Shown: positions 1-38,079 of the stretch, one piece after another | How positions within the stretch are numbered: the stretch's first letter is position 1 | Layout of the letters: each line of letters begins with the position of its first letter | Source of the DNA: Pigmentiphaga sp. NML080357 | Lineage (GTDB): Bacteria > Pseudomonadota > Gammaproteobacteria > Burkholderiales > Burkholderiaceae_B | NCBI RefSeq assembly: GCF_002188465.1 | Contig: NZ_NINW01000014.1 | Span: 1-38,079, forward strand | Length of the DNA: 38,079 nucleotides | Direction of reading: 5' to 3' | Translations under genes and position numbers: made by a program | Notes under the pieces: generated by a model | What the model was told of the DNA's origin: nothing | Databases searched by the model: none | The model's input: the letters and a program-made list of their open reading frames with translations, nothing else

Positions 1-56
1 TCGGCCTCACGCAGTATCCGCACAATCTGCTCTTCGCTGTACCTTGCCTTCTTCAT
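1..56 (-). CDS. IS3-family transposase OrfA, N-terminal fragment cut by window edge
   Basis: Reading the minus strand from an ATG at 56 gives MKKARYSEEQIVRILREA before the window ends. This is the usual start of OrfA of IS3-family elements, the small helix-turn-helix protein made with OrfB by programmed frameshifting. Only 18 codons are visible, so the subgroup cannot be assigned. The flank to the right runs within a few bases into a porin remnant. I could not recognise a clean terminal inverted repeat, so the IS boundary is not fixed. Confidence 0.7.
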   Translation of the reverse strand, partial: MKKARYSEEQIVRILREA

Positions 57-72
57 CTCGCTTCCTTCTCGC

Positions 73-354
73 GTCGGAAGCTATTTTCTCAAACACCGTG
101 TGGCGCGAATTTCTCAGAGCAGGTCAGCTTGGACGTTGGGGTTCTCAGCACCGCTGCGTAAAGGCAAGCTGCTCGGCTCATATCAAACGGCAACGAAGTC
201 TGAGGTTAAACAATGGGCCTTGGGGTATCAATACAATCTGTCCAAGCGCACGGACCTATACTCGTTCTTCACTAGCACCGACTATCGAAACTTCACCGAG
301 TCTCGTAATTTCAGCGGTCGGCAGTTTGCACTTGGTCTACAACATCGCTTCTAG
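73..354 (+). pseudogene. C-terminal remnant of a Gram-negative porin
   Basis: This is an open frame with no proper start, ending at TAG 352-354. Its translation has alternating beta-strand character and ends GRQFALGLQHRF. The terminal Phe and a last strand of the type FALGLQHRF are typical of Burkholderiales general porins (OmpC-like trimeric beta-barrels of the outer membrane). Stretches such as WTLGFSAPLRKGKLLGSYQ and WALGYQYNLSKRTDLY also fit porin strands and turns. A full porin has about 350-400 residues. Here only about the last 90 remain, the rest having been replaced by the adjacent IS3-type sequence. It is probably not expressed. Confidence 0.7.
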
Positions 355-641
355 CGTTTAGGCGCAATGTAATTTTTTGACCTCAGCCACTCGCTCTCGC
401 CCGATCTCTCAAGATCGAGTCGGCTGGGTCTCTACCTCCGATCAGAGCCAACTAACACGCATGGTAGCCCTCGACACCAAACGCACGCGCCCGACAGACA
501 TGATATATATAGGCACAGGCTGGCGTTTTGCCTCAGCCAAGCAAGGCGAAGCTCTCCTCGATTACTCCTGGCGCACGAATCGCTCTAATTCTGGAACAAG
601 CGCCCACCCCATAGTTATATTGACTTCCTGTAAAATCAGCG
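355..641. other. Non-coding gap between porin remnant and response regulator
   Basis: I see no recognisable gene here. An open frame at 377-661 resembles no family I know and overlaps the regulator start. TTGACT and TAAAAT hexamers occur just before the regulator ATG but only 5 bp apart, so they do not form a sigma-70 promoter together. The promoter of the downstream two-component pair should lie in this stretch. Confidence 0.4.
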
Positions 642-1337
642 ATGAAGCTGCTAGTTGTTGAAGACGAAAGAAAGTTGGCGGCCTACCTTGCCCGTGGCCT
701 CCAGGAAGAGGGATATCAAGTCGACGTGGCTCACACCGGGTTGGACGGATTGCATCTGGCTGTCGAGTTTGACTATGATTTGATTTTGCTCGACTGGATG
801 TTGCCAGGCGTGGACGGATTCTCCATATTGCAGGTACTCCGTAGGACGCGCAAAACTCCTGTTTTGATGCTAACCGCTAAGAGCGATGTTGATGATCGCG
901 TGCGCGGTTTACGTGCTGGTGCCGATGATTACCTCACCAAGCCCTTTTCGTTTTCCGAACTCATAGCCCGCGTAGAAGCACTGCTGCGCCGCGGCGGATC
1001 GGAATCGGCCGACGCACCCCAGACCATGTTCAAAATGGCTGACCTTGAGGTGGATTTGGTCAAGCACCGAGCCCGGCGAGGCGACGAAGTGCTGGACTTG
1101 AGTCCCAAGGAGTTTTCACTGCTCAAGCTGTTCCTAGAACATCCTGGCAGAGCGCTCACGAGAACCTTCATTGCCGAACACGTGTGGAACATCAACTTCG
1201 ATACCGAGACGAACGTTGTCGAAGTAGCGATACGCAGACTGAGACTCAAGCTCGACACACCTTTTCCCAAGCCCTTGTTACACACAATACGTGGCGTAGG
1301 CTACATTCTCGAAGATCGTGATGCCCCCCCCAAGTAA
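642..1337 (+). CDS. OmpR/PhoB-family response regulator, heavy-metal (IrlR/CusR/CzcR) type
   Basis: A 231-residue two-domain regulator, the usual length of the family. The receiver domain (about 1-115) has the acidic pair E7/D8, phospho-acceptor D51 in LILLDWMLPG, T78 and K100 in DDYLTKPF. The C-terminal winged helix (about 125-225) ends in the standard wing, LLHTIRGVGYILED. Sequence and length fit the metal-sensing subgroup, which activates RND efflux operons when phosphorylated by its partner kinase. The stop overlaps the start of the kinase gene by about 17 bp, so the two are translationally coupled. The inducing metal cannot be read from the sequence. The nearby czcICBA operon is a plausible target, but it lies far away on the other strand. 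Confidence 0.9.
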   Translation: MKLLVVEDERKLAAYLARGLQEEGYQVDVAHTGLDGLHLAVEFDYDLILLDWMLPGVDGFSILQVLRRTRKTPVLMLTAKSDVDDRVRGLRAGADDYLTKPFSFSELIARVEALLRRGGSESADAPQTMFKMADLEVDLVKHRARRGDEVLDLSPKEFSLLKLFLEHPGRALTRTFIAEHVWNINFDTETNVVEVAIRRLRLKLDTPFPKPLLHTIRGVGYILEDRDAPPK

Positions 1338-2667
1338 GGTACGCTCACTCGGTAAAGAGCTTTCTTTCCGCTTGGCCTTACTAACGTTCTGCGGTTTGGC
1401 TTTGGTCAGTGCTATCGTCTATATTGCAACGGCCGTCCAGTTGGACGATCGACAAACCAGCCAACTTCTGCAATATAAAAAACTTGTGGAACATCTGGCT
1501 GCGGAGCACTCCCGCGCCCACGAAGCAGATCTCTTCAACCACAAGCTCGACGACCTGTTCGGTGGCCGCGCGGACATTTCGCTGACTCTAAAAACCGCAG
1601 CGGATGTACCTACATATGCGAGCAAGTCCTCGATAGGAGGATCTAGACGTACCTATCAGTTTATGCTCGCCACAGGTAGCGACGACCAAGCTCGAACGAC
1701 GGCTATCCTTACGCTGTCTACACAGAGAGATGACCAGTTGCTTCGGCATCTCGCTTTGACCTTATTCATCGTCGCATTGGGCGGAGCGTCCATCGTCTCG
1801 ACATGTGGATTCTTTTTGGTGCGATGCGGCTTGGCGCCGGTCGGGCACTTGGTGCGACAAGTCAAGGCAATCCCGACCAGCCGGATCCATACGCAGTTGG
1901 ACGGTTCTTTACAACCTGTAGAGCTCCAGCCCCTCGTAGAACAGTTTAACGCACTCTTACACCGGCTGGACCAAGCGTATGAGCAACAAAAGGGGTTCAA
2001 TGCCGATGTTGCACATGAGCTTCGTACGCCATTGGCGAACATGACTGCGAATAGCGAGCTTGCGCTGATCAGTTCTGCAGACCAACAAGCACTGCGCGAC
2101 GCCCTCGAATCCAATCTCGAAGAGCTAGGCCGCATGACGACAATCATCAGTGACACGCTCTTCCTCGCTCAGGCTGACCGAGGTGAAGAGGCAAGAAAAA
2201 GTCAGACGAGCAGTCTTTTGAACGAACTCCGCAACGTACTCGTCTATTACGAGGAAACTTTAGAAGAAGCGGACCTCAGAATCACGACAGAAGGTGATGC
2301 CGCGGGCGAATATGACATCTCCCTGCTAAGAAGGGCCATCTCGAATCTGGTCGAGAACGCCGCACGTCATGCGACCAAAGGCAGCGTCATTCTGCTACGG
2401 TTGTTGCGCGAAGGAACGAACACCGTGATCGAGGTAGAGAACACGGGGAGCCCAATTCCCCCAGAGCAGTTGGATCGCATCTTTCAACGCTTTTACCGAA
2501 TCGCTGAAAATCACAGCAACCATCGGCGCAATCACGGGCTTGGTCTCTCGATCGTCGCAGCGATCGCCAGGATGCATGGAGGCCAAGCATTCGCTCACTC
2601 CTCCGAGACAACGACGCGCATCGGGCTTCGCCTGCCCACGCATGCCAACTCTCCCAAACTTCTCTAG
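1321..2667 (+). CDS. Heavy-metal sensor histidine kinase, partner of the upstream regulator
   Basis: A membrane-bound sensor kinase of 448 residues from ATG 1321; a GTG one codon earlier is an alternative. The first transmembrane segment is at about 18-40, followed by a periplasmic sensor loop of about 100 residues and a second transmembrane segment near 145-168. A HAMP linker leads to the H-box FNADVAHELRTPLANM with the phosphorylated His at about 232. The ATPase domain shows the N-box ISNLVENAARHA and the G-box NHGLGLSIVAAIARMHGG. This architecture is that of the CusS/IrlS/CzcS group, which sense periplasmic metal ions. It overlaps the regulator gene and converges on another kinase gene 22 bp away. 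Confidence 0.9.
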   Translation: MPPPSKVRSLGKELSFRLALLTFCGLALVSAIVYIATAVQLDDRQTSQLLQYKKLVEHLAAEHSRAHEADLFNHKLDDLFGGRADISLTLKTAADVPTYASKSSIGGSRRTYQFMLATGSDDQARTTAILTLSTQRDDQLLRHLALTLFIVALGGASIVSTCGFFLVRCGLAPVGHLVRQVKAIPTSRIHTQLDGSLQPVELQPLVEQFNALLHRLDQAYEQQKGFNADVAHELRTPLANMTANSELALISSADQQALRDALESNLEELGRMTTIISDTLFLAQADRGEEARKSQTSSLLNELRNVLVYYEETLEEADLRITTEGDAAGEYDISLLRRAISNLVENAARHATKGSVILLRLLREGTNTVIEVENTGSPIPPEQLDRIFQRFYRIAENHSNHRRNHGLGLSIVAAIARMHGGQAFAHSSETTTRIGLRLPTHANSPKLL

Positions 2668-2689
2668 AGATCGAATAAGGAAGCGCCGC

Positions 2690-3964
2690 TCACGGGTAAG
2701 TGCTCTCGGAGTAGTCTATGCGTACAGCGGTGCCGCCCCCCTCGCTCCTGGACGCACGAATAGGCCATGCCAACCGTTCCGCTAGAATGCTTACCACGAC
2801 CAGACCCAGCCCTGACGACTTTCGCCTATTCCATGGGTCGTCTTTACTCAATGTAGTCAACAGGTCAAAGCCGGCATCATCGAGCCCGCCGCCCTGATCG
2901 CACACTTCAAGATAGTCTCTCTCCACCACCACGGCGATGAGCCCCACGGTATGCCGCAAGGCATTCTGAAGAATGTTGACCAAGAGCATCTTCGCCAAAG
3001 ATCGATCAGCGAACGTGACGGTATCACGTCGCTTGACTACGGAAATGCGAGAAGTACTAGCATCTACATTCGCTAGATCGGCAAGCGCTTCGGTCAACAA
3101 TTCGACGACATGAAAACGCTCTTCTCTAGTAGGGATCTCCTGCTTACGTCCCATCTTTAGAACCACTTCGAGGTTACCTGCCATCTCTTGAGCAGCCCGT
3201 TGCGCGCGTGTCAGCGTCTTCAAGTCTGCTTCCCCTAACCCCCCTCTGTCTCTCATGACATTCAACGCCCCGGTTACCACAGCAATCGGCGTACGCAACT
3301 CATGACTGGCCAATCGCAAAAGCGTTCGCTCCCTAGCGATATACGCTTCAAGTTCCCGCAGAAAAATATTGAAATTCTCCGCAATGGAATTCAGCGCTGA
3401 ATCGTGAAACTCTGTGGGCACTCTGTCAATTGTTTCGCTGGGCCGGGTCCTATCAATCATCAGCGCGAGCGAGCGAATCGGTCGTACAAGCCGCAGCCCC
3501 CCGACTCTGGCCAGGAAGAACGCCACGATCAGAACCAGAAAGCTCGTGCCCCACACTCCTCGCTCAAGGAGGACAATCTCGTTCTCGAAGAGAGTGATGT
3601 CTCTGGCCAAATAGAACGTACCACCTTCCACCGGTGTAATAGCGACGAGGAACGTCTTTTCGTTAAAAAAGACGTCGTCTGAAAAGGGTGCCTTCCGACC
3701 TTGAAATAGCTCGGGGAGCTCGATCTGGCTTAGTGACTCCGTCGGGACATAGAGGGCCATCATCCCTGGCGATGACCATTGCATCGGGGCACCCGTTGTC
3801 ACCGCACCAACGAGCGCCTCTCGAATCTGCCGCATATCCGTACGCAACATGGCTCGCTCAATACCTTCATGAGCCATCATTGACACTAGCACGACGGCGG
3901 CCAGGCAGAAGCCCGACACGGAGGCAACCAGCCACTGAATCCGAGTTGATATCGACCGGGTCAT
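2690..3964 (-). CDS. Sensor histidine kinase of the second two-component system
   Basis: A 424-residue kinase with a transmembrane segment at about 11-31, a periplasmic loop of about 105 residues and a second segment at about 137-153. A HAMP region follows. The H-box is LRLASHELRTPIAVV with His 221, the N-box LLVNILQNALRHT and the G-box SSGLGLVVVSILAE. Its periplasmic loop is unlike that of the convergent kinase at 1321-2667, so the two probably sense different signals. The gene starts one base after the regulator stop and is the last gene of the long minus-strand run behind czcICBA and the glycosyltransferases. Confidence 0.88.
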   Translation of the reverse strand: MTRSISTRIQWLVASVSGFCLAAVVLVSMMAHEGIERAMLRTDMRQIREALVGAVTTGAPMQWSSPGMMALYVPTESLSQIELPELFQGRKAPFSDDVFFNEKTFLVAITPVEGGTFYLARDITLFENEIVLLERGVWGTSFLVLIVAFFLARVGGLRLVRPIRSLALMIDRTRPSETIDRVPTEFHDSALNSIAENFNIFLRELEAYIARERTLLRLASHELRTPIAVVTGALNVMRDRGGLGEADLKTLTRAQRAAQEMAGNLEVVLKMGRKQEIPTREERFHVVELLTEALADLANVDASTSRISVVKRRDTVTFADRSLAKMLLVNILQNALRHTVGLIAVVVERDYLEVCDQGGGLDDAGFDLLTTLSKDDPWNRRKSSGLGLVVVSILAERLAWPIRASRSEGGGTAVRIDYSESTYP

Positions 3965-3965
3965 T

Positions 3966-4661
3966 TCACTCTTCGTCAGGTTGAATTAGCCTGTAGCCCC
4001 GCCCTCTTATTGTTCTGATTAAGTCAGCATTTACGGTTATCTTTAGCAGACGCCGCAAGTTGTATATATGGGTCCGCAATGTATGAGCATCGACTTCTCG
4101 ATCTTTGACCGAAAGTTCTGCCATAAGCTCCTCATAGCTCACGAAGCTTGGATAACGCTTGATTAGGGTCTCGAAAATCACGGCTCCGCTCGATCCCAGT
4201 TCGACACTCGGCCCACCTTCTACCGATAATGTCAGCGTTCCTTGATCAAAGCCAAGCACCCCTGCGCGAATCGTTTTTTTCCTGACTGAAGACCGTCGAT
4301 GCAGCGCCTCAATGCGGGCCTTGAGTTCACGCAGATCAAACGGCTTCACCAAGTAGTCGTCGGCTCCACTCTCAAACCCTTCCATCTTGTCCTCTACTTC
4401 GGACCGAGCAGTTACCAGAATAATAGGAGTGGAGGATCCCAACTCACCGCGGACCTTTCGACAAAGCTCAATCCCCGACAAGGCGGGCAACATCACATCC
4501 AAAATGATGACGTCATACTGATTGACGCCGAGCAGATGTAGAGCTGTCAAGCCATCATAAGCAAAGTCGAGCGCATAACGCTGTTCGCCCAAATATTCCA
4601 TAATATTTTCGGCCAACTGCAATTGATCTTCGACGATGAGAACCCGGATCAAACGGTCCAT
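3966..4661 (-). CDS. OmpR-family response regulator of the second two-component system
   Basis: A 231-residue receiver plus winged-helix regulator. I use the ATG at 4661 (MDRLIRVLIVEDQ) because the longer open frame runs back into the glycosyltransferase gene. The 4661 start lies one base after that gene's stop. Phospho-acceptor D55 lies in VIILDVMLPA and the conserved Lys is K106 in DDYLVKPF. The C-terminal domain ends with the wing LIRTIRGRGYRLIQ. Its placement behind three lipid-linked sugar transfer genes suggests that it regulates envelope modification, as PmrA/QseB-type regulators do. That role is inferred from context only. Confidence 0.88.
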   Translation of the reverse strand: MDRLIRVLIVEDQLQLAENIMEYLGEQRYALDFAYDGLTALHLLGVNQYDVIILDVMLPALSGIELCRKVRGELGSSTPIILVTARSEVEDKMEGFESGADDYLVKPFDLRELKARIEALHRRSSVRKKTIRAGVLGFDQGTLTLSVEGGPSVELGSSGAVIFETLIKRYPSFVSYEELMAELSVKDREVDAHTLRTHIYNLRRLLKITVNADLIRTIRGRGYRLIQPDEE

Positions 4662-4662
4662 A

Positions 4663-6153
4663 TCATACTGCGCGGGCGGTGAGGTGCACGAGTCTTGAGG
4701 ATGACTCTGGAATGTCAGCTGTCGAAACCACGACGAGGAAATAGCGTTTGTTCTCATACGCAAGCTTCCAGCCAGAAGGAATCATTCGAGTGAACTCTTT
4801 GAAGACTAGCTTCGGGACTGCCACGTTGACCGGTTGATCAGAGGAGGCCAGTATTGCGAAGAGATCGCGCAACGCTACCTGCTCGGCTTTGCCTGCTGAG
4901 TAAAATCTTGCTGAGAATGGCATTGCGTCCACGTAGATAAGGCGCGCATCGGTACCAGCACCGCGGCTCTGGGCATAACGAATCAGCGATCGCTCTGACT
5001 TCACCCGATCAGGCCAATCACTTACCACGCCGGTGAGCACGAGGCATATCAGTGGCACGAGTGCGCCCGCAACTACAACACCCTTGTTCTTGATAGACCA
5101 TCCCCTCCTGCGAATATACAGGGCGCTGAGCATGGCGAAGGCAGGTAACCCAGGTAGTACATATGTCCACAGGATGTTATGAGCGAATGAAAAAAAGAAC
5201 ATGGGAAACACCGCCCACGACGCCATGTATTTCACTTCATCGTCGCGCACAAGCATAGGTATATCGGCGAAAGTGGAGCGTCTGAACACCGCCTCGAGCA
5301 GAGCCACCAGTAGTACCAAACTCCATGGGAATGCAGCCACCCCCCAATTCCACCATATGGCGCCAAACGGCTTGAGATGGGCCGAACCGTACAGGTCCCC
5401 CTGCCAACCTGGCTCCAGGAATCGCAGTAAATGTTCGCCGATGATGAAGTATTGGAGAAAGCCAGGGGTTCGAATTTCCGCCATACCGTACCACGGCAGA
5501 ACCAAAAGCGCAGTTAGCAGCCCCCCCCTTAACCACGGCAAGCTGCGCAACGAGCTCCAATGCATCCGCGACAAGCACAGCCAGATCAATATTGGCCCAA
5601 CGATTAGGACGGCGGCCAGAGGCCCCTTTGCCAAGAGGCCGATAACAATACCGAGAAAGAAGCCGTAACCCCAGGCTTGGCTCTGATTAAGCACAGCCAA
5701 TCTGAACGACACCATACTCAGCGTGGTTCCTAATGCTAGAAAAGGATCGGTCAACACGGCGCCGGCGCCAACAAACGCGAGTAAAGACGTGGCAAGAATC
5801 CATGCCGTCAATTGCGCGCTAGCTAGATCCCGGACCGTACGCAAATATGCGAACGCTAGCGCGATAGTTGCTGATGCGACCATCAAGGATGGCAACCGCC
5901 CTGCGATCTCATTTACGCCAAATAGACGAAAGCTCGCAGCTTGGGCCCAGAATGACAATGGCGGCTTTCCCCAAAATGGCACGCCTGGCGAGAACCAAGG
6001 TGTCACCCAGTTATCCGTTTCGATCATGAGACGGGCTATTTCTGCGTATCGGGGCTCCGATGTATCAATGAAAGGCACTAGGTACATCGCGACAACGCGA
6101 ACACCGATCACTGCACCAAGCAGGAGGACTATCAGTCGAGTGTTAGATGCCAT
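4663..6153 (-). CDS. ArnT-like GT39-family membrane glycosyltransferase
   Basis: A 496-residue polytopic membrane protein. The N-terminus has the family hallmark DTSEPRYAEIARLM after the first transmembrane helix (compare the DxxEARYAEI motif of ArnT and PMT proteins), then GKPPLSFWAQA. About ten hydrophobic helices follow, with a soluble C-terminal domain from about residue 395. Proteins of this kind transfer a sugar from an undecaprenyl-phosphate carrier to an outer-leaflet acceptor such as lipid A. It lies between a GtrB-like enzyme, which would make the lipid-linked sugar, and a two-component system, with gaps of 5 and 1 bp. The sugar and acceptor are unknown, and homology to ArnT does not prove aminoarabinose transfer. 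Confidence 0.85.
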   Translation of the reverse strand: MASNTRLIVLLLGAVIGVRVVAMYLVPFIDTSEPRYAEIARLMIETDNWVTPWFSPGVPFWGKPPLSFWAQAASFRLFGVNEIAGRLPSLMVASATIALAFAYLRTVRDLASAQLTAWILATSLLAFVGAGAVLTDPFLALGTTLSMVSFRLAVLNQSQAWGYGFFLGIVIGLLAKGPLAAVLIVGPILIWLCLSRMHWSSLRSLPWLRGGLLTALLVLPWYGMAEIRTPGFLQYFIIGEHLLRFLEPGWQGDLYGSAHLKPFGAIWWNWGVAAFPWSLVLLVALLEAVFRRSTFADIPMLVRDDEVKYMASWAVFPMFFFSFAHNILWTYVLPGLPAFAMLSALYIRRRGWSIKNKGVVVAGALVPLICLVLTGVVSDWPDRVKSERSLIRYAQSRGAGTDARLIYVDAMPFSARFYSAGKAEQVALRDLFAILASSDQPVNVAVPKLVFKEFTRMIPSGWKLAYENKRYFLVVVSTADIPESSSRLVHLTARAV

Positions 6154-6158
6154 TCGAA

Positions 6159-7151
6159 TCAGTGCTGACGTTGCTGCGCCGGCATATGCGCCCGCTCGAC
6201 TATGCCCTGTATCAGATAAACCGGCCGCTGTTTGATTTCCGTATGAATTCGTCCCACATATGTACCTAGCACCCCGATAGTCGAGAGCTGCAAGCCGGAC
6301 AGGAATGCCAACAGCGCAACGAACGCAAGCGGAACAGATATCGACTCACCATAAAGCAAAGCACGAGCTATGACGAAGAGGCCAAGCACCGAACCTATAA
6401 TCAGAATGATGGCTCCGGCAATGGAAGCTATGCGAAGTGGGCTGAGCGAGAACGAGGTGATACCATCAAAGCCAAGCTTCGCCAGATTAGCCAACCCCCA
6501 TTTGCTTTTGCCGGCCGCACGCGGTGCTCGATCATAGAGAATCGTCGTGGTGGGCATGCCGATCCACGCGAAGAGTCCTTTCATGTATCGACTGCGTTCC
6601 GTCATGCTTCTCATCGCGGCAACGGCTCGCCTGCTCAGCAGCCGAAAGTCGCCGGTGTCCGGCGGTATTGCGACCTCGCTCAACCGATTCAAGATTCGAT
6701 AGTAGAGATGTGCCGAGACACGTTTCATCCATGTATCTCCCACTCGGGTCCGTCGACGCATTACTACAACGTCCGAGCCCGCTCGCCAAGCATGAATCAT
6801 GTCTGGAATCAGCTCTGGCGGATCTTGCATATCTGCATCGAGGATGATGACGGCATCCCCTCGGGCATAGTCAAGTCCCGCTGTCATCGCCGCCTCTTTT
6901 CCAAAATTTCTCGACAGATGAATGACACGCACAGCATCCATGTCGCTCGCAACGCGATCGAGGTATAGGGACGTGCCATCAGTGCTACCGTCATCGATGA
7001 ATAGCAATTCATACGAAAGCGAGAGCGAGTCCAATACATTCCTGAGCCGGGCCAAACAGACGGGTAGCACGGCTAATTCGTTGAACACCGGGATGATGAC
7101 GGTCACTACAAGCGGTGCCGATGGGAAATGCGGCAAGAGTGCGCCACTCAT
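6159..7151 (-). CDS. GtrB/DPM1-like polyprenyl-phosphate glycosyltransferase (GT2)
   Basis: A 330-residue enzyme with an N-terminal GT2 domain and two C-terminal transmembrane helices, the standard GtrB/YfdH layout. The nucleotide-binding start is VTVIIPVFNE. The acidic motifs are FIDDGSTDGT and IILDADMQDPP, followed by a conserved DTGDFRLLSRR. It should transfer a sugar from a nucleotide donor to undecaprenyl phosphate on the cytoplasmic face. The ATG at 7151 overlaps the stop of the GtrA-like gene as ATGA. The open frame extends 35 codons further upstream, but the domain start and the overlap favour 7151. It acts with the GtrA-like flippase and the GT39 enzyme. Confidence 0.9.
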   Translation of the reverse strand: MSGALLPHFPSAPLVVTVIIPVFNELAVLPVCLARLRNVLDSLSLSYELLFIDDGSTDGTSLYLDRVASDMDAVRVIHLSRNFGKEAAMTAGLDYARGDAVIILDADMQDPPELIPDMIHAWRAGSDVVVMRRRTRVGDTWMKRVSAHLYYRILNRLSEVAIPPDTGDFRLLSRRAVAAMRSMTERSRYMKGLFAWIGMPTTTILYDRAPRAAGKSKWGLANLAKLGFDGITSFSLSPLRIASIAGAIILIIGSVLGLFVIARALLYGESISVPLAFVALLAFLSGLQLSTIGVLGTYVGRIHTEIKQRPVYLIQGIVERAHMPAQQRQH

Positions 7152-7603
7152 GAGCGAAAAATCCGCCTTGTCATAAAAAAATTGAAGACGGCTACGAGCG
7201 CGGTGGTCAGCAGTTGTGCTGAAGCAACATTCGTAGACAAATTGTCGAATACCCATTTGAAAATCGTTGAATTAAGCGACCAGCCGGCACACACTAGTAA
7301 AGCGTAAGGTAGTGCATGTAAAAACGCTGTCCTGGAGCTAGGAAAAGTTATCGTGCGCTGCCATACAAAGTTGACAAAGGCGCCCGTGATCGCACCAATG
7401 GAGGTTGCAACCACGGGGCTGACAGAGCAAACGATCAATACAAACATCGTCAGCCAGTGCATACCTGTGGCCGCAACTGCTCCAACCAGATAGCTACTCG
7501 CCAAACGAGAATAAACGCAGATCCAAGTTCTCAGCAGAGAATCTCCTTCAGAGATGTCCGGATGCGGTGGAGTGTAGCGAGAGCTACCCCAAGCCTTGAT
7601 CAA
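7148..7603 (-). CDS. GtrA-family membrane protein, putative lipid-linked sugar flippase
   Basis: A short protein (up to 151 residues) with four predicted transmembrane helices. It carries GtrA-family features such as GAITGAFVNFVWQRTITF in the second and third helices and FFMTRRIFRS at the end. GtrA proteins are thought to flip undecaprenyl-phosphate-linked sugars. The start is uncertain. The frame opens with TTG at 7603 and contains no ATG before the first helix. A good ribosome-binding sequence AAGGAG (7543-7548) sits 5 bp before a CTG codon at 7537, which would give an N-terminus of usual GtrA length. TTG 7504 is another option. The end overlaps the GtrB-like start (ATGA). Confidence 0.82.
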   Translation of the reverse strand: MIKAWGSSRYTPPHPDISEGDSLLRTWICVYSRLASSYLVGAVAATGMHWLTMFVLIVCSVSPVVATSIGAITGAFVNFVWQRTITFPSSRTAFLHALPYALLVCAGWSLNSTIFKWVFDNLSTNVASAQLLTTALVAVFNFFMTRRIFRS

Positions 7604-7666
7604 CGGATAATCAAGAATTCGTCAAAGTTGATTTGCTCCGTGTGAAGCAGCTCTGCTCTATGAGAG

Positions 7667-7690
7667 CGCCCCGACTTGATCGTCGGGGCG
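7667..7690 (-). terminator. Perfect hairpin after czcA
   Basis: A 9-bp perfect stem (CGCCCCGAC / GTCGGGGCG) with a 6-base loop lies 19 bp past the czcA stop and before the GtrA-like gene. The minus-strand sequence after the stem lacks a U-tract. It could therefore be an attenuator, an RNA-stabilising hairpin or an RNA processing site rather than a strong intrinsic terminator. Confidence 0.55.
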
Positions 7691-7708
7691 TCAGTCCGTC
7701 CAAGTAGG

Positions 7709-10891
<3,183 letters not shown>

Positions 10892-10926
10892 CTAGATGCG
10901 TGCGATGCGAGCCATCTCGGTCAAGT

Positions 10927-12126
10927 TCAGTGAGCATGTTCCGCCTCACTCTTGCCGAGCTCCGCCTTCAACGTGAAAGTATTGGTGGCTGCGTAGCGCT
11001 GCCCAGGTGCGAGACCGCCAGTCACTTCGACGGAGACACCATCCGAGCGTCCCACCTGAACCTTCTGAGCCTTGAAGCCCTCAGGAACAACCAGGAAAAT
11101 CGTGCTTGAGTTATCTACCGTTTGAATCGCAGACGCGGGTACGGCAATAGCCACCGGTTGAGGCTTTGCCATGACTTCGGCCGTAATGAACAGCCCAGGG
11201 CGCCACAACGCCCCCGGGTTCTGTAACGTGACTCTCGCGGTGGCCGTTCGGGTCTGATCGCCGATCAGGGGTCCCACATAGTCCACGGTTCCCTCGGTGG
11301 TCTGCGAGAACGCACTTGTCGAGATTCGAACCTTTTCTCCGACGCTAACCACAGGAAGGTCTTTGGGCGCAACGATGAACTCCGCCCAGACCGTACGTAG
11401 ATCTGCGATCGTGAACGCCTGCTCGGTCTCGGTGACGGCTTCGCCCAATGTCATATGCTTGGCGATGATCACACCCTCGAAAGGTGCCCGCAACGCGTAC
11501 TGGTTGAGTCCGGAAGCTACCGGCCCAGCTCCAACAGCCGCCAGCTTCTGACGCGCATTCTGCACAGCAATGTTTGCTTCCTCTCTTGCGGTTTTGGCCT
11601 GAAGAAACTCTTGCTCAGCAGACACCTTCTCGTTCCACAGCCGTTCTTCGCGCTTGAATGTCTGATCGGCCAGCTCCGCCCGCCGCTGTGCAGCCGTCAA
11701 CTCGCTTCGCAGATCAGACAAGCTCGTACTGGCGATCATCGCTAGTACCTGCCCGCCTTTGACTGTTTGCCCCAGATCGGCAGAGACGGCTTCGACAATG
11801 CCTGCTACCCGCGGCACCACGTGTGCCAACCGATCTGCATTGAACCGGATTTCCCCGGGGAAGCGCGTAGACGGAGTGATTGTGCCGGGACCTGCAATAG
11901 AAACTCGAATATCGCTTTGAGCCGTCTGCTCGGCCGTGAGCTTGATTACGCCTTCATCATCATGCCCTTCTTCGGTAGTGCGGGTACCGTTATCACTTTC
12001 CTGGCCATGACCATGACCATCGCCGTCGTCATGCGAACCAGGCTGATAGAGAATTCCGAACATGGCAAAGGCGCCGGCCGCAACGAGGGCTGCCGCGACG
12101 ATAGCCTGCTTCTTAGTAATCGACAT
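10927..12126 (-). CDS. czcB: CzcB, periplasmic membrane-fusion protein of the Czc pump
   Basis: A 399-residue adaptor linking CzcA to CzcC. One N-terminal membrane anchor (about 8-27) is followed by a His/Asp-rich segment (HDDGDGHGHGQE, then EEGHDDEG) likely to bind metal. Next come the barrel-sandwich half VVPRVAGIVEAVSADLGQTV, a coiled-coil hairpin (about 135-195) and the return half FEGVIIAKHMTLGEAV. The protein ends with EAEHAH, another possible metal site. The His-rich regions are characteristic of CzcB. The gene starts 9 bp after czcC. Confidence 0.95.
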   Translation of the reverse strand: MSITKKQAIVAAALVAAGAFAMFGILYQPGSHDDGDGHGHGQESDNGTRTTEEGHDDEGVIKLTAEQTAQSDIRVSIAGPGTITPSTRFPGEIRFNADRLAHVVPRVAGIVEAVSADLGQTVKGGQVLAMIASTSLSDLRSELTAAQRRAELADQTFKREERLWNEKVSAEQEFLQAKTAREEANIAVQNARQKLAAVGAGPVASGLNQYALRAPFEGVIIAKHMTLGEAVTETEQAFTIADLRTVWAEFIVAPKDLPVVSVGEKVRISTSAFSQTTEGTVDYVGPLIGDQTRTATARVTLQNPGALWRPGLFITAEVMAKPQPVAIAVPASAIQTVDNSSTIFLVVPEGFKAQKVQVGRSDGVSVEVTGGLAPGQRYAATNTFTLKAELGKSEAEHAH

Positions 12127-12135
12127 ATACCTTCC

Positions 12136-13380
12136 TTAGCGACCGAGAACCCGATCGATGACAATGGCGGCCTGATAGGAATCAGCCAATGTGGTCAGAT
12201 AGCGAATGCGTGATTGAAAAAGCGTCCGCTGAGCATCAAGCACATCAATAAAGCCGAATTTGCCCGCTTCAAACCCCTTTGTCGCCACGTCGTACGCCTG
12301 CTGGGCTCCAGGAAGCAAGGTCGTGCGCAGCATCTGAGCTGCAGCCCGGGCCTGAGACAGGCGTAGCGCTGCCTGCGACAACTCATTTCGCATCGTGATC
12401 TCGATCGAACGGTACTGATCTTGTGCTTGGTCAGCGCGAACCTTGGCCTCGTAAAGATTGCCTTGGTTTCTATTGAAGAGCGGTAGTGGAATCGAAATGC
12501 CGATCAGGGTCTGATTCCTACCCAGCTCGTTGTTGCGCTGGCTACCGGCAGAAATCGTTATGTCCGGATATTGCTTGGAGCGCTCCACATCGACAACAGC
12601 CTGACGGCGCTCGATTTCCAGCCGCCCAACCACCAGTTCCGGTGAGGCACCAAGATCACGTAGCATCGCATCTACCGGACCACGGTCGGGCAGTTGTTCG
12701 AGGTCACCAATCGCGCGCAAAAAAACTGGATCGCTATTGCCCCAGAGCATCGCCAGGGACCGACGTGCTCCCTCTAAACGGGTACTGGCATCGGTCAACG
12801 CAAGCTCGGCATTGCCCTGCTCGACCTGGGCGCGGGTTTCTTCTAGTGGAGGCACTTTGCCTGAAGCTACTCGACGGCGAGCAATATCCGTAGCCTTCTT
12901 CGCGACACCCAAAGAGGCTTGCGCCAGCTCTACGCTCTCTTGTGCAATGAGTACCTCGAAAAATGCGGCGACCGTCGCCGCGCGCACGTTGGCTCGGGCC
13001 AGAGTCAAGTTCGCCACTGCGACGCTCTGGGCTCGCTGGGCAGCAACAACGCGGGCCGTCCGCTTGCCTCCCAGCTCGATCGGAATACCGATTTGCGCGG
13101 CGGTTGTCCGCGTCTCCCGCCGCGTGTCTTCCGTGCTAACGGAAAGCTCGGGGTTGGGTATCAACCCCGCCTGGGTGATGCTGCCATCCAGCGCATCGAC
13201 CTCCTTAGCCGCTGCCTGCAACGCAGCATTGTTGTTGGCGCTCAAGGCCAGTGCGGCATCCAGGGTCAATGGAGCGGCAGGCTCAATTCCCTGAGTCGAC
13301 GGTAGGCTGGAGAAAGGTTGTGCCCATGCGGGCACCATGAGATTGGCGAGCAGCGCCAACCACAATACAAGGAATCGCAT
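12136..13380 (-). CDS. czcC: CzcC, outer-membrane efflux channel
   Basis: A 414-residue TolC-like protein with a signal peptide (about 1-20, ending PAWAQP). Two outer-membrane-efflux repeats follow, rich in Ala/Gln/Arg helices and typical of the periplasmic tunnel. Recognisable pieces are LTLDAALALSANNNAALQAA near the N-terminus, AQIGIPIELGGKRTARV and ISIPLPLFNRNQGNLYEA. The length is normal for the CzcC group. It forms the exit duct of the CzcCBA complex. It lies 65 bp downstream of czcI and 9 bp upstream of czcB in the same operon. Confidence 0.93.
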   Translation of the reverse strand: MRFLVLWLALLANLMVPAWAQPFSSLPSTQGIEPAAPLTLDAALALSANNNAALQAAAKEVDALDGSITQAGLIPNPELSVSTEDTRRETRTTAAQIGIPIELGGKRTARVVAAQRAQSVAVANLTLARANVRAATVAAFFEVLIAQESVELAQASLGVAKKATDIARRRVASGKVPPLEETRAQVEQGNAELALTDASTRLEGARRSLAMLWGNSDPVFLRAIGDLEQLPDRGPVDAMLRDLGASPELVVGRLEIERRQAVVDVERSKQYPDITISAGSQRNNELGRNQTLIGISIPLPLFNRNQGNLYEAKVRADQAQDQYRSIEITMRNELSQAALRLSQARAAAQMLRTTLLPGAQQAYDVATKGFEAGKFGFIDVLDAQRTLFQSRIRYLTTLADSYQAAIVIDRVLGR

Positions 13381-13445
13381 CGAATTTCACCTGAAACGAA
13401 ATCTGGAAATTCGGCGAGACAGGAAGGATGTTACGGTCTCGCCGA

Positions 13446-13793
13446 CTAACTAGGCGAGACGCGCCACTGAGGCCGTTCAGGTTGAAAAACAGGGCTGGGT
13501 AAGGGCGACCAGTGCGGTAGACCACTCAGCACAAACGCCGCTGAACTCGCCGCAACGAACGCAACTGCAGAGAAGACAGCATGGCTAGCGACCAGATGAC
13601 AAGCCATGCAATCAGCATGGGACCATCCGGCGTCGCTCTTGCCCGAATCTTCACCCATGTGAATGTGTTTGTGATGCCCGAAGTGGCTCGACACTGCCTG
13701 CTCCGACTCGTGCTCGCAATACCGCGCTGATGCCCCCCAGCTAGCCTGGAACGGCACAAGCACGATCAGAAGGATGACGAAGAGTCGACGCAT
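13446..13793 (-). CDS. czcI: CzcI-like small exported protein at the head of the czc operon
   Basis: A 115-residue protein with an N-terminal signal peptide (MRRLFVILLIVLVPFQASWG). A His/Cys-rich stretch follows, including YCEHESEQ, HFGHHKHIHMGED and SHADCMACHLVASH, and then a hydrophobic segment at about 77-93. Small His-rich periplasmic proteins at this exact position, before czcC, are called CzcI and have been linked to regulation of czc expression. The assignment rests on position, size and composition. The ATG at 13793 is about 115 bp from a MerR-type promoter. Confidence 0.8.
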   Translation of the reverse strand: MRRLFVILLIVLVPFQASWGASARYCEHESEQAVSSHFGHHKHIHMGEDSGKSDAGWSHADCMACHLVASHAVFSAVAFVAASSAAFVLSGLPHWSPLPSPVFQPERPQWRVSPS

Positions 13794-13908
13794 TGCTGAA
13801 GTTTACTGGATGTCTACGATGCCATTGACCAACAAGTTACTGACAATTTTGTTATCTCTTGCGCCGCACCACTTGCGAGCCCGGCGAGCTATTGCACAAC
13901 CGACCGTC

Positions 13909-13939
13909 ATTTAGAACCCTGAAGTGACTTCATGGTCAA
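13909..13939 (-). promoter_or_regulatory. MerR-family metal-responsive promoter/operator upstream of czcI
   Basis: On the minus strand, TTGACC (13934-13939) and CTAAAT (13909-13914) are separated by 19 bp, the long spacer typical of MerR-type promoters. The spacer region holds a 21-bp dyad at 13916-13936. In plus-strand terms the half-sites are ACCCTGAAGT and ACTTCATGGT around a single G, matching at 9 of 10 positions. This layout closely resembles ZntR/CadR/PbrR operators (ACYCTGTAGT-type halves). Transcription would run towards czcI. No merR-type gene is visible in the window. Confidence 0.65.
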
Positions 13940-14714
13940 GAATAATTTTATGTCTGTTGTGCTTCAGGTGGGCATCGCACCTCGTTGGAACGAAGAAAGC
14001 TTGTAAGAGTAGCAGCTGCCCGCGCTCGAATACCGGCATAGCGCCGGCAAGAAGTCCGCACCATATCAACGGACTGCTAAACCGATCCGCTCGCGGGACG
14101 CGCGTTCGTAGGATGAACATATCGCTGGGGTCGAGCTGAGCGTGAGATCCCTACAAGTCCAGCTTGCCGGCTTCTGAACAAGCTAGCACTGCCACTGATC
14201 GTCAGTCCCGCACTCAGCCCAAGTCCGCAAGGTAAGAACCTCTCTGGCAATGTGCGAAAGAAGTCTATAGCTGTCGTTAGGTGCCGTCCCCGGTCCTTAA
14301 ACCGAATTCATGTTTGGATGCAAATATCAAAGCGGCATCAAACGTCGCTCGTTCTCCTATACTGAGATGAAATACTCGCTGAAGTACAGCCCACGCCATA
14401 CAGCGGTCTTTGAGATTCCAGTGAACATGCCAAAAGTTGCAGATCGGACTGATACGCGTGTGCAGCTCTCAGCGCATAAGATGCAGTCTCTGGTTGACAT
14501 CAGGAAAACTTACTTCGCACACGGCGCCGATAAGGTCGGGGATGCACCTTCCTCATTTATCAGTGTGGCACAGGACAACTCCTCGTCAGATGCAGTCCGA
14601 GCGAAATTTGACTACCAGCGTTCGGAAGTGCTCGTGCCGGCAGAAAGATCAGTTGCTCTGCGCCGTCTATGCGCTCAGGCCGCTGACGCATAGCGCCCCA
14701 ACAGGAAAGACGGC
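13940..14714. other. Gene-poor stretch between the czc promoter and the HAD gene
   Basis: About 775 bp without a gene I can support. A 127-codon open frame at 14310-14693 has no ribosome-binding site, no recognisable domain and competing frames, so I do not call it. The purine-rich AGGAAAG just before 14715 is the ribosome-binding site of the HAD gene. I see no tRNA, terminator or repeat of note. The stretch is probably a junction between the metal-resistance block and the island to the right. Confidence 0.4.
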
Positions 14715-15638
14715 ATGAAGCAATTGATCGCCTTCGACCTCGATGGAACACTCACCGAGAGCAAGCAGCCACTCTCAACCGAAATGGCTGCGCTACTTTC
14801 GCGTCTGCTTAGCGTTGCCGAGGTTGCCGTAATCTCGGGCGGAGACTGGCCGCAATTCGACAAACAGGTTGCCTCACGTCTGCCCGACAATACAGCGCGC
14901 TCGCGGCTATGGCTTATGCCAACCACCGGCACCAAGCTCTATCGATTCGTCGACGATGCGTGGCAGGCCATCTACGCCGAACTATTCGACGATATAGAGA
15001 AGACGAAAATCCGAATAGCATTCGATCGGGCGTTAGCAGAGGCGAAACTTGTCGATAAGCACATTTGGGGAGAGCGAATCGAGGATCGCGGAAGCCAGAT
15101 CACCTTTTCTGGCCTCGGCCAAGATGCGCCTCTAAAGGAAAAAGAACGGTGGGACCCTGATCGCACCAGGCGCACCCAACTCCAGAAGACATTGCGTGCG
15201 GCACTGCCCGGCCTATCAATCACCCTGGGCGGCACCACGTCGATCGATGTCACTCGACCCGGCGTCGACAAAGGCTACGGTCTGAAACGGTTAAGCGCGG
15301 AAAGTGGCGTGCCGCTCGATGAGATGCTATTCCTCGGCGACGCGCTTTATCCAGGCGGCAACGACTATCCCGCGACCGAGATCGGATTGGATACGGTGAG
15401 GGTGCGCGATGTGGCTGAAACGGCGTCCGTCATAGCGGCAATCCGCCAGGGCATGTCCAACGAAGCGCCGTTGCCATCCTTGTGCGACTCGCAGCCCGTT
15501 GTCGAATCTCCCGCGCCCGCCGCCCCCGAACCAAAGCGGTATTACTTGAGCGAGGCCTTCGCACTCATCGCGCAGTATGGCAGTCTTGAAGCGGCCGAGG
15601 CCGCGCTGACGGAGGCGCGCGATGAAGCCCAAGGTTGA
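14715..15638 (+). CDS. HAD-superfamily (phosphomannomutase-like) phosphatase fused to a foreign C-terminal tail
   Basis: Residues 1-243 form a HAD hydrolase. Motif I is FDLDGTLTES with D8 and D10, motif II is in AVISGG, and motif III/IV is LFLGDALYPGGND. The cap region is of the Cof/phosphomannomutase type, so the likely role is sugar-phosphate dephosphorylation or mutase-like chemistry. From residue 244 (base 15444) the protein is unrelated to the HAD fold. It reads RQGM, a Pro-rich linker and then KRYYLSEAFALIAQYGSL to the end. This tail matches the C-terminus of the helix-turn-helix protein at 24150-24512, with about 29 of the last 33 residues identical. The native HAD end was therefore replaced in frame by recombination. 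AGGAAAG precedes the start. Confidence 0.85.
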   Translation: MKQLIAFDLDGTLTESKQPLSTEMAALLSRLLSVAEVAVISGGDWPQFDKQVASRLPDNTARSRLWLMPTTGTKLYRFVDDAWQAIYAELFDDIEKTKIRIAFDRALAEAKLVDKHIWGERIEDRGSQITFSGLGQDAPLKEKERWDPDRTRRTQLQKTLRAALPGLSITLGGTTSIDVTRPGVDKGYGLKRLSAESGVPLDEMLFLGDALYPGGNDYPATEIGLDTVRVRDVAETASVIAAIRQGMSNEAPLPSLCDSQPVVESPAPAAPEPKRYYLSEAFALIAQYGSLEAAEAALTEARDEAQG

Positions 15639-16634
15639 TGCCGATAGACAGGGTGTTGTGGCCAGCCCGGAAGAGCCAGTCATCACGTATCCGGTCCTCG
15701 ATGAAAACCAGTTGTCCTTGAGGTGGAATCTCTCAACCGGATCGGTGGGCGCAACCCACACCTCGTCAATAAAACCCGACTGATGCAACTGACTGGCTGC
15801 GACACGCAGCGCGGACAGATCGCCCTCAGCGAACTGCCGAAGGTAAGGCCCCTCGAAAGGGTCAATCAAAAGAACCCTCTTCGCAAAACGCGCACGCATC
15901 CCCAACTCACTGACCAGGTGCTGCACCTGCAAGTGGGCAGAGCTCGCATCCTGCGGGCAGCACTTGATCAAGAGCGTCACATCAGGGTGAGCTGACGGCT
16001 CGGGGATCGGCACTTCTTTATCGGTATCCAGCGCGCAAGCAGGGTGCAATGACCGCATCAACTCGCCGTAGTAGGTATCAAAGCCAGGCAGCGCACTCAA
16101 GGCCTCCACTTGGCGCTCAGGTGTCCTACGTCGTGCCAATTCATGATCGGACCATCCCAAGGTGCCACGCTGATCGCCGGCTTGCACCAGCGCCCGCAGG
16201 CTAGAGGGTTCTGCAAAGCGATCGTCGGCGTCCAATCGAGCGACCCACTTCGCATTTGGAAAGCACTCGTCCACCAGGTCGAGCAAGCCATTCCTGGATT
16301 GGGTGGGCGAACCGAAGTGCCCTGCTGCGACTACCAGCCGAGGGTCAGACAAGAGGTCGGCATGCAGCGATTGCATCCAACCCTCATCCGAACTGTCGTC
16401 CAGCACCAGGAACGCCAGATCGTCTGCCATGTCTTGCGCCATGGCGCTCCGCAACGCCTCGTTCAAACCACTCGGGTGGTTGCGGTGAGACAGACCCACG
16501 ATGACCGATGCTTGCATGGCGACGTCACCGGGTGCGATGAGGAAGTGAATGTTTCGGTGCGTCAGGCGTACCTTGGGTACCCTCGGCTCTGACCAATCTG
16601 GCAGCCCTGGCTGCTCATGCCCGTTCACGCTCAT
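15327..16634 (-). CDS. Glycosyltransferase family 2 protein, 3'-truncated and fused to antisense sequence
   Basis: Residues 1 to about 299 look like a genuine GT2-type protein, with VIVGLSHRNHPSGLNEALRS, LVLDDSSDEG and the metal-binding VARLDADDRF. At about residue 300 (15735-15745) the homology stops. The frame then continues for 135 codons antisense to the island fragment and the HAD gene, which is not a natural C-terminus. The true gene is therefore broken at about 15740. Its ATG overlaps the stop of the upstream GT2 gene (ATGA), so the two formed an operon. Acceptor and sugar are unknown. The fusion protein may be unstable. Confidence 0.65.
   Translation of the reverse strand: MSVNGHEQPGLPDWSEPRVPKVRLTHRNIHFLIAPGDVAMQASVIVGLSHRNHPSGLNEALRSAMAQDMADDLAFLVLDDSSDEGWMQSLHADLLSDPRLVVAAGHFGSPTQSRNGLLDLVDECFPNAKWVARLDADDRFAEPSSLRALVQAGDQRGTLGWSDHELARRRTPERQVEALSALPGFDTYYGELMRSLHPACALDTDKEVPIPEPSAHPDVTLLIKCCPQDASSAHLQVQHLVSELGMRARFAKRVLLIDPFEGPYLRQFAEGDLSALRVAASQLHQSGFIDEVWVAPTDPVERFHLKDNWFSSRTGYVMTGSSGLATTPCLSASTLGFIARLRQRGLGRFKTAILRDECEGLAQVIPLWFGGGGRGRFDNGLRVAQGWQRRFVGHALADCRYDGRRFSHIAHPHRIQSDLGRGIVVAAWIKRVAEE
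15444..15735 (+). repeat. Diverged second copy of the 24318-24612 island segment
   Basis: This segment aligns with 24318-24612. It covers the end of the first helix-turn-helix gene, the overlap, and the beginning of the second gene. From an ATG at 15622 the frame reads MKPKVDAD, later YPVLDENQLSLRWNLS, matching MKPKADAT and YPVLNETQLCSRWNLS of the gene at 24496. In the most conserved 105 bp I count roughly 12 mismatches (about 88 percent identity). It therefore derives from a related element and is not a recent duplication. The copy ends abruptly at the glycosyltransferase breakpoint. Confidence 0.85.
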
Positions 16635-17422
16635 GGCATGTCAACGCCAAACAGATCACGGGCACGCGCCTTGAACCTGGTCATGACGTCAGGCGACATC
16701 AAGTGACCGTGCATCGCCAGGAACTGAAGCAGACCTGCGCGCTTCTCAGGGCTGCCGGGGCGGGACAAAGCATCTGCCTGGCTGTCAATGTGCCAGGTCG
16801 CTGTCATTCGGTGGGTGAATGCCACTTTCAAATCAGGCAGTCCGAGTAAACGCACGGCCAAGTCTCGGTCATTGGTGCTGGGTAGACCATCGGTGAAGCC
16901 ACCGACACGCATCAGGGCCTCCAGCTTGACAAAGGTATTGCTGCCCTGCCACCCGGGGTTACCGGCGAGGAAGTCATCCACTGTGACCGAAGACAACGGC
17001 GCTCTCGGAATCTCAACGCCATCCTTCATCACCCGAAGACCAGACAAGACGACGTCAGCACCACCGCGGGCACCTGCTCGCTCACATTGGCTCAAGTGAT
17101 CGGGGTCCCATTCATCGTCGTCATCGAGTATCGCCACGTAGCCATCAAAGCCTTGTTCTTGCAGCCAAGACAAGCCGGTGTTCCAGGTGCCAGCAGCCCC
17201 TTGCATGCGCTCGTTCCGCAGGACAACGACGCCATTGATAAACGGATTACTGATCACACCATCTAATGCGCCAGGCTCTGGTAATCGACGATCAAATGCG
17301 AGCAGCAAAAGGTCTGGACGTCGGTACTGCTGGATGACGGAGATCAGAGCACGGCGCAGCAAATCTGGATTCTTGGGCTTTGAAGCGATCAGTGTGGCGA
17401 TGGGTATGTGCTGCCCGGTCAT
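16631..17422 (-). CDS. Glycosyltransferase family 2 protein
   Basis: A 263-residue soluble GT2-fold protein. It starts TGQHIPIATLIASKPKNPDLL, has the donor-site acidic cluster VAILDDDDEWDPDH at about 95-108, a RNERMQGAAGTWNTGLSWL segment before it, and GWQGSNTFVKLEALMRVGGF in the acceptor region. There are no membrane helices, so it probably modifies a cytoplasmic or membrane-surface acceptor. It is coupled by ATGA overlap to a second, now truncated, GT2 gene. A 161-bp structured element lies 9 bp upstream of its start and separates it from the ptx cluster. Substrates cannot be inferred. Confidence 0.82.
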   Translation of the reverse strand: MTGQHIPIATLIASKPKNPDLLRRALISVIQQYRRPDLLLLAFDRRLPEPGALDGVISNPFINGVVVLRNERMQGAAGTWNTGLSWLQEQGFDGYVAILDDDDEWDPDHLSQCERAGARGGADVVLSGLRVMKDGVEIPRAPLSSVTVDDFLAGNPGWQGSNTFVKLEALMRVGGFTDGLPSTNDRDLAVRLLGLPDLKVAFTHRMTATWHIDSQADALSRPGSPEKRAGLLQFLAMHGHLMSPDVMTRFKARARDLFGVDMP

Positions 17423-17430
17423 GGGCTATA

Positions 17431-17591
17431 TTCTCTGCGCGTTCTGCGCGCTTCTATCTGATCAGCTTGGCACCGACGCAGTCAACGTCGCTGTCGGGTC
17501 GAAAGCCACCGGTCGCCACGCACCCAGCCTTAAGGCGCCGGGCGACCGGCGGCTCTGCAGCGGTTGCGGTCAGTGAGATGCGCGCAGAGAA
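17431..17591. repeat. 161-bp structured element bounded by 11-bp perfect inverted repeats
   Basis: The ends are TTCTCTGCGCG (17431-17441) and its exact reverse complement CGCGCAGAGAA (17581-17591). Nested inside are CCGGTCGCC (17509-17517) and GGCGACCGG (17541-17549), extendable to 12 of 13 matches. A third pair is CCGAC / GTCGG at about 17473-17496. The element fills the gap between the ptxE end and the GT2 start. It may be a miniature mobile element or a structured leader or terminator. I see no target-site duplication. Confidence 0.6.
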
Positions 17592-17626
17592 GGTCAGCTC
17601 TCGGCCAGAAGCAGACATTCGTTTTG

Positions 17627-19542
<1,916 letters not shown>

Positions 19543-20352
19543 TTATTTGAACTTGCGACGCAGGAAGGAGCTGAAGGCGTCGACGAGGGTAACCATGCCT
19601 AAAATAACCAGCAAAATAGCCGAGACATCCTGGTATTGCATGATGCGCAGAGAGCCCATCAGCTCGAACCCGATTCCACCGGCGCCGACCATGCCCATCA
19701 CGGTCGAAGCACGGAAGTTGTATTCCCATCGATAGATCGCGGTATCGGCCATTTGCGGAAGCACTTGGGGAAAGATCCCATGAAAAATCACCTGCAATGG
19801 CGTGCAGCCCGCTGCATGCGCGGCTTCTACCGGTGCCGGATCGGCATGTTCGATCGATTCCGAAAAAAATTTGGCGATCATGCCAACCGAATGTAAGCCT
19901 AGGGCTAAAACACCCGGCAATGCGCCGAAGCCAACGGCTGCCACGAACAGGATGCCCATGATCAGTTCGGGTATCGATCGCAAAGCGTTTAACAGGCCGC
20001 GTGTGGCTTGATACACGAGTGGATGAGGGCTAGTATTCCGCGCGGCGAGCACTCCTAAGGGAATGGATAGCAATACCGCGATTGCCGTACCGGCGATACT
20101 CATGGCCAAGGTATCCAGTACCGGTTTGACCCAGGTGCCAGCCTGCGAGAAGTTCGGTGGGAACATCTCGCCGGCAATTTTTACCAGGCTTGGCATGCCA
20201 TCCTTCAATCGCTCGGCATCAAATAGGCCGACGTAATACCAGCAACCGATCACAATCGCCAGCACAACGGCAAACTGCAGTATCGTGCGGTTCCATACGC
20301 GCTGGCGCTCGGCCAGAATCAAACCAAAATCAGCTTGCATGCTGTCGCTCAC
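19543..20352 (-). CDS. ptxC: PtxC, phosphite ABC transporter permease
   Basis: A 269-residue inner-membrane permease of the PhnE type with about six transmembrane helices. The ABC-ATPase contact (EAA loop) is EAAHAAGCTPLQVIFHGIFP near residue 187. The conserved YRWEYNFRASTVMGMVGAGG stretch lies towards the C-terminus. Translation starts at GTG 20352 immediately after the ptxB stop, or at ATG 20340. It forms the channel of the phosphite importer with PtxA and PtxB. Confidence 0.93.
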   Translation of the reverse strand: MSDSMQADFGLILAERQRVWNRTILQFAVVLAIVIGCWYYVGLFDAERLKDGMPSLVKIAGEMFPPNFSQAGTWVKPVLDTLAMSIAGTAIAVLLSIPLGVLAARNTSPHPLVYQATRGLLNALRSIPELIMGILFVAAVGFGALPGVLALGLHSVGMIAKFFSESIEHADPAPVEAAHAAGCTPLQVIFHGIFPQVLPQMADTAIYRWEYNFRASTVMGMVGAGGIGFELMGSLRIMQYQDVSAILLVILGMVTLVDAFSSFLRRKFK

Positions 20353-22034
<1,682 letters not shown>

Positions 22035-22056
22035 GACACCTCCGGCAGATTTGAAA

Positions 22057-22086
22057 TCGTAATCAAAAATGATGACCTGATTACGA
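22057..22086. promoter_or_regulatory. Inverted repeat in the ptxA leader
   Basis: TCGTAATCA (22057-22065) and TGATTACGA (22078-22086) form a perfect 9-bp inverted repeat with a 12-base spacer. It ends 22 bp before the ptxA start. It could be an operator for the LysR-type PtxE or a hairpin in the mRNA leader. Scattered TGTCAT half-sites lie further upstream, but they do not make a convincing Pho box. Confidence 0.5.
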
Positions 22087-22279
22087 ATCTGAATTGCAGC
22101 GATGGTAATGTCGTGATATGACACCCTGATGACTCGTTGATGTCATTTTTGAGACATGGTCGCGGGTGCCTGTGAGGGAAATAAGTTGTGCTATCTATGC
22201 CAAATATAGACGCCTGCTATCGGTCGATAGCCGCCGATCCAAGCGCGCAGCACGAGGGGCAGCTCTCAGCCTATAGTGG

Positions 22280-22414
22280 TCATCTCCTCGTGTGCTCCCA
22301 GAAGCCAAGAAAGGAGAAGACCGACCAGCCCCAAAAGTGGTACTGCATGGCATCAAGCATCCTGGCCGCGATGTACAAGGCGATGAACAAGAGGATGTTG
22401 GAGATGAGTTTCAT
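22280..22414 (-). CDS. Small single-span membrane protein, 44 residues
   Basis: From ATG 22414 the minus strand encodes MKLISNILLFIALYIAARML, then an aromatic-rich segment (QYHFWGWSVFSFLGFWEH), ending TRR and TGA at 22280. One N-terminal transmembrane helix and a basic end are visible. AAGGA lies about 10 bp before the start. It follows the M15 peptidase gene on the same strand, with 140 bp between. A small membrane protein next to a murein peptidase recalls phage lysis or tail cassettes, but I do not recognise a family. Expression is unproven. Confidence 0.5.
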   Translation of the reverse strand: MKLISNILLFIALYIAARMLDAMQYHFWGWSVFSFLGFWEHTRR

Positions 22415-22554
22415 ATCACCGGGTCCTTAACTGAAGACCGGGAGGAGCATGCGCCCATCCCAGCCTTGCGTGTGAGCGATCACATACCCTGGCCTCATCC
22501 ATGCAACTGATGCGCAAAGCATGGGTGTCGCGCCTCTGTTGCCCTCTGTACAAC

Positions 22555-23472
22555 TCACGCGAAAAGTGATGCCAGATCAGTTTGGCTCGCATGGCCTGCG
22601 GCTTCAAAGCGCTCGAGTGTGGCCACGGGTACCTTGGCGAACTGATACTCGCCCGCTCGAGTGGGATGACGTCGCACAGCCTGCCCCTCTTGGCTACCGG
22701 CTTCCCACACGAGCACATACAACGCATCACCATGCAAGTCGTAATCAATGGCACCTTTGCCTGCCAACAGCACGCGGGCGCCTCGGGGGCCAGTCAGCGC
22801 AGACGTCAGACTGTGGTGTGAGTTCACCTTCCGCCAAGCGGTCGTGGCATGCACCGCACGGTAGAAGATTGACCCTTGACGAGCCGCTGTAGGTTTTGTC
22901 GGGACAGGTGTTTGCATGGTGTGTTGGACTGGCTGGACGATGGTTTGAGTGGGGAAGACGGCTGGGGCGGACCCAATCATTGGCGCGTCCACGTCGGGAA
23001 ACCCAACGTAGTGCTCCTGATGCATGCCTGGCGCACCCGGCGTACCGGGTTGAATGAGACAGCCCTTTGGGGCGGCGTAGCTGTCCACTCGACGGACAGG
23101 CGCTTCATGCCAGCGGATGTTGAAAGCCGCCAGGCGCGGGAAGAAGTACAGCGAGTGGTAGGGAAGGTGATCGTGGATCCACCAGGCCATGTTGGTCCAA
23201 CTGCCACCTCGCTCGATGTGATCCACCAGCCAGGGCACCACGATGCAAGCCGTGGCACCGCGCTTGCCTTGCGCATCCGGATAGTCCCAGATATGAGCCG
23301 AGTAGTTGGACGCATTGCTGGCGCAATTGAGCTTGTTCTGATTGCCAAACTCGTTGACGGCAGGCGAGCGGTAACCCGAGCGAACATGAATGCGCCCAAA
23401 GGTGGCTTGCAGCGGTTCCAGCAGTTGTTGGCAAAGCTGCTCGCCAGCGTAGATGGCCGTTGGCCTTCTCAC
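22555..23472 (-). CDS. Peptidase M15-like protein, N-terminus lost at a junction
   Basis: The open frame of 305 residues contains an M15-type (D-Ala-D-Ala carboxypeptidase-like) domain: IHVRSGYRSPAVNEFGN, then NYSAHIWDYPDAQGKRGATA with the putative zinc His/Asp, and WWIHDHLPYHSLYFF. A Pro/Thr-rich linker at about 175-195 joins a second domain of about 105 residues of unknown function. The frame opens with GTG inside what is still integrase sequence, so the original start is missing and residues 1 to about 4 are foreign. Its strand agrees with the small membrane protein and the GT2 pair, hinting that all belonged to one element before ptx arrived. Function is uncertain. Confidence 0.6.
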   Translation of the reverse strand: MRRPTAIYAGEQLCQQLLEPLQATFGRIHVRSGYRSPAVNEFGNQNKLNCASNASNYSAHIWDYPDAQGKRGATACIVVPWLVDHIERGGSWTNMAWWIHDHLPYHSLYFFPRLAAFNIRWHEAPVRRVDSYAAPKGCLIQPGTPGAPGMHQEHYVGFPDVDAPMIGSAPAVFPTQTIVQPVQHTMQTPVPTKPTAARQGSIFYRAVHATTAWRKVNSHHSLTSALTGPRGARVLLAGKGAIDYDLHGDALYVLVWEAGSQEGQAVRRHPTRAGEYQFAKVPVATLERFEAAGHASQTDLASLFA

Positions 23473-23770
23473 GCTTTGTTCTCTTCAACCGTGAAGAGGG
23501 CACGTAAAGCAGACCGTTGTCGAGGTCAAACTCTTCCCAGCGTGCTTGTCTCAACTCTCCTGGGCGCAGCATCAGCATGGGGGCCAATTTCAGAGCGCAT
23601 TTCACGACGAATGTGCCCGTGTAGCCATCGATCGACCTCAGCAAAGCTCCCAGAGGCTTGAGTGCTTTGATCTCGCGGTCGCCCTTGATCTTCTCCAAAG
23701 CCATCTTGTGGCCTCCTTACGCTGAACTCGTTGAAGAGCGCTGCGAAGATCGTCGGAAGGTATTTGGACT
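23471..23770 (-). pseudogene. P4-type tyrosine integrase fragment, frameshifted and truncated
   Basis: From 23704 the frame reads MALEKIKGDREIKALKPLG, then IDGYTGTFVVKCALKLAPML and LMLRPGELRQARWEEFD. This includes the first catalytic Arg of P4-family integrases, followed by RLKRTKREKANGH, where homology is cut by the M15 gene. Just upstream, in another frame, PSDDLRSALQRVQRK matches the preceding core-binding part, so a frameshift lies near 23705-23725. The catalytic HxxR and Tyr are missing. GGAGG precedes ATG 23704 by chance or as a relic. This marks the scar of an older integrative element. Confidence 0.75.
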
Positions 23771-24149
23771 TTCCGCAAAATCTTCTGCAACGGCGCTTGG
23801 ATCGGGGCGTACCTCGTCGGACCTCGCCGGAATGAAAAAAGCCCTAAGTCGTTGAAGACAAAGGGCTTTTCGGATTCCGACGAACCTCGTCGGACAAGTA
23901 TCTGGTGGCGTAATTCAACAAGAAACGAAACCCGCGGTCTCTGCGGGCTTCGTCCCCGGTCGGAAACCGCGCGACCTTCGCGCGATTCCGGGGAAGGATT
24001 TCGCGCCCCCGCGTATGCCCACGGCCGGAAGTTTCGAGAGGCCGATTGGCACTCGCAGTCGCCGCCAATGCCGGACACTTCCGAGCCTGCAACTTGGCTT
24101 CCTTCGCATTCGTCGCCGTAATGCCCAGCACGAACGACGAAAGGAGCCC
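23771..24149. other. Intergenic junction between integrase remnant and the right-hand element
   Basis: This stretch holds a bidirectional terminator-like hairpin (23835-23870). It also has ACCTCGTCGGAC twice (23811-23822 and 23884-23895), the first copy directly followed by the variant ACCTCGCCGG. The purine-rich AAGGAG at 24141-24146 is the ribosome-binding site of the next gene. No tRNA end is recognisable, although P4-type elements often sit beside one. Confidence 0.5.
23835..23870. terminator. Bidirectional intrinsic terminator
   Basis: AAAAGCCCT and AGGGCTTTT form a 9-bp stem around a loop of about 16 bases. Six A residues precede it and four T follow it, so both strands have a U-tract. 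It separates the minus-strand island remnants from the plus-strand element. Confidence 0.7.
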
Positions 24150-24512
24150 ATGTTGACCGAACCCGCTTTCACCGAAACCGAGCTGGCACTACGCTGGAAC
24201 GTCAGCGCCGCGACCCTTCAACGCTGGCGCAGCGATGGCGTCGGCCCACCATACATCAAGCTCTCCAAGGCCATCCGCTATCCGGTGGATGAAATTGTCG
24301 CCTATGAACAGGCGAGCCGTCAGGGAATGCCCGCCGACGCAGCCCTGCCGCCATTGATCGCCGACCCGCCGGTCGTCGAACCTCCCGCGCCCGCTGCATC
24401 GGAGTCAAAGCGGTACTACCTGAACGAGGCCTTCGCGCTCATCGCGCAGTACGGCAGCCTTGCAGCGGCTGAGGCCGCCCTGACGGAGGCGCACGATGAA
24501 ACCCAAGGCTGA
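24150..24512 (+). CDS. Helix-turn-helix (AlpA/MerR-like) DNA-binding protein
   Basis: A 120-residue protein from ATG 24150, preceded by AAGGAG. An N-terminal winged helix (about 8-52) reads TETELALRWNVSAATLQRWR, then GVGPPYIKLSKAIRYPVDEI, the pattern of excisionase/AlpA-type regulators. A Pro-rich linker and a conserved C-terminal segment (KRYYLNEAFALIAQYGSL) follow. The end overlaps the next gene by 17 bp. As the first gene of the element it may control excision or the genes behind it. The same C-terminal segment is found fused to the HAD protein at 15444-15638. Confidence 0.75.
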   Translation: MLTEPAFTETELALRWNVSAATLQRWRSDGVGPPYIKLSKAIRYPVDEIVAYEQASRQGMPADAALPPLIADPPVVEPPAPAASESKRYYLNEAFALIAQYGSLAAAEAALTEAHDETQG

Positions 24513-25062
24513 CGCCACTGCCCGTCGCGCCGGCTCCGCCGGCCCTGATGAACCGCCCATCAAGTATCCTGTGCTTAACGAAACGCAGCTGTGCTCGAGG
24601 TGGAACCTCTCGCCCAAGACGCTGCAACGCTGGCGCTCGGAAGGCATCGGCCCGCCCGCATGGCACATCAACAGGTCTGTCCGCTACCTCCTGATGGAAG
24701 TCGAGGCCTTCGAGCGCAAGGCGCGGGTGACATGGAAATCCAGTGCGGGACGCGCCCTGTCCGAATCTTCGCCCACAGCGCGTGAAGACGCCATCGAGCA
24801 GATGATGCAGCAGCGGCCCGCTCGGCGTGACCAGATTTTCTACTCGTGCAAGGCCGTGGCCGACATCACTGGACTACCTGTCTACTGGTTTCAACAGGAT
24901 CAGGAACGCCAGCGACGTGGCATTCCTTGCTACATCCTAACCAGCGGTGGCGTCATCCGTTTCAGTATCGAAGAAGTCTTCTGCTGGGAGGTGCACCACC
25001 TGCGTCCGTGCCGCAGCGATGCGGGCACGTCCGTCGATGCACTTCAGTCCGCCAGCTCGTAG
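24496..25062 (+). CDS. Tandem helix-turn-helix protein, paralogue of the preceding gene
   Basis: A 188-residue protein. Residues 30-75 (NETQLCSRWNLSPKTLQRWR, then GIGPPAWHINRSVRYLLMEV) repeat the fold of the upstream protein. A second related module at about 110-165 contains VADITGLPVYWFQQDQERQR and a VIRFSIEEVFCWEV end. Two DNA-recognition modules suggest binding to a composite site. It starts inside the preceding gene, so the two are probably made together. The last 19 bp overlap the convergent Fic gene. The function is inferred from the fold only. Confidence 0.7.
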   Translation: MKPKADATARRAGSAGPDEPPIKYPVLNETQLCSRWNLSPKTLQRWRSEGIGPPAWHINRSVRYLLMEVEAFERKARVTWKSSAGRALSESSPTAREDAIEQMMQQRPARRDQIFYSCKAVADITGLPVYWFQQDQERQRRGIPCYILTSGGVIRFSIEEVFCWEVHHLRPCRSDAGTSVDALQSASS

Positions 25063-26159
25063 CCGGTGCTGCGCCCGCCGCCCGGTGATTTTTTCAACAC
25101 GCCTTGGTCCAGCAACTGCGTGATGTCGCGCAGCGCGGTGTCTGGCGAGCACTTGGCGATGGCGGCCCACTTGCTGCTCGTGAGCTTGCCCTCGAAGCCG
25201 TCGAGCAGGCGGTTGAGCAGTTTCACTTGCCGCTCGTTCAACGACAGGCCCGCCCAGCGTTGCCAGAAGCGTGCTTTGACTAGCACGGCGTCCAGCGTGG
25301 ACTGCGCGCTGGCGACCGCGCGCCCGAGTGTGCCGAGAAACCACGACAGCCAGCCGGTGGCGTCGAGCGTGCCCTTCTGCGTGCGCTCCAGCACGTCATA
25401 GTAGTCGCGGCGCTCGCGCTGGATCTGGGCCGACAGGCTGTAGAAGCGTTGCGGGCTGCCATCGGCGCGCGCCAGGAACAGGTCGCCCACGGCGCGGGCG
25501 ATGCGGCCGTTGCCGTCGTCGAAGGGGTGCAGCGTCACGAACCACAGATGCGCCAGCCCGGCCTTGATGAGTGCGGGCTCGCCCGTTTCCTCGTTGGCCC
25601 ATGCCAAAAACCGCGCCGTCTCGGTGGGCAGCACGTCGGCGGGCGGTGCCTGGAAGTGAACCTTGCGCCGCCCCACCGGACCGGAAACCACCTGCATCGG
25701 CCCGGCCGCATCGTCGCGCCAATGCCCCACGGTGAGCCTGTTCATGCCCGAGTACCCGGTTGGGAACAGGGCCGCGTGCCAGCCGAACAGGCGCTCGGCG
25801 GTCAGTGGGAAGGCGGCGCGCGAAGTAGCGTCGAGCACCATCTCCACGACGCCTTCGATGTGCCGATCCACCGGGGCGACCGCGCCAATGTCCACGCCCA
25901 GACGGCGAGCAATCGAGGAACGCACCGATTCGACGTTCAGCACTTCCCCTTCGATTTCGCTGGTCTTGACCACGTCCTCGGTCAGCGCGGCGAGGCTGGC
26001 CTGATCGCGCAGCGTCATGCCCACGTCGGCCAGACGGCCCAGCAGCACGCCCTGGGCGCGGCTGACCTCGGTCAACGGCCCAGTGAGCACCGACAGGTCG
26101 TAGCGCCAGTTGGGCCAGTCTTCGGCCTGCCAGATGTAGAGTTTTTCTCCGCTTTCCAT
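25044..26159 (-). CDS. Fic-family protein with N-terminal inhibitory helix
   Basis: Fic enzymes usually transfer AMP to target proteins. The active-site motif HPFDDGNGRIAR is complete at 211-222 (His 211 catalytic). The inhibitory motif (S/T)xxxE(G/N) is TSEIEG at 66-71, making this a self-inhibited class II Fic. The N-terminus (YIWQAEDWPNWRYDL) is the DUF4172-type domain. A C-terminal winged helix (about 315-370, SSKWAAIAKCSPDTALRDI) could bind DNA. I chose ATG 26159; GTG 26174 is possible. It is transcribed against the helix-turn-helix pair and overlaps its end. A short palindrome lies upstream. Confidence 0.9.
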   Translation of the reverse strand: MESGEKLYIWQAEDWPNWRYDLSVLTGPLTEVSRAQGVLLGRLADVGMTLRDQASLAALTEDVVKTSEIEGEVLNVESVRSSIARRLGVDIGAVAPVDRHIEGVVEMVLDATSRAAFPLTAERLFGWHAALFPTGYSGMNRLTVGHWRDDAAGPMQVVSGPVGRRKVHFQAPPADVLPTETARFLAWANEETGEPALIKAGLAHLWFVTLHPFDDGNGRIARAVGDLFLARADGSPQRFYSLSAQIQRERRDYYDVLERTQKGTLDATGWLSWFLGTLGRAVASAQSTLDAVLVKARFWQRWAGLSLNERQVKLLNRLLDGFEGKLTSSKWAAIAKCSPDTALRDITQLLDQGVLKKSPGGGRSTGYELAD

Positions 26160-26202
26160 GCGGAGATTAAACACCTTATTCGCCGCAAAGGCAAGAGATT
26201 AA

Positions 26203-26217
26203 CCGCACAAAGTGCGG
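26203..26217. promoter_or_regulatory. Palindromic operator candidate upstream of the Fic gene
   Basis: CCGCACAAAGTGCGG is a 15-bp palindrome (6-bp arms, 3-bp centre) about 44 bp before the Fic start. The nearby words GAGATTAA at 26163 and 26196 form a direct repeat. Since Fic has its own winged helix, autoregulation is plausible but unproven. Confidence 0.45.
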
Positions 26218-26347
26218 AGAATGAAGATGCCAATCGCCGCATCGGTCGAGCGCGTCGTGCCAGATGTTCCTGATTCTCAACGTGATGCGTCCCAGCATGG
26301 AAGTGGTCGCCCACGGGTGACGTCGCTGCCGCCTTGGAGGCGTGGGA

Positions 26348-26406
26348 TTCTCTTTGGTTTAAAAATTTGGTAGAATATTGGTCGTTTTAAACTAAACCCA
26401 AGGAGG
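26348..26406 (+). promoter_or_regulatory. Promoter and operator of the XRE/ImmA gene
   Basis: TTCTCT (26348-26353) and TAGAAT (26371-26376) lie 17 bp apart. The inverted repeat GTTTAAAA (26357-26364) and TTTTAAAC (26385-26392) brackets the -10 box, as expected for repression by the encoded XRE protein. The ribosome-binding site AAGGAGG ends 4 bp before ATG 26411. Confidence 0.6.
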
Positions 26407-26410
26407 CGTC

Positions 26411-27490
26411 ATGATTGCAGATCGCATTCGTCAAGCACGATTGGCGGCAGGTCTGACCCTGGGTGCCTTGGGTGAACAGGTGGGTGTTTCTCACACCGCC
26501 ATCCAGAAGTACGAGAAGGGTCTTCTGACCCCCTCATCGTCTCAGCTGCTCAAGCTGGCCCGTGCCTGCGGCATCCGGACCGAGTACTTCTTCCGCACGC
26601 ATACAGTCGAACTGCTGCAGCCCGAGTTCCGCAAGCTCTCGACCTTTGGCAAGACGGCGCAGGATGCGCTGAAGATTAAGGTCGTCGAGTTGGTGGAAAA
26701 ACGCGTGGAGTTGCTCGGTGCCTTTCCCGAACTACCGTTCCCGGCGTTTGCACCTCCCGCTAACCTGCCTGAACACGTCGCTTCGTTGGATGAGATCGAC
26801 GGGTTCTCGGATACGGTTCGCAACGCTTGGCTGTTGGGCATGAACCCGATTGCTGACCTCACCGACACCCTCGAAGGGCTTGGCCTGCTGGTCATCGTGG
26901 TCGATGAAGGGAATCCTGGGTTCTCTGGCTTGACGGCCAAGGCGCGAACCGAAGATGGCCGGGAGTATCCGGTCGTGGCTGTCTCCAAGCGCTGGCCCGG
27001 TGATCGCCAACGGTTCACCCTTGCGCATGAACTGGGGCACCTGCTGCTCGAAGGACGACTGGCTGACGGCATCGACGAAGAGAAAGCCTGCGACCGTTTC
27101 GCTGGTGCATTCTTGGCCCCGCGTGTCGCAGTACTTCAGTTGCTCGGGGAGCAACGCCATGCGCTGGAATGGCAAGAGCTCTATGTGCTCAAACATGAAT
27201 TTGGCCTATCGATGTCCGGATGGCTGCAGCGCGCCAAACAGTGTGGCGTGATCACCGAGGCCGCCCACCTTTCGATGGTCAAGCGGTTTTCGGCAAAGGG
27301 CTGGCGCAAGAACGAGCCGGGCGATCCGCTGCCGCAAGAGCATCCACGACTGTTTGATCAGTTGGTGTACCGCGCCTTGGCCGAACAATACATTTCGGAG
27401 GGCAAGGCGGCGGAACTGCTGGGCATCCCGATGATGCGCTTCCACAAAGAACGCCAGTTGGAGTCATCGGATGCGGTTGCTCATCAGTGA
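26411..27490 (+). CDS. XRE-family regulator with ImmA/IrrE metallopeptidase domain
   Basis: A 359-residue protein. An N-terminal lambda-repressor-type helix-turn-helix (about 5-60, LTLGALGEQVGVSHTAIQKY) is followed by an ImmA/IrrE peptidase domain with the zinc motif FTLAHELGHLLL (HELGH at 206-210). Proteins of this COG2856 type pair with a downstream toxin and act as antitoxin and repressor. In ICEBs1, ImmA cleaves a repressor. The last 20 bp overlap the PIN-domain gene, a classic toxin-antitoxin arrangement. The palindrome around its own promoter supports autoregulation. Confidence 0.9.
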   Translation: MIADRIRQARLAAGLTLGALGEQVGVSHTAIQKYEKGLLTPSSSQLLKLARACGIRTEYFFRTHTVELLQPEFRKLSTFGKTAQDALKIKVVELVEKRVELLGAFPELPFPAFAPPANLPEHVASLDEIDGFSDTVRNAWLLGMNPIADLTDTLEGLGLLVIVVDEGNPGFSGLTAKARTEDGREYPVVAVSKRWPGDRQRFTLAHELGHLLLEGRLADGIDEEKACDRFAGAFLAPRVAVLQLLGEQRHALEWQELYVLKHEFGLSMSGWLQRAKQCGVITEAAHLSMVKRFSAKGWRKNEPGDPLPQEHPRLFDQLVYRALAEQYISEGKAAELLGIPMMRFHKERQLESSDAVAHQ

Positions 27491-27980
27491 TGCCAACATC
27501 TTGATCGACATGGAAGCAGGAGCGTTGATGGATACGCTCTTTCAGCTTCCGATGCAGTTCGGCATCCCCGACCTGCTGTACTACGAAGAAATTGAGCCAG
27601 GCAGCCCGGGCCTTGAAGACCTGGGCTTGCAGATCATGGAGGTCAGCGGCGACTTCGTAGCGTATGCCCAGCAATTGCCAGGCCAGCACAACCATCTGCT
27701 TCCGGCGAAAAACGGCCCCAAGCCCAGTCACAACGACTACTTGGCACTGGCGCTTGCGAAGCAGGAGGCCTGCACCCTGCTGACGGGCGACACCAATTTG
27801 CGGGTTGTCGCCAGCAAGGAGCAGGTCAACGTCATGGGCACCATCAGGCTGCTGTGCGCCATGATTGAAAACCAATTGCTGACGGTCGACGACGCCCTCA
27901 AGGCGCTCGACAGAATGAAGTTGGGCAAGCGTCGATTGCCCTGGCCAGAAGCCGAAAAGATGCTGAACGCGTTGCGTTGA
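27471..27980 (+). CDS. PIN-domain protein, likely toxin paired with the XRE/ImmA protein
   Basis: A 169-residue PIN-fold protein, normally an Mg-dependent ribonuclease. Acidic residues occur at the expected places: D7 (LLISDANILID), E40 or E41, D89 (PSHNDYLALALAK) and D107 (LLTGDTNLR). It overlaps the XRE/ImmA gene by 20 bp, and pairing of COG2856 proteins with PIN or related toxins has been proposed from genome neighbourhoods. The RNA target is unknown. It may stabilise the element or act in phage defence. Confidence 0.85.
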   Translation: MRLLISDANILIDMEAGALMDTLFQLPMQFGIPDLLYYEEIEPGSPGLEDLGLQIMEVSGDFVAYAQQLPGQHNHLLPAKNGPKPSHNDYLALALAKQEACTLLTGDTNLRVVASKEQVNVMGTIRLLCAMIENQLLTVDDALKALDRMKLGKRRLPWPEAEKMLNALR

Positions 27981-28062
27981 CCACCCCTTCATAAGGCAGC
28001 CGCTTCGTCCCCTTCGCCACGGTCAGTGGCGGTCTCCATACGGACCTTCCATGGAGACCACG

Positions 28063-28533
28063 ATGACCACCCGACTTTGCGCGCACTGCGGCCACCCCTT
28101 CGAACCCCGCCCGCAAGTTCCCGACCAAGCCTTCTGTTCCGCACCCGACTGCCAACGCGCCCGTAAGCGCCGGTGGCAGCGGGCCAAGCTCCAGTCCGAT
28201 CCCGACTACCGGATCAACCAGCGCGCCGCGCAGCAGGCGTGGTCGCAGCGCCATCAGGACTACTGGCGCAACTACCGCGATTCCCGGCCCGAATACGCAC
28301 AACGCAACCGCGAGCAGCAGCGGTCGCGGGACCAGGGCCGAAACGGGGATCTTGCAAAGATGGACGCGTGCGACCTGCCGAGCGGCCTGTACCGCATCAC
28401 GCTGCATCCGGCATTGCCGAGGGAAAACGGCGACTCGTGGGTCGTCGAGATCACGCCGGTCTGCGTGACGTGTCCGTGCAAGATGGACGTGTCAAGAGAG
28501 GACGTGATCGACGCCTCGTCGATTCGCCCGTAA
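28063..28533 (+). CDS. Cys-rich zinc-finger-like protein of the element
   Basis: A 156-residue protein from ATG 28063, chosen because GGAG lies 7 bp upstream; an in-frame ATG at 28051 lacks a ribosome-binding site. The N-terminus has C6, C9, C25 and C30 (LCAHCG, then AFCSAPDCQ), a probable zinc ribbon. A very basic, Gln/Arg-rich helix (about 33-90) follows, and a CVTCPC cluster near the end. It could bind nucleic acid. It lies directly before the recombinase block and I cannot assign a function. Confidence 0.6.
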   Translation: MTTRLCAHCGHPFEPRPQVPDQAFCSAPDCQRARKRRWQRAKLQSDPDYRINQRAAQQAWSQRHQDYWRNYRDSRPEYAQRNREQQRSRDQGRNGDLAKMDACDLPSGLYRITLHPALPRENGDSWVVEITPVCVTCPCKMDVSREDVIDASSIRP

Positions 28534-28671
28534 CTTTGCTTCCAAAACGGGTTCTCTCGAACATCCTGCATGGCAACGATTCCAACCGTGTGCGTTGCCG
28601 CCGTGCGGCGGCGGCGTGTCCATTGAAGGGGCGGCAGACCCGAGATCGCCAATCACGGAGTGACCGGGTCT

Positions 28672-30231
28672 ATGCAATCGAACGAATCGCCTATAAGTCC
28701 GCCGGGGCCGGTGTTCCGCGCCGCGCAGTACGTGCGCATGTCCACCGAGCACCAGCAATACTCGACGGAGAACCAGGCCGACAAAATTCGCGAGTACGCC
28801 GCCCGGCGCAACATCGAGATCGTCCGCACCTACGCCGACGAGGGCAAGAGCGGTCTGCGCATCGACGGTCGGCAGGCGCTCCAGCAACTGATCGGCGACG
28901 TCCAGGCAGGCAAGGCCGACTTCCAGATCATCCTCGTCTACGACGTGAGCCGCTGGGGCCGGTTCCAGGACGCCGACGAAAGCGCCTACTACGAATACAT
29001 CTGCCGCCGCGCCGGAATTCAGGTCGCCTACTGCGCCGAGCAGTTCGAGAACGACGGCTCGCCGGTGTCCACCATCGTCAAAGGCGTCAAACGTGCAATG
29101 GCGGGCGAATACAGCCGCGAGCTTTCGGCCAAGGTGTTCGCCGGACAGTGCCGCCTGATCGAACTCGGATTCCGCCAAGGCGGGCCAGCGGGCTACGGTC
29201 TGCGACGCGTGCTGATCGACCAGTCCGGTGCGGTGAAGGGGCAGCTTTCGCGTGGTGAGCACAAGAGCCTGCAAACCGACCGCGTGATCCTGCAGCCCGG
29301 CCCGGACGAGGAAGTGGCGGTCGTGAACCAGATCTACCGCTGGTTCGTCGAGGACGGCCTGTTCGAATCCGAGATCGCCGACCGGCTCAACACCCGCGGC
29401 ATTCGGACCGACCTCGGGCGCGACTGGACGCGGGCCACGGTGCGCGAGGTGTTGTCCAACGAGAAATACATCGGCAACAACGTCTACAACAGGCGCTCCT
29501 TCAAGCTCAAGAAGGTGCGCGTGGTGAACCGCCCGGAGATGTGGATCAAGAAGGAAGGCGCGTTCGAGGGCATCGTGCCGCCCGAGCTGTTCTACACGGC
29601 GCAAGGCATCCTGCGCGAACGCGCCCACCGCTTCAGCAACGAGGAACTGATCGAGAAGCTGCGGCGGCTCTTCCAGCAGCACGGCTACCTGTCCGGCCTG
29701 ATCATCGACGAGTCCGAGGGGATGCCGTCGGCGGCTGCCTACGCGCACCGCTTCGGCAGCCTGATCCGCGCCTACCAGACGGTGGGCTTCACGCCGGATC
29801 GGGACTACCAGTATCTGGAGGTCAACCAGTTCCTGCGCCGCCTCCACCCGGAGATCGTCGGCCAAACCGAGCGGATGATCGCCGATGTCGGCGGCGCGGT
29901 CGCGCGCGATCCGGCGACCGACCTGCTCACGGTCAACCGCGAGTTCACCGTCTCGCTGGTGCTCTCGCGCTGCCAGTTGCTGGACAACGACCGCCGCCGC
30001 TGGAAGGTGCGCTTCGATACCAGCCTGACGCCCGACATCACGGTCGCCGTGCGTCTGGATGACAGCAATCAGGCTGCGTTGGACTACTACTTGCTGCCGC
30101 GTTTGGACTTCGGCCAGCCGCGCATTCACCTGGCCGATCACAACGGCCTCGAATTCGAGAGCTACCGCTTCGACAGCCTGGACTACCTCTACGGCATGGC
30201 CGAGCGCAGCCGTCTGAGGAGAGTCGCATGA
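28672..30231 (+). CDS. Large serine recombinase
   Basis: A 519-residue site-specific recombinase. The N-terminal resolvase domain has the nucleophile Ser 24 in QYVRMSTEHQQYSTENQ and VYDVSRWGRFQDAD further on. It is followed by a recombinase domain (PAGYGLRR, ATVREVLSNEKYIGNNVYN). The usual zinc ribbon and long coiled coil are not obvious. The C-terminal 200 residues are specific to this group. It should catalyse integration or excision of the element. The start is ATG 28672 or GTG 28660. The stop overlaps the next start as ATGA, so it is translated together with two ParB-like proteins. Confidence 0.92.
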   Translation: MQSNESPISPPGPVFRAAQYVRMSTEHQQYSTENQADKIREYAARRNIEIVRTYADEGKSGLRIDGRQALQQLIGDVQAGKADFQIILVYDVSRWGRFQDADESAYYEYICRRAGIQVAYCAEQFENDGSPVSTIVKGVKRAMAGEYSRELSAKVFAGQCRLIELGFRQGGPAGYGLRRVLIDQSGAVKGQLSRGEHKSLQTDRVILQPGPDEEVAVVNQIYRWFVEDGLFESEIADRLNTRGIRTDLGRDWTRATVREVLSNEKYIGNNVYNRRSFKLKKVRVVNRPEMWIKKEGAFEGIVPPELFYTAQGILRERAHRFSNEELIEKLRRLFQQHGYLSGLIIDESEGMPSAAAYAHRFGSLIRAYQTVGFTPDRDYQYLEVNQFLRRLHPEIVGQTERMIADVGGAVARDPATDLLTVNREFTVSLVLSRCQLLDNDRRRWKVRFDTSLTPDITVAVRLDDSNQAALDYYLLPRLDFGQPRIHLADHNGLEFESYRFDSLDYLYGMAERSRLRRVA

Positions 30232-31127
30232 GCAAAATGCACCACGCCACCGAGCTGCAGATGATCCCGGTCGATCAGATCGCGGTGCTCAACCCACGCG
30301 ACCGCAACGGCCGCGTGTTCGAGGAGATCGTCGGCAACATCAAGAACGTCGGTCTGAAGAAGCCGGTCACGGTCACGCCGCGCGACGATCTCGAAGACGG
30401 CAAACGCTACCTGCTGATCTGCGGTGAGGGACGGCTCAAGGCTTTCAAGTCGCTCGGCGAGAGAGAGATTCCGGCACTGGTGGTGCGGGTCAATGACGAA
30501 GACGCCTTCATCATGAGCCTGACCGAGAACATCGCCCGCAGGAAATACAGTGCGCTGGAACTGCTGATGAGCATCGAGCAGTTGAGCCAACAGGGCTACG
30601 ACAAGCGCGTCATCGCCCAGAAGACCGGCCTGAGTCTCGACTACATCAAAGGCATCCTGCTCCTCTTCGAAAAGAGCGAGGAACGCCTGCTGGCCGCCGT
30701 CGAGGCCGGAAGGATTCCGCTCAACGTCGCCATCACCATCGCGGGCGCAAGCGACGAAGAAGCGGTGCAGGCCGCGTTGCAGGACGCCTACGAAAGCGGC
30801 CAACTGCGCGGCGGGCAACTGATGCAGGCGCGTCGCGTGCTTCAGCGGCGCAGCAGCTTGGGCAAAACGCTGGCCCACCGGCCCACGCGCAAGGGAGCGT
30901 CCGTCACCACCTCCAGCCTGGTGCGCAACTACCAGCACGAGGTCGAGCGGCAGAAGCTGATGGTCAAGAAGGCCGAATTCACCCAGCAGCGCCTGCTGTT
31001 CGTGATCGAGGCGCTGCGCCAGTTGCTGGCCGACGAGCATTTCTCCAACCTGCTGCGCGCCGAAGGACTGGACACCTTGCCCAAGCAACTGGCCGAGCGC
31101 GTCTGGGCTGGAGGTCACGCGGCATGA
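30228..31127 (+). CDS. ParB/RepB-like protein, first of two
   Basis: A 299-residue protein with a ParB N-terminal fold. PVDQIAVLNPRDRN is followed by a box-II-like GEGRLKAFKSLG (66-77, in place of GERR) and TENIARRKYSALELL (99-113). Next comes a helix-turn-helix (VIAQKTGLSLDYIKGILLL) and a C-terminal helical region. ParB proteins usually load on parS and partner with ParA, but no ParA is present. It is coupled on both sides by ATGA overlaps. A role in DNA bridging or in directing the recombinase is possible. Confidence 0.85.
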   Translation: MSKMHHATELQMIPVDQIAVLNPRDRNGRVFEEIVGNIKNVGLKKPVTVTPRDDLEDGKRYLLICGEGRLKAFKSLGEREIPALVVRVNDEDAFIMSLTENIARRKYSALELLMSIEQLSQQGYDKRVIAQKTGLSLDYIKGILLLFEKSEERLLAAVEAGRIPLNVAITIAGASDEEAVQAALQDAYESGQLRGGQLMQARRVLQRRSSLGKTLAHRPTRKGASVTTSSLVRNYQHEVERQKLMVKKAEFTQQRLLFVIEALRQLLADEHFSNLLRAEGLDTLPKQLAERVWAGGHAA

Positions 31128-32008
31128 GCCGCCCGCCGTTGGGGTTCATCCCAGAACCGATCACGCTTGCGCTGGATCGGATTCTGCCGTCGCGCAAGAC
31201 GCCGGAGGGCTTGAATACGTCGCGAAAGTTCAAGCAGATCATGGCCTCGATGGAAGCAGTCGGACTGATCGAACCCTTGAGCGTGGGCAAGGCCGATAAG
31301 GCCACCGGCCAGCACATCCTGCTCGACGGGCACATGCGCCTGCTGGCGCTGCGGCAGCTCGGCTACGTCGACGCACCGTGCCTGGTCGCTACCGACGACG
31401 AAAGCTACACCTACAACAACCGGATCAACCGCATCTCGTCCATTCAGGAGCACCACATGCTTCGGCGAGCAGTCGAGCGTGGCGTTTCGCCCGAGCGGCT
31501 GGCCAAGGCGCTGAACGTGGACATCAGCCAGATCCACAAGAAGGTGAGCCTGCTCGAAGGCATCTGCCCGGAGGCGGTCGAGATGCTGAAGGATCAGCAC
31601 TTCTCTGCCAACCTCGGTTCGGTGCTGCGCAAACTCAAACCCACCCGGCAGGTCGAGTGCGTGGAGCTGATGCTCACTGCCAACAACATGACGGTCGCCT
31701 ACGCCGAAGCCCTGCTTGCGGCCACGCCGCCGCACCTGCTGGTCAGCGAGAAGCGGCCTCGGAAGCTGCCCGGCGTCACGGCGGAACAGATGGTGAAGAT
31801 GGAGCGCGAGATGGGAAACATCCAAGGGCAACTGAAGCTGGTCGAAAAGTCCTACGGTCAGGACGTGCTACTCCTGGTCCTGGCACGCGGCTACCTCGGC
31901 AAGCTGATCGACAACAAGGCGGTGTTCCGTTTTCTGTCGCAGCGCCAGCCTGACGTGCTGGCCGAGTTCGAGAACATCATCCAGACCGTGGCGCTGGACG
32001 GAAAGTGA
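31124..32008 (+). CDS. ParB/RepB-like protein, second of two
   Basis: A 294-residue relative of the preceding protein. The ParB-type core reads GLIEPLSVGK, ILLDGHMRLLALRQLG (65-80) and NRINRISSIQEHHML (99-113). A helix-turn-helix (LAKALNVDISQIHKKVSLL) and a RepB-like C-terminal domain follow. In the first box GEGR is replaced by DGHMR, so any CTPase activity is doubtful. It starts in the ATGA overlap with the first ParB-like gene, and the next gene begins directly after its stop. Two different ParB-like proteins with a recombinase suggest a nucleoprotein complex on the element ends. Confidence 0.85.
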   Translation: MSRPPLGFIPEPITLALDRILPSRKTPEGLNTSRKFKQIMASMEAVGLIEPLSVGKADKATGQHILLDGHMRLLALRQLGYVDAPCLVATDDESYTYNNRINRISSIQEHHMLRRAVERGVSPERLAKALNVDISQIHKKVSLLEGICPEAVEMLKDQHFSANLGSVLRKLKPTRQVECVELMLTANNMTVAYAEALLAATPPHLLVSEKRPRKLPGVTAEQMVKMEREMGNIQGQLKLVEKSYGQDVLLLVLARGYLGKLIDNKAVFRFLSQRQPDVLAEFENIIQTVALDGK

Positions 32009-33373
32009 ATGCGACGGATCGGCGATGCTATTCACCGACCGCACGCCACATCACCGCCGGACGATGCCGATGACGGCGGAGAGGCGGCGATGGTCGCGCA
32101 TCGCAATGCGCCCGTGGCCGATCCGGCGTGCCTGTATGGCCTGATCGGCGACGTGGCCCATGCCGGCAGCGAAGGCACGGAAACCAATGCAGTCGCCATC
32201 GCCGCCAACTTCACGGCCTATCTGTCCTGCGCGGTCGGGCGCGGCGTGTACCTGCCTGTCGGCAACACCCGCCACCACGCGCGGCTGTTCTGCTTGCACG
32301 TCGGGCGCTCGGGCCGTGGCCGCAAGGGCGACGCGGTGTCACTGGTGCTGCGCATCGATCAGGCGCTGCGCGCGATGGACGAAGGCTTCGCGCCGCAGAT
32401 TCATCGCGGCGGCCTGTCCAGCCGCGAAGGGTTGGTGGCATTGATGCACGACGGCTACCGGCAAGGCCGCCTGGACGTTCCTGCCATCGAGGACAAGCGG
32501 CTGTGGGTGGTCGAATCCGAGTTCGCCAACGTGCTGCATCAGGGACGGCGCGACGGCAACACGCTGTCGGCGGCGCTGCGCGATTGTTGGGATGGCGTCG
32601 ATCTCAAGCCCGCCACCAAGTCGAATCGACTTTACGCCAGCCACCCGCACGTCTGCTTGAGCGGCGCGATCTCGCCCAGCGAATTGACGGTCCTGATGAG
32701 CGCGCGCGAACTCACCAACGGCTTCGCCAACCGCTTCCTGATGATCTGGGCCGAACGCACGCGGATGCTGCCGTTCCCGAAGGAGACGCCGCAGGCGGTG
32801 GTGGAGCATCTGGCGCGCAGGACGCTCGAGGTGTTGGCCTTCGTTCGTGCCAATCGGCACGACCAGCGCGACCACCTGCGGATGGAGCTCTCGCCGCAGG
32901 CGCAATGGCGCTACGCCCAGCTCTACCGGGGCGAACTGAACGACGATTTCGGCGACGGAGCAGTCGGAGCGTTGCTGGAGCGCCGCGCCCCGATGCTGCT
33001 ACGGCTGGCGATGCTGATGGCGCTGACCGATCTGCAAACCCGCATCGATGCCCAGCACATCGACGCGGCGACGGCATGGATTCGCCACGCCACGGCATCC
33101 GTGCGCTTCGTGTTCGTCAGCGCCACCGAGGAGGCGAAGCTGGCGCAGGTGCTGGAACTGTCGAGCCGCGTGCTGGCTTTCCTCCGCGAGCGTGGTCAGG
33201 CCACGCGCAGCCAGATCAGCGCGGAATGCTTTCGGGGCAAGGTGACCAAGACGCGGATCGACGCCAGCCTGGAGCACCTGTTGGCCAGCACGCCGCCGAA
33301 GATCAGTGTGCAGTGGGTCGAGCGGCCAGCCGACGCGCCGGGCGCGCCAACGCGGGTGTACCGGCCCGCGTAG
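32009..33373 (+). CDS. YfjI/DUF3987-like protein
   Basis: A 454-residue protein matching the YfjI/DUF3987 group found on plasmids and islands. Recognisable pieces are TNAVAIAANFTAYLSCAVGR, VVESEFANVLHQGRRDGNTL, PHVCLSGAISPSELTVLM and GFANRFLMIWAERT. In the P-loop region there is HVGRSGRGRKGDA (98-110), in which the usual GKS/T is GRKGD, so ATP binding may be altered. The C-terminal 80 residues look like a winged helix. Such proteins are thought to be helicase or replication related. The ATG directly follows the stop of the second ParB-like gene. Confidence 0.78.
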   Translation: MRRIGDAIHRPHATSPPDDADDGGEAAMVAHRNAPVADPACLYGLIGDVAHAGSEGTETNAVAIAANFTAYLSCAVGRGVYLPVGNTRHHARLFCLHVGRSGRGRKGDAVSLVLRIDQALRAMDEGFAPQIHRGGLSSREGLVALMHDGYRQGRLDVPAIEDKRLWVVESEFANVLHQGRRDGNTLSAALRDCWDGVDLKPATKSNRLYASHPHVCLSGAISPSELTVLMSARELTNGFANRFLMIWAERTRMLPFPKETPQAVVEHLARRTLEVLAFVRANRHDQRDHLRMELSPQAQWRYAQLYRGELNDDFGDGAVGALLERRAPMLLRLAMLMALTDLQTRIDAQHIDAATAWIRHATASVRFVFVSATEEAKLAQVLELSSRVLAFLRERGQATRSQISAECFRGKVTKTRIDASLEHLLASTPPKISVQWVERPADAPGAPTRVYRPA

Positions 33374-33381
33374 CGGTGAAG

Positions 33382-33452
33382 CTCATTTCGCTCGTTTCGT
33401 CGCATCGAACCGCCCGCAAGTGCTTGTCGGCCTTCTCATTTCGCTCATTTCG
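33382..33452. repeat. Two tandem pairs of a 9-bp repeat, CTC(A/G)TTTCG
   Basis: Copies lie at 33382-33390, 33391-33399, 33435-33443 and 33444-33452; three are CTCATTTCG and one CTCGTTTCG. The two pairs start 53 bp apart (about five helical turns). They sit in the 154-bp gap between the YfjI-like gene and the convergent methyltransferase gene. They could be binding sites for the ParB-like proteins or the recombinase. I see no terminator here. Confidence 0.55.
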
Positions 33453-33527
33453 CGGCCCACTTGCGCTCTTCGGCTCGGGCGGGCATAAAGTGAGCGGTGG
33501 GAAGCTCAAGGCAACCCGGGCCACAGG

Positions 33528-34634
33528 CTATTGTCTGGTCGCCCAAACGTCGTACTCGACCATTGGTTTGGACTTGGTGCGCAGGAAGGCATCTGCCTGG
33601 CGCTTGCCTTCAGTGGCGGAGCCTGCCTCCCTGATCGTGGTGATGCGCCAGCCGCTGTCACCGAGAGAACTCTTGATGAGGTCCAGCGGGTCGGCGCGCC
33701 TGTCCGTGATGCCGCCGAATCGAATGACCATTCTTGCATCATCGGCGCACACTTCTTCCGCGTTCCGCCACACCCGGCGCAAATCAGCTGCGAAGTCCTC
33801 GGGACTGGAATGTACGACCTGATCGCGATTGCTGTAGTCAACAGCGTCGGGACCGCCGACGAACCAGTTGCGCAGCCACTGGTCGGGAATGTAGGTCCGC
33901 ATCCCGTAGTACGGCGGCGAGGTGATCACCCAGTCGAACCGAGTGTCCGCAGTGTCCGGGTGGAGCGCTCCCGCCTCACGGCTGTCTGCCAATCGCACGG
34001 CGCCCGTGATGTCGGAAGACGTTCCGAAGTAGCGCTTCGCCCGGCGTTCGATCACGGCCAGCACGTCGATAGGCTCGGGCGCAAGCCCCCGCCCTTGCCA
34101 GAAGCGTGTCGCATAGGCCGGCTTGGGAGCGTAGGTGCGAGGGCATTGGTTGGAGAAGTAGCTCGGGAAGGTCTTCTGCTTCGGGCCATGCAGGGCGCCC
34201 AGCACAATGCCGCGGAGCGCGATGCGCGCGTCCGTGGCGCAGTCCTCCAGAAATGCCTCCCGGAACCGACACAGCGAATCCAGCACGGTGGAGTGAAATG
34301 CCCATTGCCAAAACTCACCTGTCGGGATGCGGTGCGCTTCACGTTCGGTCAGAATCTTGCGCGCTTCGGCAAGGATGTCTTCGACGGTGGCTGTCGCGAG
34401 CTTGGAGGCCGTAATGGCTGCGGCAACCGGACTGGAATCCACCCCAAGGGAACGGAGGCCGACCAGACGCGCCGCGAAATTGGTGGTGCCCCGGCCACAG
34501 AATGGATCAAGCACGACATCGCCCGCGCGCGCTTTCCGCTGCAGTATGTTCAGCGGGAATTCGAGCGGGAACATCGTGAAGTACGGACAAATTCCATTCA
34601 GGGCGGTATCGCCACGCTGAAAGTTAACGGTCAT
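33528..34634 (-). CDS. Amino-type DNA methyltransferase of a NurA-HerA operon
   Basis: A 368-residue SAM-dependent methyltransferase. The SAM motif DPFCGRGTT is at 43-51 and the catalytic motif ITSPPYYGMRTY at 237-248. TSPPY indicates transfer to an exocyclic amino group (N4-cytosine or N6-adenine). The SAM motif precedes the catalytic motif, the reverse of the usual beta-class order, with about 190 residues between that may include target recognition. The start is ATG 34634, overlapping the HerA stop (ATGA); the open frame further upstream lies inside HerA. In a mobile island beside nuclease and ATPase genes it may mark self DNA. Confidence 0.88.
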   Translation of the reverse strand: MTVNFQRGDTALNGICPYFTMFPLEFPLNILQRKARAGDVVLDPFCGRGTTNFAARLVGLRSLGVDSSPVAAAITASKLATATVEDILAEARKILTEREAHRIPTGEFWQWAFHSTVLDSLCRFREAFLEDCATDARIALRGIVLGALHGPKQKTFPSYFSNQCPRTYAPKPAYATRFWQGRGLAPEPIDVLAVIERRAKRYFGTSSDITGAVRLADSREAGALHPDTADTRFDWVITSPPYYGMRTYIPDQWLRNWFVGGPDAVDYSNRDQVVHSSPEDFAADLRRVWRNAEEVCADDARMVIRFGGITDRRADPLDLIKSSLGDSGWRITTIREAGSATEGKRQADAFLRTKSKPMVEYDVWATRQ

Positions 34635-36739
34635 TTTCTGACTCTTATCCACGTCTTTCCCGTGCCTGGGTTCTTGAAGGTCTCCCACGCTGTGGGTTGT
34701 GGTCCAAACACTGCGTTCATGGCCTTCGAGACCAAGTTGTACGCAAACTGACGGCGGTCCTCCAAATGCTCCGGCAAGTGGTCGATAAGGAACTGTTGAA
34801 CCCCATACCATGGCATGCCATTTTGGGATTCGAGTTTCTGGCGAAGATCGTCGTTTCCCTGCAGAGCTTCGATAGCGCGCCGCTCAATGGCCGCCATGAC
34901 ATCCACGGACTCGGCTTCTTCATGCTCCGTCTCCGCTGGAAACAAGCCGCCGGTGCCCTCGGCTTCCGGGACACGGGCCGCCATCCGCCTCATCCCGGAG
35001 AAAGTGCTGCGCAAGGTTTGCGCATAGGTATTGCCCGCAGGCTGGTTGTAGTCATGATCGCGCATCGAGAACATCTTCTCGAAGGACAAGGCGCGAAGGC
35101 TGACCGGGTAAGGCTTGCCTCCCACCGAGCTCCAAAACACACCCTGGCCCGGGATGGGCTCATTGAGTAGCGAGCTCAGCAAGTCGTCGCTGAAATGGGC
35201 ATTGGCCCGTTTCAGTGACGTGAGATCCGCTGCCGACAGCAGATGGAAGATGAACCAATTGTCGCCCTGGCTGAGAATCTCGACAGGGATGCTGCCCGGC
35301 TGCTGGGTAATCAACAGCGCGCCGAGGTCGTATTTGCGGCCCTCCTTCACCCAAGCGACGTAGGGCTCGGCAGCGGGGGCGTTCTCGTTCAGCACCGACT
35401 GCGCTTCTTCGACGACGGCAATCGTCGGAATCGTCTTCGGGTCGGCTGCGGTGAATTCCTGTTGGTTGCGGTCGAAGATCCGGCGAAGGATCAACCCCGA
35501 TAGCACCAATGACTGACCGCCACGCATCTGGGACACGTCGATGACGCACAGCTTCCCCTCGGACAACGCGTGAACCAGCATGTCCATGAGCTGGCTGCTC
35601 TTGTCATGCAGCATCTTCACGATCGCTGTCATGTTGCCTCGGGCCGCCAAGGCCTCGGCCTCTTGCCGCTGGGGGTCAAGGTCGAGCAGCCCACAGATGT
35701 CGTCCAGCGGCGTGGTATTCCCGTTGGTGTCGATCAGGTTGACCAGCGACTCCCACCGGTCTTGCGGAAGACCGCGTAGCTTGCGAACGTTCTGCTGCTC
35801 CTGGCGCTCGGGTCCGAGCGCGATCGAGATCACATCGCCTGGGCGCAAGCGCCGGATGTCCAGTTTGATGCCGCCCGCCACGAACGACTGATAGAAGGGG
35901 CTCGGATTCCTCCTGTCCGTAAAGACGACAACCTTGTCCTCCAGCGCCGGGACATCGCAGAGGCCTGGGCGGCCTTTGTCATCGGGCCAGAAATACTCGC
36001 CATCCGGATCGAAGATCACCGTGCCTACAGGAACTTGCTTGCCGGCACGCTTGGTGACGAATGGTGTCGTCTCGTAGAGCTTCGAGAAAAGCAGCTTGTT
36101 GAGATTGGACTTGCCGAAGCCCGCGCGGGCAAAGATGAAGCTGCGGCGAGACACAAGCGACTCGATGGGGAAGCGGACCAGCACCTCCGGGTCTACGACC
36201 TGCATCCATTCCTGCGATTGAAAGGACTTGCTGCCCGCGGCGTAGATGTACTCGCCGAAGGCGAGATGACCGATGGGAGCTCCGTCGATGTTGTGGCCTG
36301 CGATCTCGCGCAGCACTTCGTCACTCGGGAAGGCCACCTTGCTGCCTACGTGGGGAAGCCGGCGATGCGAGGGGACGAACGTCAGCCCCTTGCCATTCTT
36401 TCGCAGCACGCCCAGCACGCGAATGTTGACCCGGTACTTGAGGTATTGCTCGCGCAGGTCCTCTGGGATCGGCCGCTCCTCGCGGACTGCGCGGATATTG
36501 AATTCCTCGCCGGAGCCGAAAGACAGTTTGCCCTCCGAGGAGAAGGAGGCGATGCGTCCCAGCACGGCCTCATCGGGCGTCTCCAATTGGACGAGGAGGA
36601 ACTGCCCGTGCATCGGGATGTTCTGGAACTCGTTTCGGTACGGCAACACCAGGTCGGCGTGGAACTCCATGCCGCCTTGCTGGAAGCCCCGGAAGATGCC
36701 GACGACCTGCTCCCTGGGAAAGAGTTGAATTTCTGCCAT
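34631..36739 (-). CDS. HerA-like ATPase/translocase
   Basis: A 702-residue protein. An N-terminal HAS-barrel-like region (VVGIFRGFQQGG..., about 10-85) is followed by a RecA-fold motor with Walker A ARAGFGKSN (204-212), Walker B TIAVVEEAQ (439-447) and LLITQQPGSIP (476-486) near the sensor. HerA forms hexameric rings that move on double-stranded DNA and partner with NurA, whose gene is 11 bp upstream. Residues beyond about 600 are acidic and helical and may be partner specific. The end overlaps the methyltransferase start. It is longer than archaeal HerA (about 500-600). Confidence 0.9.
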   Translation of the reverse strand: MAEIQLFPREQVVGIFRGFQQGGMEFHADLVLPYRNEFQNIPMHGQFLLVQLETPDEAVLGRIASFSSEGKLSFGSGEEFNIRAVREERPIPEDLREQYLKYRVNIRVLGVLRKNGKGLTFVPSHRRLPHVGSKVAFPSDEVLREIAGHNIDGAPIGHLAFGEYIYAAGSKSFQSQEWMQVVDPEVLVRFPIESLVSRRSFIFARAGFGKSNLNKLLFSKLYETTPFVTKRAGKQVPVGTVIFDPDGEYFWPDDKGRPGLCDVPALEDKVVVFTDRRNPSPFYQSFVAGGIKLDIRRLRPGDVISIALGPERQEQQNVRKLRGLPQDRWESLVNLIDTNGNTTPLDDICGLLDLDPQRQEAEALAARGNMTAIVKMLHDKSSQLMDMLVHALSEGKLCVIDVSQMRGGQSLVLSGLILRRIFDRNQQEFTAADPKTIPTIAVVEEAQSVLNENAPAAEPYVAWVKEGRKYDLGALLITQQPGSIPVEILSQGDNWFIFHLLSAADLTSLKRANAHFSDDLLSSLLNEPIPGQGVFWSSVGGKPYPVSLRALSFEKMFSMRDHDYNQPAGNTYAQTLRSTFSGMRRMAARVPEAEGTGGLFPAETEHEEAESVDVMAAIERRAIEALQGNDDLRQKLESQNGMPWYGVQQFLIDHLPEHLEDRRQFAYNLVSKAMNAVFGPQPTAWETFKNPGTGKTWIRVRK

Positions 36740-36750
36740 GTTGCGCTTCC

Positions 36751-37893
36751 TTATCCGTACCGGCGTTGGGCTGGGTCAGCGTCCTGTAGCTGAAACGCGT
36801 CCAGGGTCCCGGCGTCACCGCCAAGACTCGATCGCACACCTTCGTAAATGAAGTCCTGCAGGATGTCGAAATCGAAATCGACCAGGGCGGCGTTTTCATG
36901 GGCCTTCTGCAGGCAGCGCGGATAGTGCGGCACCGGAAAGCCGTTGATCGCGTCGGCCAGCATCGAACCGAGGATGGTCTGAGCATCGCCAACCTGGGGC
37001 ACAAAGACGTCAACCGGCCACACCGGGTCACGTCGGTGCGACCCAAACTTCACCAAGAACATCTTGCCGCCGACAAACTTGTTGGTCTCCCCGCCGTCGT
37101 CAGCGCGGTCATCTCCTCGCGCAAACTCCGACCAGACGTAGGCCTTCTCCTCCACTTCACGCGGCACTTCCACGTAGGCCGGGTAGTCGGTTTGAAGCAC
37201 GCCTTCCAGGGCCATGGCGAGCCGATACCGTGAAAGCACCTTGCTGTGCTTGGCCACACCAGCGAGGTACACCCGACGACGGCTCTTGTTCCACTGCGCG
37301 TCGATGCGCTCCTTCATGCCTTGGAGCAGCCGCTGGAACCGATCCTTGGCGAAGACCTTGCTGCGCAGCAGGCCGTCGCAAACGATCAAGGTATCGGTGC
37401 CAAAGTCTTTCTTCAGGATCGCGAACAAGATGGCCCACTCGACCAGCTCCCGGTAGACCTGCACCCAGCTGGGAGAGACCGGCTTGCCCTTGTCGGTCGG
37501 CCGAATCATGTGAGAGAGCGCCGGCAGGTTGTTGACGCCCAGAAAGGCCATCATCTCGCCCAAGGCTGTGCGTGCCGACCCGTCCGCCGCAAACTGACGC
37601 TCATTGAGCTTCTGAACCGGCGTGGTGGGCGAGACGGCCTCCAGGCAGTACTCGTTGTTGCTGCTGTCCACCACCCGGACCAGCTGGATCAGAAAGGGGT
37701 CGAACTGGAGCTGGTTGTTTCCGCCATCGGTGCCGACCAGCGAGATGGACGTCGTCGCGCGCGGCTGAATGCGGCGTGTGGCGCTTTTCAGCGGGCGAAT
37801 CTCTTCCCGCAGCGCATCCAGCACCCCTTGGTCGGTGCCGATGCAGTCCGCGATGGCCTCCTTCAGTTGGGCCTGGCTTGCCGGGTCGATCAT
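36751..37893 (-). CDS. NurA-family nuclease
   Basis: A 380-residue RNase H-fold nuclease of the NurA group. The conserved pieces are LVGTDGGNN with D56, LIVCDGLLRSK with D173, AGVAKHSKVL with K215, and the C-terminal PHYPRCLQKAHENA with Y324 and H332. NurA digests DNA ends with HerA. ATG 37893 is chosen because AGGAGG lies 4 bp upstream; the longer frame begins with TTG. It is the first gene of the nurA-herA-methyltransferase operon. Only about 60 bp separate it from an IS5-type element, so its promoter is short or partly supplied by the IS. Confidence 0.9.
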   Translation of the reverse strand: MIDPASQAQLKEAIADCIGTDQGVLDALREEIRPLKSATRRIQPRATTSISLVGTDGGNNQLQFDPFLIQLVRVVDSSNNEYCLEAVSPTTPVQKLNERQFAADGSARTALGEMMAFLGVNNLPALSHMIRPTDKGKPVSPSWVQVYRELVEWAILFAILKKDFGTDTLIVCDGLLRSKVFAKDRFQRLLQGMKERIDAQWNKSRRRVYLAGVAKHSKVLSRYRLAMALEGVLQTDYPAYVEVPREVEEKAYVWSEFARGDDRADDGGETNKFVGGKMFLVKFGSHRRDPVWPVDVFVPQVGDAQTILGSMLADAINGFPVPHYPRCLQKAHENAALVDFDFDILQDFIYEGVRSSLGGDAGTLDAFQLQDADPAQRRYG

Positions 37894-37954
37894 CCCCCCT
37901 CCTGCCAAGTAAATCGGTTAGCTGTTCAAGATTGCACGATTTTGCCGTATCCTA

Positions 37955-38079
37955 GGGCGTGTTCACACTATCTAAGCCCATCAACGATGAGCGCGAAATT
38001 GATGAAGGCAATGAACATCACATCCAGCTTGTCGAATCGCGAGAATATGCGCCGGAAGCCTTTGAGGCGCCGGAACAGT
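37955..38079 (-). mobile_element. IS5-family element (IS427-like), terminal part
   Basis: The sequence from about 37955, GGGCGTGTTCACACTAT, resembles an IS5/IS427-group end, and CTA directly before it would fit the short target duplication of that group. Most of the element lies beyond the window. Confidence 0.65.
37968..38079 (-). CDS. IS5-family transposase, C-terminal end only
   Basis: The minus strand from the window edge reads LFRRLKGFRRIFSRFDKLD, then VMFIAFINFALIVDGLR, and stops at TAG (37968-37970). This is the familiar C-terminus of IS5/IS427-type transposases (second open frame). The rest of the gene is outside the window. Confidence 0.8.
   Translation of the reverse strand, partial: LFRRLKGFRRIFSRFDKLDVMFIAFINFALIVDGLR

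Follow-up and report, generated by a model that had tools for sequence, protein, structure and literature searches.

In the genome of Pigmentiphaga sp. NML080357, a HerA-type DNA pump and a NurA-like nuclease resembling TdpA and TdpB are paired in one operon with a DNA methylase. The resulting module, a methyl counterpart of the phosphorothioate system TdpABC, probably restricts unmethylated DNA. The three gene families recur together across many phyla, beyond chance. The window analysed was one whole contig of 38,079 bases from the 5.73-Mb genome.

Gene organization and protein families of the operon

The NurA-like, HerA and methylase genes lie consecutively on the minus strand. A check of the open reading frames of the window confirmed the positions given in the first-pass annotation of this DNA, the 11-bp gap between the NurA-like and HerA reading frames (36740-36750) and the overlap of the methylase start with the HerA stop (ATGA). 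The operon and its surroundings comprise the following features.

28050..37955, no strand: 9.9-kb unit with recombinase, two ParB/RepB proteins, 454-aa protein and the trio (DNA comparison with L013 and L081)
28660..30231, plus strand: large serine recombinase with Resolvase and Recombinase domains (Pfam)
30228..31127, plus strand: ParB_N/RepB protein (Pfam), in the shared 9.9-kb unit
31124..32008, plus strand: RepB-family protein (Pfam), in the shared 9.9-kb unit
32009..33373, plus strand: 454-aa protein, no match in the Pfam scan, convergent to the methylase
33528..34634, minus strand: amino-type DNA methylase, 368 aa, motif I DPFCGRGTT preceding motif IV TSPPYYG
34631..36739, minus strand: HerA-family (TdpA-like) DNA translocase, 702 aa, Walker A and B intact
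36751..37893, minus strand: NurA-like (TdpB-like) nuclease, 380 aa from ATG, D56 and D173 invariant
37955..38079, no strand: end of a repeated element with 12 identical places in the genome including this one; the contig stops inside the element

The catalytic residues and motifs named earlier were also recovered. The nuclease residues D56 and D173 are present and show no variation across an alignment of NurA relatives that includes the window (53 of 53). Walker A (GFGKSN, residues 207-212) and Walker B (VVEEAQ, 442-447) of HerA are intact, both methylase motifs are present, and the letters G-GKS, EE, D56/D173, D-P-C-G-R-G-T and SPPY are invariant in 50 of 50 full trios. All three genes are under purifying selection, with dN/dS values of 0.02-0.10 against three relatives.

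For the nuclease, no Pfam family was found at 1e-3 in the scan of the window proteins, the Pfam NurA cut-off was not reached (14.6 of 21 bits), and no family was returned by NCBIfam. PF09376 (NurA) was matched at E up to 1 by 25 of 53 nuclease relatives, the best at 6.3e-5. Since the nuclease falls below the Pfam NurA cut-off, the NurA assignment rests on a structure model together with the TdpB and NurA matches. The model was built from 53 sequences (pLDDT 86.5, pTM 0.84); a first model from 5 sequences had been discarded (pLDDT 47). Among solved structures, Foldseek placed TdpB as the best match of the model (E 5.6e-12 and 2.2e-11, TM 0.65/0.68), followed by Sulfolobus NurA (E 1.2e-6), and nothing further passed 1e-3. 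The 53-row sequence profile matched TdpB at 6.6e-4, with about 20% identity. As modelled, the nuclease has the TdpB/NurA fold. A NurA 90% identical to that of the window is present in Desulfacinum infernum.

The motor matched Pfam DUF87 at 3.9e-18. Its profile aligned with TdpA at 2.4e-21 in two stretches including GFGKSN and KEGRKY, with archaeal HerA at 5.6e-12 and with other HerA-type ATPases from 3.1e-10 down; about 140 aa at its C-terminus lie outside the TdpA-aligned part. Judged by these profile matches, the motor is a TdpA-like HerA, and nuclease and motor are placed with the TdpAB kind because both match TdpB/TdpA better than archaeal NurA/HerA. In the comparison with PADLOC that had been proposed earlier, 0 families were obtained for the nuclease, and the motor was matched only partially by the HerA and mad8 models (best 57.6 bits). 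The NCBIfam matches of HerA and methylase were all below cut-off.

The third gene was identified from its sequence as a DNA methylase by Pfam N6_N4_Mtase (1e-14). Compared by sequence with solved structures, its best match is a putative modification methylase (1.2e-11); the next two, at 2.1e-4 and 2.2e-4, carry the name cytosine-N4 methylase. The SPPY motif, too, points to N4-cytosine as a possible target.

TdpABC is a phosphorothioate-based phage defence of Thermus in which TdpC adds the phosphorothioates that protect DNA from TdpAB. TdpA (HerA-type) and TdpB (NurA-fold) are the nearest solved relatives of the window motor and nuclease by profile and fold matches, a relationship missing from the related systems listed in the first-pass annotation, and in both modules a DNA modification gene completes the set. 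The modification gene is TdpC there and a DNA methylase here, and the window HerA has 702 aa with an extra C-terminal part, compared with 586 aa for TdpA. A Pfam scan of 30 proteins of the window revealed no sulfur-transfer family; the absence of TdpC was judged by Pfam families, and 186 bp of contig lie upstream of the operon.

HerA-type ATPases or methylases also belong to the antiphage modules SIR2-HerA, HerA-DUF4297, DndFGH, MADS, DISARM and BREX-related capture systems. The window differs from these by its NurA-fold nuclease, for which PADLOC gave no family; where SIR2-HerA and HerA-DUF4297 have a SIR2 or DUF4297 effector, the partner here shows the NurA/TdpB fold, and Pfam matched it to neither. 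The occurrence of such ATPases or methylases in antiphage modules is likewise described in two reports (PMC10853773, PMC12839542). Classic type II restriction-modification has a site-specific endonuclease beside the methylase; here the NurA-like nuclease was the only one found in that place. A defence system made of this trio was not found in the literature searched; an earlier mention in Iyer et al. 2004 or in papers on TdpABC is possible.

Linkage of the three families and exchange of the methylase

A HerA search of 61 related genomes gave matches in 6, five of them strong (76-100% identity, window's own included), and in 0 of 10 other genomes of the same genus. The four strong outside relatives are 82-88% identical to the window in NurA and 76-90% in HerA, but merely 45-59% in the methylase, which lies upstream on the same strand in two (once with an intervening gene), downstream convergent in one and downstream on the same strand in one. 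A scan of one genome per species yielded 79 loci, three of which repeat the strong outside relatives. Testable loci, those with HerA and flanks of 1.5 kb or more on each side, numbered 56 of 79, and the methylase family was found within the fetched stretch in 44 of these 56, a count that includes L023 (methylase about 9 kb away) and the fragmented L028 and takes the near-identical L013 and L081 apart. With L024 and L036, whose contigs carry the methylase some 15 kb upstream, the count rises to 46 of 56. Over all 79 loci the methylase was placed downstream on the same strand (34), downstream convergent (13), upstream on the same strand (4) or divergent (1), and none was seen in 27. All 34 downstream same-strand methylases overlap HerA or lie at most 20 bp away, taking the longest open reading frames.

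At the level of genomes, a NurA search of 300 genomes from the window's order was positive in 8. The methylase was detected at E up to 1e-20 in 14 of 300, ten of them above 500 bits, including all 8 NurA genomes. A methylase above 500 bits therefore occurs in 8 of 8 NurA genomes versus 2 of 292 others (6 of 292 at E 1e-20; Fisher p 3e-14, with the four weaker methylase matches counted as negatives). Of these weaker matches, the one in G196 is a fragment of 99 residues located at a contig edge, and the one in G219 comes from a second clade described below. The two genomes above 500 bits without NurA are G100, in which a HerA fragment at a contig edge adjoins the methylase, and G154, in which the methylase lies by a 1,415-aa AAA helicase next to phage-like genes. 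The conserved co-occurrence that the earlier annotation had named as a check is thus borne out at both levels.

Ten testable loci remain. In four of them (L042, L047, L049 and L051) the NurA-HerA frames are open, and no family methylase was found genome-wide at E 1e-10; 8 of their neighbour proteins were scanned with Pfam. Decay as a general account of methylase-less loci was set aside: the trio-locus genes of L029 and L080, two more of the ten, are split into pieces, but those of the first four are not, split genes also occur in the methylase-bearing L028, L046, L061 and L083, the cases are too few, and assembly errors can split genes. Methylases of other kinds were seen at a few loci, among them the last four of the ten. 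A D12-class methylase convergent to HerA is present in L089, and in L084 by a similar ORF, a helicase and an N6-type methylase lie downstream in L066, and HsdM genes stand at the cut contig end of L025. The D12 methylase of L089 (with the similar ORF of L084) and a beta-type methylase of L045 are possible alternative partners. HsdM had also been considered as an exchanged partner in L025 and L036; it was dropped as evidence of exchange, the HsdM genes of L036 being part of a complete type I system with a family methylase further upstream.

Pairwise identities were compared over 50 full trios, counting the window and leaving out three duplicate records; they correlate at 0.96 between NurA and HerA and at about 0.70 between the methylase and either. 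In comparison with the window, L023 has 93% identity in NurA and 92% in HerA versus 46% in the methylase, and L010 has 88% and 83% versus 46%; the L023 methylase is 72-75% identical to those of L009 and L010. In a 67-row tree, made by a quick method with SH-aLRT support only, the methylases of L009, L010, L023 and L118-L120 group with helicase-paired methylases, well supported and apart from the window's group. A helicase of about 1,415 aa lies nearby in L023 and L118-L120, whereas L009 and L010 are without it. The methylase has been swapped with hardly any change in motor and nuclease, which is read as modular exchange. The possibility that the methyltransferase partner varies at random, named earlier as a finding that would speak against the proposal, is borne out in part: the variation is strong, and the partners are mostly branches of one methylase family, other classes lying beside few loci.

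Mobility and defence surroundings

At the DNA level the unit at 28050-37955 is 97.8% identical to its counterparts in Cupriavidus cauae (L013) and Pandoraea nosoerga (L081), whose 21-kb loci are 99.5% identical across genera, and the serine recombinase adjoins the trio also in L013, L081 and L020. The 9.9-kb unit has moved between genera by horizontal transfer. About 61 bp separate the NurA ATG from the upstream repeated element with 12 identical genome places, whose end may alter the operon promoter. The 454-aa protein (32009-33373) is kept at 94-95% beside the trio in L013, L081 and L020.

Neighbours of the relatives include type I and III restriction genes, GmrSD, DISARM DrmD, Tiamat TmtA and SIR2. 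Defence neighbours were counted with 17 neighbour proteins as queries, each query's own locus being left out. Overall, 19 of 75 loci had a match and 56 had none (four duplicates dropped; 49 loci of at least 14 kb plus 26 short ones, with uneven flanks). The defence-island enrichment proposed earlier as a check was seen in the long loci, 15 of 49 versus 0 of 20 arbitrary 20-kb stretches, at a p of 0.003 that is indicative because the queries came from these same neighbourhoods and the controls from the window's order alone.

Two further observations concern gene surroundings. At 25044-27490 the window encodes a Fic/DUF4172 protein and an HTH/M78 peptidase protein, the latter matching PADLOC RmrA at 2.2e-45. 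In L118, L119 and L023, 9-15 kb of variable defence genes lie between an upstream methylase and NurA-HerA, which look like the bookends of a cargo site.

Proposed function and alternative explanations

We consider it probable that the operon is a restriction-modification-like defence module, in which a TdpAB-like pump-nuclease is guarded by base methylation. In a plausible mechanism, the methylase would mark host DNA at a short motif, and six HerA and two NurA subunits would assemble into a ring, load on double-stranded DNA and pump it to the NurA dimer, where both strands would be cut. Methylated DNA would not be loaded, or would stall the motor; host DNA would thereby escape, and phage or plasmid DNA lacking the mark would be destroyed. 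This would be the logic of TdpABC with base methylation replacing backbone sulfur. Sequence specificity would reside in the methylase alone, which would allow a change of methylase with no change in motor or nuclease. A HerA-NurA of six plus two subunits that cuts both strands of double-stranded DNA is described for T. kodakarensis (PMC12977600).

The restriction-like reading of the first-pass annotation is favoured by the family linkage, the defence neighbours, the horizontal transfer and the kinship with TdpAB; its statement that it knew of no described system with this exact gene trio has to be corrected. The same gene order was published in 2017 for ICEth1 of Thermus thermophilus as a DNA-donation operon (PMC5365140), so the arrangement is not undescribed, although it was reported with another function. 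The operon TTC1877-TTC1880 encodes a type IIG enzyme, a NurA-family nuclease of 377 aa, the HerA/FtsK ATPase TdtA of 568 aa and a 410-aa N4/N6 methylase (PF01555) overlapping tdtA by 4 bp (PMC5365140). TdtA and NurA are needed for DNA donation, their mutants losing most or all of it (PMC5365140, PMC7767461), while the methylase has minor effects (PMC7767461). Compared by arrangement, the likeness lies in the nuclease-ATPase-methylase order and the 4-bp overlap; the ICEth1 operon differs in its shorter TdtA, in the type IIG enzyme at its head and in its donation role.

These data make DNA donation or element transfer the strongest rival: the HerA ring would export DNA, NurA would trim it and the methylase would be ancillary. 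The shared gene order, the donation mutants and the serine recombinase and ParB/RepB genes of the window unit speak for it. We regard it as unlikely, given that no relaxase, type IV secretion or competence family was found among 30 window proteins scanned, that the relatives stand amid varied restriction and defence genes, and that the methylase linkage is strong for an ancillary gene. Restriction and donation may coexist, since both need a double-stranded DNA pump with a nuclease. DNA repair by end resection, with the methylase adjoining by chance or for regulation, would fit the NurA and HerA folds and their pairing, and Deinococcus HerA-NurA reportedly acts in recombination, as told in PMC12977600. 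The window pair is, however, nearer to TdpAB than to the archaeal and Deinococcus repair HerA-NurA, its nuclease stays below the Pfam NurA cut-off, it is mobile, linked to a methylase and patchy (8/300 order genomes, 0/10 of the same genus), and no Rad50/Mre11 family was found among the 30 proteins, which leaves repair very improbable.

The restriction reading has to face NurA-HerA loci in which no methylase was found (L042, L047, L049, L051), the pairing of the methylase family also with the helicase of about 1,415 aa, a DruA-linked NurA-HerA pair without a methylase, and the ICEth1 arrangement, which serves donation with a methylase of little weight. Much of this would suit an antiphage effector triggered by phage independently of methylation, like SIR2-HerA or HerA-DUF4297, with the methylase belonging to other systems of the island. 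The DruA (Druantia) gene lies directly upstream of a divergent NurA-HerA pair at L167:5754-10200, the one match beyond the centre genome among 396 genomes of another phylum, and no methylase-profile match was found within 17 kb of it. On the other side, 34 of 79 loci have a downstream same-strand methylase that overlaps HerA or lies no more than 20 bp from it, L010 and L012 have a methylase without the helicase in their 19.5 kb, and a second clade repeats the trio. We accordingly give a methylation-independent effector little probability and prefer the methylation-guarded module.

In the second deep clade (L111, L113, L115), HerA, a protein of 443-473 aa and a methylase homologous to that of the window stand side by side, the L113 methylase on the opposite strand. 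The middle protein matches Pfam NurA in two of three (8.4e-15 and 7.7e-6) and has no NurA match in L115, whose methylase is 31% identical to that of the window over 270 residues. Compared by hhalign, the NurA profiles of this clade and of the window's clade show a weak match (probability 52%, E 1.4e-4). Clade II NurA was found in 0 of 398 genomes of a phylum sample, possibly with the three known carriers outside it, and so is not common.

The methylase family also adjoins the AAA_11/12 helicase of about 1,415 aa without NurA-HerA, in G154, two rhizobial plasmids and 9 of 17 viral contigs. Helicase-methylase loci are L118:11533-15801, L119:11270-15526, L120:10484-14740, L121, L128-L135, L139 and L140; the pairs are convergent, except in L121 where they are in tandem, and lie at prophage-like ends, on the two rhizobial plasmids and in islands. 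Methylase and helicase are possibly a second restriction-like module, and in L011, L023, L024 and L036 the methylase may serve the helicase, since these loci have both helicase and NurA-HerA. A wider and more tentative reading, which we hold possible and would not yet favour, is a modular class of restriction. An exchangeable methylase would be the sole specificity and a sequence-blind ring pump-nuclease would read the mark while translocating. One methylase family would serve at least two unrelated effectors (HerA-NurA and the AAA helicase), HerA-NurA would be paired in two deep clades, and the Thermus donation operon would be a member in other use. If the methylation-guarded reading is true, modification-guarded ring pump-nucleases extend from phosphorothioate to ordinary base methylation in many phyla, and a methylase swap alone should reprogram the system. 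The trio is a direct test case for the role of bacterial HerA-NurA in repair, DNA donation or restriction, and for whether a sequence-blind translocating nuclease tells self from non-self by a methyl mark.

Among viral contigs 17 methylase loci were found. A pattern scan detected no NurA in them, though L126 carries the full trio, and a HerA scan found the contig of L126 alone. Orphan phage methylases as counter-defence by a stolen mark were considered and rejected: L126 is a full trio, L124 has a HerA fragment beside the methylase, and 9 of 17 (L121, L128-L135, two alike) lie beside the helicase or a cut piece of it. On plasmid pAt1 of Allochromatium tepidum (L138:9001-10107), a methylase 87% identical to that of the window lies among insertion-sequence genes, with no NurA or HerA annotated within 9 kb; this single orphan proves nothing on counter-defence. 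In the plasmid collection tblastn detected no NurA, and a TdpB fragment gave no match. At L115:6056-19351 the clade II HerA-NurA-methylase genes precede three genes that resemble those of Zorya: one product matches MotA/ExbB weakly, one has an OmpA domain and one is an SMC-like ATPase.
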